Source: an uncultured Verrucomicrobia subdivision 3 bacterium (GTDB lineage: Bacteria > Verrucomicrobiota > Verrucomicrobiia > Limisphaerales > UBA11358). Taken from it: 64,000 bases of DNA. The DNA lies in contig CAIPKV010000015.1 in the NCBI GenBank assembly GCA_903865745.1, forward strand, positions 1 to 64,000, given 5' to 3'. Both the position numbers and the translations under genes were made by a program. Under the pieces are notes generated by a model. It had not been told where the DNA came from and searched no databases. It worked only from the letters and a program-made list of their open reading frames with translations. Positions 1 to 64,000 of the stretch are shown piece after piece (within the stretch, counting starts at the first letter, position 1; every line of letters begins with the position of its first letter).

Positions 1-271
1 ATTTGCGGGCATTCTTGGCCTGCCAGTGCTGGCTCAAAGTTGCGGTGGCCCGTGACAGCCATTCTTCGTCGTCCTCCAGTTCCAGCACCTTTTTCCGGCT
101 GAAATATTTTTCACTGCTGGGGGCGGGTCGCCCCAGCGGTTTCAGCAGGCCGCGCGCGACTAGAATCGGAAGATCATGCGGTTTGAAACCCAGACAGGCC
201 GCGACCTGCACAATGTTCATCCGGGCAGGCAACCGCGCCAGATTCAACACCTCTTTCAGCTCGTTATTCAT
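1..271 (-). CDS. small helix-turn-helix-like DNA-binding protein, partial (runs off the left edge)
   Basis: An open frame starts at ATG 271 on the minus strand and continues without a stop to the window edge, giving at least 90 residues. A GAGAAG element lies about 8 bases before the start. The product starts MNNELKEVLNLARLPARMN and is followed by a segment (VQVAACLGFKPHDLPILVARGLLKPLG) that reads like a short winged-helix or MerR/excisionase-type recognition unit, then a charged C-terminal part. The function is not recognised; DNA binding is inferred from the helix pattern only. It lies on the side of the tRNA-Ser fragment where an integrated element would be expected, so it may belong to such an element. 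Confidence 0.6.
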   Translation of the reverse strand, partial: MNNELKEVLNLARLPARMNIVQVAACLGFKPHDLPILVARGLLKPLGRPAPSSEKYFSRKKVLELEDDEEWLSRATATLSQHWQAKNARK

Positions 272-381
272 AGTGTTTCTTCTCGGTGAACGTTTTCTCA
301 AAAAACGGATTTTTCAACTCTGCCGGAAATGCGGTGCGCGGACTTGTATCGCATACACAAAACGAATGGCGCATATCTCAG

Positions 382-612
382 TTACTCTGGTGGTGATTGA
401 TTCGGCGGTCGCGTTGTAAAGATGATGCCAAAATAGACCGTGCCAGAATTTCCCGGTGGCTGTCTCCGCCGCAAGCCGCCGCCCAACACCCAGGCAATCA
501 CCGCCAGCGACAGCCAGACGAACACGAGGTAACAATAAACGCCGTAATCCGAGATCAGGGCGTCCAGAAAGTTGAAAACGGGATTCAGCACGTCCGCCGG
601 ATTTAAGTTCAT
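382..612 (-). CDS. small single-pass membrane protein, hypothetical
   Basis: This 76-residue frame starts at ATG 612 behind a strong GGAGGG ribosome-binding site about 6 bases upstream, which supports translation. Residues about 26-45 (YCYLVFVWLSLAVIAWVLGG) form one hydrophobic segment, followed by an arginine-rich, probably cytoplasmic tail. It lies 110 bases upstream of the partial HTH gene on the same strand. I do not recognise the family. It could be an accessory gene of the putative element ending near 781-810. Confidence 0.5.
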   Translation of the reverse strand: MNLNPADVLNPVFNFLDALISDYGVYCYLVFVWLSLAVIAWVLGGGLRRRQPPGNSGTVYFGIIFTTRPPNQSPPE

Positions 613-780
613 GGCTGGCCCTCCGCTGAATGGATTATGGCGAGGATTGCCGCCTTGAGTGGGGCTGGCAATTTATCCCAAGCAGTGACTACTTGGGACA
701 AGTCGTGGCTTGACGGGACTAGAATTTGTGTGTCTCCTTGTGTGTCGCTGTGCGGATTTCCCTTATTATCGGTGGGAAAT

Positions 781-810
781 TGTGGGGTTCGAATCCCCCT
801 CTCTCCGCCA
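781..810 (+). other. 3' fragment of a Ser-type tRNA (possible attachment-site remnant)
   Basis: The segment reads as a T arm (TGGGG, TTCGAAT loop, CCCCC), the acceptor 3' strand TCTCTCC, a G discriminator and CCA. This is the usual 3' end of a tRNA with a GGAGAGA acceptor such as tRNA-Ser. No matching GGAGAGA 5' half, D arm or anticodon arm lies upstream, so it is a fragment. Short 3' tRNA duplicates like this are left when elements integrate into a tRNA gene. In that case the intact gene would be to the left of the window and the element would lie between the two. Confidence 0.6.
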
Positions 811-844
811 GCTTAAGTTTCGTGTCGGACGCGGAGAATGGGTT

Positions 845-922
845 CGGAGCGTAGCTCAGCCTGGCTAGAGCGCGTGGTTTGGGTCCACGAAGTCGCAGGT
901 TCGAATCCTGTCGCTCCGACCA
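845..922 (+). tRNA. tRNA-Pro (anticodon UGG)
   Basis: The acceptor stem CGGAGCG pairs with CGCTCCG, followed by ACCA encoded in the gene. The D arm contains GCTCAGCCTGGCTAGAGC. The anticodon stem CGTGG/CCACG closes the loop TTTGGGT, whose middle bases TGG read proline codons. The T arm contains the canonical GGTTCGAATCC. It lies about 35 bases after the tRNA-Ser fragment. Confidence 0.95.
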
Positions 923-1162
923 TTTACCCTCGATAGGCGGAGCGTGACTCACACGCGTCCGACTGCGACTTACAGCCGACTTCCATCCGTCTTGTTCGCT
1001 CTACAAGTTCTCATCCAAGTTAAGAAACTATACCGATGTTGGCATTGCTCAGGCTGGGATGGTTGCGAGCGAAGAGGTTTTATGCTTAAATGCAACCTGG
1101 CTTTGACGCCAGCGCGTTGAATGTTTTAGGCGCGGCGCGGTCTAACTCTTGATTATTTTATT

Positions 1163-1852
1163 ATGATGATGTGGAACTTGAATTATCTGTTGTGGGTGTT
1201 TCTGCCGGGTCTATTGCTCGGCCTGTGGGCGCAGTGGCGGCTGCATTCGGCTTTTGGCAAATACAGTCAGGTGCCAGTGGAATCCGGTATGACGGGCGCG
1301 GAAGCGGCCCGGCGCATTCTTGATAGCGCCGGTCTCACCGACGTGCCGGTGGAGGAAGTCGAAGGCCAGTTGACCGACCATTATGACCCCACGAAGCGCG
1401 CGCTGTTTTTGTCTTCGGACAATTATCAGGGCAATTCGATTGCCGCCGTCGGGGTGGCGGCGCATGAGTCCGGTCACGCGCTGCAACATCAAGCGGCTTA
1501 CGCGATGCTCAACTTGCGCATGGCGCTGGTGCCCATTACGCAGTTTGCCAGCACCATCTACGGAGCGATTCTCCTCCTCGGCTGGATCATGGGGATGATG
1601 AAGTTCATGCTGCCCATCATCATCGTCGTGTTTGGTATCATCACTTTCTTCCAACTCATCACCCTGCCGGTGGAATATGACGCGTCCAATCGGGCCAAGG
1701 AACAGTTGTTCCGGCTTGGTCTGGTGCGTGAAGATGAACGCGCGGGTGTGGCCAAGGTGCTCGATGCCGCCGCGCTCACTTACGTGGCTGCGCTGGTCAG
1801 TTCCATGCTCACGTTGTTGTATTACATCACGGCGGCGCGCAACCGGAACTGA
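1163..1852 (+). CDS. yugP: zinc-dependent membrane metallopeptidase, YugP family
   Basis: The 229-residue protein has an N-terminal hydrophobic segment (about residues 5-22), a zinc-binding HESGH motif at residues 101-105, two central transmembrane stretches (about 125-175) and a further C-terminal one. The VEYDAS segment after the third helix fits the distal metal-ligand region. Length and order match the YugP (Zn_peptidase_2) family, whose physiological substrate is not known. The ATG at 1163 is the first of three consecutive in-frame codons (ATG ATG ATG). It precedes the sigma factor gene by about 50 bases on the same strand. Confidence 0.9.
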   Translation: MMMWNLNYLLWVFLPGLLLGLWAQWRLHSAFGKYSQVPVESGMTGAEAARRILDSAGLTDVPVEEVEGQLTDHYDPTKRALFLSSDNYQGNSIAAVGVAAHESGHALQHQAAYAMLNLRMALVPITQFASTIYGAILLLGWIMGMMKFMLPIIIVVFGIITFFQLITLPVEYDASNRAKEQLFRLGLVREDERAGVAKVLDAAALTYVAALVSSMLTLLYYITAARNRN

Positions 1853-1900
1853 GTTAATTTGCTTGCAGCGGAGCGGGGCGTGTTTAACTTGGCCGCATTC

Positions 1901-2917
1901 ATGGCGGCTAAAAAAGTTCAGCGCAAACCCAAGGCGATGAAGCGGAATAAGAAAGTTTCCGCAATCGCAGCACCACCGGTGGTCACCCCACCCTCGCCAC
2001 CCATCACGGTGCCGTCGGATTTGCCGATCAACAAACCGGCGGAGGGCGACACCACCCAATTTCTTCGCCGCGAAGCCGAGCGCATGGACGGCGACAGCGC
2101 CATCCGGCTTTATCTTCGTGAAATCGGCCAGGTAAAACTACTCACGCCCCAAGAGGAAATCGAACTCGCCGCCAAGATTAAGAAGGGCGACAAGAAAGCG
2201 CGCGAACACATGATCAAGGCGAACTTGCGCCTGGTCGTGAAAATTGCGCGCGACTACGAGGGCATCGGCCTGCCGCTGCTCGACCTCATCAGCGAGGGCA
2301 ATATCGGTTTGATGAAGGCTGTCGAACGCTTTGACCCGAAGAAGGGTGGCAAGCTGTCCACCTACGGTTCGTGGTGGATTAAGCAGTCCATCAAGCGCGC
2401 GCTAGCTAATCAGTCCAAGACCATCCGCCTGCCCGTGCATCTGGTGGATAAGATTTCCAAGATGCGCAAGACGGGGATGAAGTTGCAGGAAGAATTTGGT
2501 CGCGAGCCGAGCGATGAAGAACTCGCTGCCGAGCTCGGCACCACGGCGGCGCGCGTTTCGCAGATGCGTTCCGCGTCCATTCGTCCCGCGTCGCTCGACG
2601 CGCCGGTGGGTGATGACGATTCCAATACCTATTCCGAAATTGTCGAGGACGAGCGCGCCACTAACCCCTACGAAGATTTGGAAGACAAGACCGTCACCGG
2701 CATGTTGCAGGACATGGTCAAGCATCTCGATGACCGCGAGGCGACGATTCTGCGCTACCGCTTCGGTCTCGACGGCGGCAACGAGAAGACTTTGGAAGAA
2801 GTCGGTGAGAAGTTCGGGGTCACGCGCGAACGCGTCCGTCAGATCCAGAACCTTGCGCTGCGCAAGCTTCGCAAGATGATTGAAAAGTTGGAGAAGACCA
2901 AGCAGAAGGAAATTTAA
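1901..2917 (+). CDS. rpoD: RNA polymerase sigma-70 factor, primary (RpoD/SigA) type
   Basis: The 338-residue product begins with about 60 basic and proline-rich residues. It then shows region 1.2 (DSAIRLYLREIG), region 2 with DLISEGNIGLMKAVERFD and STYGSWWIKQSIKRA, region 3, and region 4.2 with the helix-turn-helix TLEEVGEKFGVTRERVRQIQ. It lacks region 1.1 and the long non-conserved region of proteobacterial RpoD, so it resembles SigA or RpoS in size. I prefer the ATG at 1901 (MAAKK) over an upstream TTG at 1859. Whether it is the housekeeping factor or a paralogue cannot be settled from one window. apt follows after 3 bases. Confidence 0.9.
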   Translation: MAAKKVQRKPKAMKRNKKVSAIAAPPVVTPPSPPITVPSDLPINKPAEGDTTQFLRREAERMDGDSAIRLYLREIGQVKLLTPQEEIELAAKIKKGDKKAREHMIKANLRLVVKIARDYEGIGLPLLDLISEGNIGLMKAVERFDPKKGGKLSTYGSWWIKQSIKRALANQSKTIRLPVHLVDKISKMRKTGMKLQEEFGREPSDEELAAELGTTAARVSQMRSASIRPASLDAPVGDDDSNTYSEIVEDERATNPYEDLEDKTVTGMLQDMVKHLDDREATILRYRFGLDGGNEKTLEEVGEKFGVTRERVRQIQNLALRKLRKMIEKLEKTKQKEI

Positions 2918-2920
2918 GCC

Positions 2921-3454
2921 ATGCCGTCCACCGTCACTGCCGCCGAAATCGCCGCCGCCATCCGCAACGTCCCGGATTTTCCGAAACCGGGTATCCAGTT
3001 CAAGGACATCACGCCGGTACTCGCCGATGCCCGCCTCTTCGCCGGCGCGATTGAGCTGCTCACCGCCAACTTCAAGCCCGGCAGCATTGACGCCGTGGTC
3101 GGTATTGACGCGCGCGGATTTATTTTTGCCGCCGCCGCCGCGACCAAGCTGAAGGCGGGCTTCGTTCCGGTTCGCAAAAAGGGCAAGCTGCCCTTCACGA
3201 CCATCGAACAGGATTACGCGCTCGAATACGGCCACGCCACCGTCGCGCTGCACACCGACGCCATCAAGCCCGGCGCGCGCGTGCTCCTCGTGGACGACTT
3301 ACTGGCCACCGGCGGAACCTCCGGTGCGGCCGCTTCGCTCGTGAAGCAGCTCGGTGGCAACATTCTGGAAGTCGTCTTCCTCATCGAACTAAAATTTCTC
3401 GACGGCCGCAAACACCTGAATGACTTTCCGGTGCGTTCGCTGGTGACGTATTAA
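2921..3454 (+). CDS. apt: adenine phosphoribosyltransferase
   Basis: This 177-residue enzyme converts adenine and PRPP to AMP in purine salvage. The PRPP-binding motif VLLVDDLLATGGTS is intact, and the N-terminal IRNVPDFPKPGIQFKDITP signature is typical of Apt. Length matches the family (170-180). It is the second gene of a run from the sigma factor to the glycosylase, with a 3-base gap before it. Confidence 0.95.
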   Translation: MPSTVTAAEIAAAIRNVPDFPKPGIQFKDITPVLADARLFAGAIELLTANFKPGSIDAVVGIDARGFIFAAAAATKLKAGFVPVRKKGKLPFTTIEQDYALEYGHATVALHTDAIKPGARVLLVDDLLATGGTSGAAASLVKQLGGNILEVVFLIELKFLDGRKHLNDFPVRSLVTY

Positions 3455-3469
3455 GCCACGGACCGAGGC

Positions 3470-4234
3470 ATGAGTGAAGCTCCCATCCTGAGCGTCGTCG
3501 CTCCCTGCTACAATGAGCAGGGCAACTTAATCCCGCTCGTCACCGCCATCCGCGAGGCGTTGGAGCCGCTGAAGATTGCCTACGAAATTGTCATCGCGGA
3601 TGACTACAGCCGCGATGATTCGTGGAACATCCTGCAAAAGCTTGGCGCGGAAGATCAACGCATCCGCGCCGTTCGTCTAAACCGGAACTGCGGCCAATCC
3701 GCTGCCGTGTGGGCCGGCATTCAAGCTGCCACTGGCCGTTACATCGCCACGCTGGACGCCGACTTGCAAAATCATCCGCGCGAACTGCCGCGCTTCCTCG
3801 AAGCGATTCAACGCGGCGACAGCAATTCCGACTGCGTCTGCGGTTCACGCGTCGCCGCCCGCGCGCAGGGCGATTTCCGGGTGCGTCAGGTTTCCTCAAA
3901 GATCGCCAATGGCATCCGCAATTCGATTACGCACGAGACCGTCAGCGACTCCGCGTGCGGCTACCGCATCTTCAAGCGCGAATGCGTCGCGCGCCTGAAA
4001 TTTTTCAAGGGCATGCATCGCTTCATGCCGACGCTGTTCCGCATCGAGGGCTTTGTCGTCACGGAAATTCCCATCAGCCACCACACGCGGCTCACCGGCC
4101 AGAGCCATTACGGCGTGCTGAACCGGCTCTTCGTCACCATCCACGATTTGTTTGCCGTGCGCTGGATGCAAAAGCGGATGTTCCGCTTCGAGGTGAAAGA
4201 GCAGATTAATTTTCCGCGCACGCCCAGGGTTTAG
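3470..4234 (+). CDS. family 2 glycosyltransferase (dolichol-phosphate mannosyltransferase/ArnC-like)
   Basis: The 254-residue protein is a GT-A fold transferase. It shows the N-terminal strand LSVVAPCYNEQGNL, the nucleotide-binding ADDYSRDDSW and the metal-binding TLDADLQNHP motif. The C-terminal part (HHTRLTGQSHYG) resembles enzymes that load sugars onto polyprenyl phosphate. It lacks the two C-terminal transmembrane helices of ArnC, so it is probably peripheral. The following gene is a PAP2 lipid phosphatase, which is consistent with lipid-linked sugar metabolism (inference). Confidence 0.88.
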   Translation: MSEAPILSVVAPCYNEQGNLIPLVTAIREALEPLKIAYEIVIADDYSRDDSWNILQKLGAEDQRIRAVRLNRNCGQSAAVWAGIQAATGRYIATLDADLQNHPRELPRFLEAIQRGDSNSDCVCGSRVAARAQGDFRVRQVSSKIANGIRNSITHETVSDSACGYRIFKRECVARLKFFKGMHRFMPTLFRIEGFVVTEIPISHHTRLTGQSHYGVLNRLFVTIHDLFAVRWMQKRMFRFEVKEQINFPRTPRV

Positions 4235-4294
4235 CGTTTTCGCGGCGCGCAATTGAGTTTTCCAATTCCGCTTTTCCCGCTACCTTTTCCCGCA

Positions 4295-4987
4295 ATGCAC
4301 TGGCTGCAAACCATCGACACGCGCCTGTTTCTGTTTTTCAACCGATCGCTGGTCAATCCCTGCTTCGACTGGCTGATGCCGGTGTTGAGCGGCGGCCACG
4401 GAGTGAAGACACCGTTCCTCGTGCTGGTCATTGTCCTCGGTATCGTCTTGATCATCTTCGGCAACCGCCGCCTGCGCCTCTGCTTAATCTTCGCGCTCAT
4501 CGTCGTTGGCACCAACGACGGGCTGCTTTGTAACACCATTAAAAACGCCGTTCACCGCGCGCGCCCGTTCGTCACCCTGCCCGAGGCGCGGCAGTTCGGC
4601 GTCGTCGGTGCGGGTTACATTCCGCCGGAGATCAATGCCGAGGGCGTGAACCTGGCCGCCGACAAAGGCAGCCACAACAGCATGCCGTCGTCACACGCCG
4701 CCAACTTTTTTGCCGCCACGATGGCGCTCTTCCTGTTCTATCGGCGCAGCCTACGGTTTATGTTGCCACTCGCGCTCGCGGTTTCATTTTCCCGACTCTA
4801 CAACGGCGTGCATTATCCGAGCGACGTACTGGCGGGTGCAATTCTCGGGGCAGGCTGGGCGGCGGCGCTAGCCATCGTACTGGAAACTTCGTGGCAATTT
4901 ATTGGGAAACGTTACTTCCCGCGCGCCTTTGAGCAGATGCCCGTGCTCGTGCCGAACTTGAATCTGGGCAATCCTCCGCGCCGCTGA
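4295..4987 (+). CDS. PAP2 family membrane phosphatase
   Basis: The PAP2 signature is complete: KNAVHRARP, PSSHAAN and SRLYNGVHYPSDV carry the catalytic arginines and histidines. Several transmembrane segments fit an integral-membrane phosphatase acting on undecaprenyl pyrophosphate, phosphatidate or lipid A-type substrates; the exact substrate is not visible. I use the ATG at 4295 (MHWLQTIDTRLF, 230 residues), the usual start of the family, over a TTG at 4253. It lies between a glycosyltransferase gene and the DNA glycosylase gene. Confidence 0.88.
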   Translation: MHWLQTIDTRLFLFFNRSLVNPCFDWLMPVLSGGHGVKTPFLVLVIVLGIVLIIFGNRRLRLCLIFALIVVGTNDGLLCNTIKNAVHRARPFVTLPEARQFGVVGAGYIPPEINAEGVNLAADKGSHNSMPSSHAANFFAATMALFLFYRRSLRFMLPLALAVSFSRLYNGVHYPSDVLAGAILGAGWAAALAIVLETSWQFIGKRYFPRAFEQMPVLVPNLNLGNPPRR

Positions 4988-4990
4988 ATC

Positions 4991-5971
4991 ATGGCCGCGA
5001 ATCAGACACGGTGGGGCGAGCGTCCTCGCGAGCCGGTCCTTGCGGACGGCCACCCAGGCTCGCGGGGACGCTCGCCCCACCATTCTGAAATCCTCCTGCC
5101 CATTCGCGACTACAATCTCGCCGCTACGCTCGATTCCGGCCAGGTCTTTCGCTGGCAACGCGTGGATTATGCCTGGCAAGGCGTCATTGGAAAACATCTC
5201 GTTCAGCTCACGCAAACGGATCAAGGCATTCACGCCCAAACGGCCGCGCCGGTGGACGATTGGAATTTCCTGCGCCACTTTCTCCAGACCGACATTGACC
5301 TCGCCGCCATCTTGAAAACGTTTCCCGATGATGAGCCGATGCGCGCAGCCATCGCCAGTTGCCGGGGATTACGCCTGCTCCGGCAAGATCCGTGGGAATG
5401 TCTCGCCTCGTTCATTCTTTCTTCCACCAAACAGATCGTTCAAATCCGTCAGATCGTCGCCCTGCTCTGCGAACGATTTGGTCAGCCCCTCACCCCGTCC
5501 CTCTCCCCATCCGATGGGGAGAGGGTGGCCGAAGGCCGGGTGAGGGGCGCGCTATATTATTCCTTTCCATCGCCACAGTACTTGGCTGCCGCGGTCAGCG
5601 AAGCCGAGTTGCGCGCGTGCAAGATGGGTTTTCGCGCCCCGAGCCTGTTGCATGCCGCGCGCCAGATTGCGGAAGGCCGCCTAGACTTGGAAAAAATCTG
5701 CTCTATGGATTACGCCGCCGCCCGTGCGGAGCTGATGACGTTGCGCGGCGTTGGTGGGAAGATTGCGGATTGCGTACTGCTGTTCGGTTACGGCTTCGAT
5801 ACGGCCTTTCCGGTGGATGTGTGGATTGAGCGCGCATTGCAGGAGCTTTATTTTCCGCGACGCCGCGCGCGCGAGCAGCGGCTGCGCCGTTTTGCCGCCA
5901 CGCATTTCGGTCCGCACGCCGGTTACGCACAGCAATATCTGTTTCATTACATGCGAACGAAGCGCGGCTGA
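4991..5971 (+). CDS. ogg: 8-oxoguanine DNA glycosylase (OGG1 type) with two repeat-derived insertions
   Basis: The enzyme removes 8-oxoguanine from DNA by base excision. The OGG N-terminal domain starts at about residue 35 (PIRDYNLAATLDSGQVFRW). The helix-hairpin-helix GVGGKIADC carries the Schiff-base lysine K257, and D276 lies in FPVDVW, the same 19-residue spacing as K249/D268 of human OGG1. Two palindromic genomic repeats are translated in frame: one gives residues about 7-30, immediately after the start codon, and the other gives residues about 165-186. Both avoid the catalytic core, so the protein may still be active. At 326 residues it is longer than usual, which the insertions explain. 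Confidence 0.9.
   Translation: MAANQTRWGERPREPVLADGHPGSRGRSPHHSEILLPIRDYNLAATLDSGQVFRWQRVDYAWQGVIGKHLVQLTQTDQGIHAQTAAPVDDWNFLRHFLQTDIDLAAILKTFPDDEPMRAAIASCRGLRLLRQDPWECLASFILSSTKQIVQIRQIVALLCERFGQPLTPSLSPSDGERVAEGRVRGALYYSFPSPQYLAAAVSEAELRACKMGFRAPSLLHAARQIAEGRLDLEKICSMDYAAARAELMTLRGVGGKIADCVLLFGYGFDTAFPVDVWIERALQELYFPRRRAREQRLRRFAATHFGPHAGYAQQYLFHYMRTKRG
5010..5081 (+). repeat. palindromic repeat element inside the 5' end of ogg
   Basis: Two 25-base arms at 5010-5034 and 5057-5081 match at 24 of 25 positions as an inverted repeat (GGTGGGGCGAGCGTCC...). The loop is GGTCCTTGCGGACGGCCACCCA. Its translation (WGERPREPVLADGHPGSRGRSPH) is a string I recognise from many unrelated predicted proteins, which marks it as a dispersed genomic repeat. 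It adds whole codons and keeps the frame of ogg open. Confidence 0.85.
5485..5548 (+). repeat. palindromic REP-like element inside ogg
   Basis: The 64-base segment runs from GCCCCTCACCC to GGGTGAGGGGC, with an inner inverted repeat CTCTCCCCATC/GATGGGGAGAG. Its translation in ogg is LTPSLSPSDGERVAEGRVRG, the familiar read-through product of a dispersed hairpin element found in many GC-rich bacterial genomes. It lies in a loop region of the glycosylase and is read in frame. Confidence 0.85.
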
Positions 5972-6028
5972 ACTGAAAAGTCCCAGTTAAAGCCATTTGC
6001 TCGCCAACAAGACACAATTATTTGGCAT

Positions 6029-6343
6029 CTGAACACGTTTTCTCGGCAGCTGAACGCGTTTAGCTGCCGATTTAAGACGTTTAGCACGCGAGTGAAGGCA
6101 ATTAGCAGGCGCCTGAAGACGTTCAGCACCACGCTGAATGCCCATAGCACGCCGCTAAACGTATTTAATCGGCTGCTAAACCTTTTCAGCAGACCGCTGA
6201 AGCCGTTGAGCTCTCTGCTAAACACGATTAGCACGGTGCTAAAGACGTTTAGCACGCCGCTAAATGCAATTAGTAGGCCACTGAAGACGCTTAGCAGGCA
6301 AATGAACACAATTAGTTGCCTACTAAACGCAATTAGCAAGGCC
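6029..6343. repeat. tandem array A: 15 degenerate units of 21 bp
   Basis: The segment divides without a gap into fifteen 21-base units with an approximate consensus CTRAANRCRWTTAGCACGCCG. Each unit begins with an imperfect dyad of the form CTRAA-N4-TTTAG followed by a 7-base spacer (CACGCCG-like). Units differ from each other at several positions, so this is an old or selectively maintained array. The frame stays open on both strands because 21 is a multiple of 3, which creates spurious heptad-repeat ORFs. It lies just after ogg. Confidence 0.85.
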
Positions 6344-6618
6344 TACTGATGGGTAAACGGCCACGCAACGGCATAAAACTGCCAGTTTTTGACGAAAACC
6401 GGCGAAATCAACGAAGTGATGGCGATTTTTATACACTGGAGCGGTGATGTCCTGACAGGTTATTGCTGGTTGATAGCGATTTTTCATCAATTTGAAGTAT
6501 AGCCAGCCAAACAATCCGCTGACGGGAATGGACCATCCCATTTAACTTGAAGAATTGAGAAACCGATTGCCGAAGTATTCCCCTGCTTGTAAACTTTTCT
6601 AACTAGGAGTAAAGCGTT
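6344..6618. other. gene-free, AT-richer stretch
   Basis: This stretch between array A and the small frameshifted frame has visibly lower GC than its neighbours. One minus-strand frame (6323-6541) begins with a short hydrophobic run but has no ribosome-binding site and no family I recognise. I see no RNA gene, terminator or clear promoter in it. Confidence 0.5.
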
Positions 6619-6823
6619 CTGCCAAAAAAAGCCTCACAAGAAATTAGCGCCATCATCAAGGCTGTAAATGCCCGTGATGTTCGTCTCCGTAAATTGGAAA
6701 AAATGTCCAATGGTTCGGCTAATTGGGTGGATTTGGATGGAAAAAAAGGTAACTCGCCTGATTCAAGAAGAAAATCAACGACTTAGGGCACCAAAATCTG
6801 GCCGGACATCATTGCCGGAGTAG
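6619..6823 (+). pseudogene. small charged protein frame broken by an A7 tract
   Basis: An AGGAG site at 6605-6609 precedes a frame opening at CTG 6619 with a coherent charged sequence (PKKASQEISAIIKAVNARDV... GSANWVDLDGKK). A run of seven A at about 6740-6746 then shifts the frame. One base fewer would continue into VTRLIQEENQRLRAPKSG and stop at 6823. The joined product would be about 67 residues with a coiled-coil-like end. It may be a decayed gene, or a programmed slip at the A-rich site; no ATG start is available. The family is not recognised. Confidence 0.35.
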
Positions 6824-6845
6824 TCAGCAGCGGAAACAGAAACGC

Positions 6846-7607
6846 TCAGTAGTTCATGGCGTAGGCCAGCCGGTTGCTATCGGTGATGGCCCACAGACTT
6901 AAAGGACTAACGGACAGGGGAAATTTGATGAACCGCGCGCTGCCGTCGGCCATGGCGTAGTTGGAGCCGCCGGAATTGCCCTTGGTATTTTGAGAATAAG
7001 TTGTACCCCGGTTGTCGTGCTGGCTTTGTTCGTCAACGCCGGTGGCGTCGTTGCCATAGCCTTCCAATAAGTCCATGTAGAAATCGCCGGCATCGTGACG
7101 CTTCTCGCCTAGGATGATGGTGTCACTGACATGGACGATGGCATTTTCCTTGATGCTGTAAGGCAGGGCAGCCATGGCGGCTGAGAGCGTGCCCCACGTG
7201 GTCGTGCCCAGCTGGTCGGCAAAGTAATCGTTCCAGCCATTGATCAAATAGCTGCGCGGCGAGGCGTCGGCGACATTGTTGGAGGAGGTTGAACCGATTG
7301 AAGCGGGACTGGTCGGCAGTGAAGCGTCGGTTGGGCAAACGAGGAGTTTTACATTCTTGCCGTAGTTGTTGTAAAAATGATCTGGCCAGCGGTCAACACT
7401 GTTGCGCGAGGGAAAAGCGCCATTGTTGTCATCCACATACATGCGCGCGGCGAGGCTCAACTCCTTCAAGTTATTGAGACAGGCGATGCGCCGGCCCGCT
7501 TCTTTGGCGCGACTCAACGTCGGCAAGAGCATCGCCGCCAAAATGGCAATGATGGCGATGACGACCAACAGTTCGATGAGGGTGAACGCGCGGCGCGAGT
7601 TCTTCAT
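6846..7607 (-). CDS. secreted prepilin-type N-terminal cleavage/methylation protein (H-X9-DG-like)
   Basis: The 253-residue protein starts with a type IV prepilin signal: a short basic leader, cleavage before [22 protein letters not shown], then a globular domain. A conserved [12 protein letters not shown] segment near the C-terminus is typical of the large families of such proteins in Verrucomicrobiota, Planctomycetota and Lentisphaerota. These are thought to be pseudopilin-like envelope proteins, but individual functions are unknown. It is a single gene flanked by gene-poor DNA, transcribed away from rho. Confidence 0.9.
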
Positions 7608-7896
7608 GGGTTTAATGACGCCCTGAAATCAATTTGGTTTCAAAGTATTTCCGTGCCCTGCGCAAGGGCAACCGGCGGCCTCAAAATCGGATTTGACTTG
7701 GATGGCAAGCTGGGTAATGCTTTTCAAAGTTGACTACGAAATTCCCCCTGCCGATTTGAGGAACTGTTAAAATCCCATCGGACGGTAAATTCAAATTGAA
7801 CTTTTCCTGACGCAAACCGTCCAATGCGGGACGAATTATCCCGATAAATTGCGGATTGCCAGCGGAATCTCCGGTCAGCCTAACCAATTAATTTAT

Positions 7897-9504
7897 ATGG
7901 CCAAAGTCCCCACGAAGAAGATTGTCAAAAAGCCCGCCAAAGGTGCCGTCGCTGACGCGCCGGTAGCCGAAACGCCCGCGCCAGCCGCGCCGACCGCGCC
8001 GGAGCCGATGTTTGAACCGGTTGAAAAAGCGGCGCCGGCGCCGGTCGAGGCCGAATTGCCGGCCGAACGTACGGTGGACAGCATCACGGCGTCCGCCACG
8101 GAAGACGCGCGCAAGGATATTTCCCGCACGACCAGCGAATCCTCGGATGATCTGCGCCCGCCGTCGGCACCCGTCGAGCCGACCGGCGAAGACACACGCC
8201 ATACCGACCGGCGCGTCGGCGGATTCCAGCGCGACCGCATCGCCACCTCGCTTAATATCGCCAAATTGCAGGCGATGAACATGACGGAGCTCAACAAGAT
8301 GGCGCGCGAATACGGCGTGGAAAACTTCGGCACGATGCGCAAGCACGAGGTCATCTATCATATTCTCTCCAAGAACGCGGAGCGCGCGGGCGTGCTGTTT
8401 TCTGAGGGCGTCATTGAGGTGTTGCCGGAGGGTTTTGGCTTCCTACGTTCGCAGAGTTTCAATTATCTGCCGTGCCCGGAGGATATTTATGTTTCGCCGT
8501 CGCAAATTCGCCGGTTTGACTTGCAGACGGGTAATTTAATTACCGGCCAAATCCGGCCACCGAAGGAAAAGGAAAAGTTTTTCGCGCTGTTAAAAGTCGA
8601 AGCCGTGGACGGCGAAGAACCAGACAAGGCAAAGGACAAGACACATTTCGAAAACCTTACGCCGCTGTTCCCAACCAAGCGGTTCATTCTCGAAACGGCA
8701 GCGGATGAGTTGAGCACACGCGTCTTGGATCTGGTGTGTCCCATTGGCAAAGGCACGCGCGGACTGATTGTCGCGCCACCGCGCACCGGTAAAACCGTGA
8801 TGATGCAGAAGATGGCCAACGCGGTCTTGAAGAATAATCCGGAGACGTATCTATTCATCCTGCTGATTGACGAACGACCGGAAGAAGTCACGGACATGGA
8901 ACGCTCTTGCAAAGGTGCAGAAGTGATTTCATCTACGTTTGACGAACCGCCAGAGCGCCATGTGCAGGTGGCAGAAATGGTCATCGAAAAAGCACGTCGT
9001 ATGGTTGAACAGAAACGTGATGTAATCATTTTGCTCGATTCCATCACGCGCCTTGCCCGTGCCTACAACACGGTGCAGCCACATTCCGGCAAGATTCTTT
9101 CCGGGGGCGTGGACGCGAATGCCTTGCACAAGCCGAAACGCTTCTTTGGCGCGGCGCGCAATATCGAAGAAGGCGGCTCGCTCACCATCATGGCCACGGC
9201 GCTCGTGGATACCGGCAGCCGCATGGACGAAGTCATCTTCGAAGAATTCAAGGGCACCGGCAACATGGAGGTGCATCTCGACCGCGCGTTGGTTGACCGC
9301 CGGATTTTTCCGAGCATCAACATCGAACGTTCCGGCACGCGCAAAGAAGAGCTGCTTTACCATCCTGACGAAGGCAGCCGCGTCGCCATCCTGCGCCGCG
9401 CCCTCACGGGCGTGCCGCCCGTCGAGGCGATGGACCTGTTGCTCGGCAAGCTGAAGAAGACCGGTAGCAACATCGAATTCCTGTTGAACATGTCTATCAG
9501 CTAA
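7897..9504 (+). CDS. rho: transcription termination factor Rho
   Basis: Rho is the hexameric RNA-DNA helicase that ends transcription. I start at ATG 7897 (MAKVPTKK), giving 535 residues. About 115 N-terminal residues are alanine- and proline-rich and of low complexity. They are followed by the Rho N-terminal helical and RNA-binding domain ([19 protein letters not shown] ... GFGFLRS ... [14 protein letters not shown]), the Walker [13 protein letters not shown] and the Walker [17 protein letters not shown]. The N-terminal extension is longer than in E. coli Rho (419 residues) but such extensions are common in other phyla. Confidence 0.96.
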
Positions 9505-9511
9505 AGGCGCG

Positions 9512-9535
9512 CCCGCCAACGGGTCTTCCTTTTTT
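9512..9535 (+). terminator. possible intrinsic terminator after rho
   Basis: A short hairpin CCCG-CCAA-CGGG lies 8 bases after the rho stop codon and is followed by a pyrimidine run ending in six T. The stem is only 4 pairs, so the call is weak. Confidence 0.4.
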
Positions 9536-9621
9536 GCTATCGGCATGACAAGATTTGGTGAGTGAAAGCCAATTCAGGTTTCGCCCTACCCACTCAAATC
9601 TGTTATTTAAGAGGTACTGAA

Positions 9622-10782
9622 ATGAAACATTTCGCTCATCTGACGGTCGCCGTTGCCACGCTAGCCATTCTTGCCACCGGCTGCGGCCGCGACAGCGTCA
9701 AGGTCTATAAGGCAGATTCAAGCGATGCGCCGGTGACGCCGCCGCCTGCGGCCACCCCGGCGGCAATGCCCGCCACGATGCCCGACGGCCTACCGGTACC
9801 GGATAATTCCGGGCAGCCGAAGTTGAAATACACTTTGCCCGACGGCTGGAAGGAAAAACCATTGACTCAGTTGCGTGTGGCGAGCTTTGAAGTTTCTAAT
9901 AACGGAAAGACCGCCGACATCAGTGTAGTTCCGCTCGGCAGCATGGCCGGCGGCGATTTGGCAAATGTGAACCGCTGGCGGGGCCAGGTCGGCCAGCCGC
10001 CCATCTCGGACGATGAACTCGCCAAATCCGTGGAGAACATTGTGATCACTGGCAAGCCGAGCGGTTTGTATGACATCGTTGGCACGAGCCCCGGCAGCGG
10101 CGAAGCGGAACGGATTGTGGCTGCCATCTTGCATGGCGACAGTGCGACGTGGTTTTTCAAGATGTCGGGCGACCCTGATCTGGTGGAAAATCAAAAGGCC
10201 AACTTTGTCGCGTTCTTGAAATCGCTCGAATTCGGCCCGCCCGCCGCGTCCGCCAACCCAACCGCCGCAGATTTAAGCCAGTTGCCGCCGTCGCATCCGG
10301 CAATTCCAGGCTTGAACTTAGCCGCCCAGCCCGCATCTGATGCCGCAGCCGCAGGGACACCCACGTGGACCGTCCCCGCCGATTGGCAAGCTGGCCCGCT
10401 CGCGCAATTTCTCGTGGCGAAGTTCATCATTGGCAGCGGCGATACCGCCGCCGCCGTCAATGTCAGCCAACTGGACGGCACGGGCGGTGGTTTGCTGCCC
10501 AACATCAATCGCTGGCGTGGGCAGCTCGGCCAACCGCCGCTGACGGACGCGGATATCGCCGCGTTACCGACCATTGACGCTACCGGCACCAAGGCCACGC
10601 TGGTGGACGTTTCGGGCACGGATAAGCGCACCGGCAAAGCGGCGCGGCTCATCGGGGTCATCGTTCCGCTCAGCGGCCAGACGTGGTTCTACAAACTCAT
10701 GGGCGACGCCAACCTCGTAGCGCAGCAGCAAGCCGCGTTTACGCAATTCGTCCAGTCGGCCAAATATCCCGATGCTCATTAA
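9622..10782 (+). CDS. lipoprotein with two copies of one unknown domain, next to cytochrome c maturation genes
   Basis: The start ATG 9622 follows AAGAGG and gives a 386-residue protein with a lipobox (ILATGC) after a signal peptide. Two homologous domains follow, at about residues 70-215 and 245-385. Each contains a P-x-x-W start, a conserved NRWRGQxGQPP segment and a C-terminal TWFFKMSGD/TWFYKLMGD motif. A proline- and alanine-rich linker separates them. The stop codon overlaps the resB start by 11 bases, so it is probably translated with ResB and CcsA and may assist periplasmic cytochrome assembly (inference). I do not recognise a characterised family. Confidence 0.85.
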   Translation: MKHFAHLTVAVATLAILATGCGRDSVKVYKADSSDAPVTPPPAATPAAMPATMPDGLPVPDNSGQPKLKYTLPDGWKEKPLTQLRVASFEVSNNGKTADISVVPLGSMAGGDLANVNRWRGQVGQPPISDDELAKSVENIVITGKPSGLYDIVGTSPGSGEAERIVAAILHGDSATWFFKMSGDPDLVENQKANFVAFLKSLEFGPPAASANPTAADLSQLPPSHPAIPGLNLAAQPASDAAAAGTPTWTVPADWQAGPLAQFLVAKFIIGSGDTAAAVNVSQLDGTGGGLLPNINRWRGQLGQPPLTDADIAALPTIDATGTKATLVDVSGTDKRTGKAARLIGVIVPLSGQTWFYKLMGDANLVAQQQAAFTQFVQSAKYPDAH

Positions 10783-12019
10783 AAAAATCGTCAACTTCTT
10801 CACGTCGCTCAAGCTCACGGTCACGCTGCTGGCGTTTTCCATCGTGCTCGTCTTTGTCGGCACGCTCGCGCAGGCCGACGAGGGGCTGTACGGCGCGCAG
10901 GCACATTATTTCAAGCAATGGATTGTGGTAGGCGCGCATCTCTTCGGCCACAAGGTCCCGCTGCTGCTGCCGGGCGGCTATCTACTCGGCGTGCTGCTGC
11001 TGGTGAATTTGATTTCGGCGCATATCTATCGTTTCGAGTTCACGCGCAAAAAGCTTGGCATCCAGCTTGCGCATGCGGGCGTGATTGTCCTGCTCGTCGG
11101 CCAACTCTCGACCGACATGCTCGCGCGCGAAATGCAGATGCACTTCACCGAAGGCGAGACGCGCAGCTATTCCGAGAGCGCCACGGATTACGAGATGATC
11201 TTCGTGTCCAACGGCGAAGTGACCGCCATCCCGAACAAATTGCTCAAGCGAGAAGGCGGCGAAATAAAAATTGATAGCCTCCCGTTCTCCATCCTGGTCG
11301 TCTCCAACTGGCACAACTCGGACATGAACTTTCGCGCGCCAATGATGCAAAATGGCCCGCCCATCGCGAGCAACGGCATCGCGCTCAACTTTGACTTCCG
11401 CAAGATTGACGACGTAAAAACCACCGACGAAAAGAACGTCCCGACCGCCGTGCTGGAATTTCGCACGCCGACCGGCTCGCTCGGCACCTGGGTCGCCAGC
11501 GATTGGACCGGCGATCCCGCGCTCGTCGAGGCCGTGCGGAATGGCTACGCGCAAATGGGCCCGGGCATGGCCCAAAAAATCGCCGCCACGCTCGTCACGC
11601 CGCAGACCCTGGTGGTGGATGGCAAGAGCTACACCTTCACGATGCGCCCGGCGCGCGTGCGCCATCCCTTCACCCTCACGCTGCTCAAGGCGACCCATAC
11701 CACTTATCCGGGCACGGATATTCCCAAGGATTTCCGCAGCCGCGTGCGCATTGATAATCCAACGACCGGCGAGAAGCGCGAGGTGGAAATCTCCATGAAC
11801 CACCCGCTCCGTTACGGCGGCTATACTTATTATCAATATCAAATGGACGCCGGCCAGGCCGCGCAAATGGCCGGGCGCGCGCCGACCTCCGTGTTGTCCG
11901 TGGTGCGGAATCCGGGCTGGTTGACACCGTACGTTGGCTGCGCGATGGTGGGCGCGGGCTTGTTGATTCAATTTTTGTATCACCTCGCCGGTTTCGTTTC
12001 AAAAAGGAAGACGATATGA
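10772..12019 (+). CDS. resB: ResB-like cytochrome c biogenesis protein
   Basis: This 415-residue membrane protein fits ResB/Ccs1 of system II cytochrome c maturation, which holds heme and apocytochrome outside the cytoplasmic membrane. It has N-terminal transmembrane segments (residues about 10-28, 60-82 and 95-110), a long extracytoplasmic domain and one C-terminal transmembrane segment. The region YGGYTYYQYQ before the last helix is typical. It overlaps the lipoprotein gene by 11 bases and ccsA by 4 bases. Confidence 0.88.
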   Translation: MLIKKIVNFFTSLKLTVTLLAFSIVLVFVGTLAQADEGLYGAQAHYFKQWIVVGAHLFGHKVPLLLPGGYLLGVLLLVNLISAHIYRFEFTRKKLGIQLAHAGVIVLLVGQLSTDMLAREMQMHFTEGETRSYSESATDYEMIFVSNGEVTAIPNKLLKREGGEIKIDSLPFSILVVSNWHNSDMNFRAPMMQNGPPIASNGIALNFDFRKIDDVKTTDEKNVPTAVLEFRTPTGSLGTWVASDWTGDPALVEAVRNGYAQMGPGMAQKIAATLVTPQTLVVDGKSYTFTMRPARVRHPFTLTLLKATHTTYPGTDIPKDFRSRVRIDNPTTGEKREVEISMNHPLRYGGYTYYQYQMDAGQAAQMAGRAPTSVLSVVRNPGWLTPYVGCAMVGAGLLIQFLYHLAGFVSKRKTI

Positions 12020-13902
12020 AGAAACATTTTCAACGCTGGTTGCCACCGTTCCTGATGTTCGTCATGGCGCTGTGGTTCTTCGGCAATTTATCGGCGCCCA
12101 AGGACAAGGATTTTAAATTCTCCGAGTTTGGCGAGTTGCCCATCACCTCCAATGGCCGCATCGTGCCGCTGGATTCGCTGGCGCGCAATTCCCTCCTCGC
12201 CATCCGCGAAAAACAGACCCTGAACACCGAGCCGTGGAAAGCCTGGAACGAAAACCCCAAGATCATCCCCGCCACCGAATGGCTCGCCAATGTGATGATG
12301 AATCAAGCCGTCGCCGACGACTGGCCGGTCTTCCGCGTGGATAATCCCGATTTAATTTCGCTGCTCAAGCTGCCGGAGAAGGACGCCGCCAAGCATGCCG
12401 ACGGCAAACATTATTCGTGGAACCAGATCTCGGCGAATATTGATACGTTCGAGAAAGAAAACGAACGCGTGCAGAAGATTGAATCGGCCAATCGCACCGC
12501 CTACGAAAACGCCATCGCCAAAATGCACGAGCGCCTGACGCTCTATGCGCAATTGAAGAATGCCGTGGAACCCGCCAACACGACGGATTGGCCCGCCCAG
12601 CTCGCTTTGTATGAACGCCTAATCCCCGCCGGCGTCGCGACCGTTCAGGCGCAGCAGGCCGGTTTGAGTTATAACAAGACGAATTTCGATATCTTCATCG
12701 CCTACATCAACGCCTTTCAATTCATGGCCAATCTGCAGCCGCCGCTCATCCTGCCGCCCAATGGCGCGCGCGAATGGCGGCGCATGGGCGACGCCTTGCT
12801 CGACGCGCCGCGTCCGGGCGGAGTGGCGATTGATAATAGCGTCCGCGATTGGGCGCAAATGGCTGGCGCACTCACGGCGAACCAGCCGGAGAAATTCAAT
12901 GCCGCCTTGCTCGACTTGCGGTCGCAGCTCGTCCCGGCGCAATCGCAAGCCATGGCCAAGGCGCGCGCGGAAGTTTTCTTCAACCAGATGCAGCCCTTTT
13001 ACAATGCGATGGTCATCTACATCCTCGCCGGCCTGCTCGCCGTGTTCTCGTGGTTTAATCTGTCCGAAACTTTGCGCCGCTCCGCCGTGTGGCTTATCTG
13101 GCTGGCATTTGTCATTCACACCATCGGCCTGGTCTATCGCATGGTGCTCGAAGGCCGGCCACCCGTGACCAACCTATATTCCTCAGCCATCTTCATCGGC
13201 TGGGGCGCCTGCCTTCTGGGAATTATTCTGGAACGGTTTCATAAGAACGGCATCGGCCTCGTCGTCGCGTCCGGCATCGGCTTCATTACGCTCATCATTG
13301 CCCATCACCTCGCCCTCGAAGGCGATACCATGGAGATGATGCGCGCCGTCCTCGATACGAACTTCTGGCTGGCCACGCACGTCGTCGCTGTGACCGTCGG
13401 CTACGCAAGCACGTTTGTGGCGGGATTCCTCGCACTGATTTACATCGTGCGCGGCTTCTTCACCAAGACGCTGGATGCCGCCACCGGCAAATCGCTCGCG
13501 CGCATGATTTACGGCATTGTCTGCTTCGCCACGCTGTTCAGCTTTGTCGGGACGGTGCTGGGCGGCATCTGGGCGGATCAATCCTGGGGCCGTTTCTGGG
13601 GCTGGGACCCGAAAGAGAACGGCGCGCTCATCATCGTGCTGTGGAATGCGCTCATCCTGCACCTGCGCTGGGGCGGGCTGATCCGCGAACGCGGGCTCGT
13701 GAACTGCGCCATTTTCGGCAACGTCGTGACGGCGTGGTCGTGGTTCGGCGTGAATATGCTCGGCATCGGCCTGCACAGTTACGGGTTTACAGAAGCGGCT
13801 TTCAAGTGGCTGGTGTTGTTTGTGGTCAGCCAACTGGTCTTGATTGGTTTGGGTCTGCTGCCGGCGAAATGGTGGCAAAGCTTCAAAGTCCGGGCGGTCT
13901 AA
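12016..13902 (+). CDS. ccsA: CcsA-type heme-handling cytochrome c assembly protein
   Basis: The 628-residue protein has a signal anchor and an N-terminal extracytoplasmic region of about 310 residues containing GRIVPLDSLARN. The C-terminal half is a multi-helix CcsA/ResC domain. The heme-presenting tryptophan-rich motif WGRFWGWDPKENGA is intact, with flanking histidines in VIHTIG and IAHHLALEG. The large N-terminal part resembles the longer CcsA proteins found in Bacteroidota and Verrucomicrobiota. Together with ResB it forms a system II heme channel and attachment site. This is the last gene of the operon; array B follows. Confidence 0.9.
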   Translation: MKKHFQRWLPPFLMFVMALWFFGNLSAPKDKDFKFSEFGELPITSNGRIVPLDSLARNSLLAIREKQTLNTEPWKAWNENPKIIPATEWLANVMMNQAVADDWPVFRVDNPDLISLLKLPEKDAAKHADGKHYSWNQISANIDTFEKENERVQKIESANRTAYENAIAKMHERLTLYAQLKNAVEPANTTDWPAQLALYERLIPAGVATVQAQQAGLSYNKTNFDIFIAYINAFQFMANLQPPLILPPNGAREWRRMGDALLDAPRPGGVAIDNSVRDWAQMAGALTANQPEKFNAALLDLRSQLVPAQSQAMAKARAEVFFNQMQPFYNAMVIYILAGLLAVFSWFNLSETLRRSAVWLIWLAFVIHTIGLVYRMVLEGRPPVTNLYSSAIFIGWGACLLGIILERFHKNGIGLVVASGIGFITLIIAHHLALEGDTMEMMRAVLDTNFWLATHVVAVTVGYASTFVAGFLALIYIVRGFFTKTLDAATGKSLARMIYGIVCFATLFSFVGTVLGGIWADQSWGRFWGWDPKENGALIIVLWNALILHLRWGGLIRERGLVNCAIFGNVVTAWSWFGVNMLGIGLHSYGFTEAAFKWLVLFVVSQLVLIGLGLLPAKWWQSFKVRAV

Positions 13903-14005
13903 GACTCTTAAATCCGTCGCTCAAGGCCAAACCGACCACTTTCTGGACACTTCGACGCTTCGCCTACCGGTTTTACCCTTACGATAAGCCTGCGGATCTA
14001 CGCTA

Positions 14006-14275
14006 GTACCATCTTACGCTTACTTTGGTCCTGATTTTCTACGCTACGACCAACTTACGCTTGTTTTGGTCATGATTTTCTACGCTATGACCAAATTATG
14101 CTTACTTTGGTCATGATTTTCCTAGCTATGACCATCTTACGAGCATTTTGGTCATGATTTTCCCAGCTTGGACCATCTTACGAGGAAGATGGTCTTGATT
14201 TTCTACGCTACGACCATCTTCCAAGGAATTTGGTCATGATTTTCCACGCTTGGACTAACTTCCGAGGAAACTGCG
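14006..14275. repeat. tandem array B: 41-bp units each carrying an inverted repeat
   Basis: Unit starts occur at about 14007, 14048, 14089, 14130, 14171, 14212 and 14253, a constant 41-base step. Each unit holds an inverted repeat GACCA-N14-TGGTC (best case GACCAAA...TTTGGTC) followed by a 17-base linker ATGATTTTCYACGCTAY. The GACCA/TGGTC arms are better conserved than the loop. The array fills the convergent gap between ccsA and the FHA gene and could fold into hairpins on either transcript. A more degenerate beginning may reach back to about 13930. Confidence 0.85.
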
Positions 14276-14312
14276 GTGGGCGGGAACGGCGAAGGTCGGT
14301 TAAAACCTGAGA

Positions 14313-14891
14313 TTACTTGGCGGGACCGGCCTGATTGAGGGCGTAGATAATAAGCCCGATGATGACCACGCCCACGAAAATACCGATGATGAGGAAGTAG
14401 CGGTTGGTCTTGTTCTTCTTCTTGGCGAAGATGGTGTTGGTGTCAAATCCGGTCGGCCGGGCACCGCCCTGTTCAAGCTGCTCCAAGCTGACGCCGCGCG
14501 GGATGATCATCGTGGCATCAACCTGCTTTTGGGGCGCGGCCGCTTGCGGCGGACGGGGCGCAGCGGGGGCTGACGCCGGAGCAGGCGCAGGCGCAGCCTG
14601 AGGCTGGCCATCGTCAATCTTCAGTTCCACCTGACCGAACCGAAGCGTCTGGCCGGGTTTTAGAATGGCCTCGGAAACTTTTTCGCCATTGATGAAAGTT
14701 CCGTTGGTCGAGTTGAGATCGCGAATGAGAATTTCGGGACCGCGCAGCAAAATCTCGGCGTGACGGCTGGAAACGGAGGCGTCGGCAATCTGGAAAGTGT
14801 TCTCCTCAATCCGGCCGACGGTGGTGCGCTCAACGTTCAGTTCGAACGTGCGACCCGTCATGCCTTGGTTCAGGATAACAAGCTTGGCCAT
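14313..14891 (-). CDS. FHA domain protein with C-terminal membrane anchor
   Basis: The 192-residue protein opens with a forkhead-associated domain (FELNVERTTVGRIEENTFQI, SSRHAEI, DLNSTNGTFING), which binds phosphothreonine peptides. A proline- and alanine-rich linker (about residues 95-125) follows, then a basic stretch and one transmembrane helix (YFLIIGIFVGVVIIGLIIYAL) near the C-terminus. It would place a phospho-peptide reader on the cytoplasmic membrane face. It lies downstream of carA on the same strand. No kinase is nearby, so its partner is unknown. Confidence 0.9.
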   Translation of the reverse strand: MAKLVILNQGMTGRTFELNVERTTVGRIEENTFQIADASVSSRHAEILLRGPEILIRDLNSTNGTFINGEKVSEAILKPGQTLRFGQVELKIDDGQPQAAPAPAPASAPAAPRPPQAAAPQKQVDATMIIPRGVSLEQLEQGGARPTGFDTNTIFAKKKNKTNRYFLIIGIFVGVVIIGLIIYALNQAGPAK

Positions 14892-14952
14892 AGATTAATT
14901 AAAATGATTATGGGCGTGGCGTTTTTCAAGTCAAACGCAAATCTGATTTGGC

Positions 14953-16110
14953 TTAACCACGCTTTTCGACGAGTTGCCGAAATTCGGCGAACAAGGGCGT
15001 GGAATCATGCGGTCCGGGCGCGGCCTCCGGATGGTATTGCACGCAGAAAACGGGCTTGGTCTTGTGCCGCAAACCTTCGACGGTCTGATCGTTCAGGTTG
15101 ATGCGATGCACCGCGACCTCCGACGGCAAAGATTTCGCATCCACGGCGAACCCATGGTTTTGCGAGGTGATTTCCACCTTGCCAGATTCCAGATCTTTCA
15201 CCGGCTGGTTGCCGCCGCGATGACCAAATTTGAGCTTGAAAGTTTTGCCACCGAGCGCCTGGCCGAGGATCTGATGGCCGAGGCAGATGCCAAAAATGGG
15301 GATGCCGCTGTCGAGCAGGGTCTTCACTTCGCGCACGATGTAGCCGAGCGCCGCCGGGTCGCCGGGACCATTGGAAAGGAAGATGCCGGCGGGCTTGTGC
15401 TTGAGGGCGTCGGCCGCGGTAGCCGTCGCAGGCAAAACCTGTACGCCAAAACCGTGCTGCCGCAAGCGGCGCAGGATGTTGTATTTCATCCCATAATCGA
15501 ACGCGACAATCGGGATATCGGCGGGCGGCAGGGGCTTGCGGAGATTGCGCGCGTCGGCGATTTTGTTGCCCCGCACGAGATCGAACGCCCCGCTCTGCTC
15601 GTCCTTTGCATCCCACTTGAAAGCTTCCTTGTGAGTGACTTCCTTGACGTAATCCACGCCGACAAAAACAAATTCTTTGGCGCGCTTGACGGCTTCAGCT
15701 TCAGAGATACCTTCAGTGGAAATAAAGCCATTCAATGCGCCGCGCACACGCAATTTCTTTGTGAGCGAACGCGTGTCGATGCCTTGAATACCCGGGATGC
15801 CATTTTTCTCCAGGTAGTCGCCGAGCGACCAGTCCGCGCGCCAATTGCTGACAACGGGCGAGAGTTCGCGGATGACAAAACCGGCCGCGTGAGGCCGCCA
15901 GGACTCAATGTCCTGCGCGTTGACGCCGTAATTGCCAATCAGCGGATAAGTCATCGTCACAATTTGGCCGCGATAGGAGGGATCCGTGAGGATCTCCTGA
16001 TACCCCGTCATGGAAGTGTTAAAGCAGACTTCGCCACTGGCCGACGCCTTGGCGCCGAAACCTGTGCCGTGAAAAACCGAACCGTCTTCAAGGGCCAGAA
16101 TCGCTTTCAT
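14953..16110 (-). CDS. carA: carbamoyl-phosphate synthase small (glutaminase) subunit
   Basis: This 385-residue subunit hydrolyses glutamine and passes ammonia to CarB for arginine and pyrimidine synthesis. The N-terminal CPSase domain starts at ATG 16110 ([15 protein letters not shown]), the usual beginning. The class I amidotransferase domain shows the nucleophile cysteine in FGICLGHQ and the histidine and glutamate in [12 protein letters not shown]. An upstream in-frame start at 16164 would add residues without similarity. carB is not in the window. Confidence 0.95.
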
Positions 16111-16192
16111 CAAAATTTTGAAGATACTAGGCGCGCAGGCGGGCCGGTTCAAGCGCGAACCCATTTGCGCGGCGGAAATTTTAGGCTAGTGT

Positions 16193-16654
16193 GTGAACCA
16201 GTTGAAGACGCACGAATTTAAAACCGAACTCTGGCTGCCCGTGGCGCGCGAAAAAGTTTTCCCCTTTTTTGCCGATGCCCGCAACCTCGAAACCATCACG
16301 CCGCCCTGGTTGCACTTCAACGTGCTCACGCCCGGGCAGATAGAGATGCGCACGGGTGCGATCATTGATTACCAACTGCGCATCCATGGTTTGCCCGTGT
16401 GCTGGCGCACGGAAATCACCGGGTGGCAGCCGCCGTTCAGCTTTTGCGATGAACAGCGGCGCGGGCCCTATCGGCTCTGGCGACACACGCACACCTTTGA
16501 GGAGAAAGACGCCGGGACGCTCTGCCGCGACGAAGTCATTTACGCAGTGCCCGGCGGCGCGCTCGTGAACCGGCTGTTTGTCCGGCGCGATGTAGAAAAG
16601 ATCTTTGACTATCGCGCGCGTGCGCTGAAGCAGCATTTTGGTATTAAAAACTAA
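16193..16654 (+). CDS. SRPBCC (START/Bet v1-like) family protein
   Basis: The 153-residue protein begins at GTG 16193. Its pattern (F-x-x-ELWLPVAREKVFPFFADARNLETITPPWL) is the classic start of the SRPBCC cyclase/dehydrase-like ligand-binding fold. Such proteins bind hydrophobic ligands, and their substrates vary widely. The next gene, a SOUL protein, follows after 6 bases on the same strand. carA is divergent. Confidence 0.85.
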   Translation: MNQLKTHEFKTELWLPVAREKVFPFFADARNLETITPPWLHFNVLTPGQIEMRTGAIIDYQLRIHGLPVCWRTEITGWQPPFSFCDEQRRGPYRLWRHTHTFEEKDAGTLCRDEVIYAVPGGALVNRLFVRRDVEKIFDYRARALKQHFGIKN

Positions 16655-16660
16655 ACCCTT

Positions 16661-17239
16661 ATGAAAATCATCCTTACCATTTTAATCGTGACTGTTTTGC
16701 TGGCCTGGCTGAAGACGGGTTGTGCCAATGCCAACGCTGGGTATGCGACCGCACCCTACAAGGTGATTCGCACGGATGGGAAATTCGAGTTGCGCGATTA
16801 TCCTCAGCTGGTCGTGGTCGAAACGCCAATGACGGGAGCGGATAACGCGTTCATGCGGCTGTTCCATTTCATCGGTGGCAAAAATGCGAAGCAACAAAAG
16901 ATCGCCATGACGACGCCGGTGTTCATCAGCCACGCAAGCGGCCCCGACGCGACGATGGCGTTTGTCATGCCGGAAAAACTCGGCACCAATGACGTGCCGC
17001 AACCGACTGAACCCGGCGTGGTCGTGAAGCCGGTTTCTCCCGGGCGCTTTGCCGTCCTGCGCTTTACTGGCTGGCGCAGCGATAAGAATTCGGCCGAGGC
17101 GCTAGCGAGATTGCATGCGTGGCTGGTGCAGGAGAAAATTACCACGACGGGCGAACCGGTGTTCGCTTATTTTGACCCGCCCTGGACGCTGCCATTCTGG
17201 CGACGAAATGAAGTGATGCTGCGCGTCACGCAACCGTAA
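16661..17239 (+). CDS. SOUL family heme-binding-like protein
   Basis: The 192-residue protein has an N-terminal hydrophobic anchor or signal and a SOUL domain with KVIRTDGKFELRDYPQLVV, KIAMTTPVF and a C-terminal FAYFDPPWTLPFWRRNEV. SOUL/HBP23-type proteins bind tetrapyrroles in eukaryotes. In bacteria the role is unclear, though binding or scavenging of heme outside the membrane is plausible given hemC and cytochrome genes elsewhere in the window (inference). Confidence 0.88.
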   Translation: MKIILTILIVTVLLAWLKTGCANANAGYATAPYKVIRTDGKFELRDYPQLVVVETPMTGADNAFMRLFHFIGGKNAKQQKIAMTTPVFISHASGPDATMAFVMPEKLGTNDVPQPTEPGVVVKPVSPGRFAVLRFTGWRSDKNSAEALARLHAWLVQEKITTTGEPVFAYFDPPWTLPFWRRNEVMLRVTQP

Positions 17240-17245
17240 ATTAAA

Positions 17246-20200
17246 TCATCGAAGTGCCGGCTGCTGCGAGAGATTTTCGAGCCAGCCACCATCCGGTTGC
17301 GCGTAGGGCCTGAAAGTTTCGAGGCTGCCTTCGCGGTCGTTGTAACACAGCGCGCGATTCAAGCCGAGCGTGGCCGCATTCGGCGAATCAATCAAGCTGG
17401 CCGAGTCACTCGCACTCATCTGGAAGACCACGCGCATTTCAAATTCGCTTAGGGTTTTCCGGCCCAAGTAGCGGCTCACATTATTATAAGTGTCGCAGGT
17501 GACGATGATGTGGATACCACGCGCCGAGCCTTCGGTGATGAGACTTTGCAGAATCGCAGCCGGAGTCGGCGCATCGCTGCTGCTGGAAAAACTAAATTCG
17601 TCTTCGGCGCGCAGCTTCTTAAAATTCTGCAAGCCTTGGATCAACACAAAAATCTCCGGGCCGGACGACTCATTCTCCGCGCGTCGTTTTAATTCCTCCG
17701 CCAAGCCGGTCATTGCCTCCGCGAGATTGCTGTTATTGCCTAGAATAGTTTCGTGCGGCACCGCCTGAACAATGCGCTCCATAAATTCCCGCTGCGGAAA
17801 CCCCGGCGGTGTACTGTCGAACACCACGAACCGCACGCCACTTTTCGGAAACTGCGCGGCCAGCGACAACAGTGACAACGCCAGAATCGTCGTGGTGCGC
17901 TCCTCGCTCTGGCCGACGACGAGCAGGTTGCTGCCGCTCTGCCGCCGGAAAACCGCTTCGGTCGGACCCTTGATGGAATTAGGCGCGCCAAGCCAGACGC
18001 TTACCTGCGTGGGCGTTTGCGTCGCAGACTTTTGCAAAGCCTGACGCAAGGGTATATTTTCCTGCACATCCGCGGGCGCGTTGCCTTCGAAAACAATCGG
18101 GCCGGGGTACTGTTCCGCATTTTGATCCGCGCGCTCGCGAATTTTTGCCAGATAACCGTCGCGCGTCTTGTCGGACAACCACACAGCTTGGAACGGACTA
18201 TTGCCTTCAATCGCGCCCGCCGCATCGTTATAAATCCCTTCGCCCGGCCGCGAGAGCAGACGCGGCGCCGGATTATCCTGATCCATAATCAAGTAGGCGT
18301 CGGCTTCATTACATTGCAACGCGATGCGGATAACCATCTGCCCAATGGTCGCGCGCGCCAGCGTGTAAGCCCCGCCGAGCGTCTGCGAGCCAAGCAGCAC
18401 ATGAATGCCAAACGCGCGCCCCTGCCGTACGATGCGGTCCATCAGCACGGCGGCGCCTTGCGAGATGCGATCTTCCTCGGTAAAAAACTCCTGGAACTCG
18501 TCAATCATCAATAAGGTTCGCGGCACGGCTTCCGTTGCACCGGACCGTTTGTAGCCGGCCAAATCCTGCGCGCCAACCTTGCGGAACAGATCGCCGCGCC
18601 GGCGCAATTCATCATCCACGCGTTGCAAAACACTCAGGCCGAATTCGCGATCGCTCTCAATGGCCACGACGCGTGCGTGCGGCAACCGCCGGCTCCCGTA
18701 ACACTTAAACTCGACGCCCTTCTTGAAATCCACGAGATAAAATTCCACCTCCTCCGGGCTGCACCGCAGCGCGAGATTCGTGATGATGACGTGGAACAAC
18801 GTAGATTTGCCAGACCCCGTCTTGCCCGCGATAAGCGCGTGCTGCCGTGTGCCGCTGCCAATCTCGAGGTGCTGCATTTTCGTCGCACCCGATCGGCCAA
18901 TTGGCACGCGCAACAACTCCGTCGTTTCTTCCTGCCAAATCCCTGCTTCCGCCGGCGCAATTTGCTCGAACGGCACCTCAACGCGATTCGCATCCTTGCT
19001 GTCCTCACCAATGTGCTGGAGAAAATCCGTGGCAAACTCCGGCGGCGGCGGCGGATCAAACACCAGTTGCACGCACGGCGACCGCCAGTTGGCCAACTCA
19101 AAGCCACGCTCATTTCGCACGAGACACACACTACTCTTGCGCAACTCGTCCGGCACAAAATCCGGCGGCAACGCACTCCGCTGATCCCAGTGAATCAGCG
19201 TGAACACCCCACACCGCGCGCCGCTCGCCGCGATATTGCGCAACCGCTTCGCCGCTGTGTCGCTGAAATTCACCGGGAACGACGCGATCACCAGAAAATG
19301 ATATTTCTCCGCCACGCTACCGGCCTGCGCGTTATATTCCGCGATGGTCGCATACTCGTTGCGCAGATACATCTGGATGATTTTCTCCATGTGCTCATTG
19401 AGTTCCGCGAGCTTCTCCTCGATTTGCGCCGTCTGCGTCCAGATGCGACTGTTGATGCTGCTCGACTCATAATCAGCCAAGTGCATTAGCGCGGAGAAAT
19501 TCTGCCCCAGACCAACCGGATCAAAGATTGTGAAGCTCAGCTTCCCCGGTGGCGTGGTGGCCAACAGGCGAAAAATAATATTGTTGATCGCGCCAAACGC
19601 CTCATCGCCGCTGGTCTTGCCGGTTTCAAACAAAATGGAGCCCTGCCCCGGAAACACGAGCGAGAGCGGCGCAGAAATGGTCGCGGGCCCCGGCCACTTT
19701 AAACGCGAATCTTTCGGCAACGTCTCGCAGAGTTTCTCCGCGCTGGCCTCGAGCCGCGCGAACTTCGCAGCGTTTTGAAACTCCGTCGGCGGCACCCAAT
19801 TCTTCCAAACCGCATCGGTCCACGCCGGAAAACTTTTCCCCGCCGCATCATTAGTCACGCGCAATTGTTCCACCAGCGGCGCCGTTTGCTTAATCCAATC
19901 CGCCTCCAACTCCTGCCAGCGCTGCTGGTTGACCGCCTCGACCTGCGCCATTTTGGTCTGATGCGCCTCAAAAGTCTTCCGAACTTGCGCGACGTCTTCC
20001 GCCTTTAGTTGCGCCATGACCCCGACGTGATTTTTCTGCAAGCGTTCGAGTTCTGCGCTGCGCCATTCCTGATTTTTTTGCACGAGCCGCGACGCCTTCT
20101 CGCTGATAACGGTCGCGTTGCTGCTGCGCGAATGGCTGATGTCGCGGACGGCCTGCCGCCACTCGAGGTTGAACGTCTGCTTGGCCGTTTCAAATTCATT

Positions 20201-21121
20201 TTTGATCCGCGCCTGTTCCGACTGGAGATACGCGGCGGACTTTTCGATGCACGCATCAAACAACCGGCGCAGCTTGGCCATATCACCGGCGATGGTTTTG
20301 GCCAGTGGCGCCGCCGCATGGCCACCGAGAAAATAAACTATCACCACGAGCAAGAATCCGCCCAGCGCGATGCCGGCGGCCACATGAGAAATCACGTTCC
20401 GACCAAAATGCGCGAGCACGGGATCAGCCGCCGCGATGCCCACTAGCAGCACGGCCAACAGCCAGACAGGCGCGTATTTGAAAACAACCGGCAGCGGATA
20501 CTTGCCAAAGTGTTTGAGATTGCCGGCGGTTTGCTCCTGCAACTTCTGAAACTCGCTGAACAGCGCAATGTGATCCGGCTTCAAATCCGGTTCCGGCCAC
20601 GCACGCCCGGCCGCCAGCAGCCGCCGGAAGGTTCCGTACCCGCCAAACTTACTGCGCGCCGCCGCTTCGAGCCGCGCCAGTTCCTCGCCGGCGGCAGTCA
20701 GGTTTTGCTGAAAATTGTTGTAATCCGTCGTCGCGCTGACGAGCGCCTCATCGCGGTGGACTTCCGCCGCCTGCACGCCTTGTTGCGTGCGCTCTTTCCA
20801 AACTTCATCGCACTCACTAATGGCGTTCGTGACGCGCTGGCTGACGGCCGAGTGCGCACGGGTAATGCGTGATTTGCGCTGGTCAAAGCGATTTTGCAGC
20901 CGTTCTTTGGCCTCGGCCAAGGCGTCCATGGCCTCCACCTCGCGCTCATGCGCCGCGATTTCCTGCGCCTGGTTCTGCGCCTCGAGCGCGGTGGCGGCGG
21001 CGGCGGTCTGAACGCGATAATCGCTCGCCAATTTCTCCTCGCGCGCGACAAAATCACGCACGACGCGCTTGAGCGCGTCCAGCAAGGCGAGCATTTCGTT
21101 CACGCCGGGCTGGCTATTCAC
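17246..21121 (-). CDS. membrane-anchored FtsK/SpoIIIE-type ATPase (type VII secretion EccC/EssC-like)
   Basis: This 1291-residue protein has a coiled-coil N-terminus (about 1-200), two transmembrane helices (about 210-275), a second coiled coil (about 290-440) and then three FtsK-like segments. The first (about 480-700) lacks a proper P-loop (FETGKTSGDEAFG). The second has an intact Walker A (AGKTGSGKST, about 763-772) and Walker B (LLMIDEFQEF, about 868). The third (from about 1050) is degenerate (VVGQSEERTTT). Three tandem domains after two membrane helices recall EccC/EssC, but here the middle domain is the intact one. It overlaps the upstream 70-residue gene by 8 bases. Partners are the three small helical proteins encoded before it. 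Confidence 0.85.
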   Translation of the reverse strand: MNSQPGVNEMLALLDALKRVVRDFVAREEKLASDYRVQTAAAATALEAQNQAQEIAAHEREVEAMDALAEAKERLQNRFDQRKSRITRAHSAVSQRVTNAISECDEVWKERTQQGVQAAEVHRDEALVSATTDYNNFQQNLTAAGEELARLEAAARSKFGGYGTFRRLLAAGRAWPEPDLKPDHIALFSEFQKLQEQTAGNLKHFGKYPLPVVFKYAPVWLLAVLLVGIAAADPVLAHFGRNVISHVAAGIALGGFLLVVIVYFLGGHAAAPLAKTIAGDMAKLRRLFDACIEKSAAYLQSEQARIKNEFETAKQTFNLEWRQAVRDISHSRSSNATVISEKASRLVQKNQEWRSAELERLQKNHVGVMAQLKAEDVAQVRKTFEAHQTKMAQVEAVNQQRWQELEADWIKQTAPLVEQLRVTNDAAGKSFPAWTDAVWKNWVPPTEFQNAAKFARLEASAEKLCETLPKDSRLKWPGPATISAPLSLVFPGQGSILFETGKTSGDEAFGAINNIIFRLLATTPPGKLSFTIFDPVGLGQNFSALMHLADYESSSINSRIWTQTAQIEEKLAELNEHMEKIIQMYLRNEYATIAEYNAQAGSVAEKYHFLVIASFPVNFSDTAAKRLRNIAASGARCGVFTLIHWDQRSALPPDFVPDELRKSSVCLVRNERGFELANWRSPCVQLVFDPPPPPEFATDFLQHIGEDSKDANRVEVPFEQIAPAEAGIWQEETTELLRVPIGRSGATKMQHLEIGSGTRQHALIAGKTGSGKSTLFHVIITNLALRCSPEEVEFYLVDFKKGVEFKCYGSRRLPHARVVAIESDREFGLSVLQRVDDELRRRGDLFRKVGAQDLAGYKRSGATEAVPRTLLMIDEFQEFFTEEDRISQGAAVLMDRIVRQGRAFGIHVLLGSQTLGGAYTLARATIGQMVIRIALQCNEADAYLIMDQDNPAPRLLSRPGEGIYNDAAGAIEGNSPFQAVWLSDKTRDGYLAKIRERADQNAEQYPGPIVFEGNAPADVQENIPLRQALQKSATQTPTQVSVWLGAPNSIKGPTEAVFRRQSGSNLLVVGQSEERTTTILALSLLSLAAQFPKSGVRFVVFDSTPPGFPQREFMERIVQAVPHETILGNNSNLAEAMTGLAEELKRRAENESSGPEIFVLIQGLQNFKKLRAEDEFSFSSSSDAPTPAAILQSLITEGSARGIHIIVTCDTYNNVSRYLGRKTLSEFEMRVVFQMSASDSASLIDSPNAATLGLNRALCYNDREGSLETFRPYAQPDGGWLENLSQQPALR

Positions 21122-21326
21122 ATTCGCTCCTGACTTTTTTCACAAGTTCCTCAAGTTGTTCCAAGACCATCGTCGCGCGATTCACGTGCGCCGAGAGCTC
21201 CACGATATATTTGCGTTCGAACTCATCGCTCTTCGCATCGCGCCAGAAGTTTTTCGTCTCGTCCCACTGGAGCGAGAGCTCGCGCATCAAGCCAATCAAA
21301 CGCCCACGGTTGCCGCTTAAATTCAT
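21114..21326 (-). CDS. small helical WXG100-like protein (70 residues)
   Basis: The 70-residue product is nearly all helical. The centre QWDETKNFWRDAKSDEFERKY resembles the turn and second helix of WXG100-type helical hairpins, with tryptophan and acidic/aromatic residues in the usual register but no strict W-x-G. It overlaps the preceding gene by 4 bases and the FtsK-type ATPase gene by 8 bases, which indicates translational coupling. A role as substrate or adaptor of the ATPase is inferred from context. Confidence 0.75.
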   Translation of the reverse strand: MNLSGNRGRLIGLMRELSLQWDETKNFWRDAKSDEFERKYIVELSAHVNRATMVLEQLEELVKKVRSECE

Positions 21327-21853
21327 TTCGCCTCCTCCGTCGCCGGTTCGGCGGTGCTGGTTTTAGCGACGGTCGGCGCGCCGACGCTGCGGTAAGCGTC
21401 CAACGCCTTGAGCGCCTGGTCAAGATAAGCGACCGCGCCCGCCATGTCGCTGGCGAGAAAGCCGTGCAGTTGTTCGATCTGTTTCATCAAGGGCGCGGCC
21501 CGGTTATCGAGCTCATTATCCCAGCGCTTCAAAAGTTTCAGCTTGGACTCCGCCGCCTGCACCGCGCGCTGCGTGCGCTGCACCGCCATCTGCAAGATAG
21601 CCGACGTGCCGGTGGGGATGCTCGAAATCGTGGCGTTGAACAACTCCTGTTTCGCCTCCTCCAACCGCCGTTCGCGCCGGCGCAACTCCTGTTCCCACGC
21701 CAGCTTCTGGTCATGCTGCAACCACAACCGGGTGCGCGACATCTCATTCCCCACTTCTTCGAGCACCGGGCGCGCCTGACTGAGGAACACGATGAGTTGC
21801 GCGCGGAAATTCTCCAGCGCTTCGACCGACGTGATCTGGGCTTTGCCGGCCAT
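21323..21853 (-). CDS. coiled-coil protein of the WXG100/FtsK cluster (176 residues)
   Basis: This protein is predicted to be almost entirely helical, with a long charged coiled coil (about residues 45-75, WEQELRRRERRLEEAKQEL) and a small alanine/threonine-rich tail. It starts 3 bases after the 90-residue gene ends and overlaps the next gene by 4 bases. I do not recognise a named family. It could be a double-length WXG/LXG-like hairpin or a structural adaptor. Confidence 0.75.
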   Translation of the reverse strand: MAGKAQITSVEALENFRAQLIVFLSQARPVLEEVGNEMSRTRLWLQHDQKLAWEQELRRRERRLEEAKQELFNATISSIPTGTSAILQMAVQRTQRAVQAAESKLKLLKRWDNELDNRAAPLMKQIEQLHGFLASDMAGAVAYLDQALKALDAYRSVGAPTVAKTSTAEPATEEAK

Positions 21854-21856
21854 GGG

Positions 21857-22129
21857 TCAGCGCTGGTTCAGATACTCCTCGATGCGTTGCGCCTTGCGGA
21901 GCAGATACGGCGTATGCTCCTTGGACAGCTCCACAAACTTCTTCAGCGCCTTGAGCGTCTGCTTAAATTCCTCGGCAAACTTCTCGTGCTCCTGATCCGA
22001 CCAGGTGTCACCGAGCGCCGCGAACCGCGCGTGCAACAGCGTGAGCCGGTTCTCGAGGTCGCTGTTAAACCGCTGCAGTTCCTCGGCGAACCGCCGCACC
22101 TTCTCCGGTTCCATGATTGCCTGGGCCAT
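21857..22129 (-). CDS. WXG100-like small helical protein (90 residues), first gene of the cluster
   Basis: Length, all-helical pattern and the central turn LGDTWSDQEHEKFAEEF match the WXG100 (ESAT-6/EsxA) fold, with W-S-D in place of W-x-G. The N-terminal helix (EPEKVRRFAEELQRFNSDLENRLTLLHARF) is amphipathic, as in family members. WXG100 proteins are secreted by, or activate, FtsK/SpoIIIE-type ATPases in type VII systems. This gene leads a four-gene operon ending in such an ATPase. Confidence 0.78.
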   Translation of the reverse strand: MAQAIMEPEKVRRFAEELQRFNSDLENRLTLLHARFAALGDTWSDQEHEKFAEEFKQTLKALKKFVELSKEHTPYLLRKAQRIEEYLNQR

Positions 22130-22222
22130 AATTTAGCTTGGGTGAATGTTACACCGCACTATCGCAAACCTTTGGGCATTCCGCAATCGGCGGCTTGATA
22201 AGAATTAGCCCCCAAGCCAAAC

Positions 22223-22245
22223 GGCGTGAACGCAAAGTTCACGCC
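22223..22245 (-). terminator. hairpin between hemC and the WXG100 operon
   Basis: Perfect 9-base arms GGCGTGAAC and GTTCACGCC enclose a 5-base loop about 30 bases past the hemC stop codon. On the minus strand only a short T-rich tail follows (GTTTGG), so termination may be partial. The WXG100 operon start lies a further 95 bases on. Confidence 0.5.
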
Positions 22246-22274
22246 GCGCTTTGATAATTATAATTTACCGCAAC

Positions 22275-23276
22275 TTACTTCAGCTCCGCGGCAATCTGTT
22301 CGCCGAGCGCCGCCGCCTCCGCGATGGGGCGCTTCGCCTCCCCGCACTTCACCACTTCATCGCGGAAAGAAATCGCCTTCAAAGTGATCTTGGTGCCGAC
22401 AATCTCCGCGTGCGCGCCCACGGGACTCTGGCAACCGCCACCCATCCCGCGCAGAAAAGCGCGCTCCGCCGTGACCGCCGCGAACGTCTCGGCATGATTC
22501 AGCCGCGCCACAATCTTCGCGATGCGCTCATCGTTTTCGCGGATTTCGATGCCGATGGCCCCCTGCCCCACACACGGCAGCATCACTTCCAAATCCAAAA
22601 CCGTCGCGAGCAGGCCGTCTGGCACGGCATCGCCCTTGATGGTGCCGTCCGCATTGATACCGAAGTTCAAGCGCTTCAGGCCGGCGAGCGCCAGGATGGT
22701 GGCGTCCACTTCACCGCGCTCCGCCACCTTCTGCATGCGCGTGGCCACGTTGCCGCGTATCTCCACGATGTTCAAATCCGGTCGCGCGGCGAGCAAAGAC
22801 TGTTTGCGCCGCGTGCTGCTGGTCGCGATGGTGGCGCCGGGGGGAAAATCTTTCAGCTTGAGGTGCGGCTTGAACCCGCGCATTTCCTTGGCCCCGGCGG
22901 TACCGGACTTGGATTTCGACTGAAAGGCCGCGTCGCGATAGATGAGGACATCGCGCACGTCCTCGCGCTTCGGCGTGGCGGCGAGATACAGGCCGGCGGG
23001 CAGTTCGGTGGGCAAATCTTTCAAGCTGTGCACCGCGAGATCCGCCTGACCGTTGAGCAACGCCACTTCCAGTTCCTTGGTGAAGAGACCTTTGGGCAGA
23101 CTGGGGTCCGTCTTGGCCATGGAAGCTTTCTGGAGCTTATCGCCGGTGGTCTTGATGAGCTTCAATTCGAACGTGAGTTCCGGGAAGGCAGCGCGGCACA
23201 GCGCCGCGATCATGTTGGACTGGGCGAGCGCGAGGGCGCTGCCCCGGGTGCAGATGATAATCGGTTTTTCAGGCAT
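22275..23276 (-). CDS. hemC: hydroxymethylbilane synthase (porphobilinogen deaminase)
   Basis: The enzyme condenses four porphobilinogens to hydroxymethylbilane in tetrapyrrole synthesis. I start at ATG 23276 (MPEKPIIICTRGSALALAQ), giving 333 residues. The motifs TRGSALALAQ, HSLKDLPTE, SSTRRKQ and RAFLRGMGGGCQSPVG are intact. Cysteine C282 in GGGCQSP is the dipyrromethane cofactor attachment site. Longer upstream starts run into repeat DNA and have no similarity. Confidence 0.95.
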   Translation of the reverse strand: MPEKPIIICTRGSALALAQSNMIAALCRAAFPELTFELKLIKTTGDKLQKASMAKTDPSLPKGLFTKELEVALLNGQADLAVHSLKDLPTELPAGLYLAATPKREDVRDVLIYRDAAFQSKSKSGTAGAKEMRGFKPHLKLKDFPPGATIATSSTRRKQSLLAARPDLNIVEIRGNVATRMQKVAERGEVDATILALAGLKRLNFGINADGTIKGDAVPDGLLATVLDLEVMLPCVGQGAIGIEIRENDERIAKIVARLNHAETFAAVTAERAFLRGMGGGCQSPVGAHAEIVGTKITLKAISFRDEVVKCGEAKRPIAEAAALGEQIAAELK

Positions 23277-23283
23277 AAAATCT

Positions 23284-23310
23284 GGCCACAGAGTGGCACA
23301 GATGAAACAC
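23284..23310. repeat. short copy of the CCACAGATG-type dispersed repeat upstream of hemC
   Basis: The sequence GGCCACAGAGTGGCACAGATGAAACACC just before the hemC start resembles the arms of the inverted repeat at 33248-33325 (AGCCACAGATG..CACAGATGGAACAC). It appears to be a solo or partial copy and lies where the hemC leader would be transcribed. Confidence 0.45.
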
Positions 23311-23350
23311 CGATGGAAAGCAAACAACGCGGCGGCGGGGCCGCTTTGAT

Positions 23351-23496
23351 GGTAGGGATGGTGCGCTGCGCCGTCCCCGGCGCCGAGCGCAGCGTCAGGC
23401 GACGGAACCGAATGCTATGAGAAGCCGGGTCAAGCCACGTTCGTTCCGCCCTCGCTACGCTGACGGGCGGGGACAGCGCAGCGCACTGTCCCTACC
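23351..23496. repeat. palindromic 146-bp element (MITE-like)
   Basis: Arms of 29 bases at 23351-23379 and 23468-23496 form an inverted repeat (GGTAGGGATGGTGCGCTGCG... against ...CGCAGCGCACTGTCCCTACC) with three mismatches. The interior carries CCCTCGCTACGCTGACGGGCGG. No reading frame within it looks coding. Its form suits a dispersed non-autonomous element. It lies between hemC and array C. Confidence 0.7.
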
Positions 23497-23552
23497 CTTG
23501 GGATTAGGAAACCGACCTTGTGTTGGGAAACGATGGCCTTGGACCTCGCACC

Positions 23553-23825
23553 ATCGCCGTTGGCGTGACCGCCAAGCCCGTAGCTGCCACCGCCAAGGCC
23601 GTCGGCGTGAGGTTCAAGGCCGTTACCGGGTCCGCCAAGGCCGTTGGCGTCAATCTCAAGGCCGTTGCCCTAAGCTCCAAGGCCGTAGCTGTGACCGTCA
23701 AGGCCGTCGGCGCGTTGTCCAAGGCCGTTGCTCTGTCCGTCAAGCCCGTTGCCGTGACCGCCAAGGCCGTTGCGCTGTCCGCCAAGGCCGTTGGGATGAG
23801 TTCCAAGGCCGTTGGCGTCGGCCAA
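23553..23825. repeat. tandem array C: 13 degenerate units of 21 bp
   Basis: Thirteen gap-free 21-base units share the start AAGGCCGTTGSCGT and diverge in the last 7 bases. The first unit begins ATCGCCGTTGG and is the most divergent. Because 21 is a multiple of 3 the array is open in several frames on both strands (for example repeats of KAVGVxx), but there is no other sign of coding. It lies between the palindromic element and a 29-residue frame. Confidence 0.85.
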
Positions 23826-23837
23826 ACCTTGGTTTGC

Positions 23838-23927
23838 CTACCTTTTAAACCCCAAATAGCCAAGATAAAGGGCAAATGCCCCTCCGAGCATGATGACCGT
23901 CCATCCCATGAAGCCGTATGCACTCAT
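23838..23927 (-). CDS. 29-residue single-pass membrane peptide, hypothetical
   Basis: The frame starts at ATG 23927 and encodes MSAYGFMGWTVIMLGGAFA plus LYLGYLGFKR, a clean single transmembrane helix with a basic end. An AAGG lies directly before the ATG, which is too close for an ideal ribosome-binding site. Size and shape recall the small accessory subunits of membrane complexes, but no family can be assigned. It stops 13 bases before array C on the far side of its promoter region. Confidence 0.4.
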   Translation of the reverse strand: MSAYGFMGWTVIMLGGAFALYLGYLGFKR

Positions 23928-24064
23928 CCTTGGGCAGGAGCCTAAAACGCGAATTTGCCGTTCCGATGGCGGAATGGTGAAATTTTAGCGCCATAGTGGA
24001 TTGCGCTATGGCCTAAGTCGTCAGGGGCTTGCGTGGCGCGGGGAAATTGCTATTTTAAGGGCCA

Positions 24065-24220
24065 ATGAAATTTGCTCTGGCCATTCTGACCTTCGCGCTG
24101 TTCGCCTTCTTCATCAGTTGGGGCATCATCGAGCTGCTCAAAGGCCAGCCGTGGTTGCTGCTCGCCTCGGTCGGCGTGTTCCTCGGCACTTTCATCAAGT
24201 TCGGCTGCCAGACGCATTAA
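24065..24220 (+). CDS. 51-residue membrane protein with two hydrophobic segments, hypothetical
   Basis: An AAGGG lies 6 bases before ATG 24065. The product (MKFALAILTFALFAFFISWG..., then LLKGQPWLLLASVGVFLGTFIKFGCQTH) has two hydrophobic helices joined by a short polar turn, a pattern of small helical-hairpin membrane proteins. It is divergent from the 29-residue frame. I do not know the family. Confidence 0.65.
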   Translation: MKFALAILTFALFAFFISWGIIELLKGQPWLLLASVGVFLGTFIKFGCQTH

Positions 24221-24226
24221 ACGGAA

Positions 24227-24317
24227 GTCAGCAGCTAGCAGTTAGAAGGTAGCAGGGCAGCGGCGGTTTTCATTTTCCTCACTCCCTGACTCCAATCTCC
24301 TATTTCCCAATTCCTAT
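24227..24317. repeat. two runs of degenerate 7-bp units
   Basis: The first run, 24227-24254, is four units GTCAGCA GCTAGCA GTTAGAA GGTAGCA. The second, 24276-24317, is six units of the form YTCCNAT (TCCTCAC TCCCTGA CTCCAAT CTCCTAT TTCCCAA TTCCTAT). The second run covers the stop codon of the minus-strand protease gene. These resemble the heptanucleotide STRR repeats described in heterocystous cyanobacteria in form, not in sequence. Confidence 0.65.
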
Positions 24318-25678
24318 TTCGCGGGGACGGGGAATCTTTGCTGCATGGTGGAGAGGATTGTTGGCCAGGTCTGTCCGGTATTGCTCTTCGCGCCGGCTGC
24401 AATGCCCGCCGCAAAGGCTGTGGCCGGCGAGGTCCCTTGCACCACCCACGCGCCATCGCCCAAATAAACGACGCTCGCGCCCGGCAACGCGATGGCTGTA
24501 CCCGCACCGTAGTTTGAATAAGGCGCGAGCTGGTTGCCCGCGGTGGCGGCCACGGCAATGACGCCCGGGTCCGCCGCCGGATAGTTGATCGTGTTCGCCC
24601 CATTGTTGCCCGTCGCGGCAAACACGATGATGCCCGCGGATTCGGCGGATTGAATCACGCTGCTCAAGATGCTGCTGTCGGTCGTGCCGCCCAAACTCAT
24701 GCTCAAAATGGTCGCGCCGCCATTCACGGCGGCTTGCACGCCGAGCGCCACGTTCCAAGTGGTGGCGGTGGTGCTGTTGCCGTAGACATCCACGGGCAAA
24801 ATTTCGGTCGAGGAACTGCTCCCCTGCGCCGCGATGCCGCGCAGCATGGTCTCGGCCATGCCGGTGGCGTGTGTGGGTTCCGCACCGCTGAGATCCACGG
24901 TGTCGCCGGTGACGGACACGGGCGTGAGCAGAAACTTCTCGAGATCAGCGCTCAACGGCTGGATGGGCGTATCAATCAAGCCGACGATGACGCGACCGGT
25001 GTCGCCCGGCGGATTTAGCGTGAGGGTGACAGGGCCGACGGGCGCGCTGGCCAGCTTCTGCGGCGCGGGCGGCGCGTCGTAGATGTAATTGTAATCGACG
25101 GTGGCGACGCTGGGATTGGATTGTAATTGGCCGAGCGCGGCATCGGCGGCGGCGGCATCCGCAAATTGCAATCGATAAATCCCGAGCTTGTCGTTGCGAC
25201 CGGTGACTTTCGCGCCCAAGGCTTTCGCCAGCGCGTCGATATCGGTGCCGGGTTTTACCTTCAGCAGCAGTTCGTTGGGAACATGCTTGGCCATGGCGGG
25301 CTTATTGGTCGGGGCGACGTTCACTGGCTGCGTGGCGGCGCGCATGGTGGTGGCGAAGACGTACAGTTGATCGGCCTCGTTGGTCTTGGGCACGAAGGCG
25401 TAGTTTAAATCGCCGAGCAATTTCTTCAGTGCGTCGCCCGAGGCGAGGCCGGCGAACTTCACGTCGGCCTTCCGGTCGATGCCGGGCTCCACAAAGATGT
25501 GCCAGCCGGTCTGATGCGCGATGTCGGTGAGCAATGGCCAGAGGGCCTCGCCATGCAGATCGGCGGCGACCTGGTCGGCGGCGGGTTGCCACACGAGGGT
25601 GTTGGTCTGGGCACCCGCGTCTAAGACTGACGCGAGCCACAGACTGATTAGCACTGTAAGGATTCGCCGCCAGTTCAT
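24314..25678 (-). CDS. secreted subtilisin-like (S8 family) serine protease
   Basis: Starting at ATG 25678 gives 454 residues with a signal peptide (MNWRRILTVLISLWLASVL.. AGA). An N-terminal segment (about 40-105) has a DALKKLLGDLNYAF motif like the short STN domain of secretins and TonB receptors, and an inhibitor-like linker follows. The S8 domain has the catalytic Asp in VGLIDTP, His in THATGMAETML and Ser in QGTSPATAFAAG. The protein is probably exported and self-processed. The STN-protease combination is uncommon to my knowledge. The final codons and stop lie in a heptamer run. Confidence 0.85.
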   Translation of the reverse strand: MNWRRILTVLISLWLASVLDAGAQTNTLVWQPAADQVAADLHGEALWPLLTDIAHQTGWHIFVEPGIDRKADVKFAGLASGDALKKLLGDLNYAFVPKTNEADQLYVFATTMRAATQPVNVAPTNKPAMAKHVPNELLLKVKPGTDIDALAKALGAKVTGRNDKLGIYRLQFADAAAADAALGQLQSNPSVATVDYNYIYDAPPAPQKLASAPVGPVTLTLNPPGDTGRVIVGLIDTPIQPLSADLEKFLLTPVSVTGDTVDLSGAEPTHATGMAETMLRGIAAQGSSSSTEILPVDVYGNSTTATTWNVALGVQAAVNGGATILSMSLGGTTDSSILSSVIQSAESAGIIVFAATGNNGANTINYPAADPGVIAVAATAGNQLAPYSNYGAGTAIALPGASVVYLGDGAWVVQGTSPATAFAAGIAAGAKSNTGQTWPTILSTMQQRFPVPAK

Positions 25679-25694
25679 GGGTCGATTGTCCATT

Positions 25695-25722
25695 GATTTA
25701 CGATTTACGATATACGATTTAC
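25695..25722. repeat. four tandem 7-bp units upstream of the S8 protease
   Basis: GATTTAC GATTTAC GATATAC GATTTAC lies directly before the protease start codon region. If an upstream start were used it would be translated, but the signal peptide points to the start at 25678. It belongs to the same class of 7-base runs seen at 24227, 37185, 38485 and 44101. Confidence 0.7.
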
Positions 25723-25793
25723 GCGCCTTTCGCAATTTTCACGCGGCGTTTAAATCGAAGGTCGTCGCTGGAAAATACCACCCCGGAGTTTTT

Positions 25794-26804
<1,011 letters not shown>

Positions 26805-26815
26805 AGTGAAATCAA

Positions 26816-27763
26816 TTATTCCGGCTGCCAGTTCTTGAGGGAATCTTCCAAAGCCTCTTCGACACCGCGAATCTTCACCCCGACGGACTGGAGCTTGGAA
26901 ACGTCCATGACGCAATTGGAGCGCGGGGTCTTGGCGGCCAGATGGTAGAACTCCGCATCGTTCTGCCAGAACTCAAACTTGCGCGCGGGCTTCAGATATT
27001 TCTCAATGAGCTGGACGACGTGCCGCGTGGTGACGTAGCCAGGGTTGGTGACGTTGTAAATACCGAAGGGCGCGCGCAGCTCCCACGTGTCGAGGCAGGC
27101 TTTAACGAAGTCGGCGCGATGCGAAACGGAGTTGACGTTTTCGTAAACCTTGGGGTAGCGCTGCACCTTGCTGAGGTAATTGCGCTTGCTGTCAAATTGG
27201 TCGAACGGAATCCGGAGGCGCCAGATGTAGCTTTGGCCGATGCCGGTCATAGCCTCCTCGCCCAGCGCCTTGGTGCCGCTGTAAAAGCTGCACGGGCCGT
27301 CGCGAAAGGAGAAGTTGGGCATGTCGTTTTCGGTGAAGCCAAGGATGGCCGGCGATCTTTGTTCGGCCAACGCGTGCAGCCGGGGCTGAATCATGTCCTT
27401 CTCGACACGCACCGCACCGAGCTCGGAAATCTTGGCACCACTATAAATGCAGCCGCTGGAAACGTGCCCCCACGGAACACCGGCTGCCGCGCAGGCGTGC
27501 GCAATGGTCTGGGGTAACAGCGTATTGCCCGCGAGGGTGCCGGCCTTGTCCAATTCGCACGCGTCCACATTGGGCTTGCCGGTATAACCGGCGGCATTGA
27601 CGACGAAGAGCGGCTTGTTCGCGCGAAGATATTCGAGCAGCAAATCGAAGCGGCTGTAATCCACCTGCTTCCTGGAAAGCGTGATGAAATTTTTTTTGCG
27701 CCGCTGCAATTCAAGCGCGAAGGCTTCGCCGATGTAACCGGAGGCTCCGAGAAGAAGGATCAT
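26816..27763 (-). CDS. RmlD-like sugar nucleotide reductase
   Basis: The 315-residue SDR protein has an N-terminal [10 protein letters not shown] nucleotide-binding motif and the [16 protein letters not shown] and [11 protein letters not shown] segments of dTDP-4-dehydrorhamnose reductase-like proteins. The similarity is to extended RmlD relatives more than to RmlD itself, so the exact sugar is uncertain. It lies between rfbA and rfbB with gaps of 3 and 11 bases. No rmlC epimerase is present. Confidence 0.8.
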
Positions 27764-27766
27764 AGA

Positions 27767-28648
27767 TTATTTGTGCAGACGTTTCGCCTCGGCCACAACT
27801 TCGTTTTCAAGATAGGTGCGGTATTCGCAGTTCGGCATGGCGCCGACAATCTGCTCCAACTGCGCGAGTGAGACAAAGCCTTGTCGAAACGCCGCCTCTT
27901 CAGGGCAACCGATCTTGATGCCAGCGCGCTTTTCAATCGTCTGCACATAGGCGCTCGCCTCGTGCAGGCTGGTGCTCGTGCCGGCGTCCAGCCAAGCGAA
28001 CCCGCGCGCCAGCCGCTGCACGCGCAACTGGCCGCGCTTGAGATACTCGACGTTGACGGCGGTGATTTCGAGCTCACCACGCGCGGACGGCTTGAGGTTT
28101 TTGGCAATCTCCACAACGGAGTTATCGCAAATGTAAAGCCCCGGCACGGCGTAGTTGCTCTTGGGCTGCTTCGGCTTTTCCTCAATCGAAACCGCCTTGC
28201 CATCTGCGTCGAACTCCACGACGCCGTAGCGTTCCGGGTCATTCACGTGATAGCCGTAAATCGTCTCGCCGCTCTTGAATTCCGCAAATGCGCGGTAGAA
28301 CGAATCGCCGCCGTAAAAGATGTTGTCACCAAGAATCAGCGTAACGTTGTCTTTGCCGATAAAACTTTCCGCGATCAGGAACGCCTGCGCGATGCCGGCC
28401 GGTTTGGCCTGCTCGCGATAATCAATGGTCACACCAAAACGCGAACCGTCGCCGAGCAGTTGCTGGAAACGGGGCAAATCGTGGGGCGTAGAGATGAGGC
28501 ACAGCTCGCGGATGCCGCCTTCGATGAGCGTCGTCAGCGGATAGTAAACCATCGGCTTATCAAAGACCGGCTGGAGCTGCTTGCTCGCCACGAGGGTGAG
28601 CGGATACAGCCGCGAGCCGGCACCGCCGGCGAGAATAATGCCTTTCAT
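27767..28648 (-). CDS. rfbA: glucose-1-phosphate thymidylyltransferase
   Basis: This 293-residue enzyme joins dTTP and glucose-1-phosphate, the first step of dTDP-deoxysugar synthesis. Start ATG 28648 gives MKGIILAGGAGSRLYPLT, the nucleotidyltransferase signature. IEEKPKQPKSNYAVPGLY and LDAGTSTSL are typical of RmlA. It is the first gene of the dTDP-sugar run. Confidence 0.95.
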   Translation of the reverse strand: MKGIILAGGAGSRLYPLTLVASKQLQPVFDKPMVYYPLTTLIEGGIRELCLISTPHDLPRFQQLLGDGSRFGVTIDYREQAKPAGIAQAFLIAESFIGKDNVTLILGDNIFYGGDSFYRAFAEFKSGETIYGYHVNDPERYGVVEFDADGKAVSIEEKPKQPKSNYAVPGLYICDNSVVEIAKNLKPSARGELEITAVNVEYLKRGQLRVQRLARGFAWLDAGTSTSLHEASAYVQTIEKRAGIKIGCPEEAAFRQGFVSLAQLEQIVGAMPNCEYRTYLENEVVAEAKRLHK

Positions 28649-28687
28649 GTTTGTAATAGCGTAAATTTTGGTAATTGATTTGGCCAA

Positions 28688-28716
28688 CAAAAAAGCCGCG
28701 TTTGGCAACGCGGCTT
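28688..28716 (-). terminator. intrinsic terminator of clpC
   Basis: Arms of 10 bases (AAGCCGCGTT/AACGCGGCTT at 28693-28702 and 28707-28716) enclose a 4-base loop. On the minus strand the hairpin is followed by six T. It lies 17 bases after the clpC stop codon and before rfbA. Confidence 0.9.
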
Positions 28717-28732
28717 GAAATAAGACGTTAAT

Positions 28733-31255
28733 TCAACTGGCAACCGCGCCCTCGGTCGCCGCTTTTTGGGTAAAGAGCAGCTTGTCCTTGTCGGCGGTCA
28801 CCTGAATCAGGCTGCCTTCCGTAAGTACACCCTTGAGGATTTCTTCGGCCAGCGGATCCTCGAAGAAACGCTCGACAGCACGACGCATCGGCCGCGCACC
28901 GTATTGCGGGTCGTAGCCCTTCTCCACCAGCAATTCTTTGGCCTTTTCGTCCAACTCCAGCTTGAGGTTTTTCTTCCGTAAACGTTCGAGTACCTTTTCC
29001 ACTTCCAAGCTGAGAATCTGAATGAGGTCAGGCTTCGTGAACGAGCGGAACACAATCAGATCGTCGAGCCGGTTCAAGAATTCCGGACGGAACACTTTCT
29101 TGGCCTCTTCCAATACACGTTCGCGCGCCTTCTCGTATGTGGCCTCATCCGTAATCGGCGCGAAGCCGAGCGTGGACGATTTCCGCAGCGTATCCGAACC
29201 GACGTTCGAGGTCATCAGGATGATCGTGTTGCGGAAATTCACGATGCGGCCCATGCTGTCCGTCAGCTTTCCTTCTTCCAGAATCTGCAACAGCATGTTC
29301 CACACGTCGGGATGCGCCTTCTCAATTTCGTCGAACAACACGACGGAGTACGGATTGCGGCGCACCTTCTCGGTGAGCTGGCCGCCTTCCTCATATCCAA
29401 CATAGCCGGGCGGCGAACCAACGAGGCGCGACACATTGAACTTCTCCATGTATTCGCTCATGTCGAGCTGGATGAGCGATTTTGTGTCGCCGAACATCTG
29501 TTCCGCGAGCGTCTTCGCCAAGAGCGTCTTACCCACGCCCGTCGGCCCCAGCAAAAGGAACGTGCCAATCGGCCGGCGCGGGTCTTTAAGATCCGCCCGC
29601 GAACGTTTCAAAGCCTTGCACAGCGAAGACACTGCCTCACGCTGGCCGACGACGACCTTTTCCATCTCCACTTCGACGGTGAGCAGGCGCGACATTTCGT
29701 CCTGACCCATGCGCTTGAGCGGGATGCCAGTCCACTTGGCCACGACATGCAAGATTTCCTCTTCGCCAACGACCACGCGTTTCTCGTCACCCTTCGCGCG
29801 CCATTCTTTGAGCAACGTCTCGAGCTTCTCCTTCGCCTGTTTCTCTTGATCGCGCATCTTGGCCGCGCCTTCGAAATCCTGATTCTTGATAGCCGCTTCC
29901 TTCTTGCCCTTGATGACTTCAATCTCAGCTTCCTGCGCCTTGATTTCCGGCGGACGCGTCATCGTGGTGATGCGCGCGCGGGAACCAGCTTCGTCCAGCA
30001 CGTCAATCGCCTTGTCCGGCAGGAACCGATCAGTGATGTAGCGGTCGGACAACTTCACCGAAGCCTCGACGGCCAGATCCGTGAACTCCGCCTTGTGATG
30101 CTCTTCGTATTTGTGGCGCAACCCTTTCAAGATCGCAATGGCATCATCAATCGACGGCGCCTCGACCTTCACCGATTGGAAACGGCGTTCGAGCGCGGCA
30201 TCCTTCTCGATGTATTTGCGATACTCGTTCAACGTGGTCGCACCCACACACTGCATTTCGCCACGTGAGAGGGCAGGCTTAATGATGTTGCTGGCATCCA
30301 TCGTGCCTTCGGCAGAACCAGCACCGACAATCGTGTGCAATTCGTCAATGAACAAAATGATGTTCTTCGCGCGGCGGATTTCGTCCATGACCGCCTTGAT
30401 GCGCTCTTCAAACTGGCCGCGATACTTCGTGCCCGCGACCATCAGCGCGAGGTCCAACGTGATGACGCGCTTGTTCAACAAAATCTCCGGTACGTTGCCC
30501 TTCACGATTTCCTGCGCCAGGCCTTCGACAATGGCGGTCTTGCCCACGCCGGCTTCGCCCAGCAGCACTGGATTGTTTTTCGTGCGACGGCACAGCACCT
30601 GGATGACGCGTTCGATTTCACTCGCGCGGCCGATAACCGGATCCATGTCGCCCTTGCGCGCAATCTCCGTGAGGTCACGGCCAAACGCCTTCAGCGCGGG
30701 CGTCTTGACTTCGCCTTTCTTCTCGCCAGCGGCACCCGCCGCCTGTTTCTCCGGGGCCGGTTCGCCCGGTTGCGCTTCTTCTCCACCCGCCGGCGGCGCT
30801 GCAAAATTCGGATCCAGCTCTTTCAAGACACGTTGCCGCGCCTCTTCGATATCCACGTCCAGCGCGCGCAACACTTTCGCGGCCACGCCATCACCCTCAC
30901 GCAGCAGGCCGAGCAGCAGATGCTCGGTGCCAACATAAGTATGGTTCAAATTCTTCGCCTCCTTCTGCGCCAGCGCGATGACTTTCTTCACACGCGGCGT
31001 GTAGGGAATATTACCAATCATCTTCTGATCGGGGCCGGCGCCCACCTGCTTCTCGACTTCGATGCGGACGCTGTCGAGATCAATGCCCATGCTTTGCAGC
31101 ACGTTGACCGCAACGCCCTGGCCCAGCTTGATCAGGCCGAGCAACAGATGTTCGGTGCCGAGAAAGTTATGGTTCAACCGGTCGGCCTCCTTGCGCGCGA
31201 GCGCGAGCACCTGCTGCGCCCGCGGCGTGAAATTACTCATGGCTTCATCACTCAT
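28733..31255 (-). CDS. clpC: ClpC-type AAA+ protease ATPase subunit
   Basis: The 840-residue Hsp100 unfoldase feeds ClpP. Two N-terminal Clp repeats ([16 protein letters not shown] and the [16 protein letters not shown] copy) are followed by the first AAA domain ([31 protein letters not shown]), a UVR-like middle segment, the second AAA domain ([31 protein letters not shown]) and the C-terminal small domain. Either ATG 31255 or ATG 31240 (MSNFTPRAQ) could be the start; the latter matches the family better. No clpP or mcsAB is adjacent. Confidence 0.95.
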
Positions 31256-31330
31256 ATTAATCTTATTTTGCTACGGGTTGGGCAATTTGTCCAATGACAT
31301 CCTGAAATAATCTATTCATGGCGAATCTAT

Positions 31331-31726
31331 TTATTTCAACAGCGGCGAATCGGCCGGGCGCTCGACGAAGTGCAGCAGGTTCCCTTCGCCGTCTTCGAAG
31401 AACAACACCTTACCTCCGCCCGCCGCCGGCCGGACTTCCGCCGTGAACTTCACGCCGCGCGCTTCCAGCTCCGCCTTCGCCGCTTCGAGCGACGGCACGC
31501 GCAGCGCCAAATGCCGGAAACCTTGCAGCTTATTATTACCGCGTTCGGCCAGCGGCGCATCGGCCTGATAAATCTCGAACCACACACTGCCGAGCGCAAT
31601 CAGACACGTCGGCGGCGTCTGGCCGTTATTGAAAACCTCGCGCGCGCCCAGCACGCGCTCATACCAACTCTTCAACGCCACCGGATTGCTGGCGGGGATG
31701 GCGATGTGTTCGACAGAAACATTCAT
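31331..31726 (-). CDS. VOC superfamily (glyoxalase-like) protein
   Basis: Start ATG 31726 gives 131 residues with the VOC beta-alpha-beta-beta-beta modules: VEHIAIPASNPVALKSWYERVLG, then GFRHLALRVPSLEAAKAELEARGV and VLFFEDGEGNLLHFVERP. The metal-ligand histidines and C-terminal glutamate are present, but the substrate is unknown. It is divergent from eda with about 90 bases between their starts. Confidence 0.85.
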   Translation of the reverse strand: MNVSVEHIAIPASNPVALKSWYERVLGAREVFNNGQTPPTCLIALGSVWFEIYQADAPLAERGNNKLQGFRHLALRVPSLEAAKAELEARGVKFTAEVRPAAGGGKVLFFEDGEGNLLHFVERPADSPLLK

Positions 31727-31816
31727 CGCCTGATTAAATGCCAAAGACCGCCAATTAAAAATCAAAATCGTATTCACTCCCTCGCCCGGATTTGCGAAAC
31801 TTGTCCGCACAACGTT

Positions 31817-32452
31817 ATGAATATTGATTCCCTGCTCCACCAACGGCTCGTCTGCGTCGCGGTCATCGAGAAACCCGACGACGCCGTGCCGCTGACCGAA
31901 GCGCTGCTTGCCGGCGGCTTGAATTGCATCGAAGTCACCTTCCGCACCGCCGGCGCGGCGGACTCCATTGCGCGCATTCGCAAAGCACTACCCGCTGCCA
32001 TCGTCGGTGCGGGCACGCTGCTCACGGCAGATCAAGTGAAGCAAGCCGTGGATGCCGGCGCGCAATTCGGCGTGTCCCCTGGTCTAAGCGAAGCCGTGTC
32101 TAAGGCCGCGCATGACCATCATCTGCCACTCTTTCCCGGCGTCATCACGCCGTCCGAGATTATCCGCGCGCTGGAGCTGGGTTGGAAGCATCTGAAGTTT
32201 TTCCCGGCGGAAACCTTTGGCGGCGTCAATGCCCTCAAGGCCCTTACCGGCCCGTTCGGTCACACTGGTTTGAAGTTCATCCCCACCGGCGGCATCACGG
32301 CGGCTACGCTGCCGGATTATCTCGCGCTGCCTTCCGTGGCGGCGGTGGGTGGTTCGTGGATGGCGGAACGCAAGCTGGTCGCGGAAAAGTCTTGGACCAA
32401 AATCACCGCGCTTACGGCTGAGGCGATGAAGGTTATCGCTTCGACCAAATAA
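31817..32452 (+). CDS. eda: 2-dehydro-3-deoxy-6-phosphogluconate (KDPG) aldolase
   Basis: The 211-residue aldolase splits KDPG to pyruvate and glyceraldehyde-3-phosphate. Motifs IEVTFRTAGA (base), GTLLTADQV, PGVITPSEI and the Schiff-base lysine in LKFFPAE are intact. A longer upstream frame is antisense to the VOC gene and is not used. It lies beside kduD and kduI, so it probably serves uronate breakdown as well as sugar acids. Confidence 0.93.
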   Translation: MNIDSLLHQRLVCVAVIEKPDDAVPLTEALLAGGLNCIEVTFRTAGAADSIARIRKALPAAIVGAGTLLTADQVKQAVDAGAQFGVSPGLSEAVSKAAHDHHLPLFPGVITPSEIIRALELGWKHLKFFPAETFGGVNALKALTGPFGHTGLKFIPTGGITAATLPDYLALPSVAAVGGSWMAERKLVAEKSWTKITALTAEAMKVIASTK

Positions 32453-32462
32453 TACCGCGCGT

Positions 32463-33236
32463 TCAGCGCCCCAGCCAGCCGCCGTCGATGTTCAGCACCG
32501 CGCCGTTCAGATAATCCGAATCGCCCGACGCCAGAAACACGCAGCCGCCCGCGATATCTTCCGCGGCGCCCCAGCGACCTTCGGGAATGCGGTCCAGAAT
32601 CGCCTTATTGCGCACCGGATCTTCGCGCAGCGCCTTCGTGTTTTCCGTCGCGATGTAGCCGGGCGCGATGGCGTTCACATTGATGCGTTCCTTCGCCCAC
32701 TCATTCGAGAGCGCTTTCGTGACACCCGCAATCCCATGTTTGCTCGCGGCGTAAGCGGGCACCGTAATGCCGCCTTGGAAAGACAGGAGCGACGCGATAT
32801 TCACCAGCTTGAGGCGCGCACCTTCCGGCGCCTTGGCGCGACCCGTCTCAATCCACCACTTGCCGACGGCTTGCATGAGGAAGAACGGTGAGTTCAAGTT
32901 CGTCGCGATGACCGCATTCCAATCGGCTTCGGAGAAATCCTTCGCCGGTGCGCGCCGGATGATGCCAGCGTTATTGACCAGCGCATCAATCTGGCCGGTC
33001 TGCGCGAGAATCTCCGCAATGACCGTGTGCGATTCCTTTTGCGTGCCCGTGCCGAGGTCGGCGTTATGCGCGATGAACTTGCCGCCCGCTGCCGACACCG
33101 CCGCGCCGGTTTCGGCCAAGTCACTGCGCGCCACGCCCACGACGGTGGCGCCCTGCTGGGCGAACGCCACGCAAATGGCCTGACCAATGCCCCGGCTCGC
33201 CCCCGTTACGACCACGACCTTATTCTTGAATTTCAT
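32463..33236 (-). CDS. kduD: 2-dehydro-3-deoxy-D-gluconate 5-dehydrogenase (SDR)
   Basis: This 257-residue short-chain dehydrogenase has the N-terminal VTGASRGIGQAI, the NNAGI motif, and S/Y-x3-K in VPAYAASKHG. It reduces 2,5-diketo-3-deoxygluconate to KDG in pectin and uronate degradation. The assignment to KduD rests on strong context: kduI follows on the same strand after about 90 bases and eda is convergent at its 3' end. Confidence 0.88.
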   Translation of the reverse strand: MKFKNKVVVVTGASRGIGQAICVAFAQQGATVVGVARSDLAETGAAVSAAGGKFIAHNADLGTGTQKESHTVIAEILAQTGQIDALVNNAGIIRRAPAKDFSEADWNAVIATNLNSPFFLMQAVGKWWIETGRAKAPEGARLKLVNIASLLSFQGGITVPAYAASKHGIAGVTKALSNEWAKERINVNAIAPGYIATENTKALREDPVRNKAILDRIPEGRWGAAEDIAGGCVFLASGDSDYLNGAVLNIDGGWLGR

Positions 33237-33247
33237 AATAATTATTC

Positions 33248-33325
33248 AGCCACAGATGCTCACAGATGGAACACAAATGACTCCTGCATAAAACATCTGA
33301 GTTTCATCTGTGCCCATCTGTGGCT
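33248..33325. repeat. inverted repeat of the CCACAGATG family between kduD and kduI
   Basis: Arms of about 24 bases (AGCCACAGATGCTCACAGATG at 33248 and CATCTGTGCCCATCTGTGGCT at 33305) enclose about 30 bases. The right arm overlaps the stop codon of kduI, so the element abuts or extends that gene. Related copies occur near 23284 and 48034. In a transcript it would form a strong hairpin between the two kdu genes. Confidence 0.75.
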
Positions 33326-34160
33326 ACTTCAAATCAACCGGCTTCACCGCGTCCATGTCGTCGAAGACCTGGTTCTCGCCGGCCATGCCCCAGATGAATT
33401 TGTAATTCCCCGTGCCCACACCGAAGTGCATGGACCAGTTCGGCGACAGCGCCACCTCATCATTGTGCAGAAACACGTGGCGCGTCTCCGTCGGTTCGCC
33501 GAAGAAATGCGAGACCACCTTGTCGCCGAGATCGAAGTAGAAATAAATCTCCGTGCGCCGCCAATGCGTGTGCGGCGGAAAAGAATTCCACACACTGCCC
33601 GGCTCCAGCGCGGTCAGACCCATCACGAGCTGGCAACTCTGGATGCCGCCTTGATGGATGAATTTATAAATCGTGCGCTTATTCGCCGTCTCCTGCGCAC
33701 CGAGCGCGACGGGCGTGGCCTCGGCGGAAGTCATCAAGCGCGCGGGATACGCGGCGTGCGCGGGACAGCTCAACAGATAAAACTTCGCCGGAGCCGCCGC
33801 GTCATCGCTCGTGAAGGCAACCGCCTTGGTCCCCATCGGCACATAGACGCAATCCAGTTTATTGAGGGCGAAGCTGTGGCCGTCCGCTAGGACCTTGCCC
33901 GCGCCGCCGACGTTGATGATGCCCAGCTCGCGGCGTTCGAGGAAAAAGGCGCGGCCCGTCTCCTTATGATTGGGCAGCTCGACGGGTTGGCCCAGCGGCG
34001 ACACACCGCCCACGAAGAGGCGGTCGAGGTCCGTGAAGTGGCCGGTGAGTTCGCCGGGCACAAAGAGGTTGGTGATGGCGAAGGTATCGTGCAACTGCTG
34101 CGTGGACAAGCCGATGAGATCCTGCGGACGCGGCGTGCGGCGGATGGAAGAGTCAATCAT
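33324..34160 (-). CDS. kduI: 5-dehydro-4-deoxy-D-glucuronate isomerase
   Basis: The 278-residue cupin enzyme isomerises 5-keto-4-deoxyuronate, the product of pectin or other uronate lyases, to diketo-deoxygluconate. The metal-binding FPPHTHWRRTEIYFYFDL region is intact, and the length matches E. coli KduI. It is transcribed before kduD. No lyase or KDG kinase is in the window. Confidence 0.95.
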   Translation of the reverse strand: MIDSSIRRTPRPQDLIGLSTQQLHDTFAITNLFVPGELTGHFTDLDRLFVGGVSPLGQPVELPNHKETGRAFFLERRELGIINVGGAGKVLADGHSFALNKLDCVYVPMGTKAVAFTSDDAAAPAKFYLLSCPAHAAYPARLMTSAEATPVALGAQETANKRTIYKFIHQGGIQSCQLVMGLTALEPGSVWNSFPPHTHWRRTEIYFYFDLGDKVVSHFFGEPTETRHVFLHNDEVALSPNWSMHFGVGTGNYKFIWGMAGENQVFDDMDAVKPVDLK

Positions 34161-34274
34161 GCTGGAAGGTTGCCAGAAACGAACCGGTCCGACAAGCCGC
34201 TGCCGGAGGGAATTTGGTTTACCTGTAAAACACCCCGGAGCCGCCCCGCGTCGGGCACCTTTTTCAAAGATTGC

Positions 34275-34505
34275 CGAAGCTTAGCCAACCGTTCCCTAAC
34301 CTTCGGGAGTCGTTCCCGAAGGTTTGGCAACCATTCCCGAACCTTCGGCAGTCGTTGCGTAACCTTCGGCAGTCATTCCCGAAGGTTCGGCAGCCGTTCC
34401 CTAACCTTAGGCAGCCATTGCCTAAGCTCACGGAACGACTGCGTAACCTCCCGCAACCATTGCGGGAACATCCGCAACGACTGCGGGAACATCGCCAGCA
34501 ACCGC
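34275..34505. repeat. tandem array D: 11 degenerate units of 21 bp
   Basis: Eleven gap-free 21-base units with an approximate consensus CKAACCTTCGGCARYCRTTSC. Within units CGAAGGTT and AACCTTCG alternate, so neighbouring units can pair as inverted repeats (for example CCGAAGGTTTGG with CCGAACCTTCGG). The last three units drift to GGGAACATCCGCAACGACTGC. The array occupies the divergent gap between kduI and a small membrane protein gene. Confidence 0.85.
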
Positions 34506-34776
34506 CCATTCATGGAAAACAATCTCGCAATCAACGACTTGCAGCTCAAAACCCCGGCCAACCGTCAATTCTCGACCGGAAACTTCAGGCAAACGTAGCG
34601 AGACGGCGGCGCTGGCACCCTGAATGGCTGGGGGTTCAGAGTAGATGAGCTAGCAAGCCTGCCGTTTGGGTCTGGTTCCAGAAAAGAGGCTTGCCAAGGA
34701 TTTGCCCTCGCCGCACCCTCAGATTCATGAAACCGGAGAGGCTGCACAACACACCGTAACTGTTAGACACCATCGT

Positions 34777-35025
34777 ATGATTGTTGCCGGATACATACTT
34801 TTGGTTCTTGGCGTAGTTGCCAGTATAGTCGGCGAGATCATGTTCTTGACGGTTGCTTTCAAGCGCAGCTTGTGGTGGTTTTGCGGCTGTCTATTTATTC
34901 CGCCCGTTGCATTGATTTTCTTTTTTCTAAACATGAAGGCTACCATTAAACCAGTCGCTATGGCGTGGCTTGGAGCTATACTTGCATTTTATGCTGCTTA
35001 CATGGCTGGACTAAATTTGCATTAG
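34777..35025 (+). CDS. small membrane protein with three hydrophobic segments, hypothetical
   Basis: From ATG 34777 the product is 82 residues with hydrophobic stretches at about 2-24, 32-50 and 58-78. A TTG start at 34666 would add 37 polar residues but has no advantage. No ribosome-binding site is obvious for either. The local GC content is lower than in the neighbours. Family not recognised. Confidence 0.55.
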   Translation: MIVAGYILLVLGVVASIVGEIMFLTVAFKRSLWWFCGCLFIPPVALIFFFLNMKATIKPVAMAWLGAILAFYAAYMAGLNLH

Positions 35026-35154
35026 ATTATGAGTCATGCCGCCAAAACGAGGATAGGCTGCCCGTCCCCTTTCCTCTCTTAACCCACGCCTGCGAAACTC
35101 GCGCTTGTCCTGTCCGAAGGGTTGGCCTAAAGTGCCGGCTTCCAATTCATCCTT

Positions 35155-36312
35155 ATGACGACTCAACGCAAACTCCGCTATGGCATGGTCGGGGGCGGCC
35201 AAAATGCCTTCATCGGCGCGGTCCACCGCATGGCCGCCAACCTCGACGGCCAGCTCGAACTCGTCGCCGGCGCGTTCTCTGCCGATGCCGCCAATTCCAA
35301 GACGACCGGCGAACAGCTCTTTCTCCAACCGCAGCGCACCTACGCCAGTTACACCGAGATGGCCGAGCGCGAGGCGGCGTTGCCCGCGAATGAGCGCATT
35401 GATTTTGTCGCCATCGTGACACCCAACTTCCTGCACGCGCCCGTGGCCGAGCTGTTTCTTAAGAAAGGTTTCCATGTGGTCTGCGACAAGCCGATGACTT
35501 TGAATCTGCGCGAGGCCAAGGCGCTGCGCACGACGGTGCGCCGGACGGGCAAAGTCTTTGCGCTGACACATAATTATACCGGCTACCCGATGGTGAAAGA
35601 AGCGCGCGAACTTGTCCGCTCCGGTAAGCTGGGCAAAATCCTCAAGGTGGTCGCGGAATATCCGCAAGGCTGGCTGCTCGACAAGATTGAGGCGACCGGC
35701 CAGAAGCAGGCGGCGTGGCGCAGCGACCCGAAGAAGGCGGGCGCGAGCTGTTGCGTGGGCGATATCGGCACGCACGCGGAAAACCTCGGCCGCTATATCA
35801 CGGGCCTGGAGATTGCGGAGCTGTGCGCGGACTTCACGACGTTCGTGCCCGGCCGCAAGCTGGAGGATGACGCGAATATGTTGATCCGCTATCAGGGCGG
35901 CGCGAAGGGCGTGTTGCATTGCTCGCAGATTTCCTGTGGTGAGGAGAACAATTTGAACATCCGCGTGTACGGCACGCTGGGTTCGCTGGCGTGGCAGCAG
36001 GAGCATCCGAATGAATTGAAGTTTACAGCCAAGGGCGAGCCGGCGCGGATACTCCGGCGCGGCAACGGCTACGTCAGCGACGTGGCGAAGAAGTTCACGC
36101 GCCTGCCGTTCGGCCATCCGGAGGCGTTCATCGAGGCGTTCGCGAATATTTATCTGGAAGCCGTCGCGGCGATCCGCGCGAAGATTGCCGGTAAGAAAGG
36201 CACGTTTGATTACCCCACAGTGGATGACGGCGTGGTGGGCATGGCATTTATTGAAACCGCCGTGAAGTCCGCCGCGTCCAAAGGCAAATGGACCAAGTTC
36301 CCGCAATTCTAA
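35155..36312 (+). CDS. Gfo/Idh/MocA family oxidoreductase
   Basis: The 385-residue protein has the N-terminal Rossmann motif (YGMVGGGQNAFIGAVH), the EKP-like triad region (VVCDKPMTLNLREAKAL) and a C-terminal alpha/beta domain with GDIGTHAENL, typical of NAD-dependent sugar dehydrogenases. The substrate is probably a sugar or inositol derivative. It is the first gene of a three-gene operon with a DUF1080 and a ThuA protein, a set often linked to 3-keto-glycoside metabolism. Confidence 0.9.
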   Translation: MTTQRKLRYGMVGGGQNAFIGAVHRMAANLDGQLELVAGAFSADAANSKTTGEQLFLQPQRTYASYTEMAEREAALPANERIDFVAIVTPNFLHAPVAELFLKKGFHVVCDKPMTLNLREAKALRTTVRRTGKVFALTHNYTGYPMVKEARELVRSGKLGKILKVVAEYPQGWLLDKIEATGQKQAAWRSDPKKAGASCCVGDIGTHAENLGRYITGLEIAELCADFTTFVPGRKLEDDANMLIRYQGGAKGVLHCSQISCGEENNLNIRVYGTLGSLAWQQEHPNELKFTAKGEPARILRRGNGYVSDVAKKFTRLPFGHPEAFIEAFANIYLEAVAAIRAKIAGKKGTFDYPTVDDGVVGMAFIETAVKSAASKGKWTKFPQF

Positions 36313-36318
36313 TTTAAC

Positions 36319-37179
36319 ATGAAACATATCCTGACCATCACTCTGCTCGCTGCCGCTCTAGTCGGCTGCTCAACGCAAAAAGGTGTCGTCATTAAAAAGA
36401 CGCAATCTGCATCCAAGGCAAAAAGCCACGAAGTTGTCATCAATAGCGTCACTGGCTATCAGGACACGCCCATGGAACCGGATGGTTTGTGGCATGTCCA
36501 CGATCCGGCGCGCCCGCAGCCGACCATTGTGACGCCCGGCGCCACGTTCAGCGAGAACGCCAAGGCGCCGAGCGACGCCATCGTGCTATTCGACGGCACG
36601 GATTTGTCGCAATGGCGCGACCAGAAGACCAAGGGCGAAGCGCCGTGGAAGATTGTGGACGGCGCGATGGTGGCCGAGAAGGATTACATCGAGACAACGA
36701 ATAAGTTCGGCGATATCCAGTTGCATCTGGAGTTCCGCGAGCCGACGCCGCCCACCGGCTCGGGTCAGGGTCGCGGCAACAGCGGCGTGTTTCTGATGGG
36801 CCACTACGAGATTCAGGTATTGGACTGCTACCAGAATCCCACGTATGCGGATGGTTCTACCGGCTCGGTCTACGCCCAGCATCCGCCGCTCGTGAACCCG
36901 TGCCGCCCGCCCGGCGAATGGGAGACCTACGACATTATTTTCACCGTGCCGCACTTTGACGCCGACAACAAGCTGACGGTGCCCGGCTATGTCACGGTCA
37001 TTCTCAATGGCGTGGTGGTACAGAACCATCAAGCCATCCGCGGCGAGACGGCGCATCGCACCGTGGGCAAATATACCTTCCACGATGCGACCGGCCCGCT
37101 GGCTTTGCAATATCACAACAATCCGGTGGCCTACCGCAACATCTGGGTGCGCCCAATCACGGTGGATAACGAGCCGTAA
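36319..37179 (+). CDS. DUF1080 (3-keto-disaccharide hydrolase-like) lipoprotein
   Basis: The 286-residue protein has a lipobox (ALVGC) and a concanavalin-like DUF1080 domain from about residue 85 (IVLFDGTDLSQWRD, GNSGVFLMGHYEIQVLD, GEWETYDIIF). Members of this family include hydrolases of 3-keto-glycosides. The gap to the oxidoreductase gene before it is 6 bases. Confidence 0.9.
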   Translation: MKHILTITLLAAALVGCSTQKGVVIKKTQSASKAKSHEVVINSVTGYQDTPMEPDGLWHVHDPARPQPTIVTPGATFSENAKAPSDAIVLFDGTDLSQWRDQKTKGEAPWKIVDGAMVAEKDYIETTNKFGDIQLHLEFREPTPPTGSGQGRGNSGVFLMGHYEIQVLDCYQNPTYADGSTGSVYAQHPPLVNPCRPPGEWETYDIIFTVPHFDADNKLTVPGYVTVILNGVVVQNHQAIRGETAHRTVGKYTFHDATGPLALQYHNNPVAYRNIWVRPITVDNEP

Positions 37180-37184
37180 GCGGA

Positions 37185-37219
37185 ATTCAGAAGTAAGAAT
37201 GCAGAATGTTGAAGTAATA
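37185..37219. repeat. five degenerate 7-bp units between DUF1080 and ThuA genes
   Basis: ATTCAGA AGTAAGA ATGCAGA ATGTTGA AGTAATA fills the space between the stop codon of the DUF1080 gene and the start of the ThuA gene. It replaces a recognisable ribosome-binding site for ThuA, so that gene may depend on translation from upstream. Confidence 0.6.
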
Positions 37220-37221
37220 TT

Positions 37222-38085
37222 ATGAAGACAATTCTATCCTTGTTGGTCGCGACTCTGGTCGCCACCAGTTTGCACGCGGAACCGAAAAAGTTGCTCGTCG
37301 TCACGACCACGACGGGCTTCCGGCACAGCTCCATTCCCACGCTCGAAAAAGTCATCGCGCAACTGGGCGAGACGAGCGGCGAGTTCACGGTGGATTACAT
37401 TCACCAGCCGCCGGCCAAGCCGGCCAACCTGAAGAAGGACGCGACGGATGAAGAAAAGGCCGCGTTCAAGACCGCCGAGGCGACATGGGAAGAGACGTTG
37501 AAGGTTGCGCTGCAAAAGCTGTCGCCGGAGTCGCTAAAGAATTATGACGGCGTCGTCTTCGCCAGCACGACGGGAAATTTACCAATTCCTGACCAGCAAG
37601 GTTTGCTCGACTGGATCAAGGCGGGGCACGCGTTCATCGGCATTCATGCGGCGAGCGATACGTTCCATGGCTGGCCGGGATACATTGACATGATTGGCGG
37701 CGAGTTCCAACACCACGGCGCGCAGTTGAGCGTGGAATGCCTGAATGAAGACCCGTCCAGCCCCGCCACCGCGCACCTCGGCAAATCCTGGACTATCAAG
37801 CAGGAGGAAATGTATCAGTTTAAGAATTACGACGCGACGAAGGTGCATGATCTGCTGAGCCTCGATAAGAAACCGCAGGATCCTTTTACGCCCGGCCATT
37901 ATCCCGTCGCGTGGTGCAAGCCTTACGGCAGCGGTCGCGTGTTCTACACCGCGCTCGGCCATCGCGAGGATATCATTGACGCGGACCCGAACTTGAAGGG
38001 CCGCATCAATTCCGTCGAGATTAGCAAGGCGTATGAACAGCACGTGCTCGGCGGCATCGAATGGGCACTGGGCTTGAAGAAATAA
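37222..38085 (+). CDS. secreted ThuA-like domain protein
   Basis: The 287-residue protein has a signal peptide (MKTILSLLVATLVATSLHA) and a ThuA trehalose-utilisation-like fold related to class I amidotransferases (VVTTTTGFRHSSIPTLEKV, GHAFIGIHAASDTFHGWPGY, CKPYGSGRVFYTALGH). Its biochemical role is not settled; family members accompany sugar oxidoreductases. It ends the three-gene operon at a strong terminator. Confidence 0.9.
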   Translation: MKTILSLLVATLVATSLHAEPKKLLVVTTTTGFRHSSIPTLEKVIAQLGETSGEFTVDYIHQPPAKPANLKKDATDEEKAAFKTAEATWEETLKVALQKLSPESLKNYDGVVFASTTGNLPIPDQQGLLDWIKAGHAFIGIHAASDTFHGWPGYIDMIGGEFQHHGAQLSVECLNEDPSSPATAHLGKSWTIKQEEMYQFKNYDATKVHDLLSLDKKPQDPFTPGHYPVAWCKPYGSGRVFYTALGHREDIIDADPNLKGRINSVEISKAYEQHVLGGIEWALGLKK

Positions 38086-38114
38086 TCGCGGGATAATTCT
38101 TTCAACGAAAAGAA

Positions 38115-38157
38115 ACGCGGGCCGCTTCCGAAATGGAAGCGGCCCGCGTGATTTTTA
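38115..38157 (+). terminator. intrinsic terminator of the Gfo-DUF1080-ThuA operon
   Basis: Perfect 15-base arms ACGCGGGCCGCTTCC and GGAAGCGGCCCGCGT enclose a GAAAT loop, followed by GATTTTT. It lies 30 bases after the ThuA stop codon and may also serve the convergent thiE gene. Confidence 0.92.
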
Positions 38158-38177
38158 CAAGTGAGGCTAAGTACGCT

Positions 38178-38816
38178 TCAGCCCAAACGCCGGCGGAATT
38201 CGGCACAGGCTTTGGCAATGTCCGGCGCATTGAGGATGGCGGAGACCACGCAGATGCGCGTCGCACCCGCCGCCAGCACGGCGTCGAGGGTCTGCAAATT
38301 CACCCCGCCAATGGCAAACCACGGCACGGTCGCGTGGGTGCTAGCCCAGCGGACATAATCCAGTGTTACAGGCTTCGCCGTCGGCTTGGTGCCCGTGGCG
38401 TAAATGGGGCCGATGGCGATATAATCCGCCCCGGCAGCGAGCGCGCGTTGCGCCTGTTCAGGCGCGTGGGTGCTTAAGCCGATTTTGAGTTTTGAGTTCT
38501 GAGTTCTAAGTTCTGAAACATGCTTGAAGCCGGCATCGAAGAAATCTTCCTGCCCCAGGTGACAGATGTCCGCGCCCAGTTCTTGGGCGATGGCCAGATG
38601 GTCATTAATGACCAGACCGACGTTAGCGCGGCGCGTGACGGGCAGAATCTTTTCCGCCATCGCCCGAATGTCTTCTGGTGAAGAGTTCTTAGCGCGAAGT
38701 TGAATCAAGTCGCTACCGCCATCGCAAAGCTGCTGCGCGATGAGTTCAGGCGCACGGCCATTCAAGTAGGCTGTATCGACAAAGGTATAAAGCTGGCAAT
38801 CCGCGAGCGGTTTCAC
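38178..38816 (-). CDS. thiE: thiamine-phosphate synthase with a heptamer-repeat insertion
   Basis: The 212-residue TIM-barrel enzyme joins the pyrimidine and thiazole halves of thiamine. QLRAKNSS, INDHLAIAQELGADICHLGQED, GLSTHAP, ADYIAIGPIY and FAIGGV are intact. Between the HLGQED helix and the GLSTH strand the protein has extra residues SELRTQNSKLK, about residues 100-110, encoded by five 7-base units (38485-38519). The core motifs on both sides are unaffected, so activity is likely retained. Confidence 0.92.
   Translation of the reverse strand: MKPLADCQLYTFVDTAYLNGRAPELIAQQLCDGGSDLIQLRAKNSSPEDIRAMAEKILPVTRRANVGLVINDHLAIAQELGADICHLGQEDFFDAGFKHVSELRTQNSKLKIGLSTHAPEQAQRALAAGADYIAIGPIYATGTKPTAKPVTLDYVRWASTHATVPWFAIGGVNLQTLDAVLAAGATRICVVSAILNAPDIAKACAEFRRRLG
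38485..38519. repeat. five 7-bp units inside thiE
   Basis: TTGAGTT TTGAGTT CTGAGTT CTAAGTT CTGAAAC on the plus strand is read through in the minus-strand thiE frame. The stretch corresponds to residues that other ThiE proteins lack or keep very short. Confidence 0.75.
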
Positions 38817-38834
38817 GGGGCCAGTGTGACAGAA

Positions 38835-39878
38835 TCAGCGCGTGCGCTCAAATGCCATCCGCCAGAACCAGTCGCTGTGGGCGGCGAGCGTGACGAGCGG
38901 ATTTTGCAACGCAGGAGTAAGAACGAGACGTTGCAGCCATTTCGCCCACGCCAGGCGACGCGCAAAGACGGCGTCGCAGTCGTGAGCGATTCTTTCGCGG
39001 GCGGCACTCCACGAGATTTCACCACGGCTCCACTCGGTGAGCGGGGCAATGGCCAGCTCTGCCGATTCGAAGGCCATGGACATGCCGTTGCCGGTAACGG
39101 GCGGAATCATGGTGATAGCATCGCCTACGCAAATCTCGGCACGCGCGGCGGCTTGCTGGGGTCGCAACGAAAGTCCGGCGATGGCGCAGAAAGAAGCTTC
39201 GTCGAACTCCGCGCCAGCCAGTCGTTCGCGCAGTGGTGAACCGGGTTGGCCGCGCAGAAGTTCGCGTGCAGTTGCCGCGTCGCTATTTTCGCCAGCCGGT
39301 TTGCGAAAGAGCCCACAGATGTTCACCTCGCCAGCGTTAAGTTTACAAATTCCGACGTAGCCCTGCGCTGACACGTGCATCTCCAGATCGGCGACGAGCG
39401 CAACATTGCGCGCATGAATCTTCAGACCGAACCAGCGCGGCCCGTCCGGTTCAACCTGCGCACGGCGACCTGTGGCACGAACGATACCTTCGCCAATGGT
39501 TTCCAAGGACGCACGTTTGCCGGTTATCAATTCACCACCAACCTCTTTGAATTTGTTTGCGAGCGCTGCGTCGAGGGTGAAACGCGAAAGACAAAGGGCC
39601 GGCGTTGGCAACGGACGTGGCGTTGAGGATTTGGTTGAAGTAAAAAACGCCGTGGTCAGCGCGTTGGCTGAACCCATTTCGTCAATCAACTGGCGCAAGC
39701 CGAGTCGCGCGAGCGTCGCATGGCCGCGGCCGCTGATGAATTCGCCGCAAACGCGATGACGCGGATACTGGCCCGCCTCGTGAATGGTCACCGGCACATT
39801 CCGTTGCCGCAGCGCGATGCCCAACGTGAGGCCAGCGAGGCCACCGCCGAAGATTTGGATAGGTTTAGATGCGAACAT
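38835..39878 (-). CDS. FAD-dependent oxidoreductase (UbiH/geranylgeranyl reductase-like) of the type III PKS cluster
   Basis: From ATG 39878 the product has 347 residues with the FAD dinucleotide-binding motif (IQIFGGGLAGLTLGIALRQ) and the second FAD motif GDAITMIPPVTGNGMSMAFES. It resembles flavoprotein hydroxylases acting on lipidic rings. It begins 1 base after the methyltransferase ends, in the same operon. By analogy with the Streptomyces srs genes it may hydroxylate a polyketide phenol to allow quinone formation (inference). Confidence 0.85.
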   Translation of the reverse strand: MFASKPIQIFGGGLAGLTLGIALRQRNVPVTIHEAGQYPRHRVCGEFISGRGHATLARLGLRQLIDEMGSANALTTAFFTSTKSSTPRPLPTPALCLSRFTLDAALANKFKEVGGELITGKRASLETIGEGIVRATGRRAQVEPDGPRWFGLKIHARNVALVADLEMHVSAQGYVGICKLNAGEVNICGLFRKPAGENSDAATARELLRGQPGSPLRERLAGAEFDEASFCAIAGLSLRPQQAAARAEICVGDAITMIPPVTGNGMSMAFESAELAIAPLTEWSRGEISWSAARERIAHDCDAVFARRLAWAKWLQRLVLTPALQNPLVTLAAHSDWFWRMAFERTR

Positions 39879-39879
39879 C

Positions 39880-40563
39880 CTATTCGCGTCGGCGCGCGAT
39901 GAACACGTGGCTAAATAAACCAGCACGCCGCTCGGTGAGTTCCCAGTTGGTTATATCCGGCCAGAGCACAGAGATTTCTTTGCCGGCAAATCCGGCCCGG
40001 ATGCTGATCACCGCATCGTGGCGCGTCACATCGTTGCAGCCGATAAGCCAGAGCAACTGGCCAACGAACGCCGGCCATGCAAATCGATGCGGTTCGACCG
40101 CGACAAAGAGCTTTGCATTCCGGGAGATTTTCTCAAGCAAGCTGGCCAGTTTGTCATCGTTGAAGTGGTGGAGAAACAAATTGGCGATAACCACTTTTTC
40201 AGCTTTGCTCGGCAACCAATCAAACACATCCACGACTACCGGTTCGGCGCGCCAGCCAAGCTTGGCAAAAGCCGCGAGCGTTTCGGCGGTTATGTTTTCC
40301 TGAAGATCCAGCAGAGTGGCGGTCACTTTCGGCCAGCGCAACGCCAGTCTTTGAGCAAGACGTAACAGGAGGTTACCATCTCCGGCACCGATCTCGGTGA
40401 TTTGTCCCGGCGCGCCGGAGAGATTCTTTTCCAAGGCACGGGTCATGATGCCGTCATTGCGCATCCACCAATTGATGCGGCGCAAGTCGCGGCGCGAACG
40501 GATGGCGCGCGGGTCGGCGGGCGACAGCGTGTCGAGCAATTCAGGCTGGACGATGCGTTTCAC
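39880..40563 (-). CDS. SAM-dependent methyltransferase of the type III PKS cluster
   Basis: The Rossmann methyltransferase motif I is EIGAGDGNLLLRLAQ, followed by an acidic LLDLQ. I choose GTG 40563, which overlaps the PKS stop as GTGA, giving 227 residues; a longer start at 40626 would overlap the PKS gene by 67 bases. It is encoded between the PKS and the oxidoreductase and would methylate the polyketide product. Confidence 0.85.
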   Translation of the reverse strand: MKRIVQPELLDTLSPADPRAIRSRRDLRRINWWMRNDGIMTRALEKNLSGAPGQITEIGAGDGNLLLRLAQRLALRWPKVTATLLDLQENITAETLAAFAKLGWRAEPVVVDVFDWLPSKAEKVVIANLFLHHFNDDKLASLLEKISRNAKLFVAVEPHRFAWPAFVGQLLWLIGCNDVTRHDAVISIRAGFAGKEISVLWPDITNWELTERRAGLFSHVFIARRRE

Positions 40564-41621
40564 GAAGCCATTTCCAATAGAGCGCCATGGCAACTGAAAC
40601 CAGCGCCAAACGCTGACATCCACCACAGACCGTCAGGGACGGAATCACGTAAGGCGCGTTCGAGCACGAAGTAAACGGTGGGACTGCTAATGTTGCCGTA
40701 TTCACGCAACACCGCCGAGCTGTGCCGCACGTCGGACTCGCTCAAGTTTAACTTATCGCGTAAAGCTAGAATCACATCGCGCCCGCCGGTGTGCAAAATC
40801 CAGCCGGTGATTTGCTCGCGCTTGACGTCCGCAGCGACAAGTGATTCGGAAAATAGCTTGCAGGCAATCTCGCTGGCGATTTGCGGTACTTGCGGCAGCA
40901 AGATATTGCGCAGCATGCCGTGCTTGTGTTTGAAACGCAGCGTATCGCGCTCGGCGGTAACAAGGCGCGAGTCGGTGAACTTCCATGCCACACGCCGACG
41001 ATTTGGCAACGGCTCACTGGACAAAACCGCTGCCCCCGCGCCGTCACCGAACAAACACGCACTGATCAAAACGCCCGGATCATCGTCGATAAAAAACGCT
41101 GCGCTGCAAACCTCAACGCAGATAGAGAGTACCTTTTTGGCCCGACCGGCTGTTAGAATGGCTTCCGCTGCGCGGAAGTTGGGCAACGCCGCGCCGCAGC
41201 CCTGCCCAACGAGGTCGAGGGTAAAAACATTCTGGCGCAGGCCAAGTTGTTCGCTGACATAGCTCGTGAGGCCGGGACACAAATAGCCGGTGCACGTGCT
41301 GATCAAGATGGCGTCCATTTCGGACGCCTGACAATTCGCGTCTTTTAAAGCACGTTGCGCGGCCTCAGTAGCGAGCGCGGGGGCGTGCCGGGCAAAACGC
41401 GCTTGCAGAGCATCCGGCGTCAGGTTAAAAACTTCCGTGAGTGGTTCAAGTGCCAGATGGCGGGTGCCGATGCCATTATCGCCGCAGAGAACTTTCTTGA
41501 GAATGGCATGCGAACGCGGCGTCAGTTGCGCAAACGGCACCGAACCGCGTAATGCGTCCCAACATTCACGCTGTTCGTATCGCTGCCGAGGGGCGGCGGT
41601 TCCTAGACCAATGAAAAACAT
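40560..41621 (-). CDS. type III polyketide synthase (chalcone/stilbene synthase family)
   Basis: The 353-residue thiolase-fold enzyme has the catalytic triad: Cys142 in GQGCGAALPN, His in WILHTGGRD and Asn in REYGNISSPTVYF. It would extend an acyl starter with malonyl-CoA and cyclise it to a pyrone or resorcinol. The neighbouring methyltransferase and flavoprotein suggest a methylated phenolic lipid or quinone. It is the first gene of the cluster. Confidence 0.92.
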   Translation of the reverse strand: MFFIGLGTAAPRQRYEQRECWDALRGSVPFAQLTPRSHAILKKVLCGDNGIGTRHLALEPLTEVFNLTPDALQARFARHAPALATEAAQRALKDANCQASEMDAILISTCTGYLCPGLTSYVSEQLGLRQNVFTLDLVGQGCGAALPNFRAAEAILTAGRAKKVLSICVEVCSAAFFIDDDPGVLISACLFGDGAGAAVLSSEPLPNRRRVAWKFTDSRLVTAERDTLRFKHKHGMLRNILLPQVPQIASEIACKLFSESLVAADVKREQITGWILHTGGRDVILALRDKLNLSESDVRHSSAVLREYGNISSPTVYFVLERALRDSVPDGLWWMSAFGAGFSCHGALLEMAS

Positions 41622-41671
41622 GGCGGACTCTAGCCCAAGTGCGACGGTTGCGCGAATTTTATGAAAGGAAA

Positions 41672-41699
41672 ACGGCGGCAGGAACTAGCCTGCCGCCGT
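41672..41699 (-). terminator. intrinsic terminator of pfk
   Basis: Perfect 11-base arms ACGGCGGCAGG and CCTGCCGCCGT surround a 6-base loop. On the minus strand they are followed by TTTTCCTTT. It lies 17 bases after the pfk stop codon and just before the PKS start, so it separates the two genes. Confidence 0.88.
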
Positions 41700-41716
41700 G
41701 CGCGTATACCGAATCG

Positions 41717-43006
41717 TTACTTAATCCCGACGAGATAGCCGAAGCGCTGCTTAAACTCGTCCGGCGCCACCTTGATGACCGCAGCGAGCTTGCTGAGTTG
41801 CTTGGCGTCCTCGAAGTCTTCGCGTTCGAGGCGGATCATGTAAGCCTGCGCGCACTCAAAGGCTTCGCCGTCCACATTCACTTTGCGGTTCTGCATGCGG
41901 CCCGTCTTCGGGTCGAGCATGTCCTCAAACGGCAGCGGGTTCATCTTGCCGTCCACGAAGCTGATAATGGCCCCATACTTTTCGGCAGCGGGCGAGCGCA
42001 GGAATTTCACCGCCGCATAGCCGAGGTCGCGCGTGTATTCGGCGTCAAACGGAATCGGGTCAGCACAGCGCAACTCGTAGCCCAGATCTTTGTCGATGAA
42101 CGCCATCTTGATGCCGAGCTTTTCTAGGCGCACGGTCAACAACTCCTTCATCAGGCGCCCAAAATCAATTTCGCCCAGACGCAGATGACCGTGGTCATCA
42201 CGGATGACTTTACCAAAACGTTCGAGCTGGCCATCGGGTAGCGCGGCAACCAGGCCTTTTTCACCGAGCGATTCAATTAAACCTTCCGCCAACACCACGA
42301 GCCCATAGCGCGAGCCTTCAGCCGTGCGCTTGATGATGGAGCCGATAATGATGTCGCACACTTCATCCACCGTAACGGTGCGGCCGCGAAATTCCTCAGA
42401 AATGATTGCGAGCGTCGCCGCCGAAGCCTTGGCAATGCCGAGTGCGAGATGACCGGCGGCGCGTCCCATGCTGACAATGATATACCAGCGCGAAGTGGTA
42501 CGGGCATCCTCGATGAGGTTGCGGACAATCTGCACGCCGTAATGCCGCGCGGTCTCGTAACCGAAGGTCGGCGCGGTGCCGGGCAGCGGCAGGTCGTTAT
42601 CAATCGTCTTGGGCACGTGCGCCACCTTGATTTTGCCCTGACTGTATTTGGCGACGTAGCTGGCGGAAAACGCCGTATCATCACCACCGATGCTGACCAG
42701 TGCGGTGATACCGAGCTTTTCGAACACAGTGAAAATGTTCTTCATCTGCTCCTCGGACTTGGTCGGGTTCGTGCGCGCGGTGCCGAGAATGGAGCCGCCT
42801 TTGAGGTGGATGTCCTTTACGTCGCGGATGGAGAGTGGCTTGATCTGCGTGGTGTCGCCTTGCGCGATGTATTTGAAGCCATCGCGAAAGCCAATGACCT
42901 CGTAGCCCTGGTTAATGCCTTCGATGGTGGCCGCCGAGATGACGCCGTTAAGTCCGGGAGCCGGACCGCCGCCAACCAAAATTCCGAGTCTGCCTTTTGT
43001 GCTCAT
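41717..43006 (-). CDS. pfp: 6-phosphofructokinase, probably pyrophosphate-dependent
   Basis: The 429-residue enzyme phosphorylates fructose-6-phosphate. It carries GGGPAPGLNGV, GGDDTAFSA and KTIDNDLPLPG. In this family a second Asp in GGDD and Lys in KTIDND mark PPi as donor rather than ATP. The effector-site pattern of ATP enzymes is absent. It has its own terminator and is divergent from gmhB. Confidence 0.9.
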   Translation of the reverse strand: MSTKGRLGILVGGGPAPGLNGVISAATIEGINQGYEVIGFRDGFKYIAQGDTTQIKPLSIRDVKDIHLKGGSILGTARTNPTKSEEQMKNIFTVFEKLGITALVSIGGDDTAFSASYVAKYSQGKIKVAHVPKTIDNDLPLPGTAPTFGYETARHYGVQIVRNLIEDARTTSRWYIIVSMGRAAGHLALGIAKASAATLAIISEEFRGRTVTVDEVCDIIIGSIIKRTAEGSRYGLVVLAEGLIESLGEKGLVAALPDGQLERFGKVIRDDHGHLRLGEIDFGRLMKELLTVRLEKLGIKMAFIDKDLGYELRCADPIPFDAEYTRDLGYAAVKFLRSPAAEKYGAIISFVDGKMNPLPFEDMLDPKTGRMQNRKVNVDGEAFECAQAYMIRLEREDFEDAKQLSKLAAVIKVAPDEFKQRFGYLVGIK

Positions 43007-43114
43007 GGAGTTTTAATAATCAGGATGATATTGCCAAGACGGCGTATGCTGCCCACGCCGATTGAAAAATTCAATTCCATTCTAGCCGCAATCTGCCCAC
43101 AATTTGCCCGCATA

Positions 43115-43669
43115 ATGAACCGCGCCGTATTCCTCGACCGCGATGGCACACTCATCGTCGAAAAAAATTACCTGCACCGCCCCGAAGAAGTGGAGCTATT
43201 CCCCGGCGCGGGCGCAGCGCTCAAGAAACTTTCCGATGCCGGCTTCAAGCTCCTCATCGTCACCAACCAGTCGGGCATTGGGCGCGGTTACTTTACACTC
43301 ACCGACGCCGAGCGCGTCAACGAGCGCGTCAGCCACGACTTTGCCCGCGATGGTGTTCGCTTCGAGAAAACCTACATCGCTCCCGAAGCCCCCGACCAGC
43401 CCAGCCGCGTCCGTAAGCCGTCACCGCAGTTTTTGTTCGACGCGCGGGATGAATTCAATTTAAACCTCGCCGAGAGTTTCATGGTCGGCGACAAACTGAT
43501 TGACCTCGAATGCGGCTGGAATGCGGGTGTGAAACAAAGCATACTCGTCCGCACCGGCTATGGTACGGGCGTGGAACGCGACGATGCGGAACAAATCAAA
43601 CGCGCGGTCGTCGTAAACGGCCTGATAGAAATGGCCGAGTGGATCTTGAGCCACGAAATCAAAGCTTAA
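43115..43669 (+). CDS. gmhB: D-glycero-D-manno-heptose 1,7-bisphosphate 7-phosphatase (HAD family)
   Basis: The 184-residue HAD phosphatase has the catalytic FLDRDGTLIVEKNYL, VTNQSGIGRGYFT and GDKLIDLECGWNAG. The family prepares heptose phosphates for lipopolysaccharide or related glycans, though some members act on other sugar bisphosphates. I use ATG 43115; the longer upstream frame is antisense to pfk. glmS follows after 8 bases. Confidence 0.9.
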   Translation: MNRAVFLDRDGTLIVEKNYLHRPEEVELFPGAGAALKKLSDAGFKLLIVTNQSGIGRGYFTLTDAERVNERVSHDFARDGVRFEKTYIAPEAPDQPSRVRKPSPQFLFDARDEFNLNLAESFMVGDKLIDLECGWNAGVKQSILVRTGYGTGVERDDAEQIKRAVVVNGLIEMAEWILSHEIKA

Positions 43670-43677
43670 AATTAAAT

Positions 43678-45543
43678 ATGTGCGGCATTATTGGATACGT
43701 TGGAAAAAAGTCAGCCTCGCCCATCCTGCTGGAAGGCTTGCGCCGGCTGGAATATCGCGGCTATGACAGCGCGGGTGTGGCGATTCTGGATAACGCCGCC
43801 CTTGCGTTGCGTAAAAAGAAAGGCCGGATTGACGATGGCATTGCCCGCGTGCTGAAAGCTGAACCTGCCACTGGCAGCCTCGGCATCGCCCACACGCGCT
43901 GGGCCACGCACGGCGTCCCGTCCGACACCAATTGCCATCCGCATCTCGATGGCTCCAGTAAGATTGCGGTCGTCCACAACGGCGTCATCGAAAACTACGA
44001 CGCGCTGAAACAGCGGATGATCCGCGCGGGCCACAAGTTTAAATCCGACACGGACACCGAAGTCCTCGCGCATCTCATCGGCGAGTATTACGAGAAGCGC
44101 AAAACCGGAAATCGCAAATCGGAAACCGGAAATGAACTAGCCCTTTCCGTCTGCGACGCCTTGCGCGAAGTCATCGGCACCTACGGTCTCGCGGTCATCT
44201 GCACGGATTTTCCGGATACCATCATCGGTGCGCGACGTGGCTCGCCGCTCATCATCGGCATTGGCAAGCACGAGAACTTCCTCGCCAGCGACGCCAACGC
44301 CATCGTCGCCCACACGAAAAAAGTCGTCTATCTCAACGACTACGATGTGGCCACCATCACACCGGAACGCTTCGACGTCGTAAATCTCGGGGCCGACACG
44401 GCGAACGTCCAGATCAGCAACCTCGAGTTTTCACAGGAAGATGCCGCACGCGGCAAGCACGCGCACTTCATGCTCAAGGAAATCTATGAGCAGCCCCAAA
44501 CCGTGCTGAACGCCCTGCGCGGCCGCATTGATTTCGAAGGCGCGACCGCCAAGTTCGGCGGCTTGAACATGACGGCTGCCGAATTGCGCGGCATTGACCG
44601 CATCGTCATCGCGGCGAGCGGCACGAGCTGGCACGCGGCCCTCGTCGGCGAATACTTGATTGAAGAACTCGCGCAAATTCCCGTCGAGGTCGAGTTCGCA
44701 CACGAATTTTGTTACCGCAATTGTCCGCTCGAGAAAAACACCATCCTGCTCGTACTCTCGCAATCCGGTGAGACCGCAGACACCCTCGCCGCCTTGCGTG
44801 AGGCCAAGCGACGCGGCCACAAGGCGCTCGCCATCGTCAACGTCGTTGGCAGCACCATCGCGCGCGAAGCCGATGGCGGCATCTACATGCATGCCGGCCC
44901 GGAGATTGGCGTGGCTTCCACCAAGGCTTTCGTCTCGACGATTTCCATATTAACCCTGCTCGCCGTACATCTCGGACGGTTGCGCAACCTTTCTGCCAAG
45001 CGCGCGCTGGACGTGTTGCATGGCTTAGAGGCGTTGCCAAAGCAGATTGAGAAAACGCTCGCGCTCAACGACGCCTTGAAGAAGGTCGCCAAGAAATATG
45101 CCCAGGCTGACGACTTCTTTTTCCTCGGGCGCGGCTACACGTTTCCGATTGCTCTGGAGGGTGCGCTCAAGCTGAAAGAAATATCCTACATCCACGCCGA
45201 GGGTTATTCCGCCGCCGAAATGAAGCACGGCCCCATCGCGTTGATTGATGCCAAGACGCCGACGGTATTTCTCGTGCCGCAGGATGCGATGTATGACAAG
45301 ACCATGGCGAACCTCGCCATGATCCGTGCGCGCCAGGGTCCGATCATCGCGCTCGCAACGGAAGGCGACAAGGCCATCAAGAAAGTGGCCAACGATGTGA
45401 TTTACCTGCCGCCGACGCTTGACCTGCTGAATCCGATTCTGGCCACCGTGCCGCTGCAGCTCTTCGCGTATCACATCGCCGTCGCGCGCGGCTGCGATGT
45501 GGACAAACCGCGCAACCTCGCCAAGAGCGTGACGGTCGAGTAA
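43678..45543 (+). CDS. glmS: glutamine-fructose-6-phosphate aminotransferase with a heptamer-repeat insertion
   Basis: The 621-residue enzyme makes glucosamine-6-phosphate for cell-wall synthesis. The N-terminal amidotransferase domain has the nucleophile in MCGIIGYVG, and the isomerase half has two SIS domains (GTSWHAALVGEYLIE, QSGETADTL, EGALKLKEISYIHAE) and the terminal KPRNLAKSVTVE. Residues about 142-153 (KTGNRKSETGNE) are encoded by four 7-base units and sit in a surface loop of the glutaminase domain. Activity is expected to be kept. Confidence 0.95.
   Translation: MCGIIGYVGKKSASPILLEGLRRLEYRGYDSAGVAILDNAALALRKKKGRIDDGIARVLKAEPATGSLGIAHTRWATHGVPSDTNCHPHLDGSSKIAVVHNGVIENYDALKQRMIRAGHKFKSDTDTEVLAHLIGEYYEKRKTGNRKSETGNELALSVCDALREVIGTYGLAVICTDFPDTIIGARRGSPLIIGIGKHENFLASDANAIVAHTKKVVYLNDYDVATITPERFDVVNLGADTANVQISNLEFSQEDAARGKHAHFMLKEIYEQPQTVLNALRGRIDFEGATAKFGGLNMTAAELRGIDRIVIAASGTSWHAALVGEYLIEELAQIPVEVEFAHEFCYRNCPLEKNTILLVLSQSGETADTLAALREAKRRGHKALAIVNVVGSTIAREADGGIYMHAGPEIGVASTKAFVSTISILTLLAVHLGRLRNLSAKRALDVLHGLEALPKQIEKTLALNDALKKVAKKYAQADDFFFLGRGYTFPIALEGALKLKEISYIHAEGYSAAEMKHGPIALIDAKTPTVFLVPQDAMYDKTMANLAMIRARQGPIIALATEGDKAIKKVANDVIYLPPTLDLLNPILATVPLQLFAYHIAVARGCDVDKPRNLAKSVTVE
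44101..44134. repeat. four 7-bp units inside glmS
   Basis: AAACCGG AAATCGC AAATCGG AAACCGG is read in frame in glmS. It is the second coding-sequence case of a heptamer run in the window, besides thiE. Confidence 0.75.
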
Positions 45544-45571
45544 ACAACTTTCATGCGCCGGCCCGACCGCC

Positions 45572-46648
45572 ATGGCTAAAATTAAAATTTTCTGCCTGCA
45601 TTGTGGCCGGATGCTCCAATCCGACGAAGCCAGCCGGGGCCAAAAATTCCGCTGCCCGCATTGCAAACATTCGGTGCTGGTGCCTACCCGGAGCAGAAAG
45701 CGCATCCGCATTAGGACCGGGCCCCGCAGTAAGAAAAAAATCTTCCTCCTCGCTGCCGTCGGCCTGATTCTGGCCACCGCACTCCTTGCTGTCGGGCTAT
45801 GGTTGCTGGCACCAGTACGGGTTCACTGGCCTGACCGGCGACCCATTGGCGTTTTGTTTCTGGCTTCCGATTATCATTCATCCGCCACCAATCCGCGCGG
45901 CTGGTTCAACGACCAGAGCCTAGATTTCACCGGCACAAACGGTGTGCAACGCTTTCGACAGGCGCTGCTGGATTACACCGACCGCAGTCTCGCCATTCTC
46001 AAGCGGACAGGTGCGCAGGGCACGATTGTCTGGGACTTGGAGGGTGAAGAGTATCCGCACAAAACCTCGTTCATCGGCGATCCACGTTTGCTGAATCATC
46101 TGGCCCCGGAAATGGCCGCCGCCGTGGATGAATTCTTCGCCCGCCTGCGCGGGGCCGGATTGAAGATTGGTTTGACCATCCGCCCGCAACAACTGGTTTT
46201 TGACGAACACGGCCTGCCCCAACAAACTCAGGTGGCCGACATCGCGGGGAGTTTGCGCGATAAAATTGACTATGCCCAGAAGCGCTGGGGCGTCACCATC
46301 TTTTATGTGGATTCCAATGGCGGCATTCGGCGACCTGACGAAGTGTGGCAACTGCGGCGGCTGTCGGCGGAGCGACCCGACATCCTCCTGATTCCCGAAC
46401 ATCACTATCTCCCCTATTGGGAGTTCAGCGCGCCCTATGTGGCCTTGCGCAAAGGCGGCTCAACCGGCACCGCGAACTGGGCGCATCACCTCTTCCCCGG
46501 ATCGTTTCAAGCGCTGGACATTGGCGACGCGGCGGCTGACTGGGCTAAGATTGTGGCGGCCAAGAGCCAGGGCGACATCCTGCTATTTCGCGCGTGGTAT
46601 CCGAACCCGGAAAGCGATCTGATCGAAAGTTTGGCGCACGAACGGTGA
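45572..46648 (+). CDS. membrane protein with N-terminal zinc ribbon and a barrel-like extracytoplasmic domain
   Basis: The 358-residue protein begins with a CxxC...CxxC zinc ribbon (CLHCGRML ... CPHCKHSV), a basic stretch and a transmembrane helix (about 57-80). The rest, outside the membrane, shows alternating strands and helices with acidic strand ends (GTIVWDLEGEEYP, GLKIGLTIRPQQ, VTIFYVDSNGG, DILLIPEHHYLPY), as in TIM-barrel glycosidases. No named family is recognised. It follows glmS by 28 bases. Confidence 0.7.
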   Translation: MAKIKIFCLHCGRMLQSDEASRGQKFRCPHCKHSVLVPTRSRKRIRIRTGPRSKKKIFLLAAVGLILATALLAVGLWLLAPVRVHWPDRRPIGVLFLASDYHSSATNPRGWFNDQSLDFTGTNGVQRFRQALLDYTDRSLAILKRTGAQGTIVWDLEGEEYPHKTSFIGDPRLLNHLAPEMAAAVDEFFARLRGAGLKIGLTIRPQQLVFDEHGLPQQTQVADIAGSLRDKIDYAQKRWGVTIFYVDSNGGIRRPDEVWQLRRLSAERPDILLIPEHHYLPYWEFSAPYVALRKGGSTGTANWAHHLFPGSFQALDIGDAAADWAKIVAAKSQGDILLFRAWYPNPESDLIESLAHER

Positions 46649-46761
46649 AAACCGGAGGCGTTGAACGAGATTGATGCCCCTGCCATCGCGCGCGGAAGTC
46701 TCCTCGCCGTATTTGCCCCACCTAATTTTGCCATCGAAACACACGAACCGGAGTTTTCGGC

Positions 46762-47157
46762 CTAAACTGCTCCATTCAAACCGGCTAAACCCGATTCAGG
46801 CCTATTTTTAGGACCCAAAAACTGCGGCTACCCCGAGAAGATGGTCCTAAATGGAGCATTTAGCTGCACATACTCGGGGAAGATGGTCTGAAATGCTCCA
46901 TTTAACCGAGCCTGCCCGGGGAAGGCTCTCTTAAATGGTCCGTTTGCCTGCGCCTTCCCCGGGAATGCAAGCCTCGCGACGCTTTAAAACCGCATCTTCC
47001 CCGGGAAGGTGGTACTAAACGGAGCATTTAGCTGCGCCTACTCGGGGAAGACGACTCTAAATGCTCCATTTTACTGCGCCTACCCAGGGAAGGCTCCGCA
47101 AAATGGTCCTTTTAACTGCGCTTGCCCGGGCAATCCAAGCCTCAAGGCGTTTCAAAT
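46762..47157. repeat. tandem array E: about 8 units of 42 bp with an internal palindrome
   Basis: A GGGAAG core recurs at exactly 42-base steps from 46837 to about 47131. The approximate unit is CTGCGCCTACCCGGGGAAG followed by ATGGTCCTAAATGGTCCATTTAG. Several units contain the palindrome CTAAATGGNCCATTTAG (or TAAATGCTCCATTTA). A more degenerate start reaches back to about 46762. The array lies between two plus-strand genes. Confidence 0.85.
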
Positions 47158-47256
47158 CCTTCCGCAAACGGCAAAAGCGGTTTTGCCGGTTCCAACGGCG
47201 GAGCCGTTTTGCCGAAAGGTTTGAGCCGGTTCGCCTGGACTGCTACCCTGACGCCC

Positions 47257-48042
47257 ATGGCTAAACCCAATTTCATCGAACTGCCGGGCTGCGAGCCGAT
47301 CAATATCCTGTTTGAAGATCGCTCGGTCATCGCCATCGATAAGCCGCGTGGCTGGATGCTCGTGCCGGATTCGTGGCGCAAGACGAACTGGAATTTGCAG
47401 ACCGCCATTGATTCGTCCATCCGCGCGGATGATTTCTGGGCGCGCTCGCGCAACCTGCGCTATCTCCGCCACGTCCACCGCCTCGACGCGGACACGAGCG
47501 GCGTGATGCTTTTCGCCAAAAGTGAGGGGGCCATGCGCGCCTTGGGCGAGATGTTTGAGTCGCGCCGGATGGAGAAGACCTACCTCGCCGTCGTCGAGGG
47601 TGTGCCGCGCGAAAAAGAATGGAAGTGCGAACTGCCCATCGGGCCGGACCCGAAAAACTTTGGCAAGATGCGCGTGGATCATTCGGAGGAAGGCAAGGAA
47701 TCAGAGACGCATTTCCGGGTGCTGCTGAGCAATGAACGCTTTACGCTCATCGAAGCGAGTCCGCTGACGGGGCGCACGCATCAAATCCGGTTGCACCTCG
47801 CGGAGTCCGGCAGCCCGATCATGTGCGATGAGATTTATGGTCGCGTGGAGAAAGGTTTTCGTCTCGGCCTGCGCGCGGTGCGGCTGGCTTACAAAGATAC
47901 GTTCACGCGGCGACCGGTAAACATCCTCGCGCCGGTGGAAAATTTTCTAAAAGAGTTTGGATTTAAGCTCACGCCGGAACTGGCGCAAGCGCCGTGGGTG
48001 CGCCGCCCATTCGTGCCGAAGGAACAGTCGACCACAGATTAA
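47257..48042 (+). CDS. RluA/RluD-like pseudouridine synthase
   Basis: From ATG 47257 the product has 261 residues. The catalytic aspartate lies in HRLDADTSGVMLF, and GRTHQIRLHLAESGSPIM is the second conserved motif. No S4 RNA-binding domain precedes the catalytic domain, as in RluA and TruC types. Which RNA uridine is modified cannot be told. The last codons (ACC ACA GAT TAA) are part of a dispersed repeat. Confidence 0.9.
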   Translation: MAKPNFIELPGCEPINILFEDRSVIAIDKPRGWMLVPDSWRKTNWNLQTAIDSSIRADDFWARSRNLRYLRHVHRLDADTSGVMLFAKSEGAMRALGEMFESRRMEKTYLAVVEGVPREKEWKCELPIGPDPKNFGKMRVDHSEEGKESETHFRVLLSNERFTLIEASPLTGRTHQIRLHLAESGSPIMCDEIYGRVEKGFRLGLRAVRLAYKDTFTRRPVNILAPVENFLKEFGFKLTPELAQAPWVRRPFVPKEQSTTD

Positions 48043-48094
48043 GCCGATTCACGCAGCTTGATTTTTATCTGCGGTCATCTGCGCCAATCTGCGG
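48034..48094. repeat. CCACAGATT-type repeat overlapping the end of the pseudouridine synthase gene
   Basis: CCACAGATTAAGCCGATTCACGCAG and, inverted, ATCTGCGGTCATCTGCGCCAATCTGCGGG form an imperfect inverted repeat. The first arm covers the last codons and the stop of the gene. It is of the same family as 33248-33325. Confidence 0.6.
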
Positions 48095-48108
48095 GTGAAA
48101 CGATGGGT

Positions 48109-48705
48109 TCAGTTCGCGTAGTGGACGCCGCAGCCGTAGGGCTTGGTCTGCGTGACGGAGACGGGCTTACCCGCCAACAATTCTGCCACGGCGGCGCGGA
48201 CGTAATTCTTCGCGGTACGCGGATCACCAAACGGTTGCGGCCGATTATCTATCGCGCCGTCATAGGCCAGCGTGCCGTCGGTCGCGATGACAAAACAATG
48301 CGGCGTGGTCTTCATGCCGTAAAGATGACCGATGTCGCCGGTGTAATCGTCCAGCCACGCGGTGGCGGCAATTTTCAAGTCCGCCCATTCCTGCTGCGCC
48401 TGCGCCGGCGTGCGGTAGCTGAAATTGTTGGTGTTCACGGAATCCACCATGAGCCAAATGACGCCTTTGGCCGCCAGCTCCTTCTGCAATTCCGGCATCG
48501 CACCACTGGCGTAATGGTTGTGACAAAACGGGCAGTCGGAGTTATAGGATTCGATGACGACCAGCTTACCTTTGTAATCGGAGAGCTTGATAGTCTTGCC
48601 ATTGATGTCGGTACCGGTGAAATCCGGCGCGGGTTTACCGATCTCAACGGCAAACAGCGAGGTCCCGAGAGTGATGGCGAAAAGCAGGGTGAATAGTTGT
48701 TTCAT
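48109..48705 (-). CDS. secreted thioredoxin-fold redoxin (peroxiredoxin-like)
   Basis: The 198-residue protein has a signal peptide and an AhpC/Redoxin fold (GKPAPDFTGTDINGKTIKLSDYKGKLVVIE). A CPFC motif takes the active-site position, and a C-terminal PYGCGVHY adds another cysteine. It is probably a periplasmic thiol-disulphide or peroxide-linked redox protein. It follows the DsbD-like gene on the same strand and could accept electrons from it. Confidence 0.85.
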   Translation of the reverse strand: MKQLFTLLFAITLGTSLFAVEIGKPAPDFTGTDINGKTIKLSDYKGKLVVIESYNSDCPFCHNHYASGAMPELQKELAAKGVIWLMVDSVNTNNFSYRTPAQAQQEWADLKIAATAWLDDYTGDIGHLYGMKTTPHCFVIATDGTLAYDGAIDNRPQPFGDPRTAKNYVRAAVAELLAGKPVSVTQTKPYGCGVHYAN

Positions 48706-48717
48706 AACTTAAAGCTC

Positions 48718-48739
48718 GTTCCGTGAAGTCAGACGGAAC
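48718..48739. other. small hairpin between the DsbD-like and redoxin genes
   Basis: Arms GTTCCGT and ACGGAAC (7 bases) enclose 8 bases just upstream of the redoxin start. It could be a weak attenuator or leader structure. No T-run follows. Confidence 0.3.
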
Positions 48740-48765
48740 CGCCGTGGATTTGGTTCAAAGAAACC

Positions 48766-50916
48766 TTACTTGGCCGCGCGGTCAAGCGCAGCAAGAACGA
48801 GGCTAGGGGTGAGGACTTCGGGTAGCACTATCGCCGCCGCATCAATATTCTTCGGATAAACCAAAACCAGCGGCACGCCCGCGCGATGGTAGCGGTTCAG
48901 CTCCGCCGTGATGGCATCGGGGAAGTGCGTGTAGTCGCCGAGCAGCGCAATAACGTTGAGCGATTTCAGTTTTTCGCGAACCGTAGCGACTTCAATACTC
49001 GTCTTCTTGTTGACCTGACAGGTCAGACACCAATCCGCCGTGAAATCAACCAGCACCGGCTGGCCCGAGGCCCGCGCCACCGCAAGCGCACCGGGACTCC
49101 AGCGCTGCCAGTCAATACCCTCGGCAGATTCTTTGAGCGAACCGGTGGTGACCTTTGGCGGCAAGGCATTACGCCAGTCGAGTTCCTTTTCCAGCGCAAA
49201 CTCGTAACCGCCCAGTAACAATATCACCACAAACGCCAAGGCAACGCCCTTGCTCGAACGGCCGCGCTGGACAAATTCACCGAAGATCCAGGCGGCGAAG
49301 GCGACGACCACGAGAAAGATGCCGAGCCAGAGAACATTTTTGCCGTAGCTGCTGGCGGCAATGTTGAACAGCCAGATGACAGTGGCGAGCATCGGAAAAC
49401 CCATGGCAATCTTGAACTTCTCCATCCACGCGCCCGGCTTGGGCAGGAATTTGAGCCAGGCCGGGTTCCAACTCAATAGAATATAGGGTGACGCGAGCCC
49501 CAGTCCGACAGTGAGAAAGATCAGGACGATGACGGCCGCACTTTGGGCAAAGGCGAACCCGAGTGCCGCGCCCAGAAACGGCGCGGTGCAGGGCGTCGCG
49601 AGCACGGTGGCCAGCACGCCATTGAAAAATGCGCCAGCCGCACCGTGCTTGGAGGCCAATTCGCCGGCGGCATTCAGCGCGCCACCGCCGAGGATGACTT
49701 CAAACACGCCAAACAAGTTCAGCGCGACCAGCGTGACGAGCGTGGTGAGACACACGATGAACACGGGGCTGCCAAACTGCATGCCCCAGCCGGCGTGATT
49801 GCCCGCCGCCTTGACGCCGATGACCAGGGTAGCGAGCACGAGGAACGAAAGCAGCACGCCGACCGCATAAATCAGGCCGAGGTTGCGGACGCGGCGCGGT
49901 TCGCTCTTGGCCTCGCTGACGAAACCAAGGATTTTCAGCGCGATGACCGGCAGCACACAGGGCATGATGTTGAGAATCAATCCGCCGATGAAGGCGAAGA
50001 GCAGCATATGCCAGAGCGATTGGGCGGGTGAGGCGGGCGAATTGTCCGGATTGGGAATAGTTTTGCTAGAAGGCGCGGCATTGCCTACGGGCAGCTTGAT
50101 TTGAATGGCGCGCTCGCCATTGCCACCATCGTTCAAGACGAGGACGCCGGAAATTTCCTGCGGCCAGTCGCCCGAATATTTCTTCACCACCTTGCGAATG
50201 CGAAGGTCGGCGGCATTCGCAGAAATGATTTCGGTGGCTGATTGAACCTCAAAGGCATCGCTGGCGTCGGGGAAAAAATCAACCGAGTCGAATTTGATAT
50301 TCTTGGCGGCATCCACCGGCTGCTGGTTGGCGATAATCAACGACCGGGTCTCGTTAGTCGCCGGTGTTTCCCACCAAGCACTCAGCGCGTAGGGATTATC
50401 CAGCAGCGGCGTTTTACTTTGCCACTCGGCCAGCGTTGCCGCGTCAGCGGAGGTTTTATTATCAGCCCCAACATTGAGCACAGCCTGAACTCCGCCGCTG
50501 GCGGGAATGCACGACTCATTACATTCGAGCCAAGACACCTTGGCGGCGAAATTCAGCGGCCCGGCGGGCAGATTGCTTGCCAGCGTGAGGGGCACGAGCA
50601 AGACCACTTCGTCCTGATAGCCGTAAGTTGTGACGTCGGCCGGCGGAAGTTTTTTGGGGAGCGGCCATTGGATATCACCAGCGGTGACACCAGCGGGCAG
50701 CTGCCATTTGATATCCGGGGCTTGGCCAGCTTCGCCAGGATTTTTCCAGTAAGTGTGCCAACCCGACTCCATCTTAAGATCCACGCCCGCCCAGATGGTA
50801 TCGCCGGGCTTGGCGGTGTCGGCGGACAAAAGCAGTTGCACCTGCGTGTGGGCAGCCCGGGCGCAAGCCAAGCTGAGCATCAGGGCCGCAAAGCAGTATA
50901 TTTTTCGCACAATCAT
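48766..50916 (-). CDS. dsbD: DsbD-like thiol-disulphide interchange protein
   Basis: The 716-residue protein carries electrons from cytoplasmic thioredoxin across the membrane. Order: signal peptide; N-terminal DsbD alpha-like domain (about 20-280, GWHTYWKNPGEAG); an eight-helix membrane domain with cysteines in NIMPCVLPV and TPCTAPFLG; and a C-terminal thioredoxin domain with WCLTCQ. It would keep the TlpA, redoxin and DUF4266 cysteines encoded nearby reduced (inference). Confidence 0.9.
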   Translation of the reverse strand: MIVRKIYCFAALMLSLACARAAHTQVQLLLSADTAKPGDTIWAGVDLKMESGWHTYWKNPGEAGQAPDIKWQLPAGVTAGDIQWPLPKKLPPADVTTYGYQDEVVLLVPLTLASNLPAGPLNFAAKVSWLECNESCIPASGGVQAVLNVGADNKTSADAATLAEWQSKTPLLDNPYALSAWWETPATNETRSLIIANQQPVDAAKNIKFDSVDFFPDASDAFEVQSATEIISANAADLRIRKVVKKYSGDWPQEISGVLVLNDGGNGERAIQIKLPVGNAAPSSKTIPNPDNSPASPAQSLWHMLLFAFIGGLILNIMPCVLPVIALKILGFVSEAKSEPRRVRNLGLIYAVGVLLSFLVLATLVIGVKAAGNHAGWGMQFGSPVFIVCLTTLVTLVALNLFGVFEVILGGGALNAAGELASKHGAAGAFFNGVLATVLATPCTAPFLGAALGFAFAQSAAVIVLIFLTVGLGLASPYILLSWNPAWLKFLPKPGAWMEKFKIAMGFPMLATVIWLFNIAASSYGKNVLWLGIFLVVVAFAAWIFGEFVQRGRSSKGVALAFVVILLLGGYEFALEKELDWRNALPPKVTTGSLKESAEGIDWQRWSPGALAVARASGQPVLVDFTADWCLTCQVNKKTSIEVATVREKLKSLNVIALLGDYTHFPDAITAELNRYHRAGVPLVLVYPKNIDAAAIVLPEVLTPSLVLAALDRAAK

Positions 50917-50961
50917 GAAATACTTTTTTCCCTATCGAACCTAAAGGCTTTTGGCCATTGC

Positions 50962-53900
50962 CTACGGGGCAGACTTCAGACGGTAGAACCGGCTGTTAGC
51001 GCGGGCGGTATCGGTCACTTGCCACTGGCCGGCAACGGCGGCATTGGTAGAAATGTCCGTCCACGTGGCCAAGTCGGCGCTGGCTTGCACGACGTAATTA
51101 GAACCCGTCGTGCCGCTACAGTTCAGGGTGATGCTGCCATCCGAATTCGGGATGATTTTGGCAATGACCAACGGCAGCGGCACAACTGCGGAAGAGATAT
51201 TATTAATTGTCCTTAAATTGTCGGTCCCGCCACCGTCCCCCCCACCGCTGCCGCCAGTCCGCACAAACAGCACTGCATTGGAACTAGTAGCGCTGCCGGC
51301 CACATTGGTGACTACCAGTACATAGACGCCGGAATCATTCGTCGTCACGGTGGCCACCGTCAGCGCACTGGTGAGCGAGCCGGAAATATTTCCACCGTCC
51401 GCTAGAGCCGAACCATTTTTCAACCACTGGTAACTAAAAGGCGCCGTGCCGCTCACGGCCGCACTGAGGGTTACCGTGTAGCCGGTTCTGACCGTCTGGT
51501 TCGTCGCCTGCACTGTGAATACCGGTGGGACCCAGACCGAGAGCGTAGCCACGGTACTGGTAACGCTACCGGCAAAATTAGTGATAACCACAAAGTAGGA
51601 ACCCGCATTATTCGTAGTGACCGCGGCAATGTTGAACGTGGAATTAGTTGCACCAGATACCACCTTGATTCCTTTGTACCATTGGTAATTGAACGGCGCA
51701 GTGCCAGTATTAACTACGCTGAAGCTGGCGACATTGCCGACGATCACTCCCTCGCTGACTGGTGGCACGGTGATGACCGGCGGTGCCACTACAGTCAGAG
51801 CACTGCTACTCGATACACTGCCAACCGGATTGCTTACGACGACCGAATAAACACCGGAGTCGTTGGTCGTCAGCGACGAAATCTTCAACACATTCGTAAC
51901 GGCCCCAGAAATATTTCCGCCATTCACCAAGGCCACGCCATTCTTGAACCACTGGTAGCTTAACGGGGCCCCGCCCGTCGCAGTAATGCTCAACGTGATA
52001 TTCGTACCCGCCTTGACCAGATTGGCGGGCGATGGAGTCGTCACCCGTGCCACTGGCATAATCTGCAGCCCGGATTTGATACTAGGCGGGGTTAAAACCG
52101 ACAGTGCAGCGGCAGCACTCGTAGTGCTGCCAAACGTGTTCTTGACGATGACCGAGTATGAGGCACCAGACTTAGTTGTGACCTTGGATAACGTGAGCGA
52201 GGAGCTATTCGCGCCGGAAACGCCGCCACCATTAGCAAGCTTGGCTCCATTTTTAAGCCATTGATATGAAAATGGTGCGGTACCACTGGCGGCAACCGTG
52301 AAAACGACGTTGCCGCCTACCGCCACATACTGGCTGGCCGGCTGGGTGGTAATGATCGGCGAAGCATTTACGGTGACACTCGCGCTCGTGCTGGTGGCAC
52401 TGCCAAAGGCATTACTGACCACGACGAAATAATTACCCACTCCGTTCGTCGTCAACGCGAGAATGGTCAGGATGTTTGAAGTTGAACCAGAAATATTTGC
52501 GCCGTCCACGAGTGCACCGCCAGCATTGAACCAATGGTAGCTCAACGGCCCGGTGCCGCTGGCGATGACTGACAGAACTACGTTACTACCCAGCGCGCCA
52601 AACTGGGTGACCGGCTGCGTGACGATGGTCGGCGGGAATTCCACGGTCAAAGCAGCGGCGGCACTTGTCACATTGCCAGCAGCATTGCTAATGGCGACGG
52701 AATAACTCGCCGCGTCCGCCGCCGAAACATTGGCAAGCGTAAGGGTGGCCGAATTTGCACCTGAAATAGCAGTACCGTTCTTCAACCATTGATAGACCAA
52801 CGGGGCAGTCCCGCTGGCAGCCACTTTGAACGTAGCGGAGTTGCTGACAACCGCACTCACAGCCGTTGGCGGGGTGACGATGGCTGGCGGCACCAAGACC
52901 GTCAGCGTCGCGGAGGAACTCGCGATACTACCGACGAGGTTGGTAACGATGACTGCATACCCGGCCGCATCATTAGTGCTGACGCCCGCAAGCGCGAGCA
53001 CATTAGAATTCGCACCTACGATAACCACGCCGTTTTTAAGCCATTGGAAATTCAACGGCGCCGTACCACTGGCAGTAACGGTGAACATAGCATTACTACC
53101 TTGCACCACGCTGACGCTTACTGGTTGAGTGGTAATAGCGGGCGCAAGCAAAACGGTTAGTGCCGCGGTGCTGCTGGTAACAGCACTGGCAGCGTTGGCA
53201 ACAATGACGGAATAATTAGCGGCGTCCGTGGCGGAAACATTGTTAAGCGTTAGAGTTGCGTTTACTGCGCCGGAAATATTAGCACCATTTTTTTGCCATT
53301 GATAAGTCAACGTCCCGCTGCCGGCGGCGGTCACGGTGAAGGTAACATTACTCCCTGCCACCGCCGTGACACTGACCGGCTGATTAACAATAGTCGGTGG
53401 CACCAAGACCGTCAGCGTCGCGGAGGAACTCGCGATACTGCCGACGGTGTTGGTGACGACGACAGAATAGCTGGCCGCGTCATTGGTGCTGACGGAGATT
53501 AAGTTGAGAACATTAGAATTGGCACCCGCTATTACTGAGCCGTTTTTCAGCCACTGAAAACTCAACGGTGCCGTACCGCTGGCAGTGACGGTGAAGGTAG
53601 CATTGCCACCTTGTACCACGCTGACATTCGCCGGCTGGGTGGCGATGGCAGGCGGGGCTAGTACCGTCAATGTCGCACTCCCGCTGGTGGCACTCCCGAC
53701 AGCGTTGGTAACGGCGACGGAATAACTCGCAGCGTCCGCCGCCGAAACATTGTTAAGGGTCAACGTGGCAGAAGTGGCACCGGATATGACCGCACCATTT
53801 TTTAACCATTGATAGGCCAGCGGTGCCGTGCCACTGGCGCTAACAGTGAAGGTAATATTGCTGCCTGCGAGAATCGCCGCGCCGACCGGTGACGCCGTAA

Positions 53901-55263
53901 TCGCCGGTGGAACCGCAACGGTCAACGTGGCACTCGGGCTGGTGACTGTGCCCAGTGCGTTGGAGACGATCACAGAATAACTCGCAGCATCGTTGGCTGA
54001 CACAGTCGAAAGATTCAGGGTGGCGGCAGCGGAGCCGGAAATATTACCACCATCAGCCAGGGCCGTGCCGTTTTTCAGCCACTGGTAATAGAGCGGCGTG
54101 GAGCCCGAAGCGGTGACGCTAAAACTGGCTTTGCTACCGGCAACCACCGCAACATTCGCCGGCGGCGTGGTAATGGTTGGCGACGAAACTACGGTTAACG
54201 CGGCGGTGGAACTGGTAACACTGCCGGCCAGATTGGAAACAATCACCGAAAAATTTCCCACGTCCGCCGTAGTGAGCGTGGCGACAGTCAGATTACTGGA
54301 ATTGACGCCAGAATATTTCGTCCCATTGGCAACGGCCACGCCGTTCTTGAGCCAAAAGTAATTCAGCGGCGCACTGCCACCAGCGCTTACGGAGAAGGTC
54401 GCGCTGCCGCCGACAGCCTGCGTCTGAGATAAGGGCTGGCCGGTGATGGTAGGAGGTAGAATGACAGTGAGGGTCACGGCGGCACTGGTTGCGGTACCGA
54501 CGCTGTTGCTAACTAGTACTGAATAATTAGCAGCATCGGTCGCCGCAACACTGGCGAGCGTGAGGGTGGTAGTAGTTGAACCAGAGACATTGCCACCATC
54601 CGCCAATGGCACATTGTTCTTGAACCAATAATAAGCTAGTGGTGCGGTGCCGCTGGCGGTAACAGTGAACGTGGCGGTTTTTCCGGCGGCAACACTAGCC
54701 GCAATCGGCGGCGCAGTTATAGCTGGAGCCGTCGGCAGCGATGACCCACTTATGGTAATGGTAATACTCTGGGCTAACTGTGCGTTGCCAGGGCTAACGC
54801 AGGTGATGGAAGCAGGATAAGTACCGGCCGTTGTGGGGGTGCCAAATATGACACCACCAATGGTCGAAGAATTATTTACCCACGATGGTTTGAAAGTTAA
54901 GCCCGGCGGCATGCCCACGGTAGTAGCTTGGCCGTTAGCCAACGCAGAAGAACTGGTAGTGCCAGCGGTAACAATGAAATAATCGCTCGAAGCCGCCGTG
55001 TTGCCGCCACCGATCGAAACCAACACATTGTTTGAGAACACGTTTCCGACAGTGCCGCTGAAAGTACTCGGGGTCGTGAAAACCGAGGTCGCACCTGATA
55101 CCGCATCCACTGAACCCACCGCCACCCCCGCCCCGATTCCCCAGCGCAAAATGATTGCAAAGGTGGATGAAGCAGCTGGATTTGCTACGAATGATCGCAC
55201 CAACGGCAGCACCTGTAAAAGGGCAGCCAAAACAACCGCAGGTCGATTATATCGGAACAACAT
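50962..55263 (-). CDS. secreted protein with about 13 Ig-like domains and an N-terminal flavinylation-type motif
   Basis: The 1433-residue protein has an N-terminal hydrophobic segment and a second one (FAIILRWGIGAGVAVGS) ending in DAVSGAT at residues 53-59, the sequence of FMN sites modified by ApbE. A putative Ig-type domain follows, then 13 repeats of about 85-90 residues (each with P-x-I-x-x-x-P, G-x-x-x-x-F-x-V-x-A-x-G-x-x-P-L-x-Y-x-W-x-K-N-G and Y-S-V-x-V-x-N). The C-terminus (NCSGTTGSNYVVQASADLATW... FYRLKSAP) is typical of Verrucomicrobiota surface proteins. It is a long fibrous envelope protein; the flavin is inferred. Confidence 0.88.
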   Translation of the reverse strand: MLFRYNRPAVVLAALLQVLPLVRSFVANPAASSTFAIILRWGIGAGVAVGSVDAVSGATSVFTTPSTFSGTVGNVFSNNVLVSIGGGNTAASSDYFIVTAGTTSSSALANGQATTVGMPPGLTFKPSWVNNSSTIGGVIFGTPTTAGTYPASITCVSPGNAQLAQSITITISGSSLPTAPAITAPPIAASVAAGKTATFTVTASGTAPLAYYWFKNNVPLADGGNVSGSTTTTLTLASVAATDAANYSVLVSNSVGTATSAAVTLTVILPPTITGQPLSQTQAVGGSATFSVSAGGSAPLNYFWLKNGVAVANGTKYSGVNSSNLTVATLTTADVGNFSVIVSNLAGSVTSSTAALTVVSSPTITTPPANVAVVAGSKASFSVTASGSTPLYYQWLKNGTALADGGNISGSAAATLNLSTVSANDAASYSVIVSNALGTVTSPSATLTVAVPPAITASPVGAAILAGSNITFTVSASGTAPLAYQWLKNGAVISGATSATLTLNNVSAADAASYSVAVTNAVGSATSGSATLTVLAPPAIATQPANVSVVQGGNATFTVTASGTAPLSFQWLKNGSVIAGANSNVLNLISVSTNDAASYSVVVTNTVGSIASSSATLTVLVPPTIVNQPVSVTAVAGSNVTFTVTAAGSGTLTYQWQKNGANISGAVNATLTLNNVSATDAANYSVIVANAASAVTSSTAALTVLLAPAITTQPVSVSVVQGSNAMFTVTASGTAPLNFQWLKNGVVIVGANSNVLALAGVSTNDAAGYAVIVTNLVGSIASSSATLTVLVPPAIVTPPTAVSAVVSNSATFKVAASGTAPLVYQWLKNGTAISGANSATLTLANVSAADAASYSVAISNAAGNVTSAAAALTVEFPPTIVTQPVTQFGALGSNVVLSVIASGTGPLSYHWFNAGGALVDGANISGSTSNILTILALTTNGVGNYFVVVSNAFGSATSTSASVTVNASPIITTQPASQYVAVGGNVVFTVAASGTAPFSYQWLKNGAKLANGGGVSGANSSSLTLSKVTTKSGASYSVIVKNTFGSTTSAAAALSVLTPPSIKSGLQIMPVARVTTPSPANLVKAGTNITLSITATGGAPLSYQWFKNGVALVNGGNISGAVTNVLKISSLTTNDSGVYSVVVSNPVGSVSSSSALTVVAPPVITVPPVSEGVIVGNVASFSVVNTGTAPFNYQWYKGIKVVSGATNSTFNIAAVTTNNAGSYFVVITNFAGSVTSTVATLSVWVPPVFTVQATNQTVRTGYTVTLSAAVSGTAPFSYQWLKNGSALADGGNISGSLTSALTVATVTTNDSGVYVLVVTNVAGSATSSNAVLFVRTGGSGGGDGGGTDNLRTINNISSAVVPLPLVIAKIIPNSDGSITLNCSGTTGSNYVVQASADLATWTDISTNAAVAGQWQVTDTARANSRFYRLKSAP

Positions 55264-55275
55264 ATTTTTAGGATA

Positions 55276-56541
55276 TTAGGGTATTATCTGAATGCGATAA
55301 AATAGGTTTGACGCACCCAGTGAATCCGTGATGGTTACTGCATTAGTTGTGGCGGGCGGAGCGACATTTGTTAACACGCCCCAAACGCCGCCAGCCAAGA
55401 CATTATTCGTCAGCACTGAATTGGTTAAGCCTACCACCGGCACAAATGTAAACTGAAACAATCCAGCATTTTTGGTGGGAGTCGTCACAATCGGTGGAAC
55501 GGGATTTGTAATAACTAAATTTGCAACTGAACTAGTTACGCTACCTGCGCTATTGGTTATGACGACTGCGTAAGCCCCAGCCTGACTCGCACGGATTCCC
55601 GTCAACGTCAGCGAGGCATTGGTCGAGGATATTAACGTGGTGTTTGTGTTGAATATCCATTGATAGGTCAGCGTAGGCACACCCCCGGCAACGACATTAA
55701 AGGCACCATTGGCACCGGCAACGTTCGTCACGCTGACCGGTTGGTTGGTGATTACAGGGGCCTGCCAAACCGTCAGAGAGGCAAAAGAACTGGTGACGGA
55801 CCCAGACGTGTTAGTAATGATTACCGAATACATACCTGCATTAGTCAACTGAACATTGGCCAAGGTGACAGCTGAGTTGGTCTGGTTTAGCAACGCTGTG
55901 TTGGTGTTGAAATACCATTGATAACCGAAGGGCGAGGCGCCTCCGTTCGTTACACTAAAAGTTGCGGAAGAACCAACCAGATTGGTTAGATTGATTGGCT
56001 GGGTGGAAATGACGGGTGCTGCTCCTCCCCCCGAAAGGACGGTTAGCGTAAAATAGCCACTAACAACAGCATAGCCAGGAAAAGACATATCCACTCGGAA
56101 AAGATTCGTCCCGGCTCTTGTTGGCGTGCCACTAATGACATCATAAACCCCACTGGAAGTGCCACTATCGACAAATTTGAAGGTAAGTCCAGGCGGCATA
56201 GCAAAGTTGGTGCTCTGTCCGTTTGCTATGAGTGATACATTAACTGTGTTACTTACTATCGTCGCAACCGCACCAGAATCAGTTCCTGATGAATGCAAGG
56301 TTAAGTTAGTAGTGAACGGAGTGCCCACGGTTGCCGTCATATTGGTTGACGAAGTAAAATAATTGGTAGCACCCGAAACGGCATCCACGGTGTCCAAAGC
56401 CAGCGCTGAACCTATTCCCCAGCGCAAAATGATTGCAAAGCTTGAGCCAGCAGAGGGAACAGTGATGATGTTGCGCAACAGCGGGAACAATTGTAAAGCT
56501 GCTGCCAGCAATAAAGGTAACGTTTGGTTAAGTCGTTTCAT
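55276..56541 (-). CDS. secreted Ig-domain paralogue with the same N-terminal motif
   Basis: This 421-residue protein shares its N-terminus with the larger one downstream: a hydrophobic start, FAIILRWGIGSALALDT and DAVSGAT at the identical residues 53-59. It then has a domain with AMPPGLTFKF, two Ig-like repeats (about 180-345) and a C-terminal module ending NLFYRIQIIP. It precedes the 13-Ig gene by 12 bases and follows the DUF4266 gene on the same strand. A short and a long form of one design are encoded side by side. Confidence 0.88.
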   Translation of the reverse strand: MKRLNQTLPLLLAAALQLFPLLRNIITVPSAGSSFAIILRWGIGSALALDTVDAVSGATNYFTSSTNMTATVGTPFTTNLTLHSSGTDSGAVATIVSNTVNVSLIANGQSTNFAMPPGLTFKFVDSGTSSGVYDVISGTPTRAGTNLFRVDMSFPGYAVVSGYFTLTVLSGGGAAPVISTQPINLTNLVGSSATFSVTNGGASPFGYQWYFNTNTALLNQTNSAVTLANVQLTNAGMYSVIITNTSGSVTSSFASLTVWQAPVITNQPVSVTNVAGANGAFNVVAGGVPTLTYQWIFNTNTTLISSTNASLTLTGIRASQAGAYAVVITNSAGSVTSSVANLVITNPVPPIVTTPTKNAGLFQFTFVPVVGLTNSVLTNNVLAGGVWGVLTNVAPPATTNAVTITDSLGASNLFYRIQIIP

Positions 56542-56594
56542 AACTGATTTTAAAAATTTGGAATCAGATTATATTTAAGATTTTTTCTATTTCA

Positions 56595-56813
56595 TTAATT
56601 ACAGCCGCAGCCGCCACCGCCCACGCCACTGCCGCCACTGGCTTCTTCTCGCGAGAACCAAATGTGCTCCGCCTGTGCCTTGCCGAGCGGATCGCGATCA
56701 GGTTGCATAGTATAGTCCGCTAGGTGCTCACGCTGCCACGGCTTGACGTTCGCACACCCACTGCCAACCATAAGCACAGCCGATGCCAATAGAAAAAGGG
56801 CTTTGATTTTCAT
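56595..56813 (-). CDS. DUF4266 lipoprotein with a glycine/cysteine tail
   Basis: From ATG 56813 the product is 72 residues: a lipobox (VGSGC), the DUF4266 core KPWQREHLADYTMQPDRDP, and a tail GGSGVGGGGCGCN. DUF4266 proteins commonly accompany TlpA, ApbE and DUF3570 genes, as here, where all four are adjacent. The role is unknown; the CGC tail could hold a metal or disulphide (inference). Confidence 0.88.
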   Translation of the reverse strand: MKIKALFLLASAVLMVGSGCANVKPWQREHLADYTMQPDRDPLGKAQAEHIWFSREEASGGSGVGGGGCGCN

Positions 56814-56817
56814 GGTA

Positions 56818-57312
56818 TTATTTAAGTAGTGAGTCGATTTCGCTGACATATTCCTTGCGGGTGTCCTCACCGTGGAAACCGTTGTGCAGAAAACGGACTG
56901 TGCCGGTACTGTCGAGAATGAACGAAGTCGGCATAGTCGCCGGCTCGGCAACGGCTACTAATTTTTGATTGGCATCCCGTACGACGGTAAAAGAGACATT
57001 ATGTTTTTCAAGAAACTTATCCATGTTTGTCTTTTTCTCATCCACGCTCACGGCCAGGATTACTAGCTTATCGCCATATTTTTTCTGAAGTTCATCTAAA
57101 ACTGGAAATGACTTGGCACACGGCGCACACCATGACGCCCAGAAATCCACGACGACAACTTTGCCTTTTAGCGCATCAGGCAATTTGCCTTCCAAGTTGA
57201 AGCTGGTTAGGTCGGGTAACGAATCTCCAACTTTCAGCGCGGCTTGGGCGGAAAATAAATTTCCAGTGACCAGTGCCGCCAGCGTTAGTTTTTTAAGCAG
57301 GGATATATTCAT
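56818..57312 (-). CDS. TlpA-type secreted thioredoxin
   Basis: From ATG 57312 the product is 164 residues with a signal peptide and a thioredoxin fold. The active site is WCAPC within VVDFWASWCAPCAKSFP, and the cis-proline is in ATMPTSFIL. TlpA proteins reduce disulphides outside the membrane, for instance in cytochrome and metal-site assembly. It overlaps the ApbE gene by 20 bases and ends 4 bases before the DUF4266 gene. Confidence 0.92.
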   Translation of the reverse strand: MNISLLKKLTLAALVTGNLFSAQAALKVGDSLPDLTSFNLEGKLPDALKGKVVVVDFWASWCAPCAKSFPVLDELQKKYGDKLVILAVSVDEKKTNMDKFLEKHNVSFTVVRDANQKLVAVAEPATMPTSFILDSTGTVRFLHNGFHGEDTRKEYVSEIDSLLK

Positions 57313-58291
57313 GGAATTTTCGGGAATAGAGTTTGGTGGTTTCGGTGGTGACCGCCCCGGCGGCGCCGGGATGGAGTTCGACAAGTTGTAGGCCTTCTTT
57401 CGCTCCAAGGATACAGACGCTGGTGGAAAGCAGTCCCGCAATGGTGCAACTCGGTGCGATGATGGACACGGCTCGGCAATCGTTAAAAGCGGGATAGCCG
57501 GTGCGCGGATCGAGGATGTGGCCATAACGGCGACCGTTGAAAACAAAATTACGCAGATAGTCGCCAGAGCTAGCAACGCCGTGATCGGTTACGGCGACAC
57601 CCGCCCAGCATTTACCCGGACTATTCGCGTCATCGAGTCCAATCCACCAATATTTTTTGTCCGGAGCATGGCCGCGTACGCGAACGTCTTGGCCAAAATC
57701 CACAAGCACGTTTGGAATGCCGCGCTGGATGGCCATGTTCATCACACAATCAACGGCATACTCCTTACCAATACCGCCTAGGTCGAGCGCCATGCCGCTT
57801 TGTGGCAGAAAAATACCACCGGGGCGGCGCTGGATTTTGTTCCAGCCCACAAGTGCGAGCGCGGCTTGAATAGAGGCATCATCCGGCACCACGGGTGGAA
57901 ACTGTTTCCAGTTCCACAATTTGATGAGCGGCAGTGCGCTGGGATCAAACGAGCCGCGGGTAAAGAAAAATAGTTCCTGACAGAGATTAAACAGCCGGTC
58001 GGTTTCTGGATCAACTTCCACCCAATGTTCCCCGGCGGCGGCATTGATGCGACCAATCAGGCTGTCCGGGATGAACCGCGAATAGCGCGCCTCGAACTGC
58101 GCCGTCCAGCGGACGACATCGCGCTGAAATTCAGTAGCAATGCTGGCGGGAACACCATGAACATTCACACGGCAGAGCGTGCTCATGGCATAGAACTCCA
58201 ACTTGTGAAGACCATGCTCGACCGAAGTCTGCGCGGATTGGGATACGCGGGCGAGAACTTGCTGCGCTGAGTTGGGGCTGGTGGTCACCAT
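57293..58291 (-). CDS. apbE: FAD:protein FMN transferase
   Basis: The 332-residue protein matches ApbE, which moves FMN from FAD to threonine or serine side chains of extracytoplasmic proteins. Motifs: EARYSRFIPDSLIGRIN, ALDLGGIGKEYAVD, VDFGQDVRVRG and GVASSGDYLR near the Mg/FAD site. No clear signal peptide is seen at the N-terminus (MVTTSPNSAQQVL), so location is uncertain. It sits directly between the DUF3570 gene (7-base overlap) and the TlpA gene. Confidence 0.9.
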   Translation of the reverse strand: MVTTSPNSAQQVLARVSQSAQTSVEHGLHKLEFYAMSTLCRVNVHGVPASIATEFQRDVVRWTAQFEARYSRFIPDSLIGRINAAAGEHWVEVDPETDRLFNLCQELFFFTRGSFDPSALPLIKLWNWKQFPPVVPDDASIQAALALVGWNKIQRRPGGIFLPQSGMALDLGGIGKEYAVDCVMNMAIQRGIPNVLVDFGQDVRVRGHAPDKKYWWIGLDDANSPGKCWAGVAVTDHGVASSGDYLRNFVFNGRRYGHILDPRTGYPAFNDCRAVSIIAPSCTIAGLLSTSVCILGAKEGLQLVELHPGAAGAVTTETTKLYSRKFHEYIPA

Positions 58292-59445
58292 AAGAAAGAT
58301 ACTCCAGCCGTATAAACATTGGCCTCCGGATACATGGCAGAACTGGTTTTTCCATCTAAACCATGCATTTCGTACCGATGATAGCCGACTACTATGTGGA
58401 TGTGATCGTTAACAATGCCGGTCAATTGGACTCCGGTATCGGTGGAGTAAAATTCCGACAGGCGATAGTCGGACGAATGGAATCCGGGCGGACCGTTCGG
58501 ATTAGTAGTAAATGGACCGGAGAACGTGGTGGCATAAAAATTCGCAGCTGATTGTTCATAAAAGCGGAAGAACGGTTCCGCAATAAAATGTTTACCCACC
58601 CATTGACGCCACGTTACCCCTACTGTGTTCGCAATAACGCCGTAAGAGTCATTGTAAAAGCGATAGGAACCTTCAATGCTGCCGTTGACCTTCTCGAAAT
58701 ACTGTGTCAGTGAAGTGTAAAACACCTCCTTATTACGATGGCTTGGCCGGCGTTCTGGCACTCCAATGCTGAAAGGAAAACCAGTTGGCACATAACCCGC
58801 AAGCCGATAAGGATCGCTCAAATAGCCGGAATCATTGCCAAAAGTAAAGTCTGCCGTAAATATCGTTTTAGGTGAGAGCAGTTGCGAAACACCAATTAAC
58901 CCTTCGGTGGAATATTTGTCCGACCAAACATATTTGTCAGTGGTGTGGTCGGTATTACGAACCGAGTCAATATTTTGAGAGACACCGTACTCAAGAGTTG
59001 TGTTTTTCTCATTGAACTGGATCGCGTCATTCAGTGACAGCCCGTAGGACTGATAATCGCTTTCTTTACTGTAGGCAAAACCTGGCGTCAGCGTATTATC
59101 CTTAGTAAGACTGGCATCCAGTTGCAGACTGACTGACCGGCGGTTGTCCTGCAGGTGCGTCAACGCGATTTTCCCATTGGGATAAACCGTACCCTTTGGG
59201 GTTGCACCAGAAATGCCGTCATAAACAAGTTCGCCCTTGGCGACAGTTGCATCCGTTAATTTTTGCTCGAAGTAAACCGAATCCGTATAAATGGTCATCC
59301 GGTTGTTGTCTTCGCTGTAATACTCGTAGCGGTAGTCAACCTGATTTTCCGCGTGGAGAAATCGCGGGAGACTCAAGGTGATTCCGAGTGGCCCGGCACA
59401 ACGCGCCCAGCTGGCTGAACGAAAAGGTTTACGCTTATTTGTCAT
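58285..59445 (-). CDS. DUF3570 outer-membrane beta-barrel with a DGISGAT motif
   Basis: The 386-residue protein has a basic start and a hydrophobic signal stretch, then amphipathic strands rich in aromatic residues and a terminal ...VSFLW, as in outer-membrane barrels. DUF3570 is a family of such proteins linked to ApbE and DUF4266. Residues 76-82 read DGISGAT, followed by P-K-G, which fits the flavinylation pattern. It is the first gene of the operon; no ribosome-binding site is obvious. Confidence 0.85.
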   Translation of the reverse strand: MTNKRKPFRSASWARCAGPLGITLSLPRFLHAENQVDYRYEYYSEDNNRMTIYTDSVYFEQKLTDATVAKGELVYDGISGATPKGTVYPNGKIALTHLQDNRRSVSLQLDASLTKDNTLTPGFAYSKESDYQSYGLSLNDAIQFNEKNTTLEYGVSQNIDSVRNTDHTTDKYVWSDKYSTEGLIGVSQLLSPKTIFTADFTFGNDSGYLSDPYRLAGYVPTGFPFSIGVPERRPSHRNKEVFYTSLTQYFEKVNGSIEGSYRFYNDSYGVIANTVGVTWRQWVGKHFIAEPFFRFYEQSAANFYATTFSGPFTTNPNGPPGFHSSDYRLSEFYSTDTGVQLTGIVNDHIHIVVGYHRYEMHGLDGKTSSAMYPEANVYTAGVSFLW

Positions 59446-59480
59446 ATATTAACGATTAACATTCCCCAAAATCATGCCCT

Positions 59481-59512
59481 ACCCTAGCAACGACACCTTA
59501 AAAAGCTAGGGT
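59481..59512. promoter_or_regulatory. inverted repeat upstream of the DUF3570 operon (possible operator)
   Basis: Arms ACCCTAGC and GCTAGGGT are separated by 16 bases, 36 bases upstream of the DUF3570 start. The spacing of half-sites (24 bases centre to centre) is longer than typical for OmpR-type regulators. It lies between the operon and the two-component genes and is followed by an A/T-rich tract (59523-59535). Confidence 0.4.
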
Positions 59513-59618
59513 TTGAAGGATTAAAAAAAATTTATGTTGCGAGGTTGGCAAAAATGCAGAAAACCAAGGTTTTTCATAAGCGGGTGCAAATGGCAGCTCC
59601 CAAACCACCGCTGAAAGG

Positions 59619-60671
59619 TCAGATCTGAAACTGCCCCGGCTGTTCTACTAGTGGCACCAACAGGCGGGTCACATAATAATTACCGCCGTGGCGGCGCTGC
59701 AAACGCAATTCCGGCTCCAGCCGCAGTAACGCCCCCACCACCCGCAGACCCAAACCAAGAGTGGGTTCAGTAGTACTGGCACGCCGGGCGCGATTACCCA
59801 CAAATAAACCCACAAATTTACCGTAGCGCTTGACCCTGACCGTGAAATCACCATCTCCATGTTTGAGAGCATTGGTGAGCAGGTTGTGGGTAATTTGCCG
59901 CACATGGTGCGGGTCCGCCGAAACCCAGCAATCCGGCATGGCTTTCAAAATGAACCGACGATCCTGCTCGGCGGCAATCAGCTGAAAATCCTCCACCACC
60001 TCAGCAATCGTCTTGGAAAAATTGAAGACCGAGCGCATGGTCATCACCCGGCCACGCTCGGCGCGCGCAATCAGCAGCGACTGTTCCACCACGTGCGTCA
60101 GGCGGTGCAACTCACCTTCGACTTCGTCGGCCAGTTCCGGCGCGATGCGTTCACCACCTTGTTCGACTTTAAGCCGTAAGATGGCTAGAGGCGTGCGCAG
60201 CTCATGCGCTACTTTAGCGGCATAATCATTCATTTCTTCAAAGGAATCATCCAGCCGGACGAGCAGTTCATTTAAGTGACGCACCAAATCACGGAATTCA
60301 TAATCCAGTTCCGGCAGCGAGATGGGTTCGCCCAGGTTGCTGGGATTTTTTGCCTGTAATTGCCGGTTCACATTTGCAATCGGCCGCAACGATTGGCGCG
60401 CCAGCCAGTAACCGCCTGCTACGGCCAGCAACACGACCGGAATCAGCCACAACAAAGCGGCATCCAGCAAGTTATTAGCAATTTGGTGAACTTCCGCTTC
60501 GGTCAAGCTGTTATGCAGCGACCAATCCGGCAATTCGGGATAAACTTTATTGCAGGCCGTCTGGAGCAATTGTTTTTCCAGGGTGAGATGGAGTAGAAAA
60601 ATAAAGGCCGCCGCCACCACCATGAAGCCGCAGCCGTACCAAACCGTGAGGCGCAACCGCAATGACTTCAC
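59619..60671 (-). CDS. sensor histidine kinase (HAMP, HisKA, HATPase)
   Basis: The 350-residue kinase has two transmembrane segments (about 10-28 and 73-92) around a short sensor loop of about 45 residues, a HAMP-like linker, a HisKA helix with phospho-acceptor His156 (VAHELRTPLA), and a HATPase domain with N box HNLLTNALKHGDGD and G2 LGLGLRVV. The G1 aspartate position reads VGNRAR. It overlaps the response regulator gene by 4 bases (ATGA). The small sensor loop suggests sensing at the membrane or of a small ligand. Confidence 0.9.
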   Translation of the reverse strand: MKSLRLRLTVWYGCGFMVVAAAFIFLLHLTLEKQLLQTACNKVYPELPDWSLHNSLTEAEVHQIANNLLDAALLWLIPVVLLAVAGGYWLARQSLRPIANVNRQLQAKNPSNLGEPISLPELDYEFRDLVRHLNELLVRLDDSFEEMNDYAAKVAHELRTPLAILRLKVEQGGERIAPELADEVEGELHRLTHVVEQSLLIARAERGRVMTMRSVFNFSKTIAEVVEDFQLIAAEQDRRFILKAMPDCWVSADPHHVRQITHNLLTNALKHGDGDFTVRVKRYGKFVGLFVGNRARRASTTEPTLGLGLRVVGALLRLEPELRLQRRHGGNYYVTRLLVPLVEQPGQFQI

Positions 60672-61345
60672 GGTTCCCCCTCCTTCAAGACAAAACCCAC
60701 GCCGCGCATCGTATGAATCAGCGGCCGCCAGCCCGGCCGGTCGATTTTCCGCCGCAACAACTTGATATAAACATTCACCACGTTGGTGTCGGAATCAAAG
60801 TGCTGGTCCCAGACGTGCTCTACAATCGCTGTCTTGCTCACCGGCCGGGGCGAAGAGTTGATGAGAAATTCCAGCAGCGCAAATTCCCGGCGAGTCAGCT
60901 CGATTTCTTCCCCGCCGCGCCGTGCCGAGTGGGTTACCAAATCCAATTCCAAATCATCCACGCGAATAAGATTCGACGCCTGCGGCCGCTGCCGGCGCAG
61001 CACCGCACGCAGCCGGGCCAGCAGCTCGGAGATTGAGAATGGCTTCGTCAGATAATCATCCGCGCCCGCGTCCAGTCCGCGCACCTTATCCTCCACGTCA
61101 TCGCGCGCGGTCAGGAAAATCACCGGGGACAGGACGCCCTTACGACGCAGATGACGCACCACTGTGATGCCATCTTTGTGCGGCATATTCACATCCAGCA
61201 ACAGCGCGTCATAGCTATTCGACTCCGCAAGCCAGATGGCTTCGTCGCCATCGCTGGCCACGTCCACGGCATAGCCTTCGGACACGAGGCCGGTGCGGAT
61301 GTGCTCCGCTACTTTAGGTTCATCTTCTGCTAACAGGATGCGCAT
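60668..61345 (-). CDS. OmpR/PhoB-type response regulator
   Basis: The 225-residue protein has a receiver domain (LLAEDEPKV, phospho-acceptor Asp in DALLLDVNMP, T in FLTARDD, K in LTKPFS) and a C-terminal winged-helix DNA-binding domain (ELTRREFALLEFLI ... VVNVYIKLLRRKID). It is cotranscribed before the kinase. Similar CusR-like pairs respond to metals, but no target is proved. Confidence 0.92.
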   Translation of the reverse strand: MRILLAEDEPKVAEHIRTGLVSEGYAVDVASDGDEAIWLAESNSYDALLLDVNMPHKDGITVVRHLRRKGVLSPVIFLTARDDVEDKVRGLDAGADDYLTKPFSISELLARLRAVLRRQRPQASNLIRVDDLELDLVTHSARRGGEEIELTRREFALLEFLINSSPRPVSKTAIVEHVWDQHFDSDTNVVNVYIKLLRRKIDRPGWRPLIHTMRGVGFVLKEGEP

Positions 61346-61399
61346 AATTTTGCTTCTGACTAGAATTAGTGCTTAATTCATCACGAAACTGCGGTGCTG

Positions 61400-63556
61400 T
61401 CAAATGCTCCGGCTCGACCGCGTAGAATTTTTAACCGTAAAACGCGCCACCAACGCAATCGCCACGCAACTCCAGGCGAACCAATCCCCGTGCGCTTCAT
61501 AAAACGTCGGGGCCGGTTTTTCCGTGGTGGCGCGCAACGGAATATCCACCGTCAACGCGCCCGCCGCGTATTCGCTGCCCGCAGCATTGCGCCACATTTC
61601 CCGGAGCCGTCCGTGCGCGTCAATCCACCCCGTCACGCCGTTGTTGGAACAGCGCACCAGCGGCCGGCCATTCTCGACCGCGCGGAAAACCGCGTTCGCC
61701 AGATGCTGCCATTGCTCCGCGCTCTCGCCAAACCAGCCGTCGTTCGAGAGGTTCACGAGGAAATCCGATTCGCCGGCCGCCATGCGCGCCGTTTTAGGGA
61801 ACACGTCTTCAAAACAAATCAGCGGCGCCGCACTGAAACGCCCGCCCTCAAAAACCACCGCCTGCTCGCCCGGCGTCCACCCGCCCTGAATCGGCGTGAG
61901 ATACTTCAGGAACGGCAACCAGCGCGCGAGCGGCACGTACTCGCCGAAGATCACGAGGTTCTGCTTGTGATAGACGCCGGCAAAATGCCCGTCAGCACCG
62001 ACGAGAAACGCGGCGTTGTAATAATTCGTCGTGGTCGGCCGGAACTCCGCATCGTCGCCGTTAAAAATAATCGCCACGTGATTGGACTGCGCGAAGCGGC
62101 TGATGACATCGTACACGCCGTCGAACATTGGCACGCCGGATTCCGGCCAGACCAGCAGGTCCGCGCCATTCGTCAGCGCCAGCCGCGAGATATCGAGCAG
62201 GTTGGCAAATCGTTTCTCATCCTCGTCCGGCGACCAAATCAGCGTCTGTGGAATACTCGGTTGAATGAGCGAGACGCGCAGCGTCGCCGGATGTTCGGTC
62301 GGGCTGCCGGGTCGCACATCAAAGTCGATCTTGAAGATGCCCCCCACAAACAGCAGCAGCACCGTGATCATCGGCAACACAATTTCCGCCTGCCAGACGT
62401 GGCGCTTCGCGGGGTTGAGATAAATCATCTCGCCCGCCGAATATAACGCCAGCGCGAGCCACACCACGAGGAACGACACACCATAAACACCCGTCACCGA
62501 CGCAATCTGAATCAGCGGGACCAATTTATATTGCGACGCGCCGAGCAGACTCCACGGAAACCCGCTGAACAGCCAGCCGCGCAAAAATTCCAGCGCCACC
62601 CACGCCGCCGCCCCCACAAACGTCCAGCGCACCCGTTGGCTCCAGCGTGAATCTTGAAACTTGAAACCCGCCACCAGCCACACCCACGCGCCAAAGAACA
62701 GTGCCACATACGCCGCGAGCGCCAGCCAGCCGAGAATCGGAAAGCCCACCGCCGGCATATGCAGCAACCAGTAGAGCGACGCCAGCCAGAAGACCAACCC
62801 CGCCACGTAGCCCGCACGAAAGGCGTCCACGCCGGATTTGCCGCGCGCCGCGAGCAACATCAGCGCCGGCGCCACCCACGCGAAACCCGCGATGCTATAT
62901 TTCGGGAACGCCGCCGCCAGCAACAAGCCCGCGACGATGGCCAGGAGATAACCGCTGCGCCAGAATAGTTCCGTGCAAAAACTTTGCGCCACCGCCACGG
63001 CGGAAAAATCGTCGCAGAACGTCGCGCCTACTTGCGTGCAATTCGCCGCCTCGCGCAACACACGACGGCTCGCGTTGACCACCACCGCTTGCCGCGAACC
63101 GCGCCACACCGCGAAATCCGCCGAGGAATTGCCCGCGTAATCGAAGCCGCGTTCGCCGAACTTCTGCGTCAGCGCGCGCAGCTTGTTCTCACTGCGCAGA
63201 TTCGTCTGGCCATCGCTCGCGAGCACCTCGTCGAAGAGACCGGTATGCGCAGCGACCGGTTGCGCCATCTTGAGGTCGGACGCGGTGGCGAGAATGAGCT
63301 GGCGGCCCGCCGCTTTTTCCGTGCGCAGCCACGCCATAAACTTTTCGTTATAGGGCAGCGACGCGGGCTCAACCTGCACGCGGGCGGCGAGCGCTTGCTT
63401 CAAGCGGGCGCGCCCACGCGTCCACCAGAAAAGAATTTGGAAAAGGGCCAGTGGATTGCGCCGGAGCAGGCGCGCGAGCGACTCCCACATCATATCCGTG
63501 CGGATGAGGGTGCCGTCGAGGTCAACCACGAGCGGGACGTTGGGCGTATCGGCCAT
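61400..63556 (-). CDS. lnt: HAD phosphatase domain fused to apolipoprotein N-acyltransferase
   Basis: From ATG 63556 the product is 718 residues. Residues about 1-190 form a HAD domain (VVDLDGTLIRTDMMWE, LATASDLKMAQPV, DYAGNSSADFAVW) of the kind usually fused to UbiA-type prenyltransferases. The rest is Lnt: several helices, then a nitrilase-like domain with catalytic Glu in VWPESGVPM, Lys in YHKQNLVIFGEY and Cys in PLICFEDVFP. Lnt adds the third acyl chain to lipoproteins. The HAD substrate is unknown. Confidence 0.9.
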   Translation of the reverse strand: MADTPNVPLVVDLDGTLIRTDMMWESLARLLRRNPLALFQILFWWTRGRARLKQALAARVQVEPASLPYNEKFMAWLRTEKAAGRQLILATASDLKMAQPVAAHTGLFDEVLASDGQTNLRSENKLRALTQKFGERGFDYAGNSSADFAVWRGSRQAVVVNASRRVLREAANCTQVGATFCDDFSAVAVAQSFCTELFWRSGYLLAIVAGLLLAAAFPKYSIAGFAWVAPALMLLAARGKSGVDAFRAGYVAGLVFWLASLYWLLHMPAVGFPILGWLALAAYVALFFGAWVWLVAGFKFQDSRWSQRVRWTFVGAAAWVALEFLRGWLFSGFPWSLLGASQYKLVPLIQIASVTGVYGVSFLVVWLALALYSAGEMIYLNPAKRHVWQAEIVLPMITVLLLFVGGIFKIDFDVRPGSPTEHPATLRVSLIQPSIPQTLIWSPDEDEKRFANLLDISRLALTNGADLLVWPESGVPMFDGVYDVISRFAQSNHVAIIFNGDDAEFRPTTTNYYNAAFLVGADGHFAGVYHKQNLVIFGEYVPLARWLPFLKYLTPIQGGWTPGEQAVVFEGGRFSAAPLICFEDVFPKTARMAAGESDFLVNLSNDGWFGESAEQWQHLANAVFRAVENGRPLVRCSNNGVTGWIDAHGRLREMWRNAAGSEYAAGALTVDIPLRATTEKPAPTFYEAHGDWFAWSCVAIALVARFTVKNSTRSSRSI

Positions 63557-63684
63557 GCGGCGGTAGGTTGGCGAAACCGACTGCCGGTGACAAGGCTTCA
63601 GCGGGGGTTTCAGCGATGGCAAATTGCGTGGCCGCCCTGCCGCCGGTCTTTACACGCGCCGGATAAATTGCAAAATGGGTTCAG

Positions 63685-63761
63685 GCATCCGTAGCTCAAT
63701 TGGATAGAGCGTTTGACTTCGGATCAAAATGTTGGGGGTTCAAGTCCCTCCGGATGCACCA
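63685..63761 (+). tRNA. tRNA-Arg (anticodon UCG)
   Basis: Acceptor GCATCCG pairs with CGGATGC and is followed by ACCA. The anticodon stem TTTGA/TCAAA closes the loop CTTCGGA with anticodon TCG, which reads CGA-family arginine codons. D and T arms (GGGTTCAAGTCCC) are canonical. Confidence 0.95.
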
Positions 63762-64000
63762 GCTTTAGTCCCTCCTTCCAATAAAAACGGATCCTCCTTT
63801 TTATTTTTATTGTGGAGCCAATTTGGAAAAGCTCTCCCGACTTAAGTTTTTGGCAACAGTGGAAGATTGATAATCCGGTCAAACCCGACAACAAAATAGG
63901 GGCTTCATCTGCCAAGATATGGAGAGCCTGTTCGGGGCCAGCCTTCATACTCGCAGTGCAATTAATGTCTGTGGGGAATTTTTTGACGGGCTTTTATCCG
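63762..64000. other. no gene seen to the right edge
   Basis: After the tRNA the sequence is less GC-rich and shows no convincing coding frame. A minus-strand frame that reads VHPEGLEPPTF is the reverse translation of the tRNA. A further gene or element may begin outside the window. Confidence 0.5.

What the first reader, a model, noticed from the sequence alone, without database searches (positions are those of the whole stretch)
48766..59445. Candidate flavinylated envelope redox system: ApbE next to three proteins with S-G-A-T motifs
Within one minus-strand run, ApbE (57293-58291) neighbours a DUF3570 barrel with DGISGAT (residues 76-82) and two Ig-domain proteins with DAVSGAT, at residues 53-59 in both. 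ApbE is known to attach FMN to the threonine of D-x-x-S-G-A-T motifs in NqrC, RnfG and FMN_bind proteins. None of these three shows an FMN_bind fold that I can recognise. TlpA, DsbD, a redoxin and a Cys-tailed DUF4266 lipoprotein are encoded alongside, so electrons could pass from membrane thiols to surface flavins. Ig-array proteins as flavin carriers would be new to me.
Basis: partly seen in the sequence, partly recalled or inferred. Interest (0 to 1): 0.9.

Follow-up and report, generated by a model that had tools for sequence, protein, structure and literature searches.

The report
Likely new flavin-carrying surface proteins
A Verrucomicrobia bacterium carries a known gene set that bolts a flavin (a vitamin B2 cofactor) onto an outer-membrane protein, and in this phylum the set includes an undescribed family of long immunoglobulin-like proteins whose front end carries the same attachment site, so these are probably a new kind of flavin-carrying protein.

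Summary
ApbE, a DUF3570 barrel (DGISGAT, residues 76-82) and two Ig proteins (DAVSGAT, residues 53-59 in both) lie in one minus-strand cluster with TlpA, DUF4266, DsbD and a redoxin. Most of this is already published: ApbE/DUF3570/thioredoxin-like/DUF4266/DsbD is the flavinylation 'DsbD system' of Meheust et al. 2021 (PMC8238504), and a DUF3570 has been shown to be flavinylated. The Ig proteins are not in that paper. Their N-terminus (two helices, then the motif) defines an undescribed family. The acceptor residue is Thr or Ser in 60/60 aligned members, and 52/52 members found with a motif-free query carry the motif. All 34 Limisphaerales genomes with the module also have DUF3570 (only 3 of 83 without it do), and in most loci the gene follows DUF4266 or DsbD. 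The genome's other Ig proteins lack the module. I conclude, by inference, that they are a new class of ApbE substrate: the flavin sits on an N-terminal helical module and the Ig array is a stalk. Covalent FMN, electron route and function are unproven. Caveats: the ApbE lacks a signal peptide, and its catalytic Asp is Gly, with a reciprocal Gly-to-Glu change elsewhere in the active site.

The parts
58285..59445 (-). DUF3570 protein, predicted outer-membrane beta-barrel, known class of ApbE substrate
   Evidence: Pfam PF12094 E 3.5e-59; AF2 pLDDT 90.6, all-beta barrel, top Foldseek hits are outer-membrane barrels
59200..59220 (-). DGISGAT flavinylation motif of DUF3570 (residues 76-82)
   Evidence: acceptor T/S in 60/60, Gly 60/60 aligned DUF3570s; one motif here versus two in C. 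luteolum
57293..58291 (-). ApbE, FAD:protein FMN transferase; no signal peptide; Glu177/Gly286 variant active site
   Evidence: PF02424 E 4.3e-69; N-terminus not hydrophobic; Ser242, His258, Thr290 kept, Asp replaced by Gly286, Gly replaced by Glu177
56818..57312 (-). TlpA/ResA-like thioredoxin with signal peptide (start inferred at MNISLLKK)
   Evidence: Pfam Thioredoxin_8/Redoxin, N-terminus conserved in relatives
56595..56813 (-). DUF4266 small lipoprotein with C-terminal CxC (start inferred at MKIKALFL)
   Evidence: PF14086 E 1.5e-20
55276..56541 (-). Ig protein 2 (421 aa): N-terminal flavinylation module plus two Ig_3 domains and C-terminal beta domain
   Evidence: AF2 model
56365..56385 (-). 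DAVSGAT of Ig protein 2 (residues 53-59), directly after helix 34-52
50962..55263 (-). Ig protein 1 (1433 aa): N-terminal flavinylation module plus 13 Ig_3 domains
55087..55107 (-). DAVSGAT of Ig protein 1 (residues 53-59)
55021..55263 (-). N-terminal module used as search profile (81 aa): helix 1 with conserved Q17, P20, R23; helix 2; motif
   Evidence: alignments A1-A4
48766..50916 (-). DsbD-type transmembrane electron carrier
   Evidence: DsbD_N, DsbD_TM, Thioredoxin_7
48109..48705 (-). AhpC/TSA-type redoxin, downstream end of the run
   Evidence: conserved next to DsbD in L036, L038, L040, L041

Best explanation
This is the known ApbE/DUF3570/thioredoxin-like/DUF4266/DsbD flavinylation system, extended in Verrucomicrobiota by one or more Ig-array proteins that are themselves ApbE substrates. 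Shown by comparison: the Ig proteins share an N-terminal module of about 66 residues (two hydrophobic helices, then [D/H]-A-V-S-G-A-[T/S]) that keeps the acceptor hydroxyl and is encoded next to ApbE and DUF3570. Inferred: the cognate ApbE transfers FMN from FAD to Thr59 of each Ig protein, as it does to Thr82 of the DUF3570 barrel. Because this ApbE has no export signal, the modification probably happens before or during export. Helix 1 then acts as a signal anchor, and the Ig array is a stalk that places or fixes the flavin head relative to the DUF3570 barrel. Further inferred: electrons run DsbD to TlpA to DUF4266 (CxC) to the flavins and on to an unknown extracellular or periplasmic acceptor.
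For: Motif: acceptor column T30/S30 of 60, Ala 57/60, Ser 56/60, read from an alignment column; 52 of 52 relatives found with a query that stops before the motif still carry it; 18 further members from other families all end in GAT. The T/S exchange with fixed small neighbours is the ApbE consensus D-x-x-[ST]-G-A-[ST] (PMC12052999). Linkage: gene directly after DUF4266 or DsbD in most loci. Order level, 117 genomes: module 34, DUF3570 37, overlap 34, Fisher 2e-26; phylum level, 289 genomes: 13 of 13, Fisher 1e-14. In G054 the cluster lacks ApbE, and the ApbE instead lies directly before a second module gene (L058/L059). In G103, whose cluster also lacks ApbE, the same ApbE subtype is encoded elsewhere. 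Negative control: none of the 13 other Ig_3 proteins of this genome has the module or a D-type motif (four have N-termini lost at contig ends). Motif position 4 tends to change together in DUF3570 and Ig protein of one cluster (43/55 agree, shuffle mean 33, P 0.0002), including rare V/V pairs. AF2 puts the motif in a flexible loop at the end of helix 34-52, outside any folded domain; ApbE accepts 7-residue tags at chain ends (PMC12052999).
Against: No biochemical evidence here. In about 30% of members the Asp is His (D39/H17 of 60), and in others Gly is A/Q/R/S or Ser is A/V, outside the strict consensus; the review reports that Asp to Ala matters little but that Gly to Ala halves the reaction. 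The ApbE lacks the catalytic/metal-ligand Asp reported as conserved (Vc Asp285). Export of a flavinylated chain by Sec is unproven, and helix 2 could in principle stop transfer (though its mean hydropathy is below the usual TM threshold in 59 of 73). Co-occurrence tests are not corrected for shared ancestry, nor is the position-4 test. At least one genome (G017, L133) has the full DUF3570 cluster without an Ig protein, so the Ig protein is not obligatory.
Confidence: 0.8

Rival explanations
1. The N-terminal module is an export, anchoring or docking signal that pairs the Ig protein with the DUF3570 barrel; the SGA[ST] sequence is a helix cap or a binding site and is never modified.
For: Helix 1 has invariant P20 and nearly invariant L16, Q17, R23, more than a plain signal peptide needs; the module is tied to DUF3570 more tightly than to ApbE (some clusters, L068 and L069, lack ApbE locally).
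Against: A cap or docking site would not need the ApbE consensus or a free T/S exchange with Ala fixed before it; the motif co-varies with the known acceptor motif of DUF3570; ApbE plus module gene occur as a pair away from DUF3570 in L058; genomes whose cluster lacks ApbE carry one elsewhere.
Confidence: 0.13
2. Chance: SGAT-like strings are common in Ser/Thr/Gly/Ala-rich Ig proteins and mean nothing.
For: [ST]GA[ST] is expected 1.3 times in a protein of this composition, and Ig protein 1 has three more copies in its repeats.
Against: Fixed position right after helix 2, conserved hydroxyl in every relative, absence from other Ig proteins of the genome, strict gene linkage.
Confidence: 0.02
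3. The locus is non-functional for flavin transfer: this ApbE has lost its catalytic Asp and does something else, so neither DUF3570 nor the Ig proteins are flavinylated here.
For: Asp replaced by Gly286 at the position of T. pallidum D284 (Vc Asp285) in 59 of 59 DUF3570-type ApbEs with sequence there.
Against: The same 59 all gain Glu at the position of T. pallidum G166 in the conserved DLG-x-I-x-K loop, and the three canonical ApbEs keep Gly/Asp, which looks like a moved carboxylate; Ser and His of the triad are kept; acceptor residues of both substrates are fully conserved; a cognate ApbE of this cluster type was active on C. luteolum DUF3570 (PMC8238504), though its sequence could not be checked here.
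Confidence: 0.05

Closest known systems
Flavinylation 'DsbD system' with DUF3570 (Meheust et al. 2021, eLife, PMC8238504)
   Same: Same gene content: ApbE, DUF3570 with [ST]GA[ST], thioredoxin-like protein, DUF4266 with CxC, DsbD.
   Different: The window adds two Ig-array proteins with their own motif; DUF3570 has one motif, not two; ApbE lacks a signal peptide and the conserved Asp. The paper's text mentions neither immunoglobulin proteins nor Verrucomicrobi*.
FMN_bind proteins (NqrC, RnfG, NosR, PceC; Pfam PF04205)
   Same: Motif VDAVSGAT is of the same form and lies downstream of an N-terminal membrane segment.
   Different: No FMN_bind domain by Pfam or in the AF2 model; the motif is in a loop between a helix and Ig-type domains.
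NqrB / RnfD (covalent FMN on membrane subunits)
   Same: Flavinylated Thr on a membrane-associated protein without FMN_bind domain (general knowledge; PMC12052999 for the FMN).
   Different: Those are multi-helix membrane proteins of a pump; no sequence match to a solved structure was found for the module.
DUF2271 and multi-flavinylated proteins (PMC8238504)
   Same: Non-classical or repeated ApbE substrates found by gene linkage to orphan apbE.
   Different: Different fold and architecture; here one acceptor per protein at the N-terminus.

Membership tests
ApbE/DUF3570 'DsbD' flavinylation system | ApbE + DUF3570 + thioredoxin-like + DUF4266 (+ DsbD) in one cluster | tested here: met
   Pfam hits above cut-off
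ApbE/DUF3570 'DsbD' flavinylation system | DUF3570 carries conserved [ST]GA[ST] | tested here: met
   DGISGAT 76-82; hydroxyl 60/60; the second motif of C. luteolum is absent in the window protein
ApbE/DUF3570 'DsbD' flavinylation system | DUF3570 is actually flavinylated | not testable with these tools
   shown for C. luteolum in PMC8238504 only
ApbE (FAD:protein FMN transferase) | PF02424 fold and family | tested here: met
   E 4.3e-69; 13 solved ApbE sequences matched
ApbE (FAD:protein FMN transferase) | Catalytic Ser-His-Asp (Vc Ser241, His257, Asp285) | tested here: not met
   Ser242 and His258 kept, Asp replaced by Gly286; Glu177 gained. Family membership rests on the fold; activity is an open point
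ApbE (FAD:protein FMN transferase) | Extracytosolic (signal peptide or lipobox), typical but not universal | tested here: not met
   no hydrophobic N-terminus in the window protein or most cluster relatives; cytosolic ApbEs are known (PMC12052999)
FMN_bind (PF04205) | FMN_bind domain | tested here: not met
   no Pfam hit in the Ig proteins or genome; AF2 model shows helices plus Ig-type domains
ApbE substrate (Ig N-terminal module, proposed) | Conserved D-x-x-[ST]-G-A-[ST] with invariant acceptor hydroxyl | tested here: met
   hydroxyl 60/60; but D 39/60 with H 17/60, and G 44/60
ApbE substrate (Ig N-terminal module, proposed) | Genomic linkage to apbE / known substrates | tested here: met
ApbE substrate (Ig N-terminal module, proposed) | Covalent FMN on the motif Thr/Ser | not testable with these tools
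   needs co-expression and mass spectrometry

The most novel reading that the evidence does not exclude
A Verrucomicrobiota-wide class of cell-surface Ig-array proteins carries covalent FMN on an N-terminal helical module. It is installed in the cytoplasm, before export, by a distinct ApbE subfamily whose metal-binding carboxylate has moved from the conserved Asp to a Glu in the DLGGIGKE loop. Flavin-tipped stalks and a flavinylated outer-membrane barrel would then form an outer-surface redox relay fed by DsbD.
Probability: 0.35. Interest if true: 0.8.

Novelty: new variant of a known kind. Interest (0 to 1): 0.62.

Why it matters
The survey that discovered DUF2271 and DUF3570 as ApbE substrates stated that less prevalent substrates remain unidentified (PMC8238504). 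This gives one concrete candidate family, found across several families of Verrucomicrobiota, that has no FMN_bind domain and can be tested with one co-expression gel. If flavins sit on long Ig stalks next to a flavinylated outer-membrane barrel, these bacteria may move electrons to or across the surface without multi-haem cytochromes. The cytosolic, Asp-less ApbE subtype raises the question of where, and with what metal site, the modification is made.

Tried and rejected
A profile of all module sequences was too diverse for the pattern scan; a narrower one found only Verrucomicrobia subdivision 3 / Limisphaerales contigs, and viral contigs gave none. The plasmid collection gave no DUF3570 or module relative, so I could not check whether the ApbE variant extends beyond this phylum or includes C. 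luteolum. Chance occurrence of SGAT was considered and rejected. Genome-level co-occurrence with apbE alone was tested and dropped as uninformative (104/117). I compared positive charge after the signal core in DUF3570 and Ig proteins with TlpA and DUF4266, looking for a shared unusual signal: 54/58 and 65/74 versus 33/59 and 38/48, but core placement confounds it, so no claim is made. The motif tally imposes T/S by its search pattern, so it is not used as evidence for conservation. Fold search was run only for DUF3570; the module's two helices are modelled with low confidence (pLDDT about 50-60), so no fold comparison was tried. NCBIfam gave no informative match for the Ig proteins or DUF3570.
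Full report
WHAT IS THERE. The minus-strand run 61345-48109 reads, in order of transcription: response regulator (60668-61345), histidine kinase (59619-60671), DUF3570 (58285-59445), ApbE (57293-58291), TlpA-like thioredoxin (56818-57312), DUF4266 lipoprotein (56595-56813), Ig protein 2 (55276-56541, 421 aa), Ig protein 1 (50962-55263, 1433 aa, 13 Ig_3 matches), DsbD (48766-50916) and a redoxin (48109-48705).

WHAT IS ALREADY KNOWN. Meheust et al. 2021 (PMC8238504) showed that DUF3570 of Chlorobium luteolum is flavinylated by its cognate ApbE at [ST]GA[ST] motifs. They described clusters of ApbE, DUF3570, thioredoxin-like protein and DUF4266 with a C-terminal CxC, with or without DsbD, as a hybrid thiol/flavin system. 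That covers everything in the finding except the Ig proteins. A full-text search found no paper that joins ApbE flavinylation with immunoglobulin-like proteins; the only one that also mentions Verrucomicrobia concerns another phylum.

THE IG PROTEINS: MOTIF CONSERVATION. The 73-residue N-terminus of Ig protein 1 found relatives in 35 of 117 genomes of the order, one of them a poor partial hit. In an alignment of 60 members the seven motif columns read D39/H17, A55, V50, S56, G44 (A7, Q5, R2, S2), A57, T30/S30. The acceptor column is thus always a hydroxyl residue and is evenly divided between Thr and Ser. To exclude circularity I searched with residues 1-52 only: all 52 hits continue into the motif. 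More distant families of the class carry [DHNQ]-[STA]-x-[SAV]-G-A-T. The published minimal motif is D-x-x-[ST]-G-A-[ST], with Thr or Ser accepted, Asp to Ala of little effect and Gly to Ala giving about half (PMC12052999). So most of the variation here is of a tolerated kind; the few Q/R at the Gly position are doubtful.

THE IG PROTEINS: LINKAGE. In the first 49 loci the module gene follows DUF4266 or DsbD in most loci; the same holds in other families of the class. Whole-genome counts in the order: module 34 (three weak partial hits left out), DUF3570 37, both 34. The three exceptions are a contig that ends inside ApbE (G007, L134), a DUF3570 fragment (G068, L135) and one true module-less cluster (G017, L133). 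In 289 genomes of the phylum: module 13, DUF3570 30, both 13. Fisher p is 2e-26 and 1e-14, not corrected for ancestry. Mere presence of an ApbE is uninformative, since 104 of 117 genomes have one. Two telling rearrangements: G054 has a DUF3570 cluster without apbE (L059) and an apbE directly followed by a second module gene (L058); G103 has the cluster without apbE (L047) and an apbE of the same subtype on another contig (L149). Inside this genome, 13 other Ig_3 proteins have neither the module nor a D-type motif, although four have lost their N-termini at contig ends.

CO-VARIATION. Position 4 of the motif agrees between DUF3570 and Ig protein of the same cluster in 43 of 55 pairs against 33 expected on shuffling. 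This includes A/A pairs in the family f65 clusters and V/V (DUF3570 DAIVGAT with Ig NSVVGAT) in L120; the matching pair in L123 was assigned to the wrong neighbour by the script, and L033 was misread, both of which lower the count. Two unrelated proteins drifting together at a motif suggests a common reader, which would be their ApbE. The test does not correct for shared ancestry.

STRUCTURE AND PLACE. AF2 of Ig protein 2 (pLDDT 84) gives helix 4-17, helix 34-52, then the motif in a low-confidence loop, then beta domains. There is no FMN_bind fold, and the genome has no FMN_bind protein at all. The architecture is therefore a small acceptor module in front of an Ig stalk, rather than 'Ig domains as flavin carriers'. 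Helix 1 keeps Q17, P20 and R23. Helix 2 is only weakly hydrophobic (19-residue mean above the usual threshold in 14 of 73), so it need not stop translocation. DUF3570 is predicted as an outer-membrane beta-barrel at high confidence (pLDDT 90.6; all top Foldseek hits are outer-membrane barrels or porins), with its motif in the strand region 67-87.

APBE PECULIARITIES. The ApbEs of these clusters have no signal peptide or lipobox in nearly all loci examined, while TlpA and DUF4266 beside them do. Two ApbEs beside divergent DUF3570s (L108, L109) do have hydrophobic N-termini. Second, 59 of 59 cluster-type ApbEs replace the Asp that the review lists as conserved (Vc Asp285; T. pallidum D284 by the alignment) with Gly, and all 59 have Glu where T. 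pallidum has G166. The three canonical ApbEs in the set have Gly and Asp. The Ser, His and Thr of the site stay. The simplest reading is a moved carboxylate in the metal site. This is an inference from sequence, since no structure of this subtype was available.

MECHANISM AND ITS LIMITS. Shown: motif, conservation, linkage, architecture. Inferred with good support: Thr59 of both Ig proteins is an ApbE acceptor (about 0.8). Inferred with weak support: modification in the cytoplasm, export as an anchored stalk, and an electron path DsbD, TlpA, DUF4266, flavins. Not known: the final acceptor. A two-component system sits at the head of this cluster and of several relatives (L033-L035, L037, L041-L043), so expression is probably signal-controlled.

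VERDICT. What remains is a strongly supported, apparently undescribed ApbE substrate family in Verrucomicrobiota: a new variant of a known kind.

Noticed in passing
57293-58291 (Glu177 at 57761-57763, Gly286 at 57434-57436); DUF3570-cluster ApbEs form a subtype in which the conserved catalytic/metal Asp is Gly and a conserved Gly in the DLGGIGKE loop is Glu, 59 of 59, reciprocal to canonical ApbEs.
   Followed up: partly
59619-61345, and L033-L035, L037, L041-L043, L068, L073: An OmpR-type response regulator and a short-sensor histidine kinase head the cluster here and in several relatives, so the redox system is probably regulated by a dedicated two-component system.
   Followed up: no
L058 and L059 (same genome, G054): apbE has moved out of the DUF3570 cluster and now directly precedes a second Ig-module gene.
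   Followed up: partly
L148 (G020:C165): A lone Glu/Gly-type ApbE in a genome without detected DUF3570 or Ig module; its substrate is unknown.
   Followed up: no
L052, L054, L067, L078, L129-L131: Extra copies of Ig-module genes lie away from any DUF3570 cluster in genomes that have DUF3570 elsewhere, so the module has spread to unlinked paralogues.
   Followed up: partly
G000:C53:32466-33185, L132:5428-6261: The window's genome has a second, canonical (Gly/Asp) ApbE without signal peptide and without an obvious substrate next to it.
   Followed up: no
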